From Bartonella sp. DB5-6 (lineage in GTDB: Bacteria; Pseudomonadota; Alphaproteobacteria; Rhizobiales; Rhizobiaceae): a stretch of 64,000 nucleotides of DNA. Both the position numbers and the translations under genes were made by a program. The notes beneath the pieces are model-generated. The model was not told the DNA's origin. It worked only from the letters and a program-made list of their open reading frames with translations, and ran no database searches. Every line of letters starts with the position of its first letter. Position 1 is the stretch's first letter. Location: assembly GCF_000278115.1 (NCBI RefSeq), contig NZ_JH725114.1, positions 14,598 to 78,597 on the forward strand, read 5' to 3'. Positions 1-64,000 of this stretch are shown here, in pieces.

Positions 1-126
1 CGCTGGCGCCTCTGATCTCGCTGGAGATGTTTGCAATGCCCTTGATGACGATGCTCGTACTGGTGCTACTGGCTGCGCTGCTGCTGTCTGCACTGGCGCT
101 TCTGATCTCGCTGAAGATATTTGCGC
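1..126. repeat. 90-bp-period imperfect repeat inside the hbp low-complexity block
   Basis: The stretch at 1-34 recurs at 91-124 with few substitutions (shared core TCTGATCTCGCTG), giving a period of 90 bases, or 30 codons. On the coding strand both copies include the residues RSEAP. The array probably continues left of the window, so the copy number is unknown. The unit length is a multiple of three, so gain or loss of a copy would keep the frame. Confidence 0.7.
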
Positions 127-783
127 TGAACTTACTCCTTGTGCAGGTCTTCCCGATGAAGTGATTCTTCTTGTCTCGGATGACGATGCTGCTGCTGGCT
201 TCGTTGCTGTTGCAGGTGCTGTTGGTGTTGTTGATGAGCCTCCTGATGGCGCTGATGGTGTTTCTACAGTTGAAGTCGTTGATGTTTGTGTACTTTTTGC
301 TGCTGGAGTTGAATTCGTTGATACTGTTGTTGTTGGTGGTGTTGGTGTTGTTGGTGAAGCTGATCTGCGAGATCTTGCTATTAAATTGTCTACTGCCGCA
401 TTACCAGAGGCGCCGATAGTGATGGTCTTTGTCTGCTTTTGCCTAGACCAAATTAAATCCGTATCGATACCAAAAACAAAGCTATCACCAAGATCAATAT
501 TAGAACCTGCGTAAAAACCCCCTTCAAAACCTGAAAGCTTAAACGATAAATCTTTATGTAGCGGTATAATTTTATCCTTATCAATACCACTCATATCAGG
601 TTTACTTAAAAAACCACCAACTTGTCCACCCAAGTAAAAACCTGACCATGTAAAAGTAGGGGCTACAAAAGCTGTTGAGGTAGCTGTTGTAGGTTGATGA
701 GGAACAATTACATCAGCTGCCTTCGTTGCAGAAGCTGAAATCAAAGCAAAAATAGATGCCGTTATTAAACATTTCGTATTCAT
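1..783 (-). CDS. Hbp/Pap31-family outer-membrane haem-binding protein with Ser/Thr/Pro/Ala-rich loop, 3' end outside window
   Basis: The minus-strand frame from the ATG at 781-783 stays open for 261 codons to the window edge, so the C-terminus is missing. Residues 1-23 are a signal peptide ending ATKA, followed by ADVIVPHQP. Then come the family's first-strand motif WSGFYLGGQVGGF and the second-strand motif GFYAGSNIDLG, as in the two complete paralogues downstream. GGAG lies 8 bases before the ATG. From about residue 141 the sequence becomes almost pure Ser, Thr, Pro and Ala with imperfect 30-residue repeats, at the point where the paralogues have a predicted surface loop. Hbp proteins of Bartonella are 8-stranded barrels that bind haemin at the cell surface; that role here is inferred from the family. 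The low-complexity block makes the protein unusually long. Confidence 0.85.
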   Translation of the reverse strand, partial: MNTKCLITASIFALISASATKAADVIVPHQPTTATSTAFVAPTFTWSGFYLGGQVGGFLSKPDMSGIDKDKIIPLHKDLSFKLSGFEGGFYAGSNIDLGDSFVFGIDTDLIWSRQKQTKTITIGASGNAAVDNLIARSRRSASPTTPTPPTTTVSTNSTPAAKSTQTSTTSTVETPSAPSGGSSTTPTAPATATKPAAASSSETRRITSSGRPAQGVSSAQISSARSEAPVQTAAAQPVAPVRASSSRALQTSPARSEAPA

Positions 784-837
784 AAAATATCTCCAAATAT
801 CCAAAACGGGTTATATGTAGTGCATCTCTTTCAAAAT

Positions 838-858
838 ATCTGTAGCAAAAATGATACA
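838..858 (-). promoter_or_regulatory. Conserved hbp upstream element, copy A
   Basis: The 21-base plus-strand stretch beginning ATCTGTAG lies 55-75 bases upstream of the leftmost hbp start. It matches copies at 1876-1896 and 3052-3072 except at two positions. A promoter element called the H-box, bound by the iron response regulator Irr, is described for Bartonella quintana hbp genes. Position and conservation suggest this is the same element, but I am matching from memory rather than by alignment. Confidence 0.6.
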
Positions 859-862
859 TTCA

Positions 863-899
863 CAAAAAAAATAGAGGCCTCGCCAAAAACGAAGCCTCT
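863..899 (-). terminator. Rho-independent terminator of the 941-1819 hbp gene
   Basis: On the minus strand AGAGGCTTCG and CGAGGCCTCT form a stem around a T-rich loop, followed directly by A and eight Ts. It sits about 40 bases past the hbp stop codon. Confidence 0.8.
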
Positions 900-940
900 T
901 AGAAATTTAATTTTGTATTAACAATTTCGTTTTTACAAAA

Positions 941-1819
941 TTAGAATTTGTAAGCTACACCAACACGGAAATCATTAGTCTTATAGTTGAATTCAGCGTC
1001 ATCCTTTTCGAATTTCTTTTTACCATAATCGGAGTAACGATATTCTGCACGCAATAAAACATTATCAGTCATTGCAAAATCAACACCACCACCAATGGTG
1101 AAACCAACCATTGTCATGGTTTTATCAGATTCTTTATTAGAAACTTTTTTACCGGATGCATCTGTTCCTGAAACTGTAGCAATACCTTGCATCTGTGCAT
1201 AAGCAACACCACCAGCAATATAAGGCATAATGCGGTCAGCAGCAGCAAAACCAATACGTACCCGCGTAGCACCGGACCATTTTTCTTTAAATGTAAAACT
1301 TTCCTTGGTTGTAGCACCTGCTAAAACTGCTGCATCGCGAATTCTGAGAGCCTTCTCAACTCCATTACCTTCTAAGTTATGTTCCTTATCTTTATCACCA
1401 CCTCCGTTATGTTCCTCATCTTTATCACCACCTCCGTTAGGCTTTTCAACTTCATGATTGTGAAGAACAGAGATCGTTTTTGTTTCTCCTCGGTCAGCCC
1501 AAACTGCATCGGTTTCAAGACCTAGAATGAGACCACTTCCAAGGTCTATATTAGAACCTGCATAAATACCACCTATGAAACCGGAAGGCTTAGGTGTATC
1601 ATCTTTGCTGAAAAGTTTATTTTTTGTAGCCGGATCAGTTATCTCAACCTTACTCGAAAAACCACCGATCTGCGCACCAAGATAAAAACCTGTCCAAGAA
1701 AAAGCAGGTGCTGTAATAACTGGTGCACTTTCACGAGGAATGATAACATCAGCAGCCTGTACCGCAGAAGCTGAAATCAAAGCGATAACAGAAGTTGTCA
1801 TTAAAGATTTTATATTCAT
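941..1819 (-). CDS. Hbp/Pap31-family outer-membrane haem-binding protein
   Basis: The 292-residue protein has a signal peptide (residues 1-22, ending VQA), the motif SWTGFYLGAQIGGF, and repeated amphipathic strands. It ends VGVAYKF, a terminal aromatic signature of outer-membrane barrels. The family binds haemin and probably protects or feeds these haem-auxotrophic bacteria; that function is inferred from the family. GGAG stands 10 bases before the ATG. The predicted second external loop (residues about 115-155) is enlarged and contains a tandem 10-residue repeat rich in Gly, Asp, Lys, Glu and His. The gene is one of three tandem paralogues, each with its own upstream element, which suggests separate promoters. 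This one is followed by its own terminator. Confidence 0.92.
   Translation of the reverse strand: MNIKSLMTTSVIALISASAVQAADVIIPRESAPVITAPAFSWTGFYLGAQIGGFSSKVEITDPATKNKLFSKDDTPKPSGFIGGIYAGSNIDLGSGLILGLETDAVWADRGETKTISVLHNHEVEKPNGGGDKDEEHNGGGDKDKEHNLEGNGVEKALRIRDAAVLAGATTKESFTFKEKWSGATRVRIGFAAADRIMPYIAGGVAYAQMQGIATVSGTDASGKKVSNKESDKTMTMVGFTIGGGVDFAMTDNVLLRAEYRYSDYGKKKFEKDDAEFNYKTNDFRVGVAYKF
1381..1440. repeat. Two tandem 30-bp units in the hbp surface-loop coding region
   Basis: Units 1381-1410 and 1411-1440 differ at only two or three positions. They encode the adjacent peptides NGGGDKDEEH and NGGGDKDKEH. The unit length preserves the reading frame. Placement in the predicted loop between barrel strands suggests variation by copy-number change. 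Confidence 0.9.
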
Positions 1820-1875
1820 AATATTTTGCTCCTAAATTTATTTATGACGCAATGCTATACGACTGTTCAAAGAAA

Positions 1876-1896
1876 ATCTGTAGTAAAAATGACACA
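1876..1896 (-). promoter_or_regulatory. Conserved hbp upstream element, copy B
   Basis: Same 21-base element as at 838-858 (ATCTGTAG followed by TAAAAATGACACA), 57-77 bases upstream of the hbp start at 1819. The consistent distance in all three copies supports a regulatory role, probably iron or haem control. Confidence 0.6.
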
Positions 1897-1901
1897 ATGA
1901 T

Positions 1902-1934
1902 AAAAATAGAGGCTCCTTCAAAGATGGAGCCTCT
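1902..1934 (-). terminator. Rho-independent terminator downstream of hbp remnant
   Basis: AGAGGCTCC (1908-1916) pairs perfectly with GGAGCCTCT (1926-1934) around a 9-base loop. On the minus strand it is followed by a T-rich run. It lies beyond the decayed hbp 3' end at 2018-2062, so it may be that lost gene's terminator, now serving the 2158-2991 gene by read-through. Confidence 0.75.
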
Positions 1935-2017
1935 GAGTAATTTCGTTATATATGAAATCTTGCAAATTATATATATAAATAAACCATTGATATTACAGTT
2001 AAATTACTGCTTTTTGT

Positions 2018-2062
2018 TTACACATTTCTTTTTACCAAAATCAATGCATAGCAACATTCCAC
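2018..2062 (-). pseudogene. Decayed hbp 3' fragment
   Basis: The run TTTCTTTTTACCAAAATC followed by a diverged copy of the next 20 bases matches the penultimate-strand coding region of the intact hbp genes (compare 2230-2262). The frame is not preserved. The adjoining 1945-2017 region is AT-rich with no recognisable coding content. It is best read as the tail of a lost hbp copy. Confidence 0.55.
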
Positions 2063-2157
2063 ATATGTAACAATCTGTATTGTGTAACAATATAGTCACA
2101 GAAAATACCAAAAATGTCGCTAGAAACACACTTTTTAGTAATTTAGCTTACCATACG

Positions 2158-2991
2158 TTAAAATTTGTAAGCTACACCAACGCGAAAATCATTGGTTTTG
2201 TAAGAAGTTTCATATTTATCGTTTGAATATTTCTTTTTACCAAAATCGGAGTAACGATATTCTGCACGGATAATAACATTATTGCTCATTGCTAAATCAA
2301 CACCAGCACCAAGAGTGTAACCAACAAACGTCTTTGTTTCATCAGACAGATTACCAGAAGCTATTACTTTACCTGTATCTTTTCCTGTTATTGATACCGA
2401 CGCGATATCTTGAAGTTGTGTATAGGCAATACCACCAGCAACATAGGGCATAATACGTTCAGCAGCAAAACCAATCCGTACTCGCGTAGCACCAGCCCAC
2501 TTTTCTTTAAAAGTAAAACTGTGAGTTCGTTTATCACCAGCTTGGAGTACATTGTCACCAATCTTAATTCCAGCATCTTTCAGGATCTTATTAACATATG
2601 GCACATGATTTTGAGCAATCAAATATACTTTCCCCGTTTTTGTGTCATCTTTATCAGACCACATGATATCTGTATCAACACCTAAAATAAGTCCATTCCC
2701 CAGATCAATATTGGAACCAGCATAAAGCCCCCCCATAAAACCTGATAATTTAGGTAAAAGGTTATTATTCATCGGAATGGTTTTTCCATTACTGAGAATA
2801 TCCATCTTTGTTTTACTTGAAAAACCACCAATCTGGCCACCAACATAAAAACCTGTCCAAGAAAAAGTAGGAGCAACAATAACCGGTGAAACTGGTGTAG
2901 GCTGCGGGGGAACAATAACATCTGCTGCCTGCGCTGCTGAAGCTGAAACAAACGCAAAAGCAGAGACTGTTATTAACCATTTCATATTCAT
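2158..2991 (-). CDS. Hbp/Pap31-family outer-membrane haem-binding protein
   Basis: The start chosen is the ATG at 2989-2991 (MNMKWLITVS), which has GGAG just upstream and the same ATGAATAT start context as its paralogues; an earlier in-frame start at 3021 lacks these. The 277-residue product has a signal peptide ending AQA, the motif SWTGFYVGGQIGGF, a second strand GLYAGSNIDLGNG, and the terminal VGVAYKF. Its variable loop (around residues 120-160) lacks repeats, unlike the two downstream paralogues. Haemin binding at the outer membrane is inferred from the family. An upstream element copy at 3052-3072 suggests independent regulated transcription. Confidence 0.92.
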   Translation of the reverse strand: MNMKWLITVSAFAFVSASAAQAADVIVPPQPTPVSPVIVAPTFSWTGFYVGGQIGGFSSKTKMDILSNGKTIPMNNNLLPKLSGFMGGLYAGSNIDLGNGLILGVDTDIMWSDKDDTKTGKVYLIAQNHVPYVNKILKDAGIKIGDNVLQAGDKRTHSFTFKEKWAGATRVRIGFAAERIMPYVAGGIAYTQLQDIASVSITGKDTGKVIASGNLSDETKTFVGYTLGAGVDLAMSNNVIIRAEYRYSDFGKKKYSNDKYETSYKTNDFRVGVAYKF

Positions 2992-3044
2992 AATTTTTCT
3001 CCATAGCTGATATTTAAACACATGATTTCATATAGAGCCCCCCT

Positions 3045-3072
3045 TACAGATATCTGTAGTAAAAATGATACA
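3045..3072 (-). promoter_or_regulatory. Conserved hbp upstream element, copy C, with palindrome
   Basis: The third 21-base element is at 3052-3072, 61-81 bases before the hbp start at 2991. Here it overlaps a perfect palindrome TACAGATATCTGTA (3045-3058) that copies A and B do not have. This could be a dimer-binding site or chance. Confidence 0.55.
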
Positions 3073-3127
3073 CTTATAAAAAAACAAAAAGCCTACACCC
3101 TCCTTAGCCATTTGATTTGTAATAAAT

Positions 3128-3275
3128 GGAGTTTGTAATATACCAACGTAGAAATTATGCTCTTATCAAACGAGATACTGTTCTCTATGAGTTTTTTACA
3201 AAATTTGAAAACAGTACTTTCTATCTAAAGCATGCACTGTAGGTCATTGCAAATGCAACACCACTGCTAAAATGC
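3128..3275 (-). pseudogene. Decayed hbp 3' portion
   Basis: The plus-strand sequence follows the end of the intact hbp genes in order: the GTTTGTAATATACCAACG segment matches the terminal VGVAYKF-coding region, a diverged strand region follows, then GGTCATTGCAAATGCAACACC matches the region encoding the DFAMTDN-type turn (compare 1068-1090). Stops and frame changes abolish coding. It shares its downstream flank (AATAAATGGA) with the fragment at 4268-4338, so the two probably arose by duplication. Confidence 0.65.
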
Positions 3276-3819
3276 ACATAAACACTCTCTTCAGCTTTTT
3301 GCCCATAGCGTTACGTGCAACGATTTATTAAATTTTACTCTCATACTGGAAAAAAATCTGCATCTGCAAACGCCTCTATACAACGATCTGTAAACTATCT
3401 CTTTTGTAGATTTTATTGGACAAACCGTATCACCACCTTCACCCCACTACTGAGATAAATACCGAAAGATTACTCTCCGAAAATCTTAAAACTTAATCTT
3501 GCTCAAAAAGCTATAAATCTATCTGAAAATAATAACTAATACCTGCTCTTAGAAAAACAGGAGCTACTCTTAAACTTCTAGAGCAAAATCTTCCGTGTTA
3601 CACTCCTGCATATCTACAGATTTTGCAATTGCCCATTGCTCTTATATACTAACCCTTTATACTCCTCTCCCTCAATCAATACAAAACTTAGCCCCATAAC
3701 TAAAAGCACACAAAAACCTTCTCCAAACTCAAATTCAAGCTAAAAAATGCACGCCTCTTCTGCGTACTCCACTACTTCCAAAAAGTGAAATATATCTCTT
3801 GATGTTGCTTCTTCGCTTA
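3276..3819. other. AT-rich gap without a recognisable gene
   Basis: This stretch lies between the hbp remnant and the small secreted-protein gene. It contains only short open frames with no ribosome-binding site or family motif. It may be further eroded hbp or other coding sequence, but I cannot align it convincingly. Confidence 0.5.
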
Positions 3820-4116
3820 CTAAAAACTCATTGGTCCTCGGAAAAATAGATTTGGCCGGCTCGGTCTATTCAGAAATCTTGGACCTCTTTTTTTAGGTGT
3901 CCATGACACAGCAGCGAACTCAGCAACCTCTTTCCTGTTGTTATCAACAATACCCAATTTTTTTTTACTAGAAGCTTTATCTGAAAAATTGCTAACTTGT
4001 TTATTCATAAAATCTCTAGAAGAAGCAGGCACACGATTAGCTCCTTGTGCCACAGAAACTGAAGAAAAGGCACATACTGAAGCAAAGGCAATAGAAGTAA
4101 CAATAAAATATCTCAT
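3820..4116 (-). CDS. Small secreted protein of unknown function with hbp-like leader
   Basis: The chosen start is the ATG at 4114-4116, giving 98 residues with a clear signal peptide (MRYFIVTSIAFASVCAFSSV, ending near VAQG) and GGAG about 14 bases upstream. An earlier ATG at 4149 would add 11 residues and lacks a ribosome-binding site, although its ATGAATAT context copies hbp starts. The mature part is short, basic and rich in Arg, Pro and Ser towards the C-terminus, with no barrel strands and no family I recognise. The upstream region resembles a decayed hbp promoter, so the gene may have taken over, or replaced, an hbp copy. Confidence 0.6.
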   Translation of the reverse strand: MRYFIVTSIAFASVCAFSSVSVAQGANRVPASSRDFMNKQVSNFSDKASSKKKLGIVDNNRKEVAEFAAVSWTPKKRGPRFLNRPSRPNLFFRGPMSF

Positions 4117-4160
4117 ATTTATAGAATTTATCTCCATGGTAATATTCATAATGGATTTTA

Positions 4161-4204
4161 TGTAGAGCCCCCGTTTCCAATTTCAAAAAAAATAATACGC
4201 CTAT
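4161..4204 (-). promoter_or_regulatory. Degenerate hbp-type promoter region
   Basis: TGTAGAGCCCCC at 4161-4172 matches TATAGAGCCCCC at 3031-3042 upstream of the intact hbp. The following AAAATAATACGCCTATA is a diverged version of the conserved 21-base element and its flank. Whether it is still functional is unknown. Confidence 0.4.
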
Positions 4205-4267
4205 AGATAATAAAGTGAGAACTCCCAAAAAACGAAGTCTTGTAGCACTGTGATTTTAAAATAAATG

Positions 4268-4338
4268 GAAATTTTTAAACTATATCAATATAGAAATCGC
4301 CGGTTTTAAATTATAAAACATAATTCAGCCATCAGATG
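4268..4338 (-). pseudogene. Decayed hbp 3' end
   Basis: The plus-strand stretch from 4268 follows the last 25 codons of the intact hbp genes (terminal strand, then the AATTCAGC segment seen at 990-997) with many substitutions and a lost frame. It lies immediately upstream of the small secreted-protein gene. Confidence 0.6.
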
Positions 4339-4461
4339 TGAAACAAACTGAACGAGTGTTAATGCATTTCTCCAGCAAAGATATTTTACCCTGTATTTCC
4401 CAATGCACTTTCTGCGCTAAGAATTATGTTATAATCACACTATCATCAAAATAGACAAGAA

Positions 4462-4494
4462 AAAACACTGCCTGTAATATACAGGCAGTGTTTT
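4462..4494 (-). terminator. Terminator after the RNase D-like gene
   Basis: The arms AAAACACTGCCTGTA and TACAGGCAGTGTTTT are perfectly complementary around a 3-base loop. The A/T ends make it usable on both strands. It lies 47 bases past the stop of the 4541-5161 gene. Confidence 0.85.
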
Positions 4495-4540
4495 CTAGTT
4501 ACATCAATATTACTGCAATATTAAAAGCAAACTTTTAAAC

Positions 4541-5161
4541 TCAGTTATGCGCAAAAATATCAACCTCCGACCATCCTAAAAGATCGAGTCTTGCCCTCAT
4601 AGGTAAAAATTGAAAACATGCCTTTGCAACATTTTCTCGCTCTTCACGTCTTAAGCGTTCTTCAAATATATCTTTTAAACGATGCAAATATAAAACATCT
4701 GATGCGGCATATTCAATTTGCGCACGTGATAAAGTTTCTGCGGCCCAATCTGAAGATTGCTGCTGTTTAGAAATATTTACATTTAGCAATTCACCACAAA
4801 TTTCCTTTAATCCATGACGATCCGTGTAGGTACGCGTGAGTTTTGAAGCAATTTTTGTACAAAAAACTACATCTGGCATAACGCCAAATGTATGCGCTAA
4901 AATAGAAAGGTCAAAACGTCCAAAATGGAATATCTTAGTGATTGCCTTATCTTCAAGCAACTTGACTAAATTGGGAGCATTTTTTTGCCCTTTAGCAATC
5001 TGTATAATGTCAGCAGTACCATCTCCAGAAGAAAGCTGAACAACACATAAACGATCACGGTGTGGTTGTAATCCCAAAGTTTCTGTATCAATTGCAACAG
5101 CATTAACTTGATAATTATCCAAATTTGGTAAATCGCCTTGATAAACGCGGATTTCAGTCAT
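4541..5161 (-). CDS. rnd: Ribonuclease D-like 3'-5' exonuclease (DEDDy)
   Basis: The 206-residue protein has the DEDDy exonuclease motifs: DTETLG with metal ligands D25 and E27, FGRFD with D84, and YAASD with Y151 and D155. It has only the nuclease domain. The HRDC domains of the roughly 375-residue E. coli RNase D are missing, as is common for the short rhizobial paralogue. The expected role is 3' trimming of structured RNA such as tRNA precursors. The gene overlaps the upstream peptidase gene by four bases (ATGA), so the two are probably translationally coupled. A strong terminator follows. Confidence 0.85.
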   Translation of the reverse strand: MTEIRVYQGDLPNLDNYQVNAVAIDTETLGLQPHRDRLCVVQLSSGDGTADIIQIAKGQKNAPNLVKLLEDKAITKIFHFGRFDLSILAHTFGVMPDVVFCTKIASKLTRTYTDRHGLKEICGELLNVNISKQQQSSDWAAETLSRAQIEYAASDVLYLHRLKDIFEERLRREERENVAKACFQFLPMRARLDLLGWSEVDIFAHN

Positions 5162-6549
5162 TTATCCCTCTTATTTGCTAAAGCTGCAAGAATTCGTGCC
5201 CAAGACCGCTGCCCTTTATGAAACGATTTTAAATTATACTTTTCATTAGGTGAATGAATACGGTCATCAGCTAGTGCAAAACCAACCAAAACAGTTTCCA
5301 TATCAAGAATTGACTGAAAATCTCCAACTATGGGAATCGAACCACCCATAACTGTTAATAAAGCTGGATTACTCCACTCTTGCGATAAAGCATCCTTCGC
5401 TGCCTCAATAAAAGGAGAATCATAGGGAAGCTGAATTGCTGGAGAAGCACCATGCCCCTTAAACGCAACCGTACAGTCAGCAGGAATAAGGCTACGCACA
5501 TAATCACGAAAGGCCTGACGTATTTTTTCTGGATCTTGCTTATGTACTAAACGGAAAGATACTTTTGCACTCGCTTGAGAAGCAATAACTGTTTTAATCC
5601 CTTCTCCCTCATAGCCACCACTAATACCATTAATTTCTGCTGTAGGACGCGCCCATACGAGCTCTAAAACGCTTCGTCCTTTTTCACCAGCAGGGATGGA
5701 AAGCCCAATAGGACCAAGAAAATTTTCAGCAGTACAATTAAGTTCGTTCCATGATTGCAAAATATGTGGAGGTGTTTCTTCTACTCCATCATAAAAACCA
5801 GAAAGTGTTACCCTATTATTTTCGTCATGCATTCCTGCCAAAACTTTAGCTAAAATACGAATGGGATTGGCTGCAGCGCCTCCAAAATAACCAGAATGTA
5901 AATCACGATTAGCCGCTGTGATAATAATCTCTTCTGCCATGATACCCCGAAGAGCAACTGAAACAGATGGTGTATCTGCATCCCACATCGACGTATCACA
6001 AACCAATGCGCAATCAGCCCTAAGCTCATCCTTATTTGCTTTCAAAAAAGGAATAAGTGAAGGAGAAGCACATTCTTCTTCACCTTCACATAAAACAGTA
6101 ACCTTAACAGGAAGCTGCCCTGTTTCTTTCTTAAATGCACGACACGCTTCAATAAAAGTCATGAGCTGACCTTTGTCATCTGAAGCTCCACGAGCACAAA
6201 TAACTTTCTCTCCATCTCTCTCTTTTAAAGAAGGTGTAAACGGATCATCTTCCCATAAACTCAGCGGATCAACAGGTTGAACATCATAATGTCCATAAAA
6301 CAACACATGTAGACAATCATCTGAAGGTCCCGGATGATGCCCGACAACCATCGGGTGACCAGGTGTATCGCGCCGTGAAGCTTCAAAGCCTATGCTTTTT
6401 AAATCCTCTACTAACCAATCAGCTGCTTTACGACATGCATCCTTATAAGCGGGGTCTGTAGAAATCGATTGGAAACGTAAAAGGGAAAAAAGGCGTTCAA
6501 GGCTCTTTTCTATATTCTCATCAAGATGTGTTAGTATTTTATTCAGCAT
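5158..6549 (-). CDS. M20-family dipeptidase/deacylase
   Basis: The 463-residue zinc metallopeptidase belongs to the ArgE/DapE/carboxypeptidase G2 clan. The metal-binding segment YGHYDVQPVDP is near residue 87, the catalytic pair CEGEEE follows near residue 155, and a dimerisation/lid domain occupies the middle third. It lacks a signal peptide, so it acts in the cytoplasm. The family hydrolyses dipeptides or N-acyl amino acids; the substrate cannot be told from sequence. GGAGGT lies about 8 bases before the ATG. It is first of a two-gene unit with the RNase D-like gene. Confidence 0.88.
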   Translation of the reverse strand: MLNKILTHLDENIEKSLERLFSLLRFQSISTDPAYKDACRKAADWLVEDLKSIGFEASRRDTPGHPMVVGHHPGPSDDCLHVLFYGHYDVQPVDPLSLWEDDPFTPSLKERDGEKVICARGASDDKGQLMTFIEACRAFKKETGQLPVKVTVLCEGEEECASPSLIPFLKANKDELRADCALVCDTSMWDADTPSVSVALRGIMAEEIIITAANRDLHSGYFGGAAANPIRILAKVLAGMHDENNRVTLSGFYDGVEETPPHILQSWNELNCTAENFLGPIGLSIPAGEKGRSVLELVWARPTAEINGISGGYEGEGIKTVIASQASAKVSFRLVHKQDPEKIRQAFRDYVRSLIPADCTVAFKGHGASPAIQLPYDSPFIEAAKDALSQEWSNPALLTVMGGSIPIVGDFQSILDMETVLVGFALADDRIHSPNEKYNLKSFHKGQRSWARILAALANKRDK

Positions 6550-6626
6550 AAAAAAAGACCTCCAAAGCCTTATGTAATTGTGGATACGACTTTAAGCCTC
6601 CTGTAGAATTTTGCAAGAGACCTTAT

Positions 6627-7502
6627 TCATTTTTGACATTGTGGACAGTAAAAACTTGAACGCCCTGACTGTAGAATACGAACAATAGGCGTTCCACATT
6701 GCAAACATTCCTTGCCTTCTCGTCCATAAACTGAAAAAGCATGTTGAAAATAACCGAGAGAACCGTCTACATGCATATAATCACGTAAAGAAGATCCACC
6801 AGATAAAATTGCTTCAGCAATCACATTGCGTATATTCTGTGCTAAGGAATGAGCAAATTCACGTGAACGTAGAGTTTTCAATGCCAATGTAAATGCTCTG
6901 CGCTGTGGAGACAAACGACTACGCCAAAGCGCTTCGCAAACATAAATATTTCCGAGCCCCGCAACGATAGACTGATCAAGCAAAACTCCCTTAAGAGATA
7001 TTTTTTTATTAACAAAAACCTCTTGTAAATAACTACCAGAAAACGCATTACCTATAGGCTCGAGCCCTAGATTCTTTAAAAGTGGATGTTCATAAAGCCT
7101 ACGTGTATCTACTAAAAGCATAAACCCAAAACGACGAACATCATTATAAGTAAGATGATAAACTTTGCCATCCTGCACCTGAATATCCATGACAAAATGA
7201 TCATGCCTCACAAACTTCTCGCTAGTAAGAGAGTTTTTTTTAAAAAAATCATCCTCTACGCGCCATGATCCTGTCATTCCTAAATGACTCAAAATCGTTT
7301 CATTCTGTGAAAGATGAAACAACAAATATTTCGCTCGCCGACCAATTTCTATAATCTTCCTGCCTACAAGCCTCTCAGAAAACGCCTCAGGGAAAGGAAA
7401 TCGCAAATCCCTGCGATTAAGTGTGACAGAAATAACCTTTGCACCAGTTACAACAGACTCTAGTCCACGACGAACTGTTTCTACTTCAGGAAGTTCAGGC
7501 AT
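6627..7502 (-). CDS. mutM: Formamidopyrimidine-DNA glycosylase
   Basis: The protein starts MPELPEVETVRRGLE, giving the catalytic N-terminal proline and adjacent glutamate after Met removal. The conserved lysine lies in GRRAKYLLF near residue 58, the helix-two-turn-helix in the middle, and the C-terminal zinc finger has two CxxC pairs (CLQC and CPQC). All catalytic elements are intact at the normal 291-residue length. It removes 8-oxoguanine and ring-opened purines and nicks the abasic site. It is transcribed with its minus-strand neighbours but separated by 77 bases from the peptidase gene downstream. Confidence 0.95.
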   Translation of the reverse strand: MPELPEVETVRRGLESVVTGAKVISVTLNRRDLRFPFPEAFSERLVGRKIIEIGRRAKYLLFHLSQNETILSHLGMTGSWRVEDDFFKKNSLTSEKFVRHDHFVMDIQVQDGKVYHLTYNDVRRFGFMLLVDTRRLYEHPLLKNLGLEPIGNAFSGSYLQEVFVNKKISLKGVLLDQSIVAGLGNIYVCEALWRSRLSPQRRAFTLALKTLRSREFAHSLAQNIRNVIAEAILSGGSSLRDYMHVDGSLGYFQHAFSVYGREGKECLQCGTPIVRILQSGRSSFYCPQCQK

Positions 7503-7558
7503 CTACTATCTTCAATAATTATGAGCATTCCAACAACACCACTAAAAAAATAATAATA

Positions 7559-8806
7559 TTAAGCCCACTCACCCTTACGAAACACAGGAACTCTCATACC
7601 ATTTTGCGTAATGCCATCTATATCAATTTCACCTGAGCCAATCATCCAGTCAATATGAATCACACTTTTATTACCACCACGCGCTTCAATTTCTTCTACT
7701 GTCAACGATTCTCCATCTAAAAAGCATTTGGAATAACACTGCCCTAAAGCAATATGACATGCAGCATTTTCATCAAATAATGTGTTATAAAAAAGAAGAC
7801 CACTCTTAGAAATCGGTGAAGAATGTGGAACAAGAGCAACTTCACCCAATCGACTTGCCCCCTCATCACTTTGCAAAACTCGTTGCAAAACTTCCTGCCC
7901 TGTTGATGCACGTGCATCAACAATACGCCCCGCTTCAAACCGCATTTCAATATTATCAATAAGTGCTCCTTGATAAGAAAGAGGCTTCGTCGAACGTACA
8001 AAACCCTCCACCTTATATGCATGAGGCGTAGTGAATACTTCTTCTGTTGGAATATTAGGATTGCATACCACACCGTTTTGAGCCGCTGATGCACCACCAT
8101 GCCATTCATGATCATCTGCCAAACCAACTGTTAAATCAGTCCCTGTCCCTGTAAAGTGCAAAGCAGAAAAACGCTGCTCATTAAGCCAAGATGACCGTTG
8201 CTTCAAACTTGCATTATGGACAGCCCATGCGCGCACTGGGTCCTCATCTGTAACACGTGAAGCAGAAAAAATTGCAGTAGCTAACTTCTTAATCGCTTCA
8301 TTAAGCGGTAAAGAAGGGAACATTGTCTCAGCCCACCCTGCTGTCGGATAAGCAACTATCGACCAATTCATGGCAAAATTTGATATTTTTTTGAGAGCTG
8401 GCTGGTAAGCAATTGAAGTAGCTTTATTTAAACGTGAAACCTTATCAAAATCTTGATTGGAAAGTAGCAAAGGATTATCACCAACAATAGCTAAACGCGC
8501 AGCCCCATTTTCAAAAGCCTTCGCCATTCCCTCATATAACCAAGAAGGTGCACAATCAAAACTAGCAGTATGTGCGTTTTCAAAACGTGTAAGTGATAAC
8601 ATATCATCACTAAAAAGTGGAGTAACCACACCAGCCCCAACCTTATAGGCGTGATATGCAATACGCCTAACAAAAGGTAATGCCGAAACTGGAGCCGTCA
8701 AAATAAGATCCTGCCCCTCTTGTAAATTCAGTCCGACTTTTACCGTAATTTCTGCAAGACGATTAAGCATTTCGGGTGAAACGGTTTCATGAGTATCAAA
8801 GTGCAT
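7559..8806 (-). CDS. M29-family aminopeptidase (AmpS/aminopeptidase T type)
   Basis: The ATG at 8804-8806 (MHFDTHETVSPEML) is preferred to a TTG two codons earlier because GAGGG stands nine bases before it. The 415-residue protein has the M29 fold: an N-terminal domain, the glutamate-bearing PTEEVFTTP segment, and a C-terminal catalytic half with GRIVDA and the metal-binding HIALGQCY. M29 enzymes are cytoplasmic metal-dependent aminopeptidases of broad specificity. No stable operon partner is evident; mutM follows after about 57 bases. Confidence 0.88.
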   Translation of the reverse strand: MHFDTHETVSPEMLNRLAEITVKVGLNLQEGQDLILTAPVSALPFVRRIAYHAYKVGAGVVTPLFSDDMLSLTRFENAHTASFDCAPSWLYEGMAKAFENGAARLAIVGDNPLLLSNQDFDKVSRLNKATSIAYQPALKKISNFAMNWSIVAYPTAGWAETMFPSLPLNEAIKKLATAIFSASRVTDEDPVRAWAVHNASLKQRSSWLNEQRFSALHFTGTGTDLTVGLADDHEWHGGASAAQNGVVCNPNIPTEEVFTTPHAYKVEGFVRSTKPLSYQGALIDNIEMRFEAGRIVDARASTGQEVLQRVLQSDEGASRLGEVALVPHSSPISKSGLLFYNTLFDENAACHIALGQCYSKCFLDGESLTVEEIEARGGNKSVIHIDWMIGSGEIDIDGITQNGMRVPVFRKGEWA

Positions 8807-8836
8807 TACCAATATCCCTCTTTTGTTATGAAAAAG

Positions 8837-9691
8837 TTACCGGCTTCTGTACCGTTTTTCTAATACTGCAACAATTGCATTTAACTGATCTGGTGAAGGC
8901 ATAACATAGGCAGCCACAATTGATTTGCTTTCCCCTTCCTTATCTATACGATGAGGTGCAAATGTAGGAATGGGAACTTTATCAAGTTGTACTGCAACAA
9001 AAGACATGGCATGCACCTTATTCGCCTGCGTTATTTCTACCAGAAGAGGGGCGTTTTTCTTTTCCTCTGCTTTTATCTCTTTACTTGCTACGCTTGTGTC
9101 CATGAAACTCGGTGTATTGCCAGAACGTTCTTGGGCAAAAGCATAAGCAACATCATAAGGACGATCATTAGTAGGAACTTGAAGCGATCCATCACGTGAA
9201 CGCTTTTCATAAAAGGCATTTCCCCCTGCAACACGAACATAATGCATGTTTTTATAAGGAAAAGATAAACCTGCGGTATGAAAAAACTTAGCATTTTTAA
9301 GTTTCTGATCCCGTTCGCCGCGCAAAACAGCATCAGCTGCCTCTCTAACACGAGCAACAGATGCAGGCTCCGTCATAGGACGCGTTAAAACGCCGGGAGC
9401 AAACTGTTTGTACTGACCGACAACACTACAAATTGTTTTTGGATAGGCGGTTGAATTAACACGATTCATAACAACGGTTCCAACAGCTATCATTCCTTCA
9501 CGACTTGTACGATTTGACTCAAAATACATTGCACGCATAAGGCATTGGCGCTCAGTCAATGGATACATCACTGTTTTTGCCTTCTTATTATCATTTACTT
9601 TTCCAACACCAAAATGATCTGAAGCACATCCCACAATAACTAACGGCGCTAAAAAACAAGTAACAAAAACAGTCCAATAATTTTTTTTCAT
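8837..9691 (-). CDS. SleB-like cell-wall hydrolase, lipoprotein
   Basis: The 284-residue product has a signal sequence with a lipobox-like LVIVGC (Cys near residue 22), so it is probably lipid-anchored. Residues about 50-170 match the Hydrolase_2/SleB domain: RQCLMRAMYFESNRTSREG with the likely catalytic Glu, then VGTVVMNRV and CSVVGQYKQF. Such enzymes cleave peptidoglycan glycan strands. The C-terminal third is a low-similarity extension of unknown role. Many alphaproteobacteria carry this non-sporulation SleB relative in envelope remodelling. Confidence 0.8.
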   Translation of the reverse strand: MKKNYWTVFVTCFLAPLVIVGCASDHFGVGKVNDNKKAKTVMYPLTERQCLMRAMYFESNRTSREGMIAVGTVVMNRVNSTAYPKTICSVVGQYKQFAPGVLTRPMTEPASVARVREAADAVLRGERDQKLKNAKFFHTAGLSFPYKNMHYVRVAGGNAFYEKRSRDGSLQVPTNDRPYDVAYAFAQERSGNTPSFMDTSVASKEIKAEEKKNAPLLVEITQANKVHAMSFVAVQLDKVPIPTFAPHRIDKEGESKSIVAAYVMPSPDQLNAIVAVLEKRYRSR

Positions 9692-10303
9692 CTTTACAAC
9701 ACATTCTCACATCTTTGAAGTATTCAAAATTCGAATGAGTTTTAAATGTATCTTCAAAGAAAGTACACGATTAATTGTTACCGCTTAGTAAAATTTTAAT
9801 ACAAGTAGTAATTAAAAGGCATTTATGCGAAATAAAAAATAAAAAATTCTTAATTTACAGATCAATATTGTTATCCTTAATAGAAAAATGTAGCCACACA
9901 ACATCAACCTCTAACCAACCCTTATGCTTCAGTCGCCCAAAAAATAATATGCCTACGACAACTCTCCAACCACCCTATATACAAATAAAGATTGGAGCAC
10001 TAAAACTGTTTCCATCAATATTGAGGAAACTAACACGAATACCCTTCGACACAAATTTGAAAAAAATAAGGAGGGGGAAGCTTATCTCTCCGGATAAAGT
10101 GTACGCGATCGTATCATCTTATATCCAAATGTGTCAAATTGAGAAATAAAAATCTGCAATATTACTTTGAAAAGCCCCTTCATCACTTTTTTGACACTTG
10201 CTTGTAATACATTTATGATATTCTTCCTAAAACCATACCACAAGAAAATGCTCAATGATTTTTATCTTTAAAAACAAGCTCATTTTATACATCTGAGAAA
10301 AAA
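9692..10303. other. Intergenic region with no supported gene
   Basis: The 600-base AT-rich region separates the wall hydrolase from phoU, both on the minus strand. A 124-codon plus-strand frame at 9775-10149 has no ribosome-binding site, no domain and atypical composition; I treat it as chance. The notable content is the plus-strand promoter-like sequence at 10191-10219. Confidence 0.6.
10191..10219 (+). promoter_or_regulatory. Orphan sigma-70-like promoter
   Basis: TTGACA (10191-10196), exactly 17 bases, then TATGAT (10214-10219) make a near-consensus promoter pointing rightward. No plus-strand gene follows; the next feature is phoU in antisense. Either a small RNA or antisense transcript starts near 10226, or the match is chance. 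Confidence 0.4.
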
Positions 10304-11026
10304 TTAATCTGTTTTTTTCTCACCTACCCCAACTTTGTAGGTAAGATCATCGCGAGGACGGTCAGAAGACATATGATGGCCTGTTATGATATAATGCAGC
10401 ATTTCCGCAATATTGGTGACATGATCACCAATTCGTTCAATATTTTTTAAACAAAACAGTAAGTGCGTACAAACCGTAATATTACGCATATCCTCCATCA
10501 TGTACGTCAAAAGCTCACGAAAAAGAGAAGTATATAGAGCATCAATTTTACCATCGCGGTCACGTACTGCATCAACACGCTCCAATAAACGGCTCGTGTA
10601 AGCACCCAATACTTCCTTTAATTGACTGAGTGCTAAAGCTGTCATCGTTTCAAGCCCATGGTAAAAAGCAGTGGGTTGACGTGTTTCTGAAAGTGCTACC
10701 GTCCGCTTTGCAATGTTTTTAGCCATATCTCCAATCCGCTCAAGATCAGAAGAGATACGAATAGCACCAATAATTTCACGCAGATCAACAGCCATCGGTT
10801 GGCGCTTGCAAATAACGGTAATCGCTTTTTCATCAATGTCACGTTCTGCTTTATCTAAAAACAAATCATCAGCAATAACTGTCGTCGCAAGTTGAAGATC
10901 ATTACATACAATCGATGCAACAGAACGTTCAATCATCCTTTCTGCATGACTCCCCATTTCTGTAATCCTTGCTTGCAAATATTTTAGTTCTACATCATAA
11001 GAACGGACAGTATGGTTCATAGACAT
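10304..11026 (-). CDS. phoU: Phosphate transport regulator PhoU
   Basis: The 240-residue all-helical protein has two PhoU repeats. Typical segments are ERDIDEKAITVICKRQPMA and LERIGDMAKNIAKR in the first and IERIGDHVTNIAE in the second, which carry the acidic metal-binding positions. PhoU links the Pst transporter to the PhoR/PhoB phosphate response and limits uptake. AGGAG precedes the ATG by 8 bases. It is the last gene of pstSCAB-phoU, 22 bases after pstB, the canonical position. Confidence 0.95.
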   Translation of the reverse strand: MSMNHTVRSYDVELKYLQARITEMGSHAERMIERSVASIVCNDLQLATTVIADDLFLDKAERDIDEKAITVICKRQPMAVDLREIIGAIRISSDLERIGDMAKNIAKRTVALSETRQPTAFYHGLETMTALALSQLKEVLGAYTSRLLERVDAVRDRDGKIDALYTSLFRELLTYMMEDMRNITVCTHLLFCLKNIERIGDHVTNIAEMLHYIITGHHMSSDRPRDDLTYKVGVGEKKTD

Positions 11027-11047
11027 AGCTTATACTCCTTAATTCAC

Positions 11048-11806
11048 CTATCCAAAACGCCCTGTAATATAATCTTGTGTGCGTTGTTCTTTTGGTGAGG
11101 TGAAAATCGTTTCAGTCGCACCAACTTCTACTAAATGCCCCAAATGAAACATAGCCGTATATTGAGAAACACGTGCCGCCTGTTGCATGGAGTGTGTCAC
11201 AATAACAATTGTATAATTTTGTCGTAATGCATCGATAAGCTCTTCAATACGTGCTGTCGCAATTGGATCAAGAGCCGAACAGGGTTCATCCATCAAAATA
11301 ACTTCAGGACTAACTGCAATGGCACGCGCAATACACAAGCGCTGTTGCTGTCCTCCTGACAAACTTGTTCCTGCTTCATGAAGACGATCTTTCACTTCTT
11401 CAAATAAACCTGCCTGCCTCAAACTCTTTTCAACCACATTATGCAATTCGGCACGCGATTTGACTAAACCGTGAATGCGTGGTCCATAAGCAACATTCTC
11501 AAAAATAGATTTTGGAAAAGGACTTGGCTTTTGAAAAACCATCCCTACACGAGCGCGTAATTCTACAACATCAATCCTCTGGTCATAAATATTCTCCCCA
11601 TCTAAGGTAATAAGACCCGTTATTTTAGCACCTTCAATCGTATCATTCATACGATTGAAACAACGCAAAAAAGTCGATTTCCCACAACCGGAAGGACCTA
11701 TCAAAGCCGTAACCTGATGTTCAGGAATATCAAGCGTAATACCGTGCAACGCTTCTTTACTTCCATAAGAAACCTTTACATCTTGACCACGCATTTTAAT
11801 TTTCAT
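11048..11806 (-). CDS. pstB: Phosphate ABC transporter ATP-binding protein PstB
   Basis: The 252-residue ATPase has a complete nucleotide-binding set: Walker [10 protein letters not shown] near residue 34, Q-loop [12 protein letters not shown], signature LSGGQQQR, Walker [13 protein letters not shown], and the switch histidine in IVTHSMQQA. It powers phosphate import through PstC and PstA at the inner membrane. It lies between pstA and phoU in a minus-strand operon. Confidence 0.96.
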
Positions 11807-11865
11807 TACAAAAACTCACCTTATTTGAAAACACAAACCTTATCAAAATTACTGCTTTATCGAAA

Positions 11866-13158
11866 TTATTGACGCCGCTCAAATCGACGACGTAAAAAAA
11901 CCGCAGAAATATTCATGATTGCAAGAAAAATCATTAATACGATAATAGCACCTGACGTCTTTTCAACAAAAGCGCGCTCTGCCTCACCTGCCCACATGAA
12001 AATTTGAACAGGCAAAGCTGTTGCTGGATCCATCGGTGTAGCAGGAATATTCACAACAAAAGCAACCATACCAATCAAAAGCAAAGGCGCAGTTTCACCC
12101 AGAGCTTGAGCCACTCCAATAATCGTGCCTGTCAAAATACCAGGTGCTGCTAAAGGAACAACATGATGAAAAACCATTTGTGTTTTCGATGCTCCCAGTC
12201 CTAAAGCTGCTGCGCGAATAGAAAGAGGAACTGCACGCAAAGCAGAACGTGTTGCAATAATGATTGTAGGAAGCGTCATAAGAGCCAAGACAAACCCACC
12301 AACGAAAGAGGCAGAACGTGGTAACCCAAAAAAATTAACAAAAACAGAAAGTCCTAAAAGACCAAAAACAATCGAAGGTACAGCTGCAAGATTATTGATA
12401 TTAACCTCAATAAAATCTGTAAATTTATTTTTGCGTGCATATTCTTCCAAATAAAGAGCCGTTGCTATCCCTATAGGGAGAGAAATCACTAGAACTATGA
12501 CTATCATGTAAAGAGAACCGATTATCGCAACACCTAGCCCCGCAGTCTCAGCACGACTTGAAGCACCAAATGTAAAAAAACCAAAATTAAATGTTTTATA
12601 AAGTGTACCATCGTGCACCAAGCGTCTTATCCATTCCACTTGGCGATTGGAGACTTTGCGGTTTTTTTCTGCTACGTGCAAATTAATCTGCCCTTTATAA
12701 GCAGAGTCAATATCTGCCGCTGCCAAAACTTTGATTTTTTGCGTTGTTCCAATCAGCTTTTGATCTTTCGTGATCATTTCACGTAGTTGAACACGTACAC
12801 TATTTGAAAACATACGATTAACATCCCGCAGAGATGCCTTATCATTTTGATCTACATCAAGCTTTTTCGCCAAAGCATTCCGTACAAGAAGCGGATAATT
12901 GGCAGTTATGAGTATTTGTGGATTTATTTCACGCTGCCCACTTGGATCAATGACCTTCTCATCTAAATAAATCGGTAACATCATTTCACTTTGAAAAAAA
13001 GCTGTATAACCTTGGCTAATGACGGTCCATAAAAGTGCACATAAAAAAAATAAACCAATAAAAATGGCAGTTAAACCATACGCACGGAAACGACGCTCAG
13101 CCCAATATCGGCGTTTGAGAACAATGTTGCGACGAGGAAAAAGAAAATCTTCATTCAT
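11866..13158 (-). CDS. pstA: Phosphate ABC transporter permease PstA (long form)
   Basis: At 430 residues it is longer than the roughly 290-residue enterobacterial PstA. The extra length is an N-terminal region with one membrane segment (residues about 27-50) and a periplasmic domain, as in rhizobial PstA. The C-terminal half is the ABC permease domain, with the coupling-loop motif AAALGLGASKTQMVFHHVVP. The start codon overlaps the pstC stop by four bases (ATGA), which indicates translational coupling. It forms the channel with PstC. Confidence 0.93.
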   Translation of the reverse strand: MNEDFLFPRRNIVLKRRYWAERRFRAYGLTAIFIGLFFLCALLWTVISQGYTAFFQSEMMLPIYLDEKVIDPSGQREINPQILITANYPLLVRNALAKKLDVDQNDKASLRDVNRMFSNSVRVQLREMITKDQKLIGTTQKIKVLAAADIDSAYKGQINLHVAEKNRKVSNRQVEWIRRLVHDGTLYKTFNFGFFTFGASSRAETAGLGVAIIGSLYMIVIVLVISLPIGIATALYLEEYARKNKFTDFIEVNINNLAAVPSIVFGLLGLSVFVNFFGLPRSASFVGGFVLALMTLPTIIIATRSALRAVPLSIRAAALGLGASKTQMVFHHVVPLAAPGILTGTIIGVAQALGETAPLLLIGMVAFVVNIPATPMDPATALPVQIFMWAGEAERAFVEKTSGAIIVLMIFLAIMNISAVFLRRRFERRQ

Positions 13159-14615
13159 TCATATTGTTCCCGATATTTACGCACGATGTAAAGAGCAAGA
13201 ACATTCATCAAAAGAGTCATAATAAAGAGTGTCATCCCTAAAGCAAACGCAACAAGAGTTTGTGGAGAATTAAACTCAAAATCACCTGTCAATTGATTAA
13301 CAATCTTAACCGTCATCGTAGTCATTGCTTCGAATGGATTAAGCGTTAAGTTCGCTGCAACACCTGCTGCCAAAACCACAATCATCGTCTCTCCAATTGC
13401 ACGCGATGCTGTCAATAAAATGGCTCCCATAATTCCTGGAAGTGCTGCTGGTAGAACAACTTTTTTAATCGTTTCAGATTGCGTTGCTCCTAAACCATAA
13501 GAGCCTTCGCGTAAAAAACGCGGAACAGCCGTAATAACATCATCGGACAAAGAAGAAACAAAAGGAATCAACATAATTCCCATCACAACTCCAGCAGTCA
13601 AAACACTTTGAGCCATAATAAAACCAACACCGCCCGAGAGAGAAACAGAGAGATCACGTAAAAATGGTCCTACAACCTTCAAAGCAAAAAAACCATAAAC
13701 AATAGTTGGAATACCAGCAAGTACTTCTAACAATGGTTTCACAATTGATCGCAATCGAGTAGAAGCATATTCGGCCATATAAAGAGCTGAAAATAATCCT
13801 ATAGGAACAGCAAAAAGCATTGCTACAAATGCAATATAAAGTGTACCGGCAAGAAGTGGTAGGAGACCAAATTGTCCCACTCCATTGCCCGAACCGCTAG
13901 CTGAAAAACGTGGATCCCAAACCGTTCCAAAAAAGAAATTTGAAAAGGGCACAGATTGAAAAAAACTCATCGTTTGAAAAAACATTGAGAGTGCAATGGC
14001 TACTGTCGTCAAAACAGCGACTATAGATGCACAAATCAACCCAATAATAATCAAACACTCAACCTTATTGCGTGCACGCTGACGCGGAGCAATTTGCATA
14101 ATTCCACAGATAAAACCTAAGAATGCAATGATAAAAATGATACCACGTCCAATAAATTGCAACTTTTCAGAAGAATTAACCCATGACTGTGCTAGTCTTA
14201 ATATATCATCTGATGTATCATGGGGCAAAACAAAGCCTTTGGTGAATAGTTGTGCCCGCATTTCTTCATACGAAGCGGTAGCAAAATCCCCCTCAAAGTG
14301 ATGAGCCATTTTTACCAAACTGCGGATAATCCCCAAAATAAGGTCATGATCCACACGCTCTGTCACATGCGCGCTATATGCCCAGACCTCTCGAGATGCG
14401 CTATATTCTAAATAAACGGCACTCCCACCATCCCAAAGAATTAAAAAAATGAGAGCTGGAATAACAGTCATCGAAAATGTCCACCAGCCATGATAAGAGG
14501 CACGAGAGTGCATTTTGTATTGTGCATATTCAAAATAGCGAGCACGCATATAAGAAACACAAAAGCCAATAAAACCAAGAAGCAATAACAGAAAAATAAT
14601 GAAAGAAATGCGCAT
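13155..14615 (-). CDS. pstC: Phosphate ABC transporter permease PstC (long form)
   Basis: The 486-residue permease has N-terminal membrane segments and a long periplasmic insert before the conserved ABC permease core (residues about 255-480), where the coupling motif GSYGLGATQSETIKKVVLP is visible. The extended form matches the rhizobial type rather than the 319-residue E. coli protein. The ribosome-binding site before the ATG at 14615 is weak, so the exact start is uncertain. It pairs with PstA in the inner membrane. Confidence 0.92.
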   Translation of the reverse strand: MRISFIIFLLLLLGFIGFCVSYMRARYFEYAQYKMHSRASYHGWWTFSMTVIPALIFLILWDGGSAVYLEYSASREVWAYSAHVTERVDHDLILGIIRSLVKMAHHFEGDFATASYEEMRAQLFTKGFVLPHDTSDDILRLAQSWVNSSEKLQFIGRGIIFIIAFLGFICGIMQIAPRQRARNKVECLIIIGLICASIVAVLTTVAIALSMFFQTMSFFQSVPFSNFFFGTVWDPRFSASGSGNGVGQFGLLPLLAGTLYIAFVAMLFAVPIGLFSALYMAEYASTRLRSIVKPLLEVLAGIPTIVYGFFALKVVGPFLRDLSVSLSGGVGFIMAQSVLTAGVVMGIMLIPFVSSLSDDVITAVPRFLREGSYGLGATQSETIKKVVLPAALPGIMGAILLTASRAIGETMIVVLAAGVAANLTLNPFEAMTTMTVKIVNQLTGDFEFNSPQTLVAFALGMTLFIMTLLMNVLALYIVRKYREQYE

Positions 14616-14678
14616 ATTGTCTTTACAATTTTTATAAAAAAGCAGTATAGAAAATCCCCACAGTGCAAATCTAGAAAA

Positions 14679-15722
14679 TTATTTCAAAGTCATCACTCTA
14701 CCAGCAGAAAAAGCAGAACGCTGCGCTTGGCGCTCTTTTTCGGAAGCAACAATCAAACCATATTCAGCCAATGGGCCATCTGGACCAATCATTTGGTCAG
14801 AAAGAAAAAAGTCGACATATTCCTGCAAACTGGGAACGATACCTAAATGAGCTTTCTTAACATAGAAAAAAAGTGGACGAGAAACAGGATATTTACCATG
14901 AGAGATTGTTTCAACAGTTGGCGCAAAACCGTTAATATCTGCGACCTTCAACCTATCAGCATTATTTTGATAAAAAGACAAACCAAAAATACCAATCCCT
15001 GTTTTATTAGAAGTCAGACGCGCAAATGTTTCAGAATAATCTCCATCAATATCAATAACCTTCCCATCCCTACGCACTGCAACACAAGCAGCGTGTATCG
15101 CCTTATCATTCATTCCCAAAGCTTTCATCGTCTCCACTGCTCCACTGGATTTACACCCCGCAGCTAGTAATTTTTCTTCAAAAACTTCACGCGTTCCATG
15201 CTTTTCTCCAGGAATATAAGCTGCTATTGTCCAATCAGGAAGAGCACTATTGACTGCATTCCATTTTGAAATATTATTGGGTTGTAATTTCCCATCTACA
15301 ATAATTTGAGCAGCAAGCGCCCTATAAACATCTACTGGCTGCAATTTCCAATCAGGACCATTTATATCTGTTGCAAAAACAATGCCATCATACCCGATGC
15401 GTATTTCCTCAACATCTTTCACACCAGCATCAAAACAAGACTGCAATTCACTTGGCTTCATCGCTCGTGAAGCATTAACGATATCAATTGTATTTTCTCC
15501 AACACCACGACAAAATTCCTTAATACCAACTCCTGTTCCTCCCGATTCAATAACTGGAACCTTAAAGTGAGGGTAAGTTTCTCCGAATATCTCAGCAACG
15601 ATTTTTTGATAAGGTAAAACTGTAGATGAACCAGTAATCTGAATTTGATCACGCGCTTTTCCCATACTTGTCAACACAAGTGCAAAAAATAGTCCTACTC
15701 CGACTGATAACACTGTCTTCAT
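14679..15722 (-). CDS. pstS: Periplasmic phosphate-binding protein PstS
   Basis: The start is placed at the ATG at 15720-15722, with AAGGAG seven bases upstream, rather than the in-frame TTG at 15749. The 347-residue product has a signal peptide (MKTVLSVGVGLFFALVLTSM) and the phosphate-binding segments ITGSSTVLPYQK and ESGGTGVGIKEFCRG near the mature N-terminus. It delivers phosphate to PstCAB. It is first in the operon, so regulation should act in the 15723-15867 spacer, where a 10-base inverted repeat lies. I see no convincing complete Pho box there. Confidence 0.94.
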   Translation of the reverse strand: MKTVLSVGVGLFFALVLTSMGKARDQIQITGSSTVLPYQKIVAEIFGETYPHFKVPVIESGGTGVGIKEFCRGVGENTIDIVNASRAMKPSELQSCFDAGVKDVEEIRIGYDGIVFATDINGPDWKLQPVDVYRALAAQIIVDGKLQPNNISKWNAVNSALPDWTIAAYIPGEKHGTREVFEEKLLAAGCKSSGAVETMKALGMNDKAIHAACVAVRRDGKVIDIDGDYSETFARLTSNKTGIGIFGLSFYQNNADRLKVADINGFAPTVETISHGKYPVSRPLFFYVKKAHLGIVPSLQEYVDFFLSDQMIGPDGPLAEYGLIVASEKERQAQRSAFSAGRVMTLK

Positions 15723-15736
15723 CCCTGCGCTCCTTA

Positions 15737-15791
15737 AAATGTGAATCAAAGCCTCTTGCTTGCATTAATGATTTAAATGTAATTCACATTT
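15737..15791. promoter_or_regulatory. Inverted repeat upstream of pstS
   Basis: AAATGTGAAT (15737-15746) and ATTCACATTT (15782-15791) are perfect inverted copies separated by 35 bases, just upstream of the pstS ribosome-binding site. This could be a pair of operator half-sites or an mRNA hairpin. No known regulator motif is recognised with confidence. Confidence 0.4.
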
Positions 15792-15867
15792 GCAACATAA
15801 CAAATATAAAAAAAGCAACATTTATAATTTTTCTGACAAAACCATATTATTTCCTTCTAAAACAAAT

Positions 15868-16806
15868 TTAATTGGAACGTTTGAATTCAATAACATCCCA
15901 GAACAGATGAGCAATATCCGTACCTGAAAAATGTTTAATTTCACGAATCCCAGTAGGAGACGTAACATTAATTTCTGTTATATAATCTCCGATCACATCA
16001 ATGCCTACAAGAAGAAGACCACGTTCCCGCAAAATTGAACCAATGCGTTTACAAATCTCATAATCACGTTTTGTTAAATCAATATTTTCCGCGCGACCTC
16101 CAACATGCATATTAGAGCGAACATCTGTTTCCGCAGCAATCCGATTAATCGCTCCAACAGGCATGCCATCAAGCAAAATAATCCGTTTATCCCCTTTTCG
16201 TACTGCACCTAAATAACGTTGAACAATAAAAGGTTCGCGGTAACTTTGGGCAAACATTTCTAACAACGATGCCAAATTGCGATCATCCTGCTTCAAATGA
16301 AAAACACCTGCCCCCCCGTTGCCATAGAGTGGCTTCACAATAATGTCTCCAAATGTAGCTCTAAAGGCTGTTATTTCTTCAATATCCTTCGTAATTAATG
16401 TTTCTGGCATCAAATCAGCAAATTCAGTAACAAAAATCTTTTCTGGACTATTGCGCACCCATGCTGGATCATTCACAACAAGCGTCTTGGGATGAATACG
16501 CTCTAATAAATGAGTCGTAGTGATATAATTGAGATCAAAGGGGGGATCTTGGCGTAAAAGAACCACATCCATATCCATTAATTTGGTGCGAACAGGACTC
16601 CCCAATTGGTAATAGTGTTCAGTATCATCATACACCGTCAATGCCTCTAATCGTGCAATCACACAACCATCACGCATAGATAAACGATCTGGTGTATAAT
16701 GAAAAAGAGTGTGTCCGCGTTCTTGCGCTGCTAAAGCAAGAGCAAATGTTGTATCTCCTTGAATCCGGAGTGTTGAAATATGATCCATCTGAATGGCAAT
16801 TTTCAT
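15868..16806 (-). CDS. gshB: Glutathione synthetase
   Basis: The 312-residue ATP-grasp enzyme joins glycine to gamma-glutamylcysteine. The N-terminal domain begins [11 protein letters not shown]. The ATP-grasp region contains [15 protein letters not shown] (glycine-rich loop, near residue 160) and the C-terminal metal-binding [15 protein letters not shown]. Length is normal for proteobacterial GshB (about 315). It is transcribed on the minus strand, divergently from the E1-like gene, with an 88-base shared spacer. Confidence 0.95.
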
Positions 16807-16894
16807 GAATAAAACCTCCTTATAACTGAAAGCGGACTAGCCTATGTGCCATAAACTTTGTAAACAATAAAGGAACTATGACAAGAGGAAGCCT

Positions 16895-17683
16895 ATGACA
16901 CAAGAAGCTGATACAAAATTAAGTAATGAAGAAATCGAACGCTATGCACGCCACATCATTTTGCCTGAAATTGGTGGCGCGGGACAACAAAAATTGAAAG
17001 CTGCACGTGTTCTTGTTGTTGGCGCAGGTGGTCTTGGTGCTCCTGTCCTCACCTATTTGGCTGCCGCAGGCGTTGGTACCCTCGGAATTGTTGATGATGA
17101 TATTGTTTCGCTTTCCAATTTACAACGTCAAGTTATTCACAAAACAACTGCGGTCAATCAAAAAAAAACCGACAGCGCCAAAACTACTATAGAAGCAATT
17201 AACCCCCATGTTACCGTTGAAAAACACAATTTACGCTTAAAAGAAAGTAATGTGGATGCACTTCTCAACGATTACCACATCATTGTTGATGGCAGTGACA
17301 ATTTTGCCACGCGCTATCTACTTGCTGATCACGCAGCCCTCTGTACAAAACCTTTAATAAGCGGCGCTGTAAGACGTTTTGATGGCTCCCTAACAGTGCT
17401 CATGCCTTATAAAGACAACAATCCTCACTATCGCGATTTATTCCCCAAACCACCAGCTCTTGGAGCTACTTCGTCATGTGCTGAAACTGGAATCATCGGT
17501 GCTTTACCTGGAGTCATCGGCACACTACAAGCAATGGAAGTCATTAAACTTATCACAAACATTGGTGAACCTTTAGTGGGGAAAATCCTTCTTTATGATG
17601 GATTATCTGCGCAATTTAATATAGTTACTTATAAACGATCAGATTCCAGTGCTAATACAGCAACCATTAAGACTTGCATATAA
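16895..17683 (+). CDS. moeB: MoeB/ThiF-family E1-like adenylyltransferase
   Basis: The 262-residue protein has the ATP-binding GAGGLGAPVLTYLAAAGVG, the adenylation-site SNLQRQVIHKT, the Asp-bearing DGSDNFATRYL, and the SCAETG segment. It would adenylate the C-terminal glycine of a ubiquitin-like sulfur carrier (MoaD or ThiS). The two CxxC zinc pairs of E. coli MoeB are absent: the first site reads HYRDLFP and no C-terminal pair remains. No carrier protein gene lies nearby, so whether it serves molybdopterin, thiamine or another thiolation route is unresolved; the gene symbol is by family convention. Confidence 0.8.
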   Translation: MTQEADTKLSNEEIERYARHIILPEIGGAGQQKLKAARVLVVGAGGLGAPVLTYLAAAGVGTLGIVDDDIVSLSNLQRQVIHKTTAVNQKKTDSAKTTIEAINPHVTVEKHNLRLKESNVDALLNDYHIIVDGSDNFATRYLLADHAALCTKPLISGAVRRFDGSLTVLMPYKDNNPHYRDLFPKPPALGATSSCAETGIIGALPGVIGTLQAMEVIKLITNIGEPLVGKILLYDGLSAQFNIVTYKRSDSSANTATIKTCI

Positions 17684-17689
17684 GAATTT

Positions 17690-17895
17690 TGGGAATGAGA
17701 AAAATACAATCGGCAGAACCATGCTTAACTATTTCTCTTTGCGTATGATAATTACTTCACGTGCAAGTACTTTAACGACCTTCAAATTATGACTCATAAA
17801 CACCCCTCCCCAAATGATATTTTTGTTGTAAATGACGTAAAAGAGCAATAATCTACGCTTGCGTACTTACATCAAGCACCGTTGTTGGCTCATAA
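17690..17895 (-). pseudogene. Remnant of an oligopeptide-type ABC transporter ATPase
   Basis: Reading the minus strand down from 17891 gives EPTTVLDVSTQA, a stop, then IIALLRHLQQKYHLG, and after a frameshift SHNLKVVKVLAREVIIIRK, then after another shift IVKHGSADCIF. In order these are the Walker B/D-loop, the switch-histidine region and the region after it in Opp/Dpp/YejF-type ATPases. At least one stop and two frameshifts destroy the gene. The N-terminal half is missing or unrecognisable between 17896 and 18128. Confidence 0.75.
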
Positions 17896-18128
17896 GCATA
17901 AATTGGATGATGATAAACGTTACTGTTCAGATACCAAATAGTGTCGGTACGATTAGTAAAAAATGTCGAGGAGAAAAGTTACTATTTTTTATTTTATCTT
18001 CCAATACAATTTTATTGGGTCAATTTTAGATGATACGTCAATAACAATTCCCTTTGTCAATCTTTGAAACCAAAACTACAAACAAAAACCAACCGCACTC
18101 CTTCTCCAGTGAACCCTTTTGGCATAAT
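17896..18128. other. Spacer, possibly eroded ABC ATPase sequence
   Basis: This is the continuation upstream of the ATPase remnant. No further motif can be aligned, and no open frame with a ribosome-binding site is present. Confidence 0.4.
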
Positions 18129-18698
18129 TTAGTTCGGTTCGTCGTCTTTATTTTTATGATCATTATTCGTTAAAGAAACAGGATTATCGGATAGACTGCG
18201 TAAATAAAGCAAAAGATCAGCACGGTCTTGATCATTTTTGATTCCACGAAAAGACATAATTGTTCCTGGAAACGCTTTACGTGGTGATTGCAGATAACGA
18301 TCCAAAGTTATAAAATCCCATTTTTGATCAGAATTCGTGCGTAAAGCCCGTGAGTAAGAAAAATTTGGTGCTGCCGCTAAAGGACGGTTCACTATGTCCC
18401 AAAGCTCCGGACCAACGCGCCCTGATTCATTACGACCAGAGGTATGGCATATAGCACATTGGCGAAAAACTTTACGCCCATTTTCAAGATTGCCTCGGTG
18501 AAGGCGGTCATTCAGTGACAAAACACTGTCAGACGCCTGTTGTTTCTCCTTAACCACATCGTGCTTTTTAACTGTATGAAACTGTTGAACTAACGTAGAA
18601 TAATCATAAATTGTATTGTTGAATATGGAAATGCCCATCAAAACAATCAGCACAAATAGACAAGCAAAAATAAAATAGGCAATTGTCGAGCGATTCAT
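18129..18698 (-). CDS. cycM: Membrane-anchored c-type cytochrome
   Basis: The 189-residue protein has an uncleaved N-terminal membrane anchor (residues about 8-28), a linker, then a class I cytochrome c domain with the haem site CAICH near residue 82, the GPELWDIVNRP segment, and the axial Met in IMSFRGIK. This matches CycM of rhizobia, which passes electrons from the bc1 complex to an aa3 oxidase. The haem domain faces the periplasm. It is divergent from kdsB across about 106 bases. Confidence 0.88.
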   Translation of the reverse strand: MNRSTIAYFIFACLFVLIVLMGISIFNNTIYDYSTLVQQFHTVKKHDVVKEKQQASDSVLSLNDRLHRGNLENGRKVFRQCAICHTSGRNESGRVGPELWDIVNRPLAAAPNFSYSRALRTNSDQKWDFITLDRYLQSPRKAFPGTIMSFRGIKNDQDRADLLLYLRSLSDNPVSLTNNDHKNKDDEPN

Positions 18699-18804
18699 AA
18701 AAACTCAAATGTTTATATTTTGATTACTATTTTTAGTTTAAGCTTTTTCCTTGTAATAGACAACGTTATAAACGCATTACACACGGAATTTTGGAATTTT
18801 GCAA

Positions 18805-19536
18805 ATGACTCTTGAACCAATTATTCTTATTCCCGCTCGTATGGACTCAACGCGTCTCCCCCAAAAAGCTCTCGCTGAGATCGTTGGTAAGCCGATGATT
18901 GTTCACGTTGCTGAACAAGCAAAAAAAGCTGCACTTGGACGTACTATCGTTGCAACAGATCATAACGATATCGCTAAAGCGGTTACGGCTTACGGGTATG
19001 AATGTATCATGACATGTAGCCATCATAAATCTGGATCTGATCGCATTTATGAAGCTTTAACCCATATTGATCCTGAACGACGCTACAATGCTATTTTGAA
19101 TGTCCAAGGTGACCTGCCAACAATAACCCCTAGTGAAATCATCAGTGCTTTACAACCTTTAGAAAATAGCTCCACTGATATTGCAACTTTAGGCGCTAAA
19201 ATCGTCGAGGAAAATGAAAAAACAGATCCCAATGTTGTCAAAATTGTTGGTACACCATTTTCTCAAAATCGCCTTCGTGCTCTTTATTTTACCCGCGCAA
19301 CAGCCCCTTATGGAGATGGTCCTCTTTACCATCATATTGGGATATATGCCTATCGACGTGAAGCGCTTGAACGATTTGTAACGTTCAAACCCTCTGCGCT
19401 CGAACAACGCGAAAAACTTGAACAATTACGTGCTTTAGAGCATAATATGTGTATCGATGTAGAAATAATCAACTCTATTCCTTTAAGCGTTGATACACAA
19501 CGTGATCTTGAGAGAGTACGCGAAATTTTAGCATGA
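18805..19536 (+). CDS. kdsB: 3-deoxy-manno-octulosonate cytidylyltransferase
   Basis: The ATG at 18805 gives [21 protein letters not shown], with the nucleotide-binding [10 protein letters not shown] and the later NVQGDLP and VKIVG segments of the family. The 243-residue enzyme makes CMP-Kdo, the activated sugar for the lipopolysaccharide inner core. A TTG two codons earlier is a possible alternative. It overlaps pheA by four bases (ATGA), forming a two-gene unit common in rhizobia. Confidence 0.95.
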
Positions 19537-20396
19537 AAACATTTAAAAAAACCAATAAAATCTCTTTCCAAGGAGAATATGGAGCCAATTCTCATACAGC
19601 ATGCATCAATATGTTTCCCAATATGGATGCTGTACCCTCTGCTACTTTTGAAGACGCACTCAACCTTGTGGAAAGCGGAGAGGCTGATCTTGCTATGATT
19701 CCTATTGAAAATACTCTTGCTGGCCGCGTTGCGGATATTCATCACCTTTTACCACAATCATCTCTTTATATCATTGGTGAATATTTTTTGCCTATCCATT
19801 TTCAACTAATGGTTTTACCCGGTGTCACGCATGACGAAATTAAAACCGTCCACAGCCATGCACATGCCCTTGCACAATGCCGTAAAATCATACGTAACAA
19901 TGGCTGGATACCTGTTACTTCTGCTGATACAGCTGGAGCCGCAAAATTTATTAAAAAAAATGCAAAGCGTTCACAAGCGGCTTTAGCTCCTTTGATTGCA
20001 GCAGATCTCTATGATCTTGATATTCTTGAAAAAAACGTTGAAGATAGCCCTCATAATATTACCCGTTTTGTTATCCTTTCACCTTCTCAACAATATGTGC
20101 CTAAACCCCAAAATGGTGAAAAGATCATCACGAGCATTCTCTTTAGAGTCCGCAATGTCCCAGCTGCCCTTTATAAAACTATGGGAGGATTTGCCACAAA
20201 TGGTATCAATATGACAAAATTAGAAAGCTACCAAATTGGCGGAAACTTTAATGCAACACAGTTTTTCGTTGATATTGAGGGACATCCTGAAGATCCCATG
20301 ATGCAACTCGCCTTAGAAGAGCTAGCTTTTTTTTCTGCTGAATTCCGCATTATAGGTATTTATCCAGCTAAAAACGACCGAACACTAGACGTGTGA
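19533..20396 (+). CDS. pheA: Prephenate dehydratase
   Basis: The 287-residue monofunctional enzyme has the catalytic PDT domain (residues about 8-190: [28 protein letters not shown], and HNITRF with the catalytic Thr) and a C-terminal ACT domain (about 200-280, with LESYQIGG in place of the Phe-binding ESRP motif). It converts prephenate to phenylpyruvate in phenylalanine synthesis. The change at ESRP may weaken feedback inhibition; that is inference. No chorismate mutase domain is fused. Confidence 0.92.
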
Positions 20397-20792
20397 TGAA
20401 CAATAAATCGCAAGGGAGTTGCACATAATGAGTATTGAAAAAGCAAAGGAGCCCCAAGCAACACGATGAAATAACGCAAACACAAACAACACAAATTGTT
20501 TCTGGGTACTATAAGAGAAATTATCATTGATAATATGAATAATTCTTTATGGTAATTTATCTTAAAAGGATAACTGTAAATCTTCGCAATAAAGTCAGAG
20601 GATAACTTGAATTATCAATAGAGCACCTAAAACTGTGCATTCAGGAATTCAGGCTTTGAGTAATTCTGCAAATAGCTTTTATAAAGATAAAATAACAGCC
20701 TAGCCCTGCATTTCTAAATTAAATTTAATCTTTTATATTTATGAAAATTGTTTTACGATTAATCGTATCCTAGAATAAAACGGTATGATAAA
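20397..20792. other. Intergenic region with a possible broken short gene
   Basis: After AAGGGAG, the ATG at 20428 opens a 13-codon frame ending at 20469 (MSIEKAKEPQATR). A single-base shift would extend it through QHDEITQTQTTQIVSGYYKR to about 20536. This could be the start of a decayed gene. The rest is AT-rich with no signals. Confidence 0.35.
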
Positions 20793-21197
20793 ATGGGAAA
20801 ATTTTTTACTCGGATATTATTAGCTGCGAATATCCTTGCTTGCTGCAGCAATGCATTTGCTGGATTTGGTGAAAGAAAATGGGATTTTGCACCAAATGAA
20901 AGTGTTACCATTGGTTCATCTGATATAGTACATCAAGGTGTTGAGTACAGTTGTAATGAATTTATCCCCCAAAAAACATCTTTTACTTTGTCGTACTCTT
21001 CCCTTTCTGACTTAAACAAATTAAGAATTGTTGCTGACGATGAGGGTAAGATAATACACGATAAAGAAAATAAAGTATTTACACTTAAAGGTATGAAATC
21101 TCTTGCTGTCAGTTTTCCTTCGGAAGGAATCTATATTTTTAAAAACATTATTGAAAAAAGAATTATTGGGATAGATTGCGATACAGGGGATTATTAG
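20793..21197 (+). CDS. Small secreted protein of unknown function
   Basis: The 134-residue product begins with a signal peptide (MGKFFTRILLAANILACCSN, cleavage near NAFAG). The mature domain of about 110 residues is predicted beta-rich and keeps two cysteines (in YSCNEF and DCDTGD) that could pair in the periplasm. I recognise no family. It stands alone on the plus strand between pheA and the SRP RNA, with long non-coding flanks. Codon use looks like its neighbours. The open frame and clear signal peptide make it a probable real gene. Confidence 0.65.
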   Translation: MGKFFTRILLAANILACCSNAFAGFGERKWDFAPNESVTIGSSDIVHQGVEYSCNEFIPQKTSFTLSYSSLSDLNKLRIVADDEGKIIHDKENKVFTLKGMKSLAVSFPSEGIYIFKNIIEKRIIGIDCDTGDY

Positions 21198-22095
21198 TAA
21201 CAATTCTAATTTCACTTCTATTTTCATAGCCCTGCCCAATCACTTAGGAAATTTTTTTCAAAATCAAAGCTGGATTTTACGTGAGTTTTTTCTCTATACG
21301 TAGTGGCAATATCATATGGCAAAATTAGATATTAGGGGACTGATATTGCGTGTTTTTTTTGCAGTAAACTCAATTATCCTGTGTTTGGTAATTAGAGCTA
21401 ATTTTCTAAACAAAGATAGATTTTTTCCTTCGTAGCTAGATCATCTAAAAATTACGATTTGCTCTAAACTGTACCATATATAAACTATGCTCACAGAAGA
21501 AAAATAATGCGCAAGTTCCATCTAGTCCTGCAAGCAGATTCTATATTCTGCTAAGTACAGCAAAAATATAAAACCGGTGGAGGTATTACAGCGTATTAAC
21601 AGTAAGATTGCTGCTACAGTGCTCACTGACAATCTTATACTCAATTTTATTCTAGCCGTGCTAGAGCTAGAAACTGGACTGTTTTTTAGGCTAGATTCAT
21701 TCGGCCTTACTCAAAAAGAGATTAAACTCATCTTTTCTTTAATTATTAAAAGATTAATCAACCATTTAAAGCGATATAATACGGATTACGTTATACTATT
21801 TGGCAACAATATTTCCCCTAATTTTCCAATTTCAGCTTATTAAATTAACACGCATGCTTTATCTCCTCCTTTTTTGTTGCAAACTTCCTATAATTCGTTG
21901 AACCACTTCAGAAAAATAAGCATTTTGTTCATAGCAAATAAATATGGTAAGCCACTCTAAAAAAATTGATGAATTCCCGTCTTATTTGTCACCTGTAGTA
22001 CAAGACGTTAAGTTTAAAGGAAAAATTCTTTATTGTTCTTGTCATATTTTTTGTTTCTTAGCTTGATTTTTCATTTTAAATCGACAATATGGGCT
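21198..22095. other. Long intergenic region without a supported gene
   Basis: This 900-base AT-rich region holds one 88-codon frame from GTG at 21577 to 21843, without recognisable domain; a GGAGG sequence overlaps the start region itself. I regard it as unsupported. The upstream region of the SRP RNA (22030-22095) is T-rich, and I see no clear promoter. Confidence 0.5.
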
Positions 22096-22194
22096 TGGGA
22101 GGTTGGTGGTGGACGAACTGCTCGCCAACCGGGTCAGGTCTGGAAAGAAGCAGCCCTAACGAGTTCTAGTACGGGTCATCGTACCAACCTCCTT
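22096..22194 (+). ncRNA. ffs: 4.5S/SRP RNA (bacterial small type)
   Basis: The conserved SRP domain IV tip is present: GGTCAGGTCTGGAAAGAAGC, then AGCCCTAACGAG. The ends GGAGGTTGGT (22098-22107) and ACCAACCTCC (22183-22192) pair perfectly to close the hairpin. The length of about 99 bases fits the small SRP RNA that pairs with Ffh for membrane protein targeting. It lies upstream of dnaX, the usual place in rhizobial genomes. A T-rich stretch follows. The end points are estimated from the stem. Confidence 0.93.
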
Positions 22195-22425
22195 TCTTGT
22201 TGAATAAATCGTATTTTGTTGTTTTTCAGTGGAATATCTTTAATTTTCAGAGCAGTATTGTGCATGTAGAAAATAAAGAGGTTGGACTGTCTTTAAGCAA
22301 ATTGGCCAGTTCTTAAAAAAATAAGTTGATTGAAAAAAAATCCTTTTATATTAGAGTACAGTGTTAATCTGTGCTTTCGTGTTATTGAAATGTACGTATA
22401 AAGAGCTTCAAAGTTGGAATCGTTG

Positions 22426-24366
22426 ATGGAAAATATGCCGGTAGAAACGACCTATCGTGTTCTTGCTCGCAAATATCGACCTCAAAATTTCTCTGACCTC
22501 ATTGGTCAAGAAGCTATGGTGCGTACTCTTACGAATGCTTTTGAAACAGGTCGCATTGCACAAGCATGGATGTTAACAGGAATTCGCGGAGTAGGTAAAA
22601 CCACAACAGCGCGTATTTTGGCACGTGCACTCAACTACAAAACAAAAGATATTGATCAACCAACAACCGTATTGAATACACTTGGTGAACATTGTACACA
22701 AATCATTGAAGGACGTCATATCGATGTTATAGAAATGGATGCGGCTTCGCATACCGGTATTGATGATATTCGTGAAATTATTGAACAAATACGTTACCGT
22801 CCTGTTTCTGCACGCTATAAAGTTTATATTATTGATGAAGTGCATATGCTTTCAACACAAGCATTTAATGGCTTATTGAAAACACTTGAAGAACCACCAG
22901 CGCATGTAAAATTTATTTTTGCAACGACAGAAATCCGCAAAGTTCCTATTACGATTCTTTCGCGTTGCCAGCGTTTTGACCTACGGCGTATTGAATCGAC
23001 AGTTCTGAGTGCGCATTTGCGCCAAATTGCAAAACGTGAAAACGTAGAAGTGGAAGAGCAGGCACTCTCCATGATTGTCCGCGCTGCAGAAGGCTCTGTA
23101 CGTGATGCACTATCTATTTTTGATCAGGCAATTGCGCATAGCTATGGCAACATCAGTGCTGTTGCAGTGCGTGCGATGTTAGGCTTAGCTGACCAAGCGC
23201 GTATTATTGATCTTTTTGAGTTTATCATGAAGGGTAATGTTGTAAATGCATTATATGAATTACGCAGCCAATATGATGCAGGCGCTGATCCTCTCACTAT
23301 ATTGACAGAATTGGCTGATTTCAATCATCTGGTTACACGTTTACGTTTTACTCCAGAGATAGCTGAAGATCTCTCACTCACTGAAGATGAACGTTTAAGA
23401 AGCTTAGATTTTTCACAAAAACTTTCCATCCCTGTTTTATCCCGAAATTGGCAAATGTTACTCAAAGGTTTACAGGAAGTTAGCCAAACTGCACGTCCGC
23501 TTCAAGCAGCAGAAATGTTACTTATTCGTCTTGCCCACACTGCTGATTTACCAACTCTTGATGAAGCTTTAAAAAAGCTTAGTCAAGAAAAAATACCACT
23601 CACAACCGTTCAAAATTCTTCTCCTCAAGAGTCTACAAATGCTAACAATGCGGCAAGAGTAACAGCTGTATATGCCCATTCTTCCCCGAATGTTTCAAAT
23701 ACGTCACCAAATCAATCAAATTTAAAAGCATTCTTGGAAAACCAAGTAGACCGTTCCTTACAATCAAAAGATTCAGTCAAAATTCAAACTCTGGAAAGCA
23801 CTAAAACCTCTAAAATAACAGAAACTCTTGAAACTTCTCAATCTGTTGATCTTTCTGAAAATATTGCAAATTTACCGCATCCCCCCACGCAAACAGTAAA
23901 AAAAATTATTGAACCTCAAACCGTGGTTATTAATTCTTTGCGTGATATTGTTGAATTAGCTGAAAAATATAATGATATTCCTTTCAAGCTTCTTATTAAA
24001 GAATTTGTTCATCCTGTTTCTTTTGAACCGGGACATATTACTTTGAGACTTGCTGAAGGTGCTCCACTTTTATTTGCGCGCGATATAGAAAAAATGCTTT
24101 CCCAATGGACTGGGCAACGTTGGACTATAACTCTCGTCAATGAAGGAGGAGGGCCAACTTTACAAGAAGAAAATGTAGCTATCCAAAAGAAGCTTTTTTC
24201 CAATGCAGAGGCAGATCCTGATATCGCAAAAATCCTCAATCATTTTCCAGAAGCAAAAATTGTCGATATCCGCCTAAATAAACAAGAAACAGATCTTGAT
24301 TTATCTCCTGATACTTTTAAAAATATCGAGATTTTTGAAAATGAAAATAATATCAACGATGAATAA
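22426..24366 (+). CDS. dnaX: DNA polymerase III subunits gamma and tau
   Basis: The AAA+ clamp loader has MVRTLTNAFE, Walker A GVGKTTT near residue 50, Walker B YIIDEVHML, sensor 1 FATTEIRKVP and SRC motif SRCQRFDLRR. The tau-specific C-terminal part includes a Ser/Thr/Asn-rich linker (about residues 395-510). The four-cysteine zinc module of E. coli DnaX is reduced to a single Cys, as is usual in rhizobial relatives. ATG at 22426 is preferred to a TTG four codons earlier. It is followed by ybaB and recR, a widespread replication/repair gene group. Confidence 0.93.
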   Translation: MENMPVETTYRVLARKYRPQNFSDLIGQEAMVRTLTNAFETGRIAQAWMLTGIRGVGKTTTARILARALNYKTKDIDQPTTVLNTLGEHCTQIIEGRHIDVIEMDAASHTGIDDIREIIEQIRYRPVSARYKVYIIDEVHMLSTQAFNGLLKTLEEPPAHVKFIFATTEIRKVPITILSRCQRFDLRRIESTVLSAHLRQIAKRENVEVEEQALSMIVRAAEGSVRDALSIFDQAIAHSYGNISAVAVRAMLGLADQARIIDLFEFIMKGNVVNALYELRSQYDAGADPLTILTELADFNHLVTRLRFTPEIAEDLSLTEDERLRSLDFSQKLSIPVLSRNWQMLLKGLQEVSQTARPLQAAEMLLIRLAHTADLPTLDEALKKLSQEKIPLTTVQNSSPQESTNANNAARVTAVYAHSSPNVSNTSPNQSNLKAFLENQVDRSLQSKDSVKIQTLESTKTSKITETLETSQSVDLSENIANLPHPPTQTVKKIIEPQTVVINSLRDIVELAEKYNDIPFKLLIKEFVHPVSFEPGHITLRLAEGAPLLFARDIEKMLSQWTGQRWTITLVNEGGGPTLQEENVAIQKKLFSNAEADPDIAKILNHFPEAKIVDIRLNKQETDLDLSPDTFKNIEIFENENNINDE

Positions 24367-24380
24367 GGATACTCCTTTCT

Positions 24381-24704
24381 ATGCGTGACATGATGAGCAT
24401 GATGAAAAAAGCCAAAGAAATGCAAGAGAAAATGCAGAAAATTCAAGAAGAAGTAGCAAATCTACAAGTGACGGGTACTTCTGGTGGTGGTCTGGTCAAC
24501 ATCACCTTAAACGGCAAAAATATCATAACAGAAATTAAAATTGATTCTTCATTACTCAGTCCTGAGGAAGTTGAAATTCTTGAAGATCTGATTATGGCAG
24601 CCTACAATGAAGCTAAAACAAAAATTGAAATAGCTATAGAAGAAAAAACTAAAAACATAACAGCAGGGTTACCACTGCCATCAGGTTTCAAACTCCCGTT
24701 TTAA
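24381..24704 (+). CDS. ybaB: YbaB/EbfC nucleoid-associated protein
   Basis: The 107-residue protein starts MRDMMSMMKKAKEMQEKMQK, the amphipathic N-terminal helix typical of the family, followed by the dimerisation core (GGGLVNITLNGK and LLSPEEVEILEDLIMAA). It binds DNA as a tweezer-shaped dimer. It sits 14 bases after dnaX and 36 before recR, the standard arrangement. Confidence 0.95.
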   Translation: MRDMMSMMKKAKEMQEKMQKIQEEVANLQVTGTSGGGLVNITLNGKNIITEIKIDSSLLSPEEVEILEDLIMAAYNEAKTKIEIAIEEKTKNITAGLPLPSGFKLPF

Positions 24705-24740
24705 TGAACCGGATTTTATTTAATCCCTTGGAACAATAAT

Positions 24741-25346
24741 ATGTCTAAACACATTGCAGGACCTGAAATTGAGCGTCTTATTCAGCTTTTAGCGCGGATA
24801 CCAGGTCTTGGACCGCGTTCGGCACGCCGTGCTGCTCTTCACCTTATCAAAAAAAAAGAAACATTGTTGGAACCTTTAGGGGCAGCAATACAAACAGCAG
24901 TAGACAAAGTCTGCATCTGTTCTGTTTGCGGAAATGTAGATACAATTGACCCTTGTTCAATTTGTACAGATCCACGCCGCGATGATACAACAATTATTGT
25001 TGTTGAAGATATTGCTGATTTGTGGGCTCTTGAACGCGCAAAAATTTTAGCAGCACGTTATCATGTATTGGGTGGACGTCTCTCTCCCTTAGATGGAATA
25101 GGTCCTGACGAACTCAAAATCGCTCCCTTAATCCAGCGCGTTGTAGAAAACTCGATTACGGAGATTATTTTAGCGGTTAATGCTACTGTTGAAGGACAAA
25201 CAACTGCTCACTACATCACTGACCAGCTCTCTAACTTCTCCGTTAAAATTACTCGGCTTGCCCATGGGGTGCCAGTGGGAGGCGAACTCGATTATCTTGA
25301 TGATGGAACTTTAGCAGCAGCTTTACAAGCGAGAACAAATCTCTAA
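24741..25346 (+). CDS. recR: Recombination protein RecR
   Basis: The 201-residue protein has the helix-hairpin-helix [19 protein letters not shown], a four-cysteine zinc finger (CSVCGN and CSIC), the Toprim domain beginning [14 protein letters not shown], and a C-terminal Walker-like [18 protein letters not shown]. With RecO and RecF it loads RecA at gaps. All motifs are intact. Confidence 0.96.
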
Positions 25347-25406
25347 AACTTTTTTTACCTGTTCTCTCTCTTTATTTACTATCATTTTTTAGGGGGCAAT
25401 ATTAAA

Positions 25407-26435
25407 ATGATACAGAGAAATCTCTCACTTTTAAATAACTTTGGTCCTGGTATTCTAGTATGTTTACTCATATCAGCCTTAGCATATGGCTTAGAAGTTA
25501 TAGAAAAACAGCTTTTCGCAGAAGCGTGGTTTGAAAGCCTTGTTTTGGCAATTCTCTTAGGATCTATTGCCCGTAGTTGTTTTACTTTGCCAATATATTT
25601 TCAAAAAGGCATCACCTTTTGTGCAAAAACACTTCTCGAAATTGCTATTGTTCTTTTAGGAGCAAGCATTAGCATTAACGCAGTTCTTTCCACTGGTTGG
25701 AATTTGCTTGCTAGCATCATATTCGTTATATCTGTAACAATTATCATCAGTTTCACCATTGGCCGACTTTTTGGGCTTTCTACACATTTAGCAATGCTGG
25801 TTGCTTGTGGAAATGCTATTTGTGGCAATTCAGCCATTGTCGCCGTTGCACCTGTCATTAAAGCAAAACATGACGACGTAGCTGCATCAATTGCTTTCAC
25901 TGCTCTTTTAGGAATTCTAATTATTCTATTTCTACCCTTTTTACATCCACTTCTGAATTTGTCCTTTAGCCAATACGGTGTACTTGCCGGCATGGTTGTT
26001 TATGCTGTACCACAAGTTTTGGCAGCAACAGCATCTATCTCTTTTGTAAGTGTACAAATTGCAACCGTTGTTAAACTAGTGCGAGTTTTAATGTTAGGTC
26101 CTCTTATTTTTACTCTGTCAATCATCTATAATCGATCAGCACAAACACGCTTACGTCTACACACCCTCGTCCCATGGTTTATTATTGGTTTTATTATCAT
26201 GATGCTTATTCGCTCAAGTGGTCTTATCCCTGAAAAAGCTATCAATCCCATCAAACTGATTGCTCAGTTGTTGACTGTCATTTCAATGGCTGCATTAGGA
26301 TTAGGTGTTGATATCCTCTCATTAAAAAAAGCAGGATGGCGTGTCATTTTGTCTTCGACTTGTTCCCTACTTATCCTCGGCGCTTGCAGCCTTATCATGA
26401 TACAATTAAGTGGTATGAATCACATAAGTTTTTGA
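25407..26435 (+). CDS. YeiH/UPF0324-family membrane protein
   Basis: The 342-residue hydrophobic protein has about ten predicted membrane segments. The family signature GNAICGNSAIVAVAPVIKA is present near residue 135, as are ALAYGLE and the C-terminal AALGLGVDI segment. The family is annotated as putative sulfate exporters, but the transport role is poorly proven. AGGGGGC precedes the ATG. It follows recR by about 60 bases on the same strand and could be transcribed from read-through. Confidence 0.82.
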   Translation: MIQRNLSLLNNFGPGILVCLLISALAYGLEVIEKQLFAEAWFESLVLAILLGSIARSCFTLPIYFQKGITFCAKTLLEIAIVLLGASISINAVLSTGWNLLASIIFVISVTIIISFTIGRLFGLSTHLAMLVACGNAICGNSAIVAVAPVIKAKHDDVAASIAFTALLGILIILFLPFLHPLLNLSFSQYGVLAGMVVYAVPQVLAATASISFVSVQIATVVKLVRVLMLGPLIFTLSIIYNRSAQTRLRLHTLVPWFIIGFIIMMLIRSSGLIPEKAINPIKLIAQLLTVISMAALGLGVDILSLKKAGWRVILSSTCSLLILGACSLIMIQLSGMNHISF

Positions 26436-26917
26436 AATAGAACTTTAAAATACTTTTTCTTTTTTAACAGAGCTTGCAAACACCTCTAAAAGTGTTTATG
26501 GACACTGAAGCAATCTTTTTATAAAATTAGGTTAAGATTGCAAAAGGATTCCTTTGTCATTTTATATAAAAGAACGAATGCGCTTTGATATTAATAGTAA
26601 TAGCAACCGTTCAATTTCTTATTCAACGAGCTTTTCAGCGTGCAATTGCTTGCAAGCAAGCAGTGTGATATAAAAATGCTGGTTTTTTTATTTTCTTCTG
26701 CTTTCACAAAAATTAAACTTTTACAAAAGGTTTATGAATATGCTCTTATTGAGAAAAACAAATGCGGTTTTATAATCTTTTCCTTTGAAATTGTTTTTGT
26801 TTACTATGTGTTGTAACAGGATACAATAAGGATTAGATCAACACCCATTGTATCCAATAAAAAAGACTAGAAAACACAGCAGACCTTTTGCTTATCATAT
26901 TATTCGACTAAAATATT
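26436..26917. other. Intergenic region with an inverted repeat
   Basis: No gene is visible. GGATACAAT (26819-26827) and ATTGTATCC (26847-26855) form a perfect 9-base inverted repeat with a 19-base spacer, about 60 bases before tsaB. It may be an operator or leader hairpin for tsaB-rimI-miaB. There is no T-run to suggest a terminator. Confidence 0.45.
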
Positions 26918-27610
26918 ATGCTTATACTTGCCATAGATACTGCTTCAATTTATTGTGCTGTTGCACTCATTCGTCATAAATTTGTCATTGCGCAGATCAG
27001 CGAACGCATGAATAAAGGGCATGCCGAAAAACTCATTGGACACATTGCACAAATAACTGACCAAGCTAATATTACTCTTGATCAAGTTGATCGTATTGCT
27101 GTTAATATTGGACCTGGATCGTTTACTGGTGTGCGTGTCGGTGTTTCAACAGCGAGAGCTTTGGCTTTAGCACTAGAAATACCAGCTGTTGGAGTAAGCG
27201 CACTTGAAGCATTGGCAGCACAGACAATAACCAATAAAAATACTATATCAGCAATAGCAATCACTGTTGTTATTGAAGCCGGAAGAGACATGTTCTACCA
27301 TCAAAACTTCAATGAAGATCTCACACCTTTAGGGCTACCTGGATTAAAAACAATTGAAAATATTATCGAAGATTTACCCCAACCAACGAGATTAACTGGT
27401 CCAGCAGCTGATATTATTGAACTGTACATTAAAAACAATAAGGTAAATAGAAAAATCGTGCGAGGCTCAATTCTCTGCAAGGCAGCTGATATTGTAAGCT
27501 ATGCTTATCTTGCTGCAAACAAACAGCCACAAAATCCGCCCTGCCCACTCTATTTACGCAATGCTGATGTAAAACAACAAACCGGTTTTGCTTTACCACG
27601 AAAAAAATAA
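26918..27610 (+). CDS. tsaB: tRNA threonylcarbamoyladenosine biosynthesis protein TsaB
   Basis: The 230-residue protein begins LILAIDTASIYCAVAL, the ASKHA nucleotide fold, and carries NIGPGSFTGVRVGVSTARAL. It supports TsaD and TsaE in making t6A37 on ANN-decoding tRNAs. Its stop overlaps the rimI start by one base, and tsaB-rimI adjacency is a common linkage. Length is normal. Confidence 0.94.
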   Translation: MLILAIDTASIYCAVALIRHKFVIAQISERMNKGHAEKLIGHIAQITDQANITLDQVDRIAVNIGPGSFTGVRVGVSTARALALALEIPAVGVSALEALAAQTITNKNTISAIAITVVIEAGRDMFYHQNFNEDLTPLGLPGLKTIENIIEDLPQPTRLTGPAADIIELYIKNNKVNRKIVRGSILCKAADIVSYAYLAANKQPQNPPCPLYLRNADVKQQTGFALPRKK

Positions 27611-28104
27611 TGTCCGAATTTTCATTGACAAAAAAACATTTTTGGATTGCTCCGCTACAAGCGAATGATAGTGCTTCCTTTCATAAAATTCACCAGTCCT
27701 GTTTTTTCCCTTCTTGGGAAAAACAAGCCTTTGATAATTTCTTAACAGATCACTCTATCTTTGGATACAAAGCCTCCCTTATTGGTCAACCAGATCAAAT
27801 CGTAGGATTTTGCCTCTGCCGCCTCATTCTTGATGAAGCAGAAATCATCACAATTGCTGTTCACCCTCATTTTCGTCGACAAGGAATTGGCACTTTGCTT
27901 ATAGACAGCACATTACGCTATCTTCACCATGAATGTGCTATAAAACTTTTCTTAGAAGTAGAAGAGACGAATCTTTCTGCCTTGAATCTTTATCAGCGTT
28001 TCCAATTTCAAAAAATTGCTAAACGCCCTGCCTACTACCCATCAAAAAACAGTCGCACAAATGCAATCGTTATGCAAAAAACTTTTAAGCAAACAACAGA
28101 TTGA
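27610..28104 (+). CDS. rimI: Ribosomal-protein-alanine N-acetyltransferase
   Basis: The 164-residue GNAT protein has the acetyl-CoA loop VHPHFRRQGIGTLLIDS near residue 80 and the substrate-side VEETNLSALNLYQRFQFQK. RimI acetylates the N-terminus of ribosomal protein S18. The start codon shares a base with the tsaB stop, so translation is probably coupled. Confidence 0.9.
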   Translation: MSEFSLTKKHFWIAPLQANDSASFHKIHQSCFFPSWEKQAFDNFLTDHSIFGYKASLIGQPDQIVGFCLCRLILDEAEIITIAVHPHFRRQGIGTLLIDSTLRYLHHECAIKLFLEVEETNLSALNLYQRFQFQKIAKRPAYYPSKNSRTNAIVMQKTFKQTTD

Positions 28105-28135
28105 GATTTGCGTAAAAAACATTTAGACATGCGTT

Positions 28136-29512
28136 ATGAATAAAGTAAATTCTAAAGATAAGCTCCCTGTTGCTCCTAAAAAGGTTTTTATCAAAACCTA
28201 TGGGTGTCAAATGAATGTTTATGACAGCCAACGAATGACTGATAGTCTCAGTTCACAGGGCTATATTACGACACAAACACCTGATGACGCTGACCTTATT
28301 CTTGTTAATACCTGTCATATTCGTGAAAAAGCAGCAGAAAAACTCTATTCTGATCTTGGTCGTTTGCGCGTGATACGTCAAGAACGAGCACCTGATAAGC
28401 CCCTAATGGTCGGTGTAACTGGTTGTGTTGCACAAGCTGAGGGAAGCGAAATTTTGCGTCGTGCTCCAACCGTGGATCTCATCATTGGTCCGCAAATGTA
28501 TCACCGCTTACCAGACTTGTTAGAAAAAGCCAAACAAGGCAAAAAAGTTATCGAAACAGACTATGCTGTAGAAGATAAATTTGCTCATTTACCACCTCAC
28601 AATAAACGTGCTGTAAGAAAACGGGGTGTTAGTGCATTTTTAACAGTGCAGGAAGGCTGTGACAAATTTTGCACTTTTTGTGTTGTTCCCTACACACGTG
28701 GTGCCGAAATATCACGACCTGTTGAGCAAATTACTGAGGAAGCACGCCAACTCATTGAAGCTGGTGTCAAAGAGATTACACTTTTAGGACAAAATGTAAA
28801 CGGTTGGCATGGACAAAGTGCTCATGGAAAAACTTGGCGTCTTGGTGATCTTCTCTATCATCTTGCCAAACTGGATGGTTTAAAGCGCCTACGTTATACA
28901 ACCAGCCACCCACGAGATATGGATGAGAGCCTTATTGCGGCACATCGAGATCTTGACATATTAATGCCTTACCTGCATCTTCCTGTCCAGTCAGGTTCAG
29001 ATCGCATCTTAAAAGCAATGAACCGTCAACATAAAAGTATTCATTATCTTCAGCTTATCGAGAAAATTCGAACTGCACGACCTGATATTGCTTTTTCAGG
29101 CGATTTTATTGTAGGATTTCCAGGGGAAACAGATGAAGACTTTGAAGAAACCATTAAACTTATTAAACAAGTGCAATACAGTTCAGCCTATTCTTTCAAG
29201 TATTCACCTCGTCCTGGAACAGTTGGAGCAACAATGAAAAATCATGTTGATGAAACTGTAAAGGATGCTCGTCTTCAACACTTACAAGTTCTTCTTCTTG
29301 AGCAGCAAAACGCATTTTTGCGTTCTAAAGTTGGTGAAGTAACTGATGTTCTCATTGAAAAAGCTGGGCGTTACTCGGGGCAAATGGTAGGTCGTTCACC
29401 TTGGCTTTTACCTGTTGTCGTAGATACACAAGCTTCTATGGGCACCATCATGACAATTCACATTAAAAATGTGAGTTCAAACAGTTTTGTTGGTGAAATG
29501 GCAAATATATAA
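28136..29512 (+). CDS. miaB: tRNA-2-methylthio-N6-dimethylallyladenosine synthase
   Basis: The 458-residue radical-SAM methylthiotransferase has an N-terminal UPF0004 domain with cluster cysteines in [16 protein letters not shown] and TGCVAQ, the radical-SAM triad CDKFCTFC near residue 180, and a C-terminal TRAM domain. All six cysteines are present. It converts i6A37 to ms2i6A37 in tRNA. It follows rimI by about 30 bases, in a tRNA-modification run with tsaB. Confidence 0.95.
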
Positions 29513-29600
29513 ACATATCTTTCATGCGTCGTTCAAGACATTAAATTTTAAGTAGCTCTTTTATTTTTGAAGAAAATGATTACATCTAAAGCTTGCGCTC

Positions 29601-29625
29601 TACAAAAGATATATTATCTTTTGTA
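29601..29625. repeat. Perfect hairpin between miaB and phoH
   Basis: TACAAAAGATA (29601-29611) and TATCTTTTGTA (29615-29625) are perfect inverted copies around a 3-base loop. No T-run follows, so it is a poor intrinsic terminator. It may be an operator or a transcript-stability hairpin upstream of phoH. Confidence 0.55.
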
Positions 29626-29674
29626 AAGTTTACTTAAGAAGTGTGCGACACTTATATGAATATGGGAGAATAGG

Positions 29675-30784
29675 TTGAAAGCTTCAACCGAAAGAGTAAA
29701 ACATATTAAAGAAAAGGCAAATGTTTACCCTGAAAATACTGGTGTCTTGGAAAAAACAAGCGCATCAGACGTTAGTCATGTTGTTTTGATTTTTGAAAAT
29801 AATCAATATGTAAAAACAGTTTTTGGTAAACTCGACGAAAATCTTGCTTATATCGAACAAAAACTTGAACTTAGCATTCATCCACGTGGTAATGAAGTTT
29901 TAATTTGTGGAAATTTTGCTGCTATAAAACGCGCACAATACGTGTTACAGCAGCTTTATGAACGCGCCAAAACACATCAAGAGCTCACTTTATCAGATAC
30001 ACAAGGAGCTATTGCCATGGCAGATTTTCTACAGGAACAGCAAGGAGCCCCAACAATAACTAAACCTGCAAAAAAACGTATTCTCGCGCAATTAAGTACC
30101 CATAAAAAAACAATCCATGCCCGAACCCCAACACAAGATGCCTATATGTGTGCGATGGAGCGCAATGAACTTGTTTTTGGTGTAGGGCCAGCAGGAACGG
30201 GCAAAACATATCTTGCTGTTGCACATGCTGCAATGCTTTTAGAGCGTGGTATCATTGAACGAATTGTTCTGTCACGTCCCGCCGTTGAAGCTGGAGAGCA
30301 TCTTGGCTTTCTTCCCGGTGATCTCAAAGAAAAAGTCGATCCGTATTTACGTCCACTTTATGACGCCCTTTACGACATGATCCCCGTTGAAAAAGTCGAG
30401 CGCATTTTAGCTTCTGGCGTTATAGAAATTGCCCCTCTTGCTTTCATGCGTGGGCGAACACTTGCCCATGCAGCTGTCATTCTTGATGAGGCACAAAATA
30501 CTACACCCATGCAAATGAAAATGTTCCTCACACGACTTGGGGAAGGAACACGTATGATCGTAACCGGTGACGTAAGTCAAATTGATTTGCCTACAGGACA
30601 AAAATCAGGTTTAATCGAAGCGATACGTATTCTTTCCCATGTAGAAAATATTGCAATCATTCGTTTTGATGAAAAAGATGTTGTGCGCCATCCCCTTGTT
30701 GCCGCTATCGTCCGTGCTTATGATCATGATTCTGCTCTACAAATGAAAAAAATGCCATCCTCCAATCTTTCATCAAAAAAATAA
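29675..30784 (+). CDS. phoH: PhoH-family ATPase
   Basis: The 369-residue protein begins with TTG at 29675, with GGGAG placed 7-8 bases upstream and no better ATG nearby. An N-terminal KH-like region (residues about 30-110) precedes the PhoH P-loop domain with FGVGPAGTGKTYLA near residue 170 and the Walker B VILDEAQN. PhoH-like proteins are RNA-associated ATPases, in this context probably linked to YbeY and rRNA processing. It is followed by ybeY, corC and lnt, the classical order. Confidence 0.92.
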   Translation: MKASTERVKHIKEKANVYPENTGVLEKTSASDVSHVVLIFENNQYVKTVFGKLDENLAYIEQKLELSIHPRGNEVLICGNFAAIKRAQYVLQQLYERAKTHQELTLSDTQGAIAMADFLQEQQGAPTITKPAKKRILAQLSTHKKTIHARTPTQDAYMCAMERNELVFGVGPAGTGKTYLAVAHAAMLLERGIIERIVLSRPAVEAGEHLGFLPGDLKEKVDPYLRPLYDALYDMIPVEKVERILASGVIEIAPLAFMRGRTLAHAAVILDEAQNTTPMQMKMFLTRLGEGTRMIVTGDVSQIDLPTGQKSGLIEAIRILSHVENIAIIRFDEKDVVRHPLVAAIVRAYDHDSALQMKKMPSSNLSSKK

Positions 30785-30796
30785 ATTCTATTTGTC

Positions 30797-31273
30797 ATGA
30801 TTACCATTGATATAACTATTGAAAACTCTGGGTGGTATGATGAGAAAGTACTTTATGATATCACCGAAAAAGCACTCACAACGACGATGCATCACGTTTC
30901 ATTAGAAAATGTTGTAAGCGAAGTCAGTCTGCTTTTTACGGATGATAAACATATGGCGCAGATCAATGCGCAATGGCGCAATAAAAACGAACCCACCAAT
31001 GTATTATCCTTTCCTGCTTTTCCACTTAAAGTTGGACAAACTCCCAGAGTTATGCTCGGTGATATCATTATTGCGCGAGAAACTGTTGCACTTGAAGCAT
31101 CGGCAGAAGGAAAATTATTTCAGGATCATTTGACGCATATGATTGTTCATGGCGTCCTTCATCTTCTTGGCTATAATCATGAAACAGACGAGGAAGCTTA
31201 TCAAATGGAAAAGCTTGAAAGGGAAATTCTTCAAAAGCTTTTCATAAAAGATCCCTATACTGAATTGGCTTAA
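30797..31273 (+). CDS. ybeY: Endoribonuclease/rRNA maturation factor YbeY
   Basis: The 158-residue protein contains [10 protein letters not shown] and the zinc-binding histidine triad [15 protein letters not shown]. YbeY acts in 16S rRNA 3'-end maturation and ribosome quality control. It starts 12 bases after phoH. Confidence 0.95.
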
Positions 31274-31374
31274 AATGATAAAAATTAAATTTTTAAATCA
31301 ATATCACTATTATAAAAAATTATAGCCTCTTATGCCTCTATTATATAAAGTAAAGTTTAGAAGATTTTAAAATC

Positions 31375-32394
31375 ATGGCAAACAAAATAAATGCACAAAA
31401 TAACGGTCAAGCATCTTCTAATATTGAAGAAAACCCTTCTCGGCAGGCGAATCATACGGAAAAATACTCCCTGATAAATCATTTGTTTTCGTTTTTACGT
31501 GGACGCAATTATACGTCGTTGCGTGATGACCTTACCGTTGCACTCACCGCTAACAATGAAAAAGACACAACCCTCTTCTCCCCTGAAGAACGTACTATGC
31601 TACATAATATCTTACGTCTGCGTGAAGCACGGGTTGATGATGTTATGATTCCACGCTCTGAAATAGAAGCATTGGAAATAAACACCCCTCTTGGGGAAGC
31701 ACTGAAATGTTTTGCAAAAATTGGTCATTCTCGCGTACCTGTTTATGCTGAAACTTTAGATGATCCGCGAGGAATGATCCATATTCGCGATATCCTTAAT
31801 TATATAACTCGTTTTATTATCAACTCACCCCACACAGAGCAAAAATCCTATTCACCCCAGTTAAACCATATGGATTTGCGTACCCCAATCGGTGAATTGG
31901 ACCTGATTCGAACAGTTCTTTTTGTCCCTAGTTCCATGCTAGCAAGCAAATTACTTACACGTATGCAAACAACACGAACCCAGATGGCTTTGGTTATTGA
32001 TGAACATGGTGGCACAGACGGTTTAGTTTCTATGGAAGATATCGTCGAATTAGTTGTTGGCGATATCGAAGATGAACATGATAATGTTGACAATGCTATT
32101 GTGCGCGAACCCAATAATAAATGGCTTGTTGACGCAAAAACTGAACTAGAAGATGTGGAAAAAGCTCTTGGTCCTGATTTTTCCGTAGGCGAATATGGTG
32201 ATGAAGTCGATACCATTGGTGGTTTGATTGTCTCCATACTTGATCGTATTCCTGCAAAAGGTGAAATCGTTGAAGCAGTGCCTGGTTATCGATTTCGTAT
32301 TTTAGAAGCAGATAAACGTCGAATTAAGCGGTTGCGCATTTTTCGCATTCCAGAAAATGAGAAGTTTGAGAACAATGCCATCCCTAAAGAATAG
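31375..32394 (+). CDS. corC: CorC/TlyC-family CBS-domain protein
   Basis: The 339-residue soluble protein has tandem CBS domains starting REARVDDVMIPRSEIEALE (about residues 80-215) and a C-terminal transporter-associated CorC_HlyC domain (about 235-320, GDEVDTIGGLIVSI). The membrane DUF21 domain is absent. Annotations vary between magnesium/cobalt efflux protein and haemolysin; neither activity is shown by sequence. The 3' end overlaps lnt, tying it to the envelope cluster phoH-ybeY-corC-lnt. Confidence 0.9.
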   Translation: MANKINAQNNGQASSNIEENPSRQANHTEKYSLINHLFSFLRGRNYTSLRDDLTVALTANNEKDTTLFSPEERTMLHNILRLREARVDDVMIPRSEIEALEINTPLGEALKCFAKIGHSRVPVYAETLDDPRGMIHIRDILNYITRFIINSPHTEQKSYSPQLNHMDLRTPIGELDLIRTVLFVPSSMLASKLLTRMQTTRTQMALVIDEHGGTDGLVSMEDIVELVVGDIEDEHDNVDNAIVREPNNKWLVDAKTELEDVEKALGPDFSVGEYGDEVDTIGGLIVSILDRIPAKGEIVEAVPGYRFRILEADKRRIKRLRIFRIPENEKFENNAIPKE

Positions 32395-33991
32395 TCAAAC
32401 ATTTTTAAGCAATTTTACACTTTTTTTGTTTTCTATTACCGGCTGGAAGCGACAAATATGGATGTTTCTTTGTGGTTCTTTTACTTCTTTTGCACTTCCA
32501 CCCTTTTATTTAACACCTCTCTGCTTTTTGACTTTCCCCATCTTTATTATTTTACTTGACTCAATATGTGCCATCCAAAACAATAAAAAGCGCTTTCTGA
32601 CCTATGCTCTCAGTTGTGGAACCTTTGGCTTCGGTTATTTTATTTGCAGCCTTTGGTGGTTGTGCAATGCTTTGTTGACAGATCCAGCTACTTTTGGCTG
32701 GGCAGTGCCATTTGCCATTTTGGGTCCTCCTCTCTATCTTTCCCTTTATTGGTTTTTTGCTGGTTTTATTGTCGGTTTGTTATGGACAAAAGGAATAGCA
32801 CGTTTTTTTGTTTTGGCTTTTGCGCTAGGACTGGCAGAATGGTTGCGCGCTATCCTATTCACAGGATTTCCATGGAATGCCCTTGGTTATACAGCTATGC
32901 CAACCCCTATGCTCATGCAATTAGATGCAATTGTAGGGCTTTACGGAATGAATATTCTTGCTGTTTTAGTCTATAGTTTACCCACTGTTTTATTAACGAA
33001 CGAAAAAAAGAAAAACGCGCTTTTTCTTTGCCTATCACTTATAGTAATTCACAGTGGTTTTGGATTTTATCGCCTCAATACCGCACCTAACACCACTGAT
33101 TACCAGAAAAGTAATCATTGGGTACGCATTGTTCAACCTTCTATTAAGCAAGACGTCAAATTGAACGATACGATACCGGAAACTATCTTAGCAGCTCATA
33201 TGAATCTTAGTACAACACCAACTGCTGATCAAAATCCAGAACCTGACTTTATCGTATGGCCTGAAGCATCAATTCCCTATATTCTCAATGATTCACCTGC
33301 TATCGCAATGCGCATTGCCTCTCTTCTTAAACCCAAACAGTGGGCTATTATTGGTGCTATACGTGTCAATTACGATTTTCTCAATGCGAAAACACAATAT
33401 TTTAATACAATTGCAGTCATTAACAATAAAGGTGATATTTTAAGCGCTTCAGATAAACTTCACCTAGTTCCTTTTGGCGAATATCTTCCCTATAAAAATT
33501 TATTGGAAAAAATTGGATTGCGTGCCCTTGCTGATACTATTGGTGGATATAGTGCTGCAGATGTACGCAAAACTGTCATGATGCCAAATGGGTTTTCTTA
33601 TCTTCCATTAATTTGTTATGAAGTAATATTTCCCAATGAAATGACTTTTAAAGGCTCCCAGCCTCAAGCAATTATTAATGTTACAAATGATGCGTGGTTT
33701 GGTGTAACACCCGGCCCACATCAACATCTTCAGCAAGCACAGCTTCGTGCCGTTGAATTAGGAATCCCTCTCATACGGGCAGCTAATAATGGAATATCGG
33801 CTGTTATTGATTCTTATGGACGAATCGTTGTAGCTCTCCAGCAAAATGCTGTTGGCGTTATTGATTCACCAATCCCATCACCGATTACACCCATAGGAAG
33901 CAATGAATACAGAATATTCTCTACTTTCATCTTATTCATTATTATGCTATTGCGCGGCATTGGTTTTGGTTTTACAAAACAGCTTAAATGA
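32375..33991 (+). CDS. lnt: Apolipoprotein N-acyltransferase
   Basis: The protein has five to six N-terminal membrane segments (residues about 20-220) and a C-terminal nitrilase-type domain with the catalytic Glu in VWPEASIP, Lys in SDKLHLVPFGEYLP, and Cys in PLICYEVIFP. It transfers the third acyl chain to lipoproteins in the inner membrane. ATG at 32375 is preferred over 32357 because a GAGAAC-type sequence precedes it; both lie inside corC. It closes the phoH-lnt run. Confidence 0.92.
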   Translation: MPSLKNSQTFLSNFTLFLFSITGWKRQIWMFLCGSFTSFALPPFYLTPLCFLTFPIFIILLDSICAIQNNKKRFLTYALSCGTFGFGYFICSLWWLCNALLTDPATFGWAVPFAILGPPLYLSLYWFFAGFIVGLLWTKGIARFFVLAFALGLAEWLRAILFTGFPWNALGYTAMPTPMLMQLDAIVGLYGMNILAVLVYSLPTVLLTNEKKKNALFLCLSLIVIHSGFGFYRLNTAPNTTDYQKSNHWVRIVQPSIKQDVKLNDTIPETILAAHMNLSTTPTADQNPEPDFIVWPEASIPYILNDSPAIAMRIASLLKPKQWAIIGAIRVNYDFLNAKTQYFNTIAVINNKGDILSASDKLHLVPFGEYLPYKNLLEKIGLRALADTIGGYSAADVRKTVMMPNGFSYLPLICYEVIFPNEMTFKGSQPQAIINVTNDAWFGVTPGPHQHLQQAQLRAVELGIPLIRAANNGISAVIDSYGRIVVALQQNAVGVIDSPIPSPITPIGSNEYRIFSTFILFIIMLLRGIGFGFTKQLK

Positions 33992-34138
33992 TCAGATACC
34001 CATATACGGTATTACATTGCGTGTACCAGTAATATTGGGAAAAAGTGTTACATATTATTTTAATTATATGATAAACCAACCTCGAATAAATCTGATGTTG
34101 GTTTAGAAGCAGAGTGCTGGAAATTAAAGAGTTGCATT

Positions 34139-34552
34139 ATGACCGAGACTAGAAAAAAACCTGATCCTATAGATATCTATGTTGGAACCCGTATTCGTTT
34201 ACGTCGTAACATTTTAGGGATGACCCAAGAAAAACTAGGTGAAAAACTAGGCGTAACTTTTCAGCAAATCCAAAAATATGAAAAAGGTACAAACCGTATT
34301 GGTGCAAGTCGTCTTCAAGCAATTGCAGAAATTATGGATGTTCCTGTTTCTTATTTTTTTGATAAAGGCATTAATACGCAACCTTTAGAAGGTTTTGCTG
34401 AAAGCGATAATGATTTTATGGACTTTTGCTCCAGCAATGAAGGAATCCAGCTTATGCGTGCTTTTACTAACATATCCGATGCTAAGGTGCGTCGAAAAAT
34501 CATTGACTTGGCAAAAGCACTTTCTGAAGAAGATATGACAAATAAACTATAA
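34139..34552 (+). CDS. XRE-family transcriptional regulator
   Basis: The 137-residue protein has a Cro/CI-type helix-turn-helix in residues about 17-72 (RIRLRRNILGMTQEKLGEKL, then FQQIQKYEKGTNRIGASRL) and a helical C-terminal part ending in RRKIIDLAKALSEE. Orthologues between lnt and metK are usual in rhizobial genomes, where their targets are little known. It could control metK, but that is inference from position. Confidence 0.88.
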   Translation: MTETRKKPDPIDIYVGTRIRLRRNILGMTQEKLGEKLGVTFQQIQKYEKGTNRIGASRLQAIAEIMDVPVSYFFDKGINTQPLEGFAESDNDFMDFCSSNEGIQLMRAFTNISDAKVRRKIIDLAKALSEEDMTNKL

Positions 34553-34599
34553 AATAAATTACATCTTTCTCTCAATCATCTCATAAATCAGCATTGACG

Positions 34600-34621
34600 A
34601 TTTGCCATGGGATTGGCAAAT
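34600..34621. promoter_or_regulatory. Perfect dyad upstream of metK
   Basis: ATTTGCCA (34600-34607) and TGGCAAAT (34614-34621) are perfect inverted copies around 6 bases. TTGACG at 34594-34599 immediately precedes the dyad, so it could overlap a promoter spacer. It may be an operator for the adjacent XRE regulator. I do not recognise a SAM riboswitch fold in the 34622-34685 leader. Confidence 0.45.
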
Positions 34622-34685
34622 AGAAGCAATTTTAATAGACAATTAATATAATCAACTGTTGGTTTTCTTTTTTGAAGGGGTTCCT

Positions 34686-35951
34686 ATGCCGCATCAAGAT
34701 TATCTTTTTACAAGTGAATCGGTATCGGAAGGACATCCTGATAAAATTTGCGATCGTATTTCCGATGAAATCGTTGATATGATTTATAAAGAAGCTCAAA
34801 AAACCGGTACTGATCCATGGTTAGTACGAGTCGCTTGTGAAACACTCGTCAGTGTAAACCGTGTCGTTATCGCTGGTGAAGTGCGTGTTCCCGACACACT
34901 CTTAAAAAGAAATAAAAATAGAGAATTTATTTACGATGAAACTGGCTTTCCGCGCATTAATCCTACTCGTTTTCGCGCAGTAGCGCGTCGTGCTATTCGT
35001 GCAATTGGTTATGAACAAGTAGGTTTTCATTGGAAAACTGTTAAAATTGATGTCCTTTTACGCCCTCAATCAACTGACATTGCACGCGGAGTTGATAACG
35101 CTACGGATCGCAATGGCGAAGAAGGCGCAGGTGATCAGGGCATCATGTTCGGATATGCTTGCCGTGAAACACCTGATCTCATGCCTGCACCGATTTATTA
35201 TGCCCATAAGATTTTAAAACTTCTCGCCGCAGCCCGCCATAAAAAAGAAGGGGAAATTGCTAAATTAGGGCCAGATGCCAAAAGCCAAATAACAATACGG
35301 TATAAAAATGGAAAGCCTATAGAAGTAACGTCCATTGTTCTTTCAACACAACATTTAGATGAAAGTTGGGATTCTCATAAAGTCCGTACAGTGGTTGAGC
35401 CTTATATTCGTCAAGCTTTACATGATATTACTATTTCTGATCAATGCCGTTGGTACATAAACCCAACTGGAAAATTTGTTATTGGTGGTCCTCAAAGTGA
35501 TGCAGGACTAACAGGACGTAAAATTATCGTTGACACTTATGGAGGTGCAGCCCCCCATGGTGGTGGCGCTTTTTCAGGCAAAGATACGACAAAAGTTGAT
35601 CGTTCCGCAGCTTATGCCGCACGCTATTTAGCTAAAAATATTGTTGCCGCTGGTTTAGCAGAAAGGTGCACCATTCAACTCTCTTATGCAATTGGCATTG
35701 CGCAACCCTTATCTATTTATCTTAACCTCCATGGAACAGGAAAAGTCGATGAAAAAATTCTTGAAGCAGCCATTCGCAAAATAATGGACCTTTCACCAAC
35801 TGGCATTCGCAAACATCTTGACCTCAATAAACCGATTTATACGAAAACAGCTGCCTATGGTCATTTTGGACGCAAACCAAAATGTGATGGTTCGTTTTCA
35901 TGGGAAAAAACTGATCTGATTAAAACACTTCAAACATTGATAAAACCATGA
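34686..35951 (+). CDS. metK: S-adenosylmethionine synthetase
   Basis: The ATG at 34686, with AAGGGG upstream, gives [20 protein letters not shown] and 421 residues. The ATP-binding GHPDK, the segment [12 protein letters not shown], and the phosphate loop GGGAFSGKD are present. It makes SAM from methionine and ATP. In-frame codons upstream to 34659 lack an initiation site. The stop overlaps trmB by four bases. A dyad at 34600-34621 may regulate it. Confidence 0.96.
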
Positions 35952-36649
35952 TGAACCACAATACACGTACGTGTGAAGCCTTTTTTGGTCGTCGACAAGG
36001 AAAACGGCTACGAAACAATCAACTTGCGCGTATAAAAATGCTTCTCCCAACTCTTAACATTGATTTAAATACCCTACCACCCTTAGACTTAACATGCTTA
36101 TTTCCCAATAAAGTAAGAGAAGTTCGGCTTGAAATTGGTTTTGGTGGAGGTGAACATTTGCTCCATGAAATGGAATATTTTCCACAAACTGGTTTTATTG
36201 GCATCGAGCCCTTTATTAATGGCATGGCAAAAATGTTAATGTCTCTTGAACAGCACAAAAAATATCAAAGCCATATTCGGCTTTATGATAATGACGCCTC
36301 TCAACTCCTTGATTGGCTTCCAGATGCATCACTTGACGGAATAGATATCTTTTATCCTGATCCGTGGCCTAAAAAGAAACATTGGAAACGACGTTTTATC
36401 AACATAAAAAATCTTAACCGTTTTGCTCGCGTTCTTAAAGCCGGTAAAAAATTCCGCTTTGCTAGCGATATAGAGAGTTATGTAAACTGGACCCTCTACT
36501 ATTGTGCACTGCATAGCAGCTTTGAGTGGGAAGCAGAAAACCCTAAGGACTGGAAAACCCCTTATCCGCTATGGATAAGTACACGTTATGAAGCAAAAGC
36601 TCTACGTGAAGGACGGACACCAGCATATCTTACTTTTATCAAGAAATAG
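35948..36649 (+). CDS. trmB: tRNA (guanine-N7-)-methyltransferase
   Basis: The 233-residue class I methyltransferase has the SAM loop EIGFGGGEH, the [13 protein letters not shown] strand-2 segment, and [16 protein letters not shown], the TrmB signature with the catalytic Asp. It methylates G46 in tRNA, using SAM made by the preceding gene. Overlap with metK suggests co-translation. Confidence 0.95.
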
Positions 36650-36732
36650 TCGATAAAATGCTTTTCTTTAAAATAACTTGAAAAATTTTGAATTTAAGAG
36701 TATCAGTAACTAAATTCTTGGTCTTATGATGA

Positions 36733-36760
36733 AGAGTGGGTCTTTAGCCCGCTCTTTTTT
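36733..36760 (+). terminator. Rho-independent terminator between trmB and rimP
   Basis: AGAGTGGG (36733-36740) and CCCGCTCT (36748-36755) form an 8-pair stem with one G-U pair, followed by six Ts. It separates metK-trmB from the rimP operon; as it sits just before rimP, attenuation of that operon is also possible. Confidence 0.8.
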
Positions 36761-36799
36761 AATATCATAAAATTGATGAAAATGACTTGGATAAAACAT

Positions 36800-37426
36800 A
36801 TGAACGAAGCTGAAAAAATAAGCAATCTTGACGAACCACGCCTATTTGAAGAAGATGGCATCGAAGCGCGCGTTGCCGTTCTTATCATACCATTGCTTAA
36901 GCCTTTGGGTTTTCGTTTAGTTCGCATAAAGCTTCTTGGTTTAAATGGTTTAACACTTCAGATTATGGTTGAACGTGCTGATGGCTCTATGACTGTAGAA
37001 GATTGTGAAACTGTTAGTCGAACTGTTTCGCCCCTTCTTGATGTACAAAATGTTATTGAACGCAAATATCATTTAGAAATTTCATCTCCTGGCATTGATC
37101 GCCCATTGGTAAGAAAGTCTGACTTTTTTCAGTGGCAAGGGCATATTGCAAAAATTGAAACCAAAATAACAATTGATGGGCGCCAAAAATTTCGGGGAAC
37201 GCTTACAAATATCACGCAAGATGGATTTACTTTAAACACCGATAAAGCCGCTTATGGAGAAACTATGTACACCTTTATTCCCTTTTGTGATATCACAAAT
37301 GCGCATTTGGTGCTTACTGATGAACTTATTCGCGACGCGTTGAAAAAAAATAAAGATTTAAATAAACAACTCATTCCCGAAGATAATCTTAACATCTCAA
37401 AACAAACGTCAAATTATAAGAATTGA
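36800..37426 (+). CDS. rimP: Ribosome maturation factor RimP
   Basis: The protein contains EARVAVLIIPLLKPLGFRLV, the ISSPGIDRPL motif and the C-terminal Sm-like domain. It assists 30S subunit assembly. Starts at 36776, 36782 and 36800 are all possible; the last begins MNEAEKISN, close to other family N-termini. The frame overlaps the nusA region by a few bases upstream of the true nusA start. It heads the conserved operon rimP-nusA-ylxR-infB-rbfA-truB. Confidence 0.88.
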   Translation: MNEAEKISNLDEPRLFEEDGIEARVAVLIIPLLKPLGFRLVRIKLLGLNGLTLQIMVERADGSMTVEDCETVSRTVSPLLDVQNVIERKYHLEISSPGIDRPLVRKSDFFQWQGHIAKIETKITIDGRQKFRGTLTNITQDGFTLNTDKAAYGETMYTFIPFCDITNAHLVLTDELIRDALKKNKDLNKQLIPEDNLNISKQTSNYKN

Positions 37427-37473
37427 TATCACTGGGAGATGCCCGTAATGTGGCACAAAGAAGGAGAAAATTG

Positions 37474-39105
37474 ATGGCTACAAGCGCTAACAGGCTTGAA
37501 ATTCTGCAAATTGCAGACGCTGTTGCACGTGAAAAATCAATTGATCGTGACATTGTCATTTCTGCAATGGCCGATGCTATTCAGAAAGCAGCACGTTCTC
37601 GGTATGGTCAAGAAACTAATATTCGCGCCGAAATCAATTCCAAAACAGGTGAAATTAAATTACAACGCCTGCTTAAAATTGTTGATGTCGTTGAAGATTA
37701 TACAACTGAAATTACTCTATCGGATGCCCTTAAACGCCAAGCAGACGCAAAAATTGGTGATTTTTTTGCTGATCTTTTACCTCCTATGGACTTTGGACGT
37801 ATCGCAGCGCAATCTGCTAAACAGGTTATTGTACAAAGAGTACGCGATGCAGAACGTGACCAACAATACGAAGAATTTAAAAATAAAATTGGTGAGATTA
37901 TTTCTGGTGCAGTAAAACGTGTGGAATATGGCAATGTTATCGTTGATCTAGGACGTGGTGAAGCTATCGTACGCCGTGATGAATTAATTCCACGTGAATC
38001 CTTTCGCTATGGCGACCGTATTCGTGCCTATGTCAGTGACGTGCACCGTGAATCACGTGGTCCGCAAATTTTCCTTTCACGCACACATCCTCAATTTATG
38101 GTAAAACTTTTTACCATGGAAGTACCAGAAATCTACGATGGTATTATAGAAATTAAATCCGTTGCACGTGATCCTGGTTCACGTGCTAAAATTGCTGTTG
38201 TTTCGCGCGATGGTTCCATTGATCCTGTTGGTGCATGTGTTGGAATGCGAGGAAGTCGCGTACAGGCTGTTGTTGCAGAATTACAGGGGGAAAAAATTGA
38301 TATTATTCCTTGGTCTCCTGATGCCGCAACATTTATCGTCAATGCGTTACAACCCGCTGAAGTTTCTAAAGTTGTTCTCGATGAAGATGCAGAACGTATC
38401 GAAGTCATTGTCCCTGATGACCAACTCAGCCTTGCTATTGGACGGCGTGGACAAAATGTTCGTTTAGCTTCACAATTAACAGGATGGAATATTGATATTT
38501 TAACGGAACAGGAAGAATCTGAAAATCGTCAAAAAGAATTTATCGAACGCAGCAAACTATTTATGGAATCTTTAGATGTTGACGAAATGATAGGCCAAGT
38601 TATGGCATCAGAAGGTTTTTCTTCCATTGAGGAAATTGCCTATATCGATCTCGAAGAAATTGCTTCCATTGATGGTTTTGATCATGAAACTGCTGCTGAA
38701 ATCCAAAACCGCGCGCGTGAATATCTCGAACATAAAGAAAAAGAGCTTGATGAAAAGCGCAAAAAACTCGGTGTTTCTGATGAATTACGAGCATTGCCTG
38801 GAATAACAAGTGCTATGTTAGTTGCTGTTGGTGAAGATGGTGTAAAAACAATAGAAGACTTTGCTGGCTATGCAGTTGATGATTTGGCGGGCTGGAAAGA
38901 ACGTAAGGAAGGTCAAACACAAAATTTTTCTGGTATACTGACCCCATTTGATATTACACGTGCTGATGCAGAAGCCATGGTTTTAGCTGCACGTGTACAA
39001 GCAGGTTGGATAGACAAAATCGATCTTGTTACAGAGACTCCCGCAGAAAATGAAGACTCTGCAAAAAATGAAAAAATAGATAATTTGAATGTGGATACAC
39101 TTTAA
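37474..39105 (+). CDS. nusA: Transcription termination/antitermination factor NusA
   Basis: ATG at 37474 with AAGGAG upstream gives a 543-residue protein starting MATSANRLEILQ. In order: the RNA-polymerase-binding N-domain, an S1 domain near residues 130-200, KH1 and KH2 (including SLAIGRRGQNVRLASQL), and C-terminal helix-hairpin-helix repeats with an acidic tail. It controls pausing, termination and rRNA antitermination. It ends exactly where the ylxR gene begins. Confidence 0.95.
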   Translation: MATSANRLEILQIADAVAREKSIDRDIVISAMADAIQKAARSRYGQETNIRAEINSKTGEIKLQRLLKIVDVVEDYTTEITLSDALKRQADAKIGDFFADLLPPMDFGRIAAQSAKQVIVQRVRDAERDQQYEEFKNKIGEIISGAVKRVEYGNVIVDLGRGEAIVRRDELIPRESFRYGDRIRAYVSDVHRESRGPQIFLSRTHPQFMVKLFTMEVPEIYDGIIEIKSVARDPGSRAKIAVVSRDGSIDPVGACVGMRGSRVQAVVAELQGEKIDIIPWSPDAATFIVNALQPAEVSKVVLDEDAERIEVIVPDDQLSLAIGRRGQNVRLASQLTGWNIDILTEQEESENRQKEFIERSKLFMESLDVDEMIGQVMASEGFSSIEEIAYIDLEEIASIDGFDHETAAEIQNRAREYLEHKEKELDEKRKKLGVSDELRALPGITSAMLVAVGEDGVKTIEDFAGYAVDDLAGWKERKEGQTQNFSGILTPFDITRADAEAMVLAARVQAGWIDKIDLVTETPAENEDSAKNEKIDNLNVDTL

Positions 39106-39741
39106 ATGAATAAACGGACCTGCATTGTGACAAGAAAAAATGCTTCAGCAGAAACGCTGATCCGTTTTGTTATCGGTCCCAATAATCAAATTGTTCCTGA
39201 TCTTAAAGCCACATTGCCTGGGCGTGGTGTTTGGGTCTCTGCTCACCATTCTGTCATTGAAGCAGCGATCAAACAAAAAGCTTTTAACAAAAGTTTTAAA
39301 ACCGATGTTGAGGTTGTGCCAGATCTTGCACATCTTGTTGATACACTTTTGTTAAAATCTGCCCTTTCAAGCCTTTCCATGGCGAGAAAAGCAGGTGCCA
39401 TTGTTATGGGAGCAACAAAAGTTGATGCAGCTATCCGCTCTGGTCAAGCTATTCTCGTACTTCATGCTAAGGAAACTACAGAAGAGGGAAAACGGAAAAT
39501 TGCACAAGCCATCTATACAATGCAACAACACACAAATCGGAATATAAAAATCATATCTTTATTTACAAGTGATGAAATGCGGGTGGCTTTTGGCGCTAAT
39601 CCTGTCATGCATGCGGCTTTATTAGATACAAAAGCTGCCGAAGGATTTCTCAAAACGATACACAAACTGCTCGCCTATCGTGATGGCAAGCACATCAAGC
39701 TTGGTGAGATGACGGTACAAGCCGTGAAGGAAGTACAATGA
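39106..39741 (+). CDS. YlxR domain fused to an L7Ae-like RNA-binding domain
   Basis: The 211-residue protein combines a YlxR domain (residues about 1-85: [10 protein letters not shown] and [10 protein letters not shown]) with a C-terminal L7Ae/YlxQ-type domain (about 90-190: [21 protein letters not shown]). Alphaproteobacteria commonly carry this fusion where other bacteria have two genes. A nucleic-acid-binding role with NusA and IF2 is inferred from the operon. It starts one base after the nusA stop and overlaps infB by four bases. Confidence 0.9.
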
Positions 39742-42260
39742 GTGAAAATAATAATGACAAAACAACAGTCAAGAGGACACTAACCCTAAAGCGGACGGTC
39801 CTAGAGACGAGCACGGTCAAACAAAATTTTAGCCATGGCCGTACAAAGGCTGTGGTTGTCGAGACCAAACGGCGCAAAATTACGCGACCTGATGAAAAGG
39901 CTGAAATACAACAACCAATTACGAAGCCGCATGTAGCTCCTCAACGCTCTAAACCACGATTCGAAGAAGTAATTCCTCATGAAACCGTTGCTAAAAGTAA
40001 TCTTTCATCTGCTGAAATGGAAGCAAGACTTCGCGCGTTAGAAGAAGCACATATTCAAGAAAAAATAATGCGTGAACAAGCTGAAAAAGAAGCAAAACGT
40101 GCAAAAGAACATGAAGAAAGTTTGAGACAATCAATTCAAGAAACCGAAATACATCAAGAAAAAGAAAGCTCACCAGTACAGACTCCATCTCTTACCTCGG
40201 CTCACTCTCTTAGCGAATCGATAAATATCCCTATCACGCCTAAAAATACAACTGTGATTGAAAAACGTAGAGCAGATGACAATAAAGAAGACGAGCGCCA
40301 TAACCGACGCGCCAACCCTGTTAAATCAGAAGTGCGTGCACCAAAAGTTGTAAAAGGTGCTGATGAACGACGCCGTGGAAAATTAACCCTCAATAGCGCT
40401 TTAGACGAAGACGGTAGTGCACGTGGACGTTCAATGGCTGCAATGCGTCGTAGGCAAGAGAAATTTAAACGTGCACAAAACCAAGAGCCAAGGGAAAAAA
40501 TTTCTCGCGAAGTTGTTCTTCCTGAAACCATTACTATTCAAGAGCTTGCGCAGCGTATGACTGAGCGCTCCGTGGATGTGATTAAATTTCTGATGAAACA
40601 AGGACAAATGATGAAACCTGGCGATGTTATTGATGCAGATGTTGCTGAACTCATTGCCGTTGAATTCGGTCATACTGTTAAACGTGTTTTGGAATCTGAC
40701 GTAGAAGAAGGCATTTTTAATATAGCTGATAATCCTCAAAAAGTGCGGCAACGCCCACCGGTCGTAACAATTATGGGCCATGTCGACCACGGAAAAACTT
40801 CTCTGCTTGATGCTATTCGAAAAGCAAATGTTGTTTCTGGTGAAGCAGGTGGTATTACACAGCATATTGGCGCTTATCAAGTGGAGCAAAATGGTCAAAA
40901 GATTACCTTTATTGATACACCTGGACATGCTGCTTTCACGGCTATGCGCGCTCGTGGAGCTCGTGTTACGGATATTGCCGTTCTGGTTGTAGCTGCTGAT
41001 GATAGTGTCATGCCACAAACAATTGAATCAATTAATCATGCCAAAGCAGCTGGTGTACCGATTATTGTTGCTATCAACAAAATTGATAAACCAGCTGCTG
41101 ACGCGCAAAAAGTGCGTACAGAACTTCTGCAACACGAAGTGTTTGTTGAAACCATGGGTGGGGAAACTTTAGAAGTCGAAGTTTCTGCTAAAACTGGTCA
41201 AAATCTTGATAAACTTCTCGAAGCTATTCTCCTCCAAGCTGAAATTCTTGATCTGAAAGCCGATCCTCAACGAACCGCAGAGGGCGTTGTGATTGAAGCA
41301 AAACTGGATAGAGGACGTGGATCTGTTGCAACAGTTCTTGTTCAAAAAGGAACATTGCATCCTTCTGATATTATTGTCGCCGGCAATGAATGGGGTCGTG
41401 TGCGTGCTTTGATCGACGACCATGGTCGTCACGTGAAAGAAGCAATTCCTTCTACGCCTATTGAAATTTTAGGTATGCAAGGAACACCGCAAGCTGGAGA
41501 CCGTTTTGCCGTTGTCACTCATGAAGCAAAAGCACGCGAAATTGCTGAATACCGTCAGCGATTAGCACGTGATAAAGCTGTAGCACGACAAACGAGTTCT
41601 CGCGGTTCTCTTGAACAGATGATGACCAAATTACAAACCACAGGCATTAAAGAATTTCCCCTTATTATTAAAGGAGATGTGCAGGGATCAATTGAAGCAA
41701 TCGCTTCAGCATTAGAAAAGCTAGGAAATGAAGAAGTACGTGCACGTATTGTACATTCTGGTGCTGGGGGTATCACTGAAAGTGATATTTCTCTCGCTGA
41801 AGCTTCTAACTCTGCTGTGATTGGCTTTAATGTTCGAGCCAATAAACAAGCGCGTGATTGTGCTAAAACACAAGGAATTGAAATTCGCTATTATAACATC
41901 ATCTACGATCTTGTTGACGATATAAAAGCTGCCATGTCAGGATTACTCTCACCAGAACAGCGTGAGACTTTCCTTGGAAATGCTGAAATTCTGGAAGTCT
42001 TTAACATCACAAAAATTGGAAAAGTTGCTGGTTGTCGCGTTACAGACGGTAAAATAGAACGGGGAGCTGGTGTTCGCCTTATCCGCGATAATATTGTCAT
42101 TCATGAGGGAAAACTTAAAACACTCAAACGCTTCAAGGATGAAGTCAATGAAGTACAAAGTGGTCAAGAATGTGGAATAGCATTCGAAAACTATGACGAC
42201 ATACGTACAGGAGATACTATTGAAACTTTCCGCATCGAACATATTAATCGCACATTGTAA
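39738..42260 (+). CDS. infB: Translation initiation factor IF-2
   Basis: The 840-residue GTPase has a long charged, coiled-coil N-terminal region, an IF2_N domain ([20 protein letters not shown], about residue 270), then the G domain with G1 [10 protein letters not shown]3 DTPGH and G4 NKID, and the C-terminal domains binding initiator tRNA. It places fMet-tRNA on the 30S subunit. AAGGAAG precedes the ATG within the ylxR end. Confidence 0.97.
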
Positions 42261-42387
42261 AATAATCCAGCGACTTTACTCCCTGTAAAATGAGAAAAGT
42301 TATTGAATTTTATGCACAATGCCTCCGTTCTTTATTATCCTTTAAGGCAATCAAAGAAAGAGGGATTGTAACAAAGGTAAGACTTCG

Positions 42388-42795
42388 ATGAAAAATGCAG
42401 GACCATCACAACGGCAGCTAAGAGTAGGAGAACAAGTGCGCCATGCAGTATCTCATATACTACAGCGTGGTATTTTACTCGATGATGTCTTAAAAGATAT
42501 GGTAATTTCTGTCTCTGAGGTGCGCATGTCACCAGATTTAAAAATTGCCGTTTGCTTTGTTTCTCCTCTCAGCATTCTTAAAAACACATCTCATGTTGAT
42601 GTCGTTGATATCCTCAATAAACACAGCCGTTTTATCCGTGGAGAAATTAGCCACGCATTGAGACAGATGAAATATATGCCTGAGCTGCGTTTTCGGCTTG
42701 ATAGTAGTTTCGATAATTTTTCAAAAATTGATGCTTTGCTTCGCTCACCTGAGGTGGCACGCGATCTTCACCATAGCGATAAACTTGAGGATTAG
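42388..42795 (+). CDS. rbfA: Ribosome-binding factor A
   Basis: The 135-residue KH-fold protein contains [20 protein letters not shown] at its N-terminus, [19 protein letters not shown], and the C-terminal [14 protein letters not shown]. It binds the 30S subunit in late 16S processing. It lies 127 bases after infB. Confidence 0.94.
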
Positions 42796-42799
42796 AAAT

Positions 42800-43759
42800 A
42801 TGGCACGGCAACGCAAAAAAAAAGGCCGTTCCGTTTCTGGCTGGATCATATTTGATAAACCAAAAGGAATGAGATCAACAGAAGCCGTCTCACAAATCAA
42901 ATGGCTTTTTCATGCGCAAAAAGCAGGACATGCAGGTACGCTTGATCCTCTTGCTTCTGGTCTCCTACCAATTGCATTAGGTGAAGCAACAAAAACCGTT
43001 CCCTACGTTATGCAAGGTACAAAAACCTACCGTTTTCATATTGTTTGGGGAGAAGAGCGTTCAACAGACGATCTAGAAGGTGAAGTAACGAAGACATCTC
43101 TCAAACGTCCAACACGCGAAGAAATACTCGCCCTTCTTCCTCAATATACAGGTGTTATTTTGCAAACACCTCCACAATTTTCGGCAATTAAAATTGCCGG
43201 TAACCGTGCCTATGATTTAGCACGTGATGGTGAAGTTGTTGAAATTCCACCACGCCAAGTAGAAATAAAAACTTTTAAACTAATAGAAACTTCTACCAAT
43301 GAGCGTTCTATCTTTGAAATAACCTGCGGAAAAGGAACCTATGTGCGCTCCTTAGCACGCGATATGGGACGTGATCTCGGTTGTTATGGATATATTGCCG
43401 ATTTAAGACGCATCGCAGTAGCACCTTTTTGTGAAAATGATCTCATCACATGGGACGAACTAAAAGCAGCAACACTGGATAAAAATGTAACAAATGGACA
43501 TGGTGCTCATCCCAAAAGAGATTTTTCAACACTTGATACACTTTTAATTAAAACAGGTGCTGCGCTGGATTGTCTTTCCCATTGTATACTTAATGAAATC
43601 CAAGCACAACGAGTTATGATGGGCAATCCTGTTTCCCTCTGTGATAACAATGCATCTATTAATGAAGAAGAGATTTGCGTTATCTACAAAGGCCAACTTC
43701 TTGCTATAGGCACTCTTGATAAAAGCTTATTCAAGCCAAAGCGGATTTTCACAATTTAA
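42800..43759 (+). CDS. truB: tRNA pseudouridine55 synthase
   Basis: ATG at 42800, preceded by GAGG, gives [23 protein letters not shown]; the longer in-frame extension to 42698 lies inside rbfA and is not needed. The catalytic Asp is in [15 protein letters not shown]. The 319-residue enzyme makes pseudouridine 55 in the T-loop of tRNAs. In most relatives rpsO follows directly, but here an oppositely oriented exporter gene intervenes. Confidence 0.95.
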
Positions 43760-44227
43760 TCCGTTCTTTCTCATAATCATCTCTCTGAAAAAATACTTTC
43801 TCATATTAATAAGGAGAAGGAGGCTTTTTTCATTACTTTAAACTCACCCTTTTACAATAATTCAGATAAGGGTCTAAGGCAGTGGTGTGTCCGTAAAACT
43901 AACCTTCACTCGCACAATAAAGCACAAGAATGTGTCTTTATCATTTAAATCGTTTCTTTAATCATTGCTAGATACACGTGCATATATTGTAGTGTCAAGA
44001 GGATTTGGTAGGATAGAAAACTTAAACTTTAGTTGAAACAAATTGCAATACTAATAATCTTAGGCTGTTCATTCAGTAAAAATCTGCCCTTAATTTACTA
44101 ACTGCATAAAGCGCGCATTGAACATCTTAAAATTTCTGCTGTTTCGTTCATCCTAACAAATTTATCCATAAAATAGTATTGCACATATTTAATAGTTGAT
44201 AAGAAAACTGTTTTAGCCCTCTTCCCA
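43760..44227. other. Convergent intergenic region without a gene
   Basis: This 468-base spacer separates truB from the converging MFS gene. It is AT-rich, with no frame bearing a ribosome-binding site and no convincing terminator. It may contain scar sequence from the rearrangement that placed the exporter between truB and rpsO. Confidence 0.5.
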
Positions 44228-45856
44228 TCAAGGCAATTGATCAGCAGAGGGTTTTAAATGCATCTCACTGACATGTGGTATTGTTTGCCGCTCAATCATA
44301 CGGTGTACTCTTATACCACTTGGCATACGATTTAATTGACGCAAGAGCTTATTTACCTCTGCATCTGCTTTTGTACGACGATGATTATGGCGTAAATAAT
44401 CTACCCATGTTGGCATATGATAAGCTTCTGTCCAATATTCAGGCCTTTCGAGATCACGCAAAAGAACCCATTGACGAGCGCCATCACGTAAACGAATATT
44501 GCGACGACGTGTCATCACTTTGAGAAATTCTTCGAGATCATTTTCATGAATTTGGTAATCAATCATAATCATGATAGGACCGCTTCGTGCTTTTAGGTCG
44601 AGTAAAAGCTCTGGTTCTCTGAAATGATCAAGCGGATCAAGATCTATCTCAGGAATTTCCTGAACCCTAAATTTGACTCCCGCAAGAGCTCCCAAAATCA
44701 AGAATAGAGAACAAACACTCAAAGCAACTGTTGGAGAATAACCATCAGCAAGAGCTCCCCAGATAGCGCTTCCGATAGCCATACCTCCATAAGATGCTGT
44801 TTGATAAAGCGCTAAAGCACGTGCAACGACCCAGCGTGGTGTAGATAATTGTACAGATGTATTAAACAACGACAACGCCAAAACCCAACACAAACCTGCA
44901 GGAAATAAAGCAATATGGCTTATAACCAGCGAACGGCTCATTGCCAAAAAAAGACAGGAAAAAGCAAAACCAATAAATGCGCTTGTAATAATCGTCTCTG
45001 AACGAAAATAATGCCGTACAGATGAATTAATAACACCGGCGGTCATCGCTCCCAAACCAAAACAACCAAGAAGTGTGCCATAAAGAAGTGCATTTCCCCC
45101 GAGAATGTTATGCACAACGATTGGCAAAAGTGCTAAAATCGAAATTGCTCCAATACCAAAAAGGAACGCTCTGATCATAATACTAAGGAGATTAGGCGAC
45201 ATCGCAACATAACGCAAACCATCTGAGACGGCCCCGAAAAGTCTCTCTCGTGGCAACGAATTGTTTTTATAACTCTGTTTCCACAAAAACAAAGCAGCAA
45301 TTAAAGGAATGTAACTTATCGCATTGAAAAGAAAAGCTGCTGATGCACCCAGAGTAGCAATAACAGCACCACCAATAGCAGGACCTACACTACGCATTAA
45401 ATTAAAGCCTACACTGTTCAGACTAACGGCAGCAGGAATATTTTCCCTGCTCACAATGTCTCCTATTGTTGCCTGCCAAGAAGGATTATAAAAGGCGGTT
45501 CCACACCCAATCAAAAATGTAAAGCATAACAAAAACCAAGGTGTTAAAAAGCCCATATAGGATAAAACAGCCAAATTAATTGAAACAACCATCATCATAA
45601 TCTGCGCACACAACATAATTTTACGCCGATTAAAATTATCAGCTAATGCTCCCGCCATCAGAGAAAACATAACAAGTGGTAATGTCGTAGCACTTTGAAC
45701 AAACCCAACCATAGAATGTGAAGAACTAATCAATGCCATCAACCACCCTGCCCCTACAGCCTGTATAAGCCCTCCCAAATTAGAAACAAGAGTAGTCAGC
45801 CATAAATTACGAAATATTGAATTACGAAAAAGCTCTAACGTCGAAATGCTCTGCAT
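44228..45856 (-). CDS. MFS exporter (MFS_3/EntS-like) with C-terminal soluble domain
   Basis: ATG at 45854-45856, with GGAGGC six bases upstream, gives about 542 residues. Residues 1-400 contain 10-12 membrane segments with GALADNFNRRKIM between helices 2 and 3, the MFS loop signature. The last 130 residues form a soluble domain (MIDYQIHENDLEEFLKVMTR, then WVDYLRHNHRRT), as in other MFS_3 proteins of rhizobia. The family includes siderophore and drug exporters; the substrate here is unknown. It lies opposite to, and between, truB and rpsO. Confidence 0.85.
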   Translation of the reverse strand: MQSISTLELFRNSIFRNLWLTTLVSNLGGLIQAVGAGWLMALISSSHSMVGFVQSATTLPLVMFSLMAGALADNFNRRKIMLCAQIMMMVVSINLAVLSYMGFLTPWFLLCFTFLIGCGTAFYNPSWQATIGDIVSRENIPAAVSLNSVGFNLMRSVGPAIGGAVIATLGASAAFLFNAISYIPLIAALFLWKQSYKNNSLPRERLFGAVSDGLRYVAMSPNLLSIMIRAFLFGIGAISILALLPIVVHNILGGNALLYGTLLGCFGLGAMTAGVINSSVRHYFRSETIITSAFIGFAFSCLFLAMSRSLVISHIALFPAGLCWVLALSLFNTSVQLSTPRWVVARALALYQTASYGGMAIGSAIWGALADGYSPTVALSVCSLFLILGALAGVKFRVQEIPEIDLDPLDHFREPELLLDLKARSGPIMIMIDYQIHENDLEEFLKVMTRRRNIRLRDGARQWVLLRDLERPEYWTEAYHMPTWVDYLRHNHRRTKADAEVNKLLRQLNRMPSGIRVHRMIERQTIPHVSEMHLKPSADQLP

Positions 45857-46078
45857 TTTTTGCCTCCAAATCGGCAATCTATTGCCTTCTTTAATATAAA
45901 CACGTTATGCAAAGCAGCAATCTTTGTATTAAAAGAATGCATAATTCTTTAAGGACTCTCATAAAACCTTGTTAAAATCAATATTTCAAAACAAAATCCT
46001 TTATTGAAAGACGGTTTTCAAGATGCTTTTAAGGACTAGTATTTTAACCTTCGTTCCTGTATAAATGCCAAAGTAAGT

Positions 46079-46174
46079 AAGAGTCTTCAACTCTTCTTGT
46101 TTCTTCGCAGACCCTTGCTGAACGACATCTCGGCTGTGGGTGACTTTTGTTTCTTTGTTTTTTGAAAGGATAAT
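46079..46174 (+). promoter_or_regulatory. Candidate ribosomal protein S15 leader
   Basis: The untranslated region before rpsO contains a hairpin AAGAGT/ACTCTT (46079-46095) and a second fold closed by ACCC (46111-46114) with GGGT (46138-46141), ending just before the AAAGGA ribosome-binding site. S15 controls its own synthesis through structured leaders in several bacterial groups, including one described in rhizobia. Assignment here rests on position and potential pairing. Confidence 0.45.
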
Positions 46175-46177
46175 ATG

Positions 46178-46447
46178 ATGTCGATTACAGCTGAACGTAA
46201 ACAAGCTCTTGTCGCAGAATACGCAAATAAAGTCGGTGACACAGGATCACCAGAAGTACAGGTTGCTGTGCTTTCTGAACGTATTTCTAATTTAACTAAC
46301 CATTTTAAATCTCATAAAAAGGATAATCATTCTCGTCGTGGTCTTTTAAAAATGGTATCTCAACGCCGTCGCCTTCTTGATTACCTTAAAGGGATTGACC
46401 AAAATCGTTATCAAACACTTATCAGAAAGTTAGGTTTGCGTCGCTAA
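46178..46447 (+). CDS. rpsO: 30S ribosomal protein S15
   Basis: The 89-residue protein [16 protein letters not shown] has the S15 signature [29 protein letters not shown] in shortened view: [12 protein letters not shown] binds 16S rRNA helix 22. Two adjacent ATGs exist (46175 and 46178); the second gives the family's usual MSIT start and better spacing from AAAGGA. A terminator follows before pnp. Confidence 0.97.
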
Positions 46448-46463
46448 AAGAAAAATGAGATGT

Positions 46464-46491
46464 GGTGTTCTAAAAAAACACCTATTTTTTT
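46464..46491 (+). terminator. Terminator after rpsO
   Basis: GGTGTT (46464-46469) pairs with AACACC (46477-46482) around an A-rich 7-base loop, and a run of seven Ts follows. It probably gives partial termination between rpsO and pnp. Confidence 0.75.
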
Positions 46492-46688
46492 AGTTAGAAC
46501 TCTAAAAACTGACGAGTAATCATCATGAGGCGGGATTGCTAGTTTCTTTGTGTTTGAATTGCGATTTATTGCTCTCTTCTCACAAAAAACAGAAGTATTT
46601 TGTTGTCCTGCCTATAGCTTTAAAATATGCCACGCAAACCCAGAATGTGAACACTCAAAGGTGTGACACTGGTCATTAAGGATAAGAA

Positions 46689-48890
46689 ATGTTCAAAACG
46701 CACAAGATAGAAATTGAATGGGCAGGTCGACCACTGACCATAGAAACAGGTAAAATAGCGCGTCAAGCTGATGGTGCAGTAATTGCTACTTACGGAGAAA
46801 CCATTGTCTTAGCGACTGTTGTTTCAGCAAAAAATCCAAAACCAGATCAAGATTTTTTTCCTCTCACCGTTAATTATCAAGAAAAATTATATGCTGTTGG
46901 TAAAATACCCGGTGGTTATTTAAAGCGTGAAAATCGGCCAACCGAAAGTGAGACATTGATCTCACGTTTGATTGATCGTCCAATTCGCCCTCTCTTTGCC
47001 AATGGTTATAAAAATGATACGCAAGTCATTGTTTCCGTTATACAACATGATCTCGAAAATAATCCTGATATCCTTGCAATGATTGCATCTTCTGCCGCGT
47101 TGACTTTGTCAGGTGTTCCTTTTATGGGCCCTATTGCAGGTGCCCGTGTTGGCTACTGTAATGGACAATACGTTCTCAATCCTCATATCGATGAAATGCC
47201 CGAATCAAAACTTGATCTTGTTGTAGCCGGAACTGAAAGTGCTGTGTTGATGGTTGAATCAGAAGCCCAAGAATTACCGGAAGATATCATGTTGGGTGCT
47301 GTTATGTTTGGGCATAAAGGCTTTCAACCTGTCCTTGATGCCATCATCAAGCTTGCTGAAGTTGCCGCAAAAGATCCACGCGATTTTGTTCCCGAAGATC
47401 TCTCTGATCTCGAAAAAACCATGCTAGAAATGGCCGAACAGAATATACGAAAGGCTTACACGATTACAGATAAACAAGAACGTTATGCCGCGATTGATGC
47501 ACTAAAAGCAGAAGTCATCAATAAATTTATACCAGAAACAGAAGAAAATTGTAAATTCAGTACCGACCAAATTGCAACCGTTTTCAAACAGTTGCAAGCA
47601 AAAATTGTTCGTGGAAACATTCTTGATACACAAAAGCGTATTGATGGGCGTGACCTTTCAACAGTACGCCCTATCCAATCAGAAGTTAGTATTTTGCCCC
47701 GTACACATGGCTCGGCACTCTTTACCCGTGGAGAAACACAAGCAATTGTTGTTGCAACACTAGGAACTGGTGAAGATGAACAATATGTTGATTCTTTAAC
47801 AGGTATGTATAAGGAAACATTCCTCCTTCATTACAATTTCCCACCATTTTCAGTAGGTGAAACAGGACGTCTTGGTTCTCCTGGGCGCCGTGAAATTGGA
47901 CATGGCAAATTGGCGTGGCGTGCACTTCATCCCATGTTACCAAGTAAGGAATCCTTTCCTTATACCATTCGTGCTGTCTCAGAGATTACTGAATCCAATG
48001 GATCATCTTCCATGGCAACTGTTTGTGGTACTTCACTTGCTCTCATGGATGCCGGTGTTCCTCTGGCACGCCCCGTTGCAGGGATTGCTATGGGTTTGAT
48101 TAAAGAAGGTGAACGCTTTGCTGTTCTATCTGATATTTTAGGAGATGAAGATCATCTTGGAGATATGGATTTTAAAGTAGCTGGGACAGAAAATGGCATT
48201 ACTGCCTTACAAATGGACATTAAAATTGATGGTATTACTGAAGAAATTATGAAAATCGCACTTGAACAAGCCAGAGGTGGTCGAATCCACATCCTTAACG
48301 AAATGTCCAAGGCTTTAACCAGTGCACGCGCTGAATTAAGTGAATTTTCTCCACGTATTGAAGTTATGAACATTGCTGTTGATAAAATTCGCGATGTTAT
48401 TGGCTCTGGTGGTAAAGTTATTCGAGAAATCGTTGAACAAACTGGAGCGAAAATCAATATTGAAGATGATGGTACAATTAAAATTGCCTCTGCTGATGCT
48501 AAAACCATTGAGGCAGCGAAACGCTGGATCCATTCCATTGTTGATGAACCCGAAGTTGGTGCTATATACCAAGGAACAGTTGTAAAAACTGCAGAATTCG
48601 GTGCATTTGTGAATTTCTTTGGCTCACGTGATGGACTTGTCCATATCTCTCAACTTGCATCAGAACGCGTCACAAAAACAACAGATGTTGTTAAAGAAGG
48701 TGATAAGGTTTGGGTTAAACTAATGGGCTTTGATGAGCGCGGTAAAGTTCGGTTATCGATGAAAATTGTCGACCAACAAACAGGTGCAGAAATTACAGGT
48801 GATCGGTCAATAAAAGAAGAAAAAGAAAATAGCATGGATGAAAAAAATAAATCCGCAAATAAGCGCCGTCATAAGAAAAAAGAAGAGTGA
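46689..48890 (+). CDS. pnp: Polyribonucleotide nucleotidyltransferase
   Basis: The 733-residue enzyme has two RNase PH domains separated by a helical linker, the KH domain ([20 protein letters not shown]), an S1 domain ([20 protein letters not shown]), and a lysine-rich tail. It degrades RNA phosphorolytically from the 3' end in the cytoplasm. It follows rpsO, the near-universal order, and has its own terminator. Confidence 0.97.
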
Positions 48891-48911
48891 TCTTCCCTCC
48901 TGTTATCAAAT

Positions 48912-48946
48912 AAAATGCCATCCTAATATCAGAATGGCATTTTTCT
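48912..48946 (+). terminator. Terminator after pnp
   Basis: AAAATGCCAT (48912-48921) and ATGGCATTTT (48934-48943) are perfect inverted copies around a 12-base loop, and the T-run continues to 48944. Confidence 0.85.
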
Positions 48947-48961
48947 TTAAAAGAGCTACAT

Positions 48962-49957
48962 GTGTTACTGTTTTTACCTTTTAAAAACCATGCTCTTCCT
49001 CTTCCCAATCTAGACCAATCTTGGGTGAGTTTTGGTTTGACGGAAGTTCCTACTCTAGAATGGGCGCAAAACTTAAAAGTTATAACGCCTTGGCGACCAG
49101 ACTTTTTGAAATTTACTAATGCTCGATTTCACTGCTCCCCTCAAATAGATAAAACTTTTACTTATGATGGTGCACTCTTACATTTAAGCAAATATCGTGG
49201 TTTTAACCAAAATTGCTTTCTTGATTTATTAGAGTGTGTTAAACCTAATGGGTGGATTGTTATCGGTGGAAGTAAAACTGCTGGTGCAGCTTCCATGATG
49301 AAATGGGTCGAAACGCTTGTTCCCATCACCAGTAAATTGTCTAAAAACCATGGACTGGTATTTTGGCTTCAAGTTCCACCAGAAATAAAAGAGCAGAATA
49401 TTGCACAGCGGCGTTCACCGCCTCTCACTTTTGAAAATAAATTTCAAACAACTTCTGGCATGTTCTCGCACGGTCGTATTGATTTGGGATCTGCTGCGCT
49501 TGCTTCCCATATGTGCAAAGTTATTTCTGGAAAAACTGCCGATTTTGGAGCTGGCTGGGGTTTTCTTTCTTACGCTGCTCTTGAAAGTGGAAAACTAACG
49601 ACTCTCGACCTCTATGAAGCAGATTACAATGCTTTGAGAGCAGCCAAACAACACCTTGAACACATGATAGCTTCCTGTCCGATTCATTTTTATTGGCATG
49701 ATCTTGTAAATGAACCAATTACAGACCTGTATGATACAATCATTTCAAACCCACCGTTTCACACACAACATACTACAGATATCTCATTAGGGCAGCATTT
49801 TATTATAAATGCTGCAAAATGCCTTAAGCTAGGTGGCAATCTGCTTCTTGTTGCTAACCGCCACCTGCCTTATGAAACATTGTTAAAAAATATTTTCCGC
49901 TCGGTATTGATACATGAACAAGCACATGGATTCAAAATTATCGAAGCACGCCGTTAA
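48962..49957 (+). CDS. RsmC-like class I SAM-dependent methyltransferase
   Basis: The 331-residue protein has an N-terminal pseudo-methyltransferase half and a C-terminal catalytic half with the SAM loop DFGAGWGFLSYAA and the NPPF motif (ISNPPFHTQH) typical of N2-guanine methyltransferases. RsmC methylates G1207 of 16S rRNA; this is the likely role. The frame begins with GTG at 48962 without a strong ribosome-binding site, so the start is uncertain. It converges on hslU with only 19 bases between. Confidence 0.82.
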   Translation: MLLFLPFKNHALPLPNLDQSWVSFGLTEVPTLEWAQNLKVITPWRPDFLKFTNARFHCSPQIDKTFTYDGALLHLSKYRGFNQNCFLDLLECVKPNGWIVIGGSKTAGAASMMKWVETLVPITSKLSKNHGLVFWLQVPPEIKEQNIAQRRSPPLTFENKFQTTSGMFSHGRIDLGSAALASHMCKVISGKTADFGAGWGFLSYAALESGKLTTLDLYEADYNALRAAKQHLEHMIASCPIHFYWHDLVNEPITDLYDTIISNPPFHTQHTTDISLGQHFIINAAKCLKLGGNLLLVANRHLPYETLLKNIFRSVLIHEQAHGFKIIEARR

Positions 49958-49976
49958 ATGAAAACAAGCGATAACT

Positions 49977-51287
49977 CTAAAGAATAAAACGTGAAAGATC
50001 AATATCAGCAGCAAGCTCACCTATTGATTGTCTGACATAAGCGGCATCAACTTTAAATGATGTACCCGCTTTATCTGGCGCCGTAAAAGAAATCTCATCT
50101 AAGACGCGCTCCATCACCGTTTGCAAACGACGTGCTCCTATATTTTCAATCCTTGCGTTCAGATCCACAGCAATATCCGCTAAAGCATCAATCGCATCAT
50201 CGGTAATTTCTAAATGGACCTCCTCTGTTGCCATTAAAGCAATATATTGCTTAATCAAGCTAGCTTCAGGTTCAGTTAGAATCCGTCGTAAATCTTCCCT
50301 TGTTAAAGCATTTAGCTCCACGCGAATAGGCAAACGCCCTTGAAGTTCTGGCAACAAATCAGATGGCTTGGAAACATGAAATGCGCCTGATGCAATAAAA
50401 AGAATATGATCTGTTTTGACTTGACCATATTTTGTAGCAATTGTTGTTCCTTCAACCAAAGGCAAAAGATCGCGTTGAACGCCCTCACGCGAAACGGCAG
50501 CACCTGCTCCACCATCTCGGGTTGCAATTTTATCAATCTCATCAATAAAAACAATTCCATCATTCTCAGTAACACGGAGCGCTTCTTGAATAATTTTATC
50601 TTGATCAAGGAGCTTTTCAGATTCATCATCAATGAGAGGCTTAAAAGCATCCTTTACTGTCGTTTTGCGGACCTTTGTACGACTCCCCATTTTACCAAAA
50701 ATATCTGATAAATTCATAATTCCCATTTGGGCGCCTGGTATACCAGGAATATCAAAGGTTGAAGCGCTATTGCTGTTATTATCGGCTACTTCAATTTCAA
50801 TCTCTTTCTCATCCAATTCACCTTCGCGCAGCTTTTTGCGGAAACTATCGCGGGTAGCAGGGCTTGCTGTCTTACCAACAAGGGCATCTAAAACACGCTC
50901 TTCAGCATTAACATGAGCCTTTACTTTAACTTCATCCCGTTTTTTTTCACGCACAAGAGAAATAGCTATCTCAACAAGGTCACGAATAATTTGCTCAACA
51001 TCACGTCCTACATAACCAACTTCAGTAAATTTAGTCGCTTCTACTTTAACAAAAGGTGCTCCAGCAAGTTTTGCTAATCGACGTGCTATACCTGTTTTAC
51101 CAACACCTGTTGGTCCTATCATCAAAATATTTTTTGGCATAACCTCTTCACGCATTGGACCATCGAGTTGTTGTCTACGCCACCGATTGCGCAGTGCAAT
51201 AGCAACAGAACGCTTGGCATCATTTTGTCCAATAATAAAACGATCAAGTTCAGAAACAGTCTCACGAGGGGAAAATACAACACACAT
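49977..51287 (-). CDS. hslU: ATP-dependent protease ATPase subunit HslU
   Basis: The 436-residue AAA+ unfoldase has Walker A GPTGVGKT near residue 57, the intermediate I domain (about residues 110-230), Walker [11 protein letters not shown], and the C-terminal tail ending DLSRFIL that docks on HslV. It unfolds substrates for HslV. It starts immediately after the hslV stop, as usual. Confidence 0.96.
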
Positions 51288-51869
51288 TCAAATAGCTTTC
51301 TCTAAAGAGGATAATTCTGCATCCAATGTTTCAATTGTAAAATGATCATTGGTATAAACACAAATTTTAGCGGCAATATTCATAGCTTTACGGGCAATAG
51401 TTTCTGCATCCAAATCTATATCCATGAGTGCTCGAGCAGCCGAAAGAGCAAAATTTCCTCCAGAGCCAATTGCCATTACTCCATCTTCCGGTTCTAAAAC
51501 ATCACCAAGCCCTGTTAAAGCTAAAGTTATTTTCTTATCAGCCACAAGCATCATAGCCTCGAGACGCCGCAAATAGCGGTCTGTTCGCCAATCTTTTGCA
51601 AGTTCTACACAGGCACGCATGAGCTGATCAGGATATTGTTCAAGCTTCGTTTCTAACCTTTCTAGCAAAGTGAAAGCATCTGCTGTAGCACCTGCAAAAC
51701 CAGCGATAACCGCTCCGCCCTTCCCAAGACGACGAACTTTACGTGCATTACCTTTCATAATAGTCTGCCCAAGTGAAACCTGTCCATCACCGGCCATCAC
51801 GACTTTGCCACCTTTTCGTACGGTAATAATAGTTGTACCATACATTATATCTGGCTTATGTTCTGCCAT
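51288..51869 (-). CDS. hslV: ATP-dependent protease peptidase subunit HslV
   Basis: The 193-residue proteasome-like subunit has an 11-residue propeptide before the catalytic threonine in [19 protein letters not shown] and the [14 protein letters not shown] segments are conserved. With HslU it forms the ClpYQ protease. AAGGAG lies about 8 bases before the ATG. I cannot name a heat-shock promoter upstream with confidence. Confidence 0.96.
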
Positions 51870-52013
51870 AAGGAAACTCCTTAATATTAATCTCTGTTCT
51901 TAAATATTGATTTATTTCCATCAAATGTAAAATCTAATCACTATTATCTCTATTTAAGAACATATACTGCAAAACACAATGATTCAGTGCAATTCAATTT
52001 GTTGAAATAAAAA

Positions 52014-52025
52014 AATGATATCATT
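52014..52025. promoter_or_regulatory. Short palindrome upstream of asparaginase gene
   Basis: AATGATATCATT is a perfect 12-base palindrome about 65 bases before the asparaginase start, in the spacer divergent from hslV. It could be an operator; in such AT-rich DNA it could equally be chance. Confidence 0.3.
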
Positions 52026-52090
52026 GTTATCAATACAAATTGTTGCTAAATAGTTTTTGAAAACTATTTGCGTTTTTTAAAGGATACATT

Positions 52091-53080
52091 ATGAAAAAAA
52101 TAGCAATAGGGACATTGGGAGGAACAATTGCAATGGCCGCTGACAATTTTGGCCAAATGAAACCGATATTAACCTCAGATATCCTCATAAAAAGTGTTCC
52201 TGATTTAAATAAAATTGCTAATGTACATGCGCAAACGCTCACGCAATTACCAAGTGGATCTTTATCTTTCAATATTCTTTTTGAAATAATAGAGTGGGCA
52301 ACACAGCAAATAAAGGCTGGTGCCGAAGGTGTTGTTTTAACCCAAGGTACTGATACACTGGAAGAAACAGCTTTTTTTCTTTCTCTTTATTGGGATAAAG
52401 TGGAACCGCTGGTTATAACTGGTGCTATGCGTGTACCCTGTGAAGCAGGTGCTGATGGACCAGCTAATGTTTTAGCAGCAGCGCGCGTCGCTGCTCATCC
52501 ACAAAGTAGAAACAGAGGTGTTTTGGTTGTAATCAATGATAGTATTCACTCACCTTATTGGGTCCAGAAAAGCCATACCGTCAAAATTGAGACATTTCAG
52601 TCAGGCTTAGCAGGTATTTTAGGAGCTATTTTGGAAGGAAAATTGATTTATTTTAATGATCGGAACTTTTTCCCAACAACATTTGATATTCCCCAAAACT
52701 ATGATCATCAAGTTGCACTACTATACTCCTCTTTGTCCTCTGATACGCAACTAATGAAATTCTGCCTTGAGAGTGGGCATTATGCTGGGCTTGTTATTGC
52801 CGGTTTTGGATCAGGTCACTGTAGTTTTGAAGAAGCAGACATCGTGCGACAATATACACAAAAAATGCCAATCATTATCGCTAGCCGGATCTGCACTGGC
52901 TCAACAACTCGCTCAACTTATGGCTATAAAGGATCAGAAGTCGATATGATTGCTGCTGGTGCCCTCATGTCTGGTTATTTATCAGCAGTAAAAGCACGGT
53001 TACTTTTATGGACGTTTTTGGCACAAGGATACTCCTTAGCGCAAATCAATGCATACTGGAATGACTGGATTATAAGTTAA
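52091..53080 (+). CDS. L-asparaginase (bacterial type)
   Basis: The 329-residue protein has the first catalytic Thr motif IGTLGGTIAM at the N-terminus and the second, TQGTDTLEETAF, near residue 85. The Lys-containing ITGAMR segment follows. No signal peptide is present, pointing to a cytoplasmic, type I-like enzyme that hydrolyses asparagine to aspartate and ammonia. AAAGG precedes the ATG. Confidence 0.9.
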   Translation: MKKIAIGTLGGTIAMAADNFGQMKPILTSDILIKSVPDLNKIANVHAQTLTQLPSGSLSFNILFEIIEWATQQIKAGAEGVVLTQGTDTLEETAFFLSLYWDKVEPLVITGAMRVPCEAGADGPANVLAAARVAAHPQSRNRGVLVVINDSIHSPYWVQKSHTVKIETFQSGLAGILGAILEGKLIYFNDRNFFPTTFDIPQNYDHQVALLYSSLSSDTQLMKFCLESGHYAGLVIAGFGSGHCSFEEADIVRQYTQKMPIIIASRICTGSTTRSTYGYKGSEVDMIAAGALMSGYLSAVKARLLLWTFLAQGYSLAQINAYWNDWIIS

Positions 53081-53201
53081 CGAAAGCTTATCTATTATTT
53101 TAAAGAAAAAAACATGCAAAATAAAATTTACTTGAAAACAAAACAACTCGCCTATCTATCCTTAATCAATTACTGTAGCAAAAAGATTCTCGACCAATAA
53201 A

Positions 53202-54200
53202 ATGATTGATACGCTCTCCTCAAAAATTGATCAGAAAGATAGCTTAGTTAAACCCATTTCTGATAGGTATTCACCCTATAGTATCTTCACTTCACAAGAA
53301 TGGTCTCAATTTCGTGCGGATACACCACTTACCTTGACTTTTGATGAAATCAAACGCCTACGCTCAATTGGTGATCCAATTGATCTTAAAGAAGTACAAC
53401 GTATTTATCTTTCCTTATCGCGTCTGTTATTATGTCATGTTGAAGCAGTAAAGGAACTTTTTCATAAGCGTCAAAAATTTTTACATCAAGAAGGAACTAG
53501 AAAAACTCCTTTTATCATTGGGATTGCTGGTTCTGTTGCTGTAGGAAAATCAACTACTGCTCGTATTCTTCAAGAACTTTTAAAACGTTGGGAATTTAAT
53601 CTTAAAGTTGATTTGATTACAACTGATGGTTTTCTCTATTCCAACGCTGTCTTACAGCAAAAAAATCGCATGAATCGTAAAGGATTTCCTGATTCCTATG
53701 ACATTAAAAAATTATTGTGCTTTCTTTCTGCTATAAAAGCCGGTATTGGTAATGTTCGTGCCCCACTTTATTCGCATATGGCCTATGATGTTCTGGAAAA
53801 TCAAACAATTATCATTGATCGTCCTGATATCTTAATTGTTGAAGGGATCAATGTGTTACAGGTCAATGACCTTCCTAAAGATGGAAAAATCATCCCTTTC
53901 GTGTCAGATTTTTTTGATTTTTCCATCTATGTAGATGCTGACACAGAAGTCATTCGTCACTGGTACTTGGAACGCTTCCAACGTTTACGTAAAACAGCTT
54001 TTCAAAATCCTGAATCCTACTTTCATCGTTATGCACACCTCAATGAAAAAGAAGTCTTAAAAATAGCTGAGGACCTTTGGCAAACGATTAATTTTAAAAA
54101 TTTACAAGAAAATATATTGCCAACACGGCCACGGTCTAATCTCATCCTACGAAAGGGAAAAAACCACTTGGTTGAATACGTCGCACTTCGACGACTATAA
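53202..54200 (+). CDS. coaA: Pantothenate kinase, type I
   Basis: The 332-residue kinase has the P-loop [17 protein letters not shown] near residue 107, [17 protein letters not shown], and IVEGINVLQ. It carries out the first committed step of coenzyme A synthesis. Length is typical (about 316-330). The M17 aminopeptidase gene begins 13 bases after its stop. Confidence 0.94.
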
Positions 54201-54213
54201 GGATTTCATAAAT

Positions 54214-55587
54214 ATGCATTTACATCATATACATTTTTCTTCAACACGTGTCGACAAGAGTTGTCCCATCTTATTAGTCAATCCTAAAAGTCTTGCTGAT
54301 TTAGCTCTTGATGAAGCAACAACAGCATGGATGAAAGTTAATGGTTTCACTGGAAAAGCAGGACAAATACTTTTTATTCCTCATGAAACCGGACATTTGA
54401 AAAAAGTTTTTTTTGGACTTGGCAATGGAGACCAACCTTTTATCACGGGGCTTCTCGCTAAAAACCTTCCTACTGGACATTGGCATTTAGAAGGGACAGC
54501 CTCTAATGAAATAAATAGCTATCTTGGATTGGCGTTTGGAAGTTATCAATTCAACCGCTATCGTCAAAACTTTTCTTCCAAATCGTTATCAATCTATGTC
54601 AACGATACGGTTGATCTCGATGAACTTCAACGAATTTATAAAACTGTCTTTTTTGTCCGTGATCTCATTAATATTCCTGCCAATGATATGAATCCTGATA
54701 CCCTCGAGAAAGAAACATGCCAGCTTGGAAAAACCTACGGAGCTCATGTTCAAAGCATTTGTGGAGATGATCTCTTAATACATAACTTTCCTATGATTCA
54801 TGCCGTAGGACGCGCTAGTAGCACTGCGCCACGATTGATTGAATTACATTGGGGGCAAGAAAATCATCCCAAAATAACGTTGGTTGGCAAGGGTGTAACC
54901 TTCGATACTGGAGGTCTTGATATTAAATCAGCTAATAACATGTTACTCATGAAAAAAGACATGGGAGGAGGAGCTCATGTTTTGGGGTTGGCTAAATTTA
55001 TCATGGATGCAAAATTACCCTTTCGTCTACGGGTTTTGATTCCAGCTGTTGAAAATGCAATTTCTGCCAATGCTTATAGACCAGGTGATATTCTCCCAAG
55101 CCGTAAAGGTTTAAATGTTGAAATTGGTAATACAGATGCTGAAGGTCGGCTTGTCCTTGCCGATGCACTTGCCTATGGTGACGAAGAAAGTCCACAATTC
55201 ATGCTTTGTATGGCAACTTTAACAGGGGCAGCACGTATCGCATTAGGACCAGATCTTCCCGCATTTTATTGTAATGATTCAATATGGGCGCAACAGGTTT
55301 TGCAATCTTCTCATTCTGTATCCGATCCTCTTTGGCAAATGCCACTTTGGAAACCGTATCAAGAAATGTTATCATCACCAATTGCTGATCTTAACAATAT
55401 AACTGGAAATAACTATGCTGGCTCTATAGTTGCTGCTTTATTCCTTAACTCTTTTGTTGAAAAAGCCAAACATTTTGCGCATTTTGATCTTTATGGATGG
55501 ATTCCAAAAGAAAAACCAGGCTATCCTATCGGTGGTTCCGCACAAGCTATTCGTGCCCTTTATAACTTCTTTAAAAATCAAATGTGA
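54214..55587 (+). CDS. M17-family leucyl aminopeptidase
   Basis: ATG at 54214 (MHLHHIHFSSTRVD), with AAGGAT upstream, is preferred to a start inside coaA. The 457-residue enzyme has a less conserved N-terminal domain and a catalytic C-terminal domain with GKGVTFDTGGLDIK (metal-binding Lys and Asp), KKDMGGGAHVLG, and the family signature NTDAEGRL. It is shorter than E. coli PepA (503) and resembles the second M17 paralogue of rhizobia, usually next to an NlpC/P60 gene as here. Confidence 0.9.
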   Translation: MHLHHIHFSSTRVDKSCPILLVNPKSLADLALDEATTAWMKVNGFTGKAGQILFIPHETGHLKKVFFGLGNGDQPFITGLLAKNLPTGHWHLEGTASNEINSYLGLAFGSYQFNRYRQNFSSKSLSIYVNDTVDLDELQRIYKTVFFVRDLINIPANDMNPDTLEKETCQLGKTYGAHVQSICGDDLLIHNFPMIHAVGRASSTAPRLIELHWGQENHPKITLVGKGVTFDTGGLDIKSANNMLLMKKDMGGGAHVLGLAKFIMDAKLPFRLRVLIPAVENAISANAYRPGDILPSRKGLNVEIGNTDAEGRLVLADALAYGDEESPQFMLCMATLTGAARIALGPDLPAFYCNDSIWAQQVLQSSHSVSDPLWQMPLWKPYQEMLSSPIADLNNITGNNYAGSIVAALFLNSFVEKAKHFAHFDLYGWIPKEKPGYPIGGSAQAIRALYNFFKNQM

Positions 55588-55723
55588 CATAAAATATTCA
55601 CAAAGATGAATAGTGTTAGGTTTTTGCGCCTTAAATTGTACTCGGTGTTTTATTTGTGGATGAAAAGTCTTACTGATATAGCTGTCATAAATCTGTTTAA
55701 AGATAAAAATGGAAGGTAAATAG

Positions 55724-55939
55724 ATACTCTTTAAAGATCCAAGACTATGTGCATTCAGAGATGATCTAGCAGATCAACGTCTCGAAAAAGAAATTACAGC
55801 TCAGCGCTTTGTTCAAGGTGAAAAAAAGCGTGTTAATGCAGCTGTCGCTGGGCTTTTTAAAGAAAACAATAAAAAAAGCGAAAGGCAAACAGAATGCTTA
55901 TTAGGAGAAGAGCTTCTCATTTTTGAACAAGGGGAATAC
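55724..55939 (+). other. In-frame N-terminal coding extension of the NlpC/P60 gene without a standard start codon
   Basis: The reading frame of the downstream hydrolase stays open back to 55724 and encodes DPRLCAFRDDLADQRLEKE, matching the N-terminus of rhizobial NlpC/P60 proteins. The first codon after the TAG at 55721 is ATA at 55724, and GGAAGG stands 7 bases before it, where a start codon would be expected. No ATG, GTG or TTG occurs in frame until 55940. The simplest reading is that the ancestral start codon has mutated to ATA. Confidence 0.7.
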
Positions 55940-56587
55940 ATGTCGTGGGGACAGTCACTCAAAGATGGTTATGTTGGTTATATTGATACAACTGTTCTTT
56001 GTACGTCGGCTGTCAAACAAACACATGTCGTTTCAGCACCACGCACTTTCCAATATTTGCAAGCTGACTTACGTGGACCAGTGGAGTGCCCCTTATCCAT
56101 GGGGAGTAAAGTAAGTGTTGTTGATGAAATTGAAGTCTGTGATACACGGTATTCTATACTTGAAAATGGAAAAGCAATCATTTCCCATCATCTTAATCCC
56201 ATCGGGCACGTGTACAAAGATTATGTTACTGTCGCCGAAACTTTGCTACTCACACCTTACCTTTGGGGTGGTGTCAGTGGTTTCGGAATTGATTGCTCAG
56301 GGCTGGTTCAACTTTCCATGATAATGACTGGACAAATGGTTTTACGCGATACTGACATGCAACAGAAAACTATAGGAAAACAACTTACAGACAGTGATAA
56401 ACTTCAACGAGGTGATTTGATTTTTTGGAAAGGCCATGTTGCCATTATGATTGATCATGAAAATATCATTCATGCAAGTGGCTTTTCTATGGACGTTATG
56501 GTTGAGCCATTGGAAGAAGCAATTACGCGTATTGCTAAAAAACATCAATATCCCGTAGAAAAACGTCGTCCAATACCAGAAACGTAA
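55940..56587 (+). CDS. NlpC/P60-family peptidoglycan hydrolase, apparently N-terminally affected
   Basis: From ATG at 55940 the product is 215 residues: the remaining part of an SH3-like domain, then the NlpC/P60 catalytic domain with Cys119 in FGIDCSGLVQ and the His in WKGHVAIM. Such enzymes cut gamma-D-Glu-diaminopimelate bonds in wall peptides. AAGGGGA lies 5 bases upstream of this ATG, so translation can start here even if the true N-terminus (from 55724) is lost. No signal peptide is seen, as in rhizobial homologues next to M17 aminopeptidases. Confidence 0.75.
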   Translation: MSWGQSLKDGYVGYIDTTVLCTSAVKQTHVVSAPRTFQYLQADLRGPVECPLSMGSKVSVVDEIEVCDTRYSILENGKAIISHHLNPIGHVYKDYVTVAETLLLTPYLWGGVSGFGIDCSGLVQLSMIMTGQMVLRDTDMQQKTIGKQLTDSDKLQRGDLIFWKGHVAIMIDHENIIHASGFSMDVMVEPLEEAITRIAKKHQYPVEKRRPIPET

Positions 56588-57014
56588 TACACACCCTACT
56601 ATGAACACAACTAATAAATACTTCTATGTTATGTTTTTCTACGGATTTAAGTTTCTAGCTTTAAAAGTAGTAATACGGATCGTGCCTTATTGTATGTCTT
56701 ATATGAACGAAAGGCGCTTTCACACACTTATTTATACCAAAGGGAATTTATCGCTAGCCTTTTGTTAAAGTTCATATTCAACATTCATGTGTTTTTTGGA
56801 TATTATGTTAGTTTATCAACGGACTAGCTGAGTGCTATTCGTAAAATTACCCCATGTTACATGTAATGTATTGATATTAAATAATAAATTTTAATTGTGC
56901 AACTTGAATAAGACAAAACTATGCAATGATAAGGGATGCGTGCATTCATTTTGAAAGAAGATGGAGTCATAAAGGTAAAAAAAACTATTGTTAGAATTCT
57001 TCATTTCTTTTTTA
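56588..57014. other. Intergenic region without a recognisable gene
   Basis: The AT-rich stretch after the NlpC/P60 gene has no open frame with start signals. It leads into the possible remnant at 57015-57342. Confidence 0.5.
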
Positions 57015-57342
57015 TTAGACTTCACAGCTTGCAAAAACATTTAGAGTTATATCTTTAAAGAATGAAAATTGCACAGCATCTTTACGTTTTTGTTGCTCGT
57101 GTTCTTGAATGAGATCACACCCTCACAAAGAACAGAATGCCGTTGTACAACTAATTCATGCATTTGTTTTAAAGAAACATCTCTTGTTGCTTCTAAGCTT
57201 ATTTCATGGCATCATCAGCGAAGAGTGTGATGTGGAATCTATTAATTTTACTATCTCTATGCTTAACAAGGTAGAAGCGAGTGTCGTCATTTTATTTGGC
57301 AGCTTCTAATGTTTCCGGCTGCTCTTGCGTTAGACAATTCAT
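57015..57342 (-). pseudogene. Possible frameshifted remnant of an unknown gene
   Basis: On the minus strand the ATG at 57340-57342 opens MNCLTQEQPETLEAAK, then a stop, and the same frame continues NDDTRFYLVKHRDSKINRF. After frame changes it reads EATRDVSLKQMHELVVQR and finally DLIQEHEQQKRKDAVQFSFF, with a stop at 57015. The composition of these segments looks like protein rather than random translation. I recognise no family and no ribosome-binding site remains. This is tentative. Confidence 0.35.
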
Positions 57343-57611
57343 AAAAGGTGTTTTTATCTTTTTTTAAACGATCTTTATCCACACGCTCATCCTAGTTGTG
57401 ACGCGCAGGCGGGCGGTTTTTATTGATTCAATATAAATAAGGGAGCTTGAAACAGGAGAATCTTATTCAATGTATAAAACAATGAAGCAGTTGGGCACAC
57501 AAAAAAGGAAATTTCCCACAAAACTTTTTCTTTAAAAATCCTCTCTATCATCAATGTCTTATGAAACAGATATTCTTTACTCGTGAAGGGTGTCTTGTTT
57601 TTATGAACCTA
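57343..57611. other. Spacer before mutT
   Basis: Non-coding as far as I can see. It contains one DnaA-box-like TTATCCACA at 57375-57383, a single occurrence that does not indicate an origin. Confidence 0.5.
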
Positions 57612-58019
57612 TTAAAGAAGAAAATTTTTTAATAGTTGAATCAATGGTTTATCAGCATCAGGCATAGGATATTTATTAAGATCATCAATAAAAACCCATT
57701 TTAAATTTTGCCCCTCTCGCCCTTGCGCAATACCCTCATAATGGTAACAAAGATACAACGGCATTAAAAGATGAAATGTTTTGTAGCTATGACTTGCAAA
57801 TGTTAATGGTAACAAATTACTTGCCTGAACATGAACACCAAGCTCTTCTTCTAACTCACGAACCAATGATGCTTCTGGAGTTTCACCTTTCTCAATCTTT
57901 CCACCAGGAAATTCCCATAAACCAGCCAGTGACTTCCCTTGAGGACGTTCTGTAAGCAAGACACGCTTATCTTGATCTAACAATGCACATGCAACGACAA
58001 GAAGAAGTGAACTTTTCAT
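57612..58019 (-). CDS. mutT: 8-oxo-dGTP diphosphatase (MutT/Nudix)
   Basis: ATG at 58017-58019 (MKSSLLLVVACALLD) is the usual family start; an ATG two codons earlier is also possible, with GGAAAG upstream. The 135-residue protein has a complete Nudix box from GGKIEKGE to REL(E)EELGV, preceded by LWEFP. It hydrolyses oxidised dGTP and so complements mutM, elsewhere in this window. It lies downstream of argJ, a conserved neighbour in rhizobia. Confidence 0.9.
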   Translation of the reverse strand: MKSSLLLVVACALLDQDKRVLLTERPQGKSLAGLWEFPGGKIEKGETPEASLVRELEEELGVHVQASNLLPLTFASHSYKTFHLLMPLYLCYHYEGIAQGREGQNLKWVFIDDLNKYPMPDADKPLIQLLKNFLL

Positions 58020-58157
58020 ACGCATACCACTTTCCAACAGGAGTAAAGACAACCATCTCTTCTTATAATACCCTCCTATTCTAAGACGAAAGGATTAAAA
58101 TATTTCATCCTCTTGAAAAATATACAGATATGCGATGTCAAATTTATGGTATATTGG

Positions 58158-59390
58158 TCAGCTTCTGTAATCGCCATTGATCATAACGTACTCCTTCGTC
58201 AAATCGCAAGACCAAACTGTCGCCTTACCACTGCCTAAACCAATATCAACGCGAATTACTATATTTTTTCCTTGCATATAAGCGCCTATTATTCCTTCAT
58301 TATATTTAGGATCACGTTCACCATTGAAAGCCAAACGATGTTCACCAAACCAAATCGTCAATAGATCACGATCGACTTCAACACCTGCCTTACCAATTGC
58401 CATAACCACTCGCCCCCAGTTAGCGTCCCCACCAGCAATTGCTGTTTTTACAAGTGGTGAGTTTGCAATTGATAGAGCAATAATCTTCGCAGCATTATCT
58501 GTTGTTGCACCAATCACATTAACTTCAATTAAATGACGAGCACCTTCACCATCACAAACAATCTGTAATGCAAGCTCATGCAAAAGCGCGCTCAAGTGCT
58601 TTAAAAATACCTCATAACGCGGATCGGATTTATGGGTAATGCAGGGAAAACTTTCTTTTCCTGTCGCAAACATCATGAGTGTATCTGATGTTGAGGTATC
58701 GCTATCGACAGTAATCGAATTGAAAGAACCCTGAACCGCTTCAGATAACATGGATTGAAGTATATCCGAAGAAATTTTTGCATCACTCACGACAAAAGAA
58801 AGCATTGTTGCCATATCTGGTGCAATCATACCCGCACCTTTTGCAATCCCATTAATGGTAACAGTCTTGCCCCCACAATCAAATCTGCGCATAGCAAGTT
58901 TTGGAAACGTATCGGTCGTCATAATGGCTTTTGCAGCCTCCAACCAATTCCCTTCTTCTGCTGTCTCCGCCATACTTGGCAAAAGATTCACAATACCCGA
59001 TGCATCCATTGGCTCACCAATAACACCCGTAGAGGCTATAAAAATTTCATTTTCTTTAACCTTTAAAGCGCTCGCTGCTGCACACATAATTTCATTTGTT
59101 GTGCGCCTTCCTTTGCTCCCCGTAAAAGCATTTGCATTCCCAGAATTAACAACAACACCCCTCGCAACCCCGTGAGGAAGCGAAGCACGGCAATGTTCCA
59201 CAGGAGCAGACGGGCATTTTGAACGCGTAAAAACACCCGCCACACTTGCTGGCTCATCGAATATGATGAAAAGAAGGTCTGTACGATCTTTATACTTAAT
59301 CCCAGCTTCAGCTGTTGCTATCCGCACACCAGATAATGGCGGAAGCTCTTGAATGTTTTGAGGAGACAAAGGAGATATTTTAGAAGCCAC
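58158..59390 (-). CDS. argJ: Bifunctional ornithine acetyltransferase/N-acetylglutamate synthase
   Basis: The likely start is GTG at 59388-59390 ([10 protein letters not shown]), with GGAAAG six bases upstream; the extension to 59453 is atypical of the family. The 410-residue precursor self-cleaves before the Thr in [13 protein letters not shown] (around residue 190) to give alpha and beta chains. It recycles acetyl groups in arginine synthesis, unless substrate specificity is restricted to ornithine transfer. It follows the parvulin gene on the minus strand. Confidence 0.93.
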
Positions 59391-59521
59391 TGTATACTTT
59401 CCATAAAAACAAATAAAATGAATAATTGTGGATAAATGATCTCTCCTAAACAACTGCTAGACTTTTTGAATAAAACTAATCTAATCATCCAGCAAAGATA
59501 CTGTCCGATTCTCCTTCCTCA

Positions 59522-60475
59522 CTATTCCGTGTCTTCTTCATCAGATGTCTCATCCGAAAGTAGCGTCCCATTTTGATTAAGTGATTGCATGAGTTTTGTA
59601 ACATTAGGGTCAGGGTATTTCACATCTATCTTGCTGCGCAAATCAACAATCAGTTTTTGGTAGCGCTCTTTTATCAGCTGTGTACGCAATACCTCTTTAA
59701 CATCATCAAATACAGGAGGTTGTTTCAAACGGCGATCTTCCACCTTAATAACATGCCAACCAAAAGGGCTTTCAATGGGCTTTGTAGTGTATTCTCCAAC
59801 TTTCAAGCCAAACGCAGCATCTTCGAAAGGCTTAACCATTTGACCATGACTAAAATAACCAAGATCTCCCCCAACAGCGGCGGAACCATCTGTTGAACTC
59901 TTTTTTGCAATCTCTTCAAAACTTTCTCCCTTATTTAAACGCTTAATGACAGCTTCTGCTTCTTTTTTTGTTTTAACCAAAATATGACGTGCTTTAACTT
60001 CATCTTCTTTGGGTAAAGCAGCAACTTCTTTATTGTAAAGAGCTTCTAAATCGGTATCAGAAATCTGGTCAACAATCGTCTGTTTAAAATAAAGTTGCTG
60101 CAAAACATTGTCACGCATAACTGCCATACGTTTATCATAAGCTTCAGTTTTATCGATACCCTTGTTTTTTGCTGCTTTAGCAAGCGCCTGCATATCTAAG
60201 TAAGCTTTTAACACCATTATACGGCGTTGTTCATCAGTAAAGCGCCCTAAATTAGGATTTATTTCAAGCGCTAATTCATCTAATTGTCCTGCGGTAATAT
60301 CCTTCCCATCAATAACTGCCATAACATGAGAGGGAGCAACTGTCTTTTCAGAGGCTTTCTCCAAAATCTTTAAATCATTCGACGGTGAATTCAAACTTTC
60401 TTGAGCTATCACCCCTGAACTTATGCTCGTCACTAAGGTTGATGCCAAAAACAGCGTGATAAAGTTGAATTTCAT
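59522..60475 (-). CDS. Secreted parvulin-type peptidyl-prolyl isomerase
   Basis: ATG at 60473-60475, with AAGGAG upstream, gives a 317-residue protein with a signal peptide (MKFNFITLFLASTLVTSISS, cleavage near VIAQ). A SurA-like N-terminal helical region precedes the parvulin domain (about residues 155-250: VKARHILVKTKKEAEAVI, then GGDLGYFSHGQMVKPFEDAA and PFGWHVIKVEDRR). It probably helps fold exported or outer-membrane proteins, such as the Hbp barrels. It is divergent from secA, the usual rhizobial layout. Confidence 0.9.
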   Translation of the reverse strand: MKFNFITLFLASTLVTSISSGVIAQESLNSPSNDLKILEKASEKTVAPSHVMAVIDGKDITAGQLDELALEINPNLGRFTDEQRRIMVLKAYLDMQALAKAAKNKGIDKTEAYDKRMAVMRDNVLQQLYFKQTIVDQISDTDLEALYNKEVAALPKEDEVKARHILVKTKKEAEAVIKRLNKGESFEEIAKKSSTDGSAAVGGDLGYFSHGQMVKPFEDAAFGLKVGEYTTKPIESPFGWHVIKVEDRRLKQPPVFDDVKEVLRTQLIKERYQKLIVDLRSKIDVKYPDPNVTKLMQSLNQNGTLLSDETSDEEDTE

Positions 60476-60893
60476 AAATATACTCCTTAAAAATGAAGGC
60501 AGGTTTAAGATCCTTATTTTCTTTGATCGTGACATTTTAATCTCTAAACATAAATAAATCAGTAATTTTATTTTAAAAAGGATAAACTCGTCCTTTTATC
60601 TCAGTTTATTCTATCCTATCTAATGCTCATAGAAAACATGATAATATAGAAAAATGACGTATTATATCCCAAATTACTTTGTGTTGTTTTAACCAAATAG
60701 CATTACCAAAGTTGACACAGTGCGCTTAGCCTCTTATCTCTACTTTACAATTAAAATAAAAAATTGCACACCAACAAATATAACGGTACCCTTTGCATCC
60801 AGTTATATTAAATGCCTTGGGAGTTGCAGAAATATGGGGATAGCATATGGGTTACCCAACAGAGGTAACAACAATTAAGAGAAAGGGCTAGGG
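60476..60893. other. Divergent promoter region between parvulin and secA
   Basis: The 418-base spacer must hold promoters for both genes. It has no open frame of note and no hairpin I would call. GGGCTAGGG close to 60894 is the secA ribosome-binding region. Confidence 0.5.
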
Positions 60894-63611
60894 ATGGTCG
60901 GTTTAGGTGTCTTTGCGCGTAAATTTTTTGGTTCAGCTCATGAGCGACGTCTCAAAATGCTTAGCCAAAAAGTTGTACAAATTAATGCTTTAGAAGAACA
61001 ATTCGTGAAATTAAGCGATGCACAACTCTGCCAAAAAACTGATGCATTTCGTAATCGTCTCATAGAAGGTGAAACCGTTGATTTGCTTCTACCAGAAGCT
61101 TTTGCAACTGTTCGTGAAGCAGCAAAACGTGTTTATGATATGCGCCCTTTTGATGTACAGCTTATTGGTGGAATGGTTCTTCATGACTGCGGTATTGCTG
61201 AAATGCGCACCGGTGAAGGTAAAACATTAATGGCAACTCTGCCAATTTATCTCAATGCATTAGAAGGAAAAGGCGTTCACGTCGTTACGGTAAACGATTA
61301 TCTTGCTAGTCGTGATGCTGAAACAATGGGAAAAATCTTCAGTTTTTTGGGGTTAACAACCGGTGTGATTCTGCATGATCTTGATAATGATGCACGCCGA
61401 GCAGCTTATGCATGTGACATCACCTATGCAACAAATAATGAATTGGGCTTTGATTATCTGCGTGATAATATGGCTTTTGATCGTAGTCAAATGGTCCAGC
61501 GTGGGCATCATTACGCAATTGTTGATGAAGTTGATTCGATCCTCATTGATGAAGCACGAACTCCCCTTATTATTTCTGGTCCTCTAGAAGATCGTACCGA
61601 CTTCTATAACCTTATTGATACATTTATTCCTGCCTTAATACCAGAAGATTATGAGATAGACGAAAAACAAAAAACAACAACTTTTACCGAAGTTGGTACT
61701 GAAAAAATCGAACAAATGCTCGAACAAGCCGGACATCTTAAAGGTGAAAGTCTTTACGACATAGAAAATGTTGCTATCGTCCATCATATCAATAACGCCC
61801 TAAAAGCCCATAAGTTGTTTGTCCGTGATAAGGATTACATTGTTCGCAATGGTGAAATTGTTATCATTGACGAATTTACAGGTCGTATGATGCCAGGACG
61901 GCGTTATTCTGAAGGGCTCCATCAAGCCCTAGAAGCTAAAGAGCATGTTGCTATTCAACCAGAAAATCAGACCCTTGCTTCCATCACTTTCCAAAATTAC
62001 TTTCGTATGTATAGAAAATTGTCTGGGATGACTGGAACAGCCGCAACAGAAGCCGAAGAGTTCCGTAATATTTATGGTCTTGAAGTTGTAGAAGTTCCCA
62101 CAAACTTACCAGTACAGCGTTGTGATGAAGATGATGAAATCTATCGAACAGCAGAAGAGAAATATCGTGCTATTGTACATGATATTCGTCAAGCACATGA
62201 AAAAGGACAGCCTATTCTTGTTGGAACAACTTCTATTGAAAAATCAGAACAATTAGCAGAACGTTTGCGCAAAGAAGGCATTAGTGATTTTAGAGTCTTA
62301 AATGCCCGCTATCATGAGCAAGAAGCCTACATTATTGCACAAGCAGGGGTTCCTAGAGCTTTAACCATCGCAACCAATATGGCTGGTCGCGGTACTGATA
62401 TACAGCTTGGTGGTAATGTTGAAATGCGTATCCGGCAAGAATTACAAGATATACCTGATGGAGCAGAGCGGACAGCTAAAATTGAAGAAATTAAAAAAGA
62501 TGTTCAACAACTCAAAGAAAAGGCATTAGCTGCTGGTGGTCTTTACGTCATCGCTACTGAACGTCATGAGAGCCGTCGTATTGATAACCAGCTGCGTGGA
62601 CGTTCTGGACGTCAAGGTGATCCTGGCCGTTCCAAATTTTTTCTTTCTCTTCAAGATGATCTCATGCGTATCTTCGGCTCCAATCGTATGGATGGCATGT
62701 TGCAAAAGCTTGGATTGAAGGAAGATGAAGCTATTATACATCCATGGATTAATAAAGCCCTCGAGAAAGCGCAAAAAAAAGTTGAAGCACGAAATTTTGA
62801 AATTCGTAAAAATTTGTTAAAATATGACGATGTCATGAATGACCAACGCAAAGTTATTTTTGAACAGCGTATGGAAGTTATGAATGCAGACGATTTAACA
62901 GACATGATCCTTGAAATGCGCAATGAAGTAGTCGAAGATCTCGTAGATGCCTATATCCCATCTGGAACATATTCTGAGAAATGGAATGTGAAAGCACTAC
63001 AAGAGGAAATTCATCAACTCTTCAATCTTGAGCTTCCAATAGAAGAATGGGCAAAAGAAGATGGAATTGCTGAAGAACAAATTTTAGAACGCATATCAGA
63101 TGCTGTTACTAAACTTGAAAATGAACGTACTGAACGCTACTCTCCAGAAGTTATGGCTTATTTTCATAAAGCTATATTACTTGAAACCATTGACATGTTA
63201 TGGCGTGAACATCTGGTAAGTTTAGACCATTTGCGTTCTGTCGTTGGTTTTCGTGGTTATGCACAACGGGATCCTCTCAACGAATATAAAACGGAGTCAT
63301 TTGAACTTTTTCAGAACATGCTTAGAAATTTACGCAGAATCGTTACTTCTAAACTTATGCGTTTCGAAATCGTTCAGCAATCCACAGAACCTCTCAACCT
63401 CGAGCAAACAGATGCTGGTAACTCCGCTCCAAATGATCAAGGTGAAGAAAATGCCCCAATCTTGTGGGCACAAACACAAGAAAATAGAATTGTTAACCCA
63501 AAAGACCGTGACCCAAAAGATGTGACCACTTGGGGAAAGGTTGGACGTAATGAGCGTTGTCCTTGTGGTTCAGAGAAAAAATACAAACATTGTCATGGCG
63601 CCTTTGTTTGA
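60894..63611 (+). CDS. secA: Preprotein translocase ATPase SecA
   Basis: The 905-residue motor protein has Walker [12 protein letters not shown] near residue 105, the DEAD-type [17 protein letters not shown], the preprotein-binding domain, the second nucleotide domain with [16 protein letters not shown], and the C-terminal zinc-binding [13 protein letters not shown]. It drives export through SecYEG and receives cargo from SecB. All domains are present. Confidence 0.97.
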
Positions 63612-63630
63612 AAAACAAATAATTAAGAAG

Positions 63631-64000
63631 ATGAATAAAAAGCGAAACTATGAGCAGGAATTACGCACTGCAGGTTTAAGGGTAACACGTCAAAGACGCA
63701 TTATTCTTGATATTTTGGCCGACACAAATGACCATCCAAATGCGTTTGAGATTTTTCAGCGCGCTCACAAAATAGATTCTAGCGTTTCGCTTTCAACCGT
63801 TTATAGAACTATGAAAATATTAGAAGAAAACGGGACAATTCATCGCCATACTTTTAGTGGTGGGCCATCTCGTTTTGAGCAGGCAGATGGGCAACATCAT
63901 GATCATCTCATTGATATGGAAACAGGGCAAGTTATTGAATTTCATTCCGATATCATTGAAAAACTGCAAGAGGAAATTGCTAAATCTCTTGGCTATGATA
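63631..64000 (+). CDS. fur: Fur-family metal-responsive regulator, 3' end outside window
   Basis: The frame runs from ATG at 63631 (AAGAAG just upstream) to the window end, 123 codons. It contains the winged-helix segment [20 protein letters not shown], the recognition-helix [14 protein letters not shown], and the metal-binding [11 protein letters not shown]. In alphaproteobacteria Fur-type proteins often sense manganese (Mur) as well as iron. An in-frame ATG at 63595 inside secA is an alternative start. It does not look like Irr, which would be the expected regulator of the hbp genes at the other end. Confidence 0.88.

Follow-up and report, generated by a model that had tools for sequence, protein, structure and literature searches.

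The closest described relative of the gene analyzed here is HbpB of Bartonella henselae and B. quintana, and the available part of a report on the B. henselae Hbps (PMC3483173) states that all four bound haem on blots, that none transports haem and that all assist HemR. HbpB is described there as larger than the other Hbps, with an additional central portion, and of the four it promoted HemR-dependent uptake of haem in E. coli most strongly; at 1 µM haemoglobin the halo was 1.84 cm for HbpB and 1.22 for HbpD, and it was unmeasurable for HbpA and HbpC. The authors tie this stronger effect to a higher level of HbpB in E. coli and used His-tagged recombinants; according to the same part of PMC3483173, neither western blots nor proteomics detected HbpB in B. 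henselae, and its discussion mentions an earlier claim of no haem binding by B. quintana HbpB. Because Hbps with a short loop bind haem too, the long loop examined below is unnecessary for binding. According to the available part of PMC3799009, hbpB and hbpC of B. quintana rise under conditions like those of the arthropod gut (haem high, temperature low, oxygen high), and hbp promoters contain an H-box to which Irr binds. HbpB and its extra central part are already known, and what is new here is the two-part anatomy of this insert; in the open-licence PMC literature we found no description of a His block, spacer turnover, a polybasic motif or furin-like features of Bartonella Hbps.

The window analyzed here is a stretch of 64,000 nucleotides from Bartonella sp. 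DB5-6 (G000:C1:14598-78597), and the adjoining left-hand stretch (L009) was examined together with it. The 5′ part of the hbpB orthologue (261 codons) occupies window positions 1-783 on the minus strand, with its start codon at 783-781, and the 3′ part is found beyond the left edge of the window, at L009:4595-5498, with the stop at 4595. The two parts are separated by 100 N directly before window base 1 (L009:5499-5598), the usual size of a scaffold gap, and this gap falls inside the repeat of hbpB. The frame would shift if the 100 N were counted literally; the contig ends flanking the gap have 28 identical bases in common, and an overlap that long is compatible with a single frame. Left of the gap, the gene continues on the minus strand with more repeat, a His/Gly block, barrel strands 4-8 and the VGVAYKF end at L009:4598, and ileS is the next gene after its 3′ end. 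The return to barrel strands and the VGVAYKF end, for which the initial annotation had proposed to look in this direction, were thus seen, and a truncated hbpB gene was ruled out, since the reading frame is taken up again beyond the gap and the barrel is completed. Right of the gap, the frame reads directly, as first described, an Hbp-like signal peptide and first barrel strands, followed by S/T/P/A-rich sequence from residue 142. The signal peptide (about residues 1-22, MNTK...ATKA; 718-783, minus strand) was recognized from the sequence and is common to our Hbp alignment A1, with a putative cleavage site. Strands 1-3 (about residues 48-122) would lie at 418-642 of the minus strand when mapped from a model of the B. 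florencae orthologue, and Hbp-like residues 1-141 end in the motif RSRRS (361-375, minus strand), which forms the N-terminal base of the insert. The right-hand 120 residues of an S/T/P/A-rich hypervariable spacer, starting at residue 142, take up 1-360 on the same strand, and 70 more stand left of the gap. The two halves of an Hbp barrel, one read on each side of the gap, flank a long central insert.

Judged from its sequence, the gene is the HbpB orthologue of Bartonella sp. DB5-6, because the published B. henselae hbpB primers (available part of PMC3483173) match exactly, at both gene ends (5189-5211 and 6344-6364), the locus L080, whose long-loop gene is kept beside ileS and belongs to our orthologue set. 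Our survey covered 71 Bartonella genomes, one per species, and in 42 of them, namely the genome of the window gene and 41 others, the hbp cluster ends next to ileS with an hbpB orthologue; at the stretch upstream of ileS it was absent in the remaining 29, among which L107 yielded no parsed Hbp. The insert first noticed in this single gene is therefore real and is not peculiar to it, being shared at ileS by 41 other genomes. In the ileS tree, which has 70 rows because L101 (short ileS) is absent from it, the 42 hbpB genomes make up one side of a branch (42/70 rows, support 99/95, 98% of 200 bootstrap trees), and a single origin therefore fits. The ileS gene is broken by in-frame stops or a frame break at G037:C1:208324-209000 and G041:C1:75246-75925, through either assembly error or pseudogene formation.

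An AlphaFold2 model of the B. florencae orthologue, based on the 24-row alignment A1, has eight strands, and the insert stands between strand 3 (103-123) and strand 4 (386-405); pLDDT is mostly 80-96 in the barrel blocks and almost always below 50 at residues 147-363. Comparison of the model by VIA gave OmpA at Z 17.0 (rmsd 2.3, 166 residues aligned) and OmpW at Z 16.7 (rmsd 2.7, 172 aligned); Foldseek with the whole model gave matches of low TM, which were less informative than VIA. In an OmpA-like topology, the loop between strands 3 and 4 is extracellular loop 2. The barrel is predicted to anchor HbpB in the outer membrane, and the insert to be disordered and extracellular; the model and the frame reading agree with the original proposal that sequence of low complexity has been inserted, in frame, into one of the surface loops of a haem-binding barrel. 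Among Pfam models, the C-terminal half matched OMP_b-brl at 36.7 bits (cut-off 28.7), Porin_2 at 44.6 (cut-off 22) and Opacity at 25 (cut-off 21), the last being a broad barrel model from which we claim no Opa membership. The N-terminal half alone reached 20.6 for Porin_2, under the cut-off of 22, and an NCBIfam search gave sub-cut-off matches only.

Loop 2 is 128-434 aa long with 4-16 His in the 41 other orthologues, the shortest being that of L089 (128 aa by recount; an early anchor made the script print 175). In the paralogues of the window it has about 75 aa in HbpA (941-1819, 4 His) and about 55 aa by count in the gene at 2158-2991, whose loop had rightly been called short. The other Hbps parsed at the ileS locus mostly have a loop 2 of about 55 aa with 0-3 His; a few reach 75-96 aa by script, some of them via anchoring at an earlier motif, and one at L105 has 132 aa and no His. 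The insert is missing from the two neighbouring paralogues of the same genome and from the other Hbps parsed at the ileS locus of the 41 other genomes, and all Hbp counts cover the proteins recognized by the script anchors. Loop 2 of HbpA contains a two-copy repeat, NGGGDKDEEH / NGGGDKDKEH (window about 1374-1440, minus strand), and loop 2 of neighbouring Hbps in other species contains (NTN)n, (KEPG)n, (ETP)n or (PGTDDK)n; since repeats occur in loop 2 of several Hbps, this loop is a general expansion site. Between the hbpA and hbpC orthologues, window positions of about 1920-2157 are non-coding and, on visual inspection, similar to the 3′ terminus of an hbp gene. In some relatives this interval holds an additional intact hbp, and the segment looks like a decayed hbp paralogue.

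In the 42 of 71 genomes, which form one clade, the insert as read from translations has two parts, a low-complexity spacer and then a His block, and this anatomy is new in this survey. The spacer is about 22-315 aa long across the orthologues, and its composition over 41 loci and 6956 aa, the gap-containing gene of the window being kept outside these statistics, is S 18.6%, A 18.5%, T 11.5%, P 9.7% and H 0.1%, with no Cys and almost no aromatic residues. The spacer of the window gene has at least 190 residues (120 right and 70 left of the gap), of which S/T/P/A account for 67%. The His block (41 loci, 2411 aa) is composed of G 18.8%, S 16.8% and H 16.3%; it contains 5-14 His in 40 gap-free orthologues, 2 in L061 and 13 in the window gene, that is, at least five in 41 of the 42. 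The initial annotation regarded the insert as mucin-like; it is so in composition and only in part, since the C-terminal portion behind the gap is the His/Gly block. In the window gene this block has 81 aa and six NPH, and its NPHGSG repeats form a perfect 18-bp array (L009:5170-5239). Of the His residues in the loops, 396 of 482 stand 40-120 residues before strand 4, and NPH occurs 59 times in 36 of 41 blocks, against 1.4 in shuffles (maximum 5). HH is depleted relative to shuffles (23 vs 60) and H.H shows no enrichment (56 vs 60), a pattern unlike a classical metal-chelating tract. A conserved segment lies between the His block and strand 4. When the segment preceding strand 4 was searched outside Bartonella in 297 genomes of the family, 69 matched, and among the matches listed those in other genera mostly covered strands 4-5 only and are taken as ordinary Omp barrels, a few beginning earlier in the query.

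Repeats are frequent in the spacer. The repeat of 30 residues, or 90 bp, reported at the outset is present at the window edge, where copies occupy 1-124 on the minus strand, while two copies left of the gap are spaced by 75 bp; an 80-nt stretch is repeated at 94% identity across the gap. Tandem arrays were found in 26 of 40 orthologous spacers (L089, in which an early His caused the spacer to be scored as 1 aa, was kept outside), and 88 of the 89 TRF rows for these spacers, which partly overlap each other, have periods divisible by 3. The GT-rich tract at 326-356, which the initial annotation suggested as a promoter of slippage, is present but is an imperfect trinucleotide repeat (TRF: 9.7 copies, 84% match), in frame and Thr-rich on the coding minus strand; with this in-frame 3-bp unit and the 88/89 periods, frame-shifting slippage at the tract was ruled out. 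A phase-variable contingency gene was likewise rejected, since no frame-shifting unit was seen and the repeat spacings of the window gene are 18, 75 and 90 bp. Repeat and length variation is present across Bartonella species.

The spacer was compared with its surroundings in pairs of orthologues. Across the 81 pairs with a barrel identity of 90% or more, mean identity was 34% in the spacer (24% when shuffled) and 59% in the His block (29%); the N-terminal part of L067 was short in such comparisons because its start was mis-set. The clearest pair is L066 and L069, which are identical at 99.2% in ileS, 96.9% in hbpC, and 98.8% and 98.4% in the two hbpB flanks, and whose spacers are 72% identical over 73% of the length, with codon shuffles giving means of 63-64% and maxima of 67-69%. 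One breakpoint stands just past RSRRS and the other close to where the His block ends, and dS is 0.451 in the His block vs 0.050 and 0.054 in the flanks, about nine-fold. Since silent sites diverge, selection on amino acids alone is insufficient and recombination accounts for the difference; the comparison points to replacement of spacer and His block via recombination in this pair, although repeat misalignment may inflate dS. As the spacer was replaced between near-identical flanks, slippage alone cannot account for the variation. L069 and L072 have a common 206-bp spacer block at 90%, to which L066 has no match. Four further pairs have a smaller excess (His-block dS 0.148-0.265 vs 0.043-0.166 in flanks), and over 123 pairs the mean dS was 0.43 in the His block vs 0.28 and 0.23 in the flanks. 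For 123 closer pairs (71 for hbpC), dN/dS came to 0.47 in the His block, compared with 0.21 and 0.14 for the two flanks, 0.17 for hbpC and 0.09 for ileS. The spacers of L081 and L088 (flanks 94% and 98%) fall inside the shuffle range (62% vs 61%, maximum 67%). All spacers of the eight pairs with both flanks at 94% or more are above shuffles (70-80%), so turnover is not total. In another pair, L049 and L089, ileS is 98.8% identical and the hbpB flanks are just 82% identical, and the whole hbpB gene has possibly been exchanged. We also considered silent donor cassettes: spacer DNA of G025, searched with at most seven candidates scored per genome, occurred in 17 of 71 genomes, and all 32 places among the matches listed fall inside hbpB genes, and a query of window positions 1-1200 against its own genome matched at hbp places only. 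Within the scope of these matches, donor cassettes were rejected.

The RSRRS position is well kept: among the 42 orthologues the first Arg is present in 42, R..R in 39 and R.[KR]R in 34. At the ileS locus, 33 of the 42 long loops (41 of HbpB and one other) contained R.[KR]R, against 1.2 expected from shuffles, and none of the 153 short loops did. In genomes without HbpB (L119-L136), Hbps elsewhere have long loops of 110-391 aa, nearly all with R-x-[KR]-R. Among 17 loops of at least 100 aa, which were chosen from Hbps with long open frames at other loci rather than taken as a census and which include the near copies L130 and L131, the motif stands in 15 (read by eye in L133) and is missing in L122 and L135; no loop 2 in L139 reaches 100 aa, and L125 has a loop of 75 aa elsewhere that also has the motif. 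Five of the 21 loci examined for this set were read separately from the script. Single shuffle probabilities in this set, computed for 16 of the 17, were 0.01-0.35, none strong alone, and because the Hbp groups are related the motif counts are not independent. The contexts of the motif are largely unalignable in these genomes, with hardly any alignment of the surrounding loop for one group, and their long loops contain between 0 and 7 His, which are scattered, and lack an NPH-rich block. By its pattern (R-x-[K/R]-R, mostly followed by S/T/A), RSRRS might be a proprotein-convertase-like site at which a host or vector protease frees a His-rich arm that stays tied at strand 4, a suggestion that we regard as rather doubtful; the motif may also be a heparan-sulphate- or LPS-binding patch, which would look identical.

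Upstream of the gene, 71 nt before the start codon, a 16-nt element (839-854, minus strand) is possibly the published Irr-bound H-box and is offered as a candidate. By raw counts, matches with 0-3 mismatches lie upstream of all 41 other hbpB genes, the distance being unchanged in 39 of them, and also upstream of 138 among 171 paralogues. Taking the observations together, we favour, with moderate confidence, the view that the HbpB loop forms a flexible arm at the surface, which captures haem or metal and whose spacer has been diversified under selection by immunity or receptors. The His block, exposed as a surface arm, would capture haem or released metal, and captured haem would raise the local concentration for the haem importer or would be buffered in the blood-fed vector gut. 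The spacer would hold the arm off the surface, a role for which its composition would be kept and its sequence not; selection by antibodies or receptors would favour novel spacers, and the spacer may thereby serve also as a changeable face or decoy. Sequence and length of the spacer turn over very rapidly, by in-frame change of repeats and, at least in one clear pair, by recombinational replacement. The L061 orthologue, with only two His in its block, is counted against a capture role. If this view is true, the loop, as a haem- or metal-binding arm whose face can be exchanged, would join the harvest and buffering of haem in blood and vector gut to persistence in an immune host. For sequence users, hbpB in assemblies may be broken or collapsed, as it is in the window.

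Other explanations of the insert were weighed on the same data. Gly/His-rich sequences resemble metal-binding tracts, and the block may accordingly bind Zn, Ni, Cu or Co rather than haem, making a zinc-piracy-like loop on a former haem barrel. ZnuD imports zinc or haem, as the available part of PMC3872050 has it, so the two roles can overlap; however, the depletion of HH and the lack of enrichment of H.H, together with membership of the protein in a haem-binding paralogue cluster, are against metal as the sole ligand, and we consider this reading unlikely. The insert may instead be mainly an immune decoy or a putative glycosylated mucin-like shield in which the His block is incidental. Turnover of the spacer with conserved composition would suit such a role, as would the precedent of the lineage-4 surface antigen CFA, which varies to the strain level and is a target of neutralising antibodies (available part of the review PMC10936683). 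That 41 of 42 orthologues retain at least five His despite a changing spacer does not suit it, nor does the report, in the available part of PMC3483173, that HbpB was undetectable in B. henselae, and this reading too we hold to be improbable.

Neutral drift of low-complexity sequence, tolerated by the loop and constrained to the frame just because the barrel is needed, would explain why loop 2 of other Hbps also gains in-frame repeats such as (NTN)n and (KEPG)n, and frame constraint alone suffices for periods divisible by 3. Drift alone is nevertheless insufficient for the nine-fold silent divergence of L066 and L069 amid near-identical flanks, and it does not explain why His, Cys and aromatic residues are nearly absent over 6956 aa of otherwise diverse sequence; we regard it as quite unlikely. 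An assembly artefact or truncated gene would be suggested by the gap inside the repeat and the frame shift that 100 literal N would cause, but the resumed frame that completes the barrel, the 28 shared bases that fit one frame and the same layout in 41 gap-free orthologues make this extremely improbable. A capturing surface arm with a diversified spacer is the reading that we prefer.

Compared with HbpB of B. henselae and B. quintana, the window gene has the same position beside ileS, the same long central insert missing in other Hbps, and the same Hbp N- and C-terminal parts; it differs in what has been described, the available part of the literature describing HbpB only as larger and as carrying an additional central portion, and the two-part anatomy was not found there. 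With the Hbp paralogues (HbpA/Pap31, HbpC, HbpD and HbpE) it shares the signal peptide, the eight-strand barrel, the VGVAYKF end and the neighbouring genes, whereas their loop 2 typically has about 55 aa with 0-3 His, and R.[KR]R is absent in 153/153 short loops at the ileS locus. Opa proteins of Neisseria have recombining hypervariable outer loops and undergo phase variation by an out-of-frame repeat. They are eight-strand barrels like HbpB (VIA Z 9.1 and 8.1 to Opa60 entries), but no out-of-frame repeat was seen in HbpB, which has a single giant loop with a His block. ZnuD of Neisseria has a His-rich loop and is a TonB-dependent receptor, in contrast to the eight-strand barrel of HbpB. Its likeness to HbpB is that of an outer-membrane receptor tied to zinc and haem (available part of PMC3872050).
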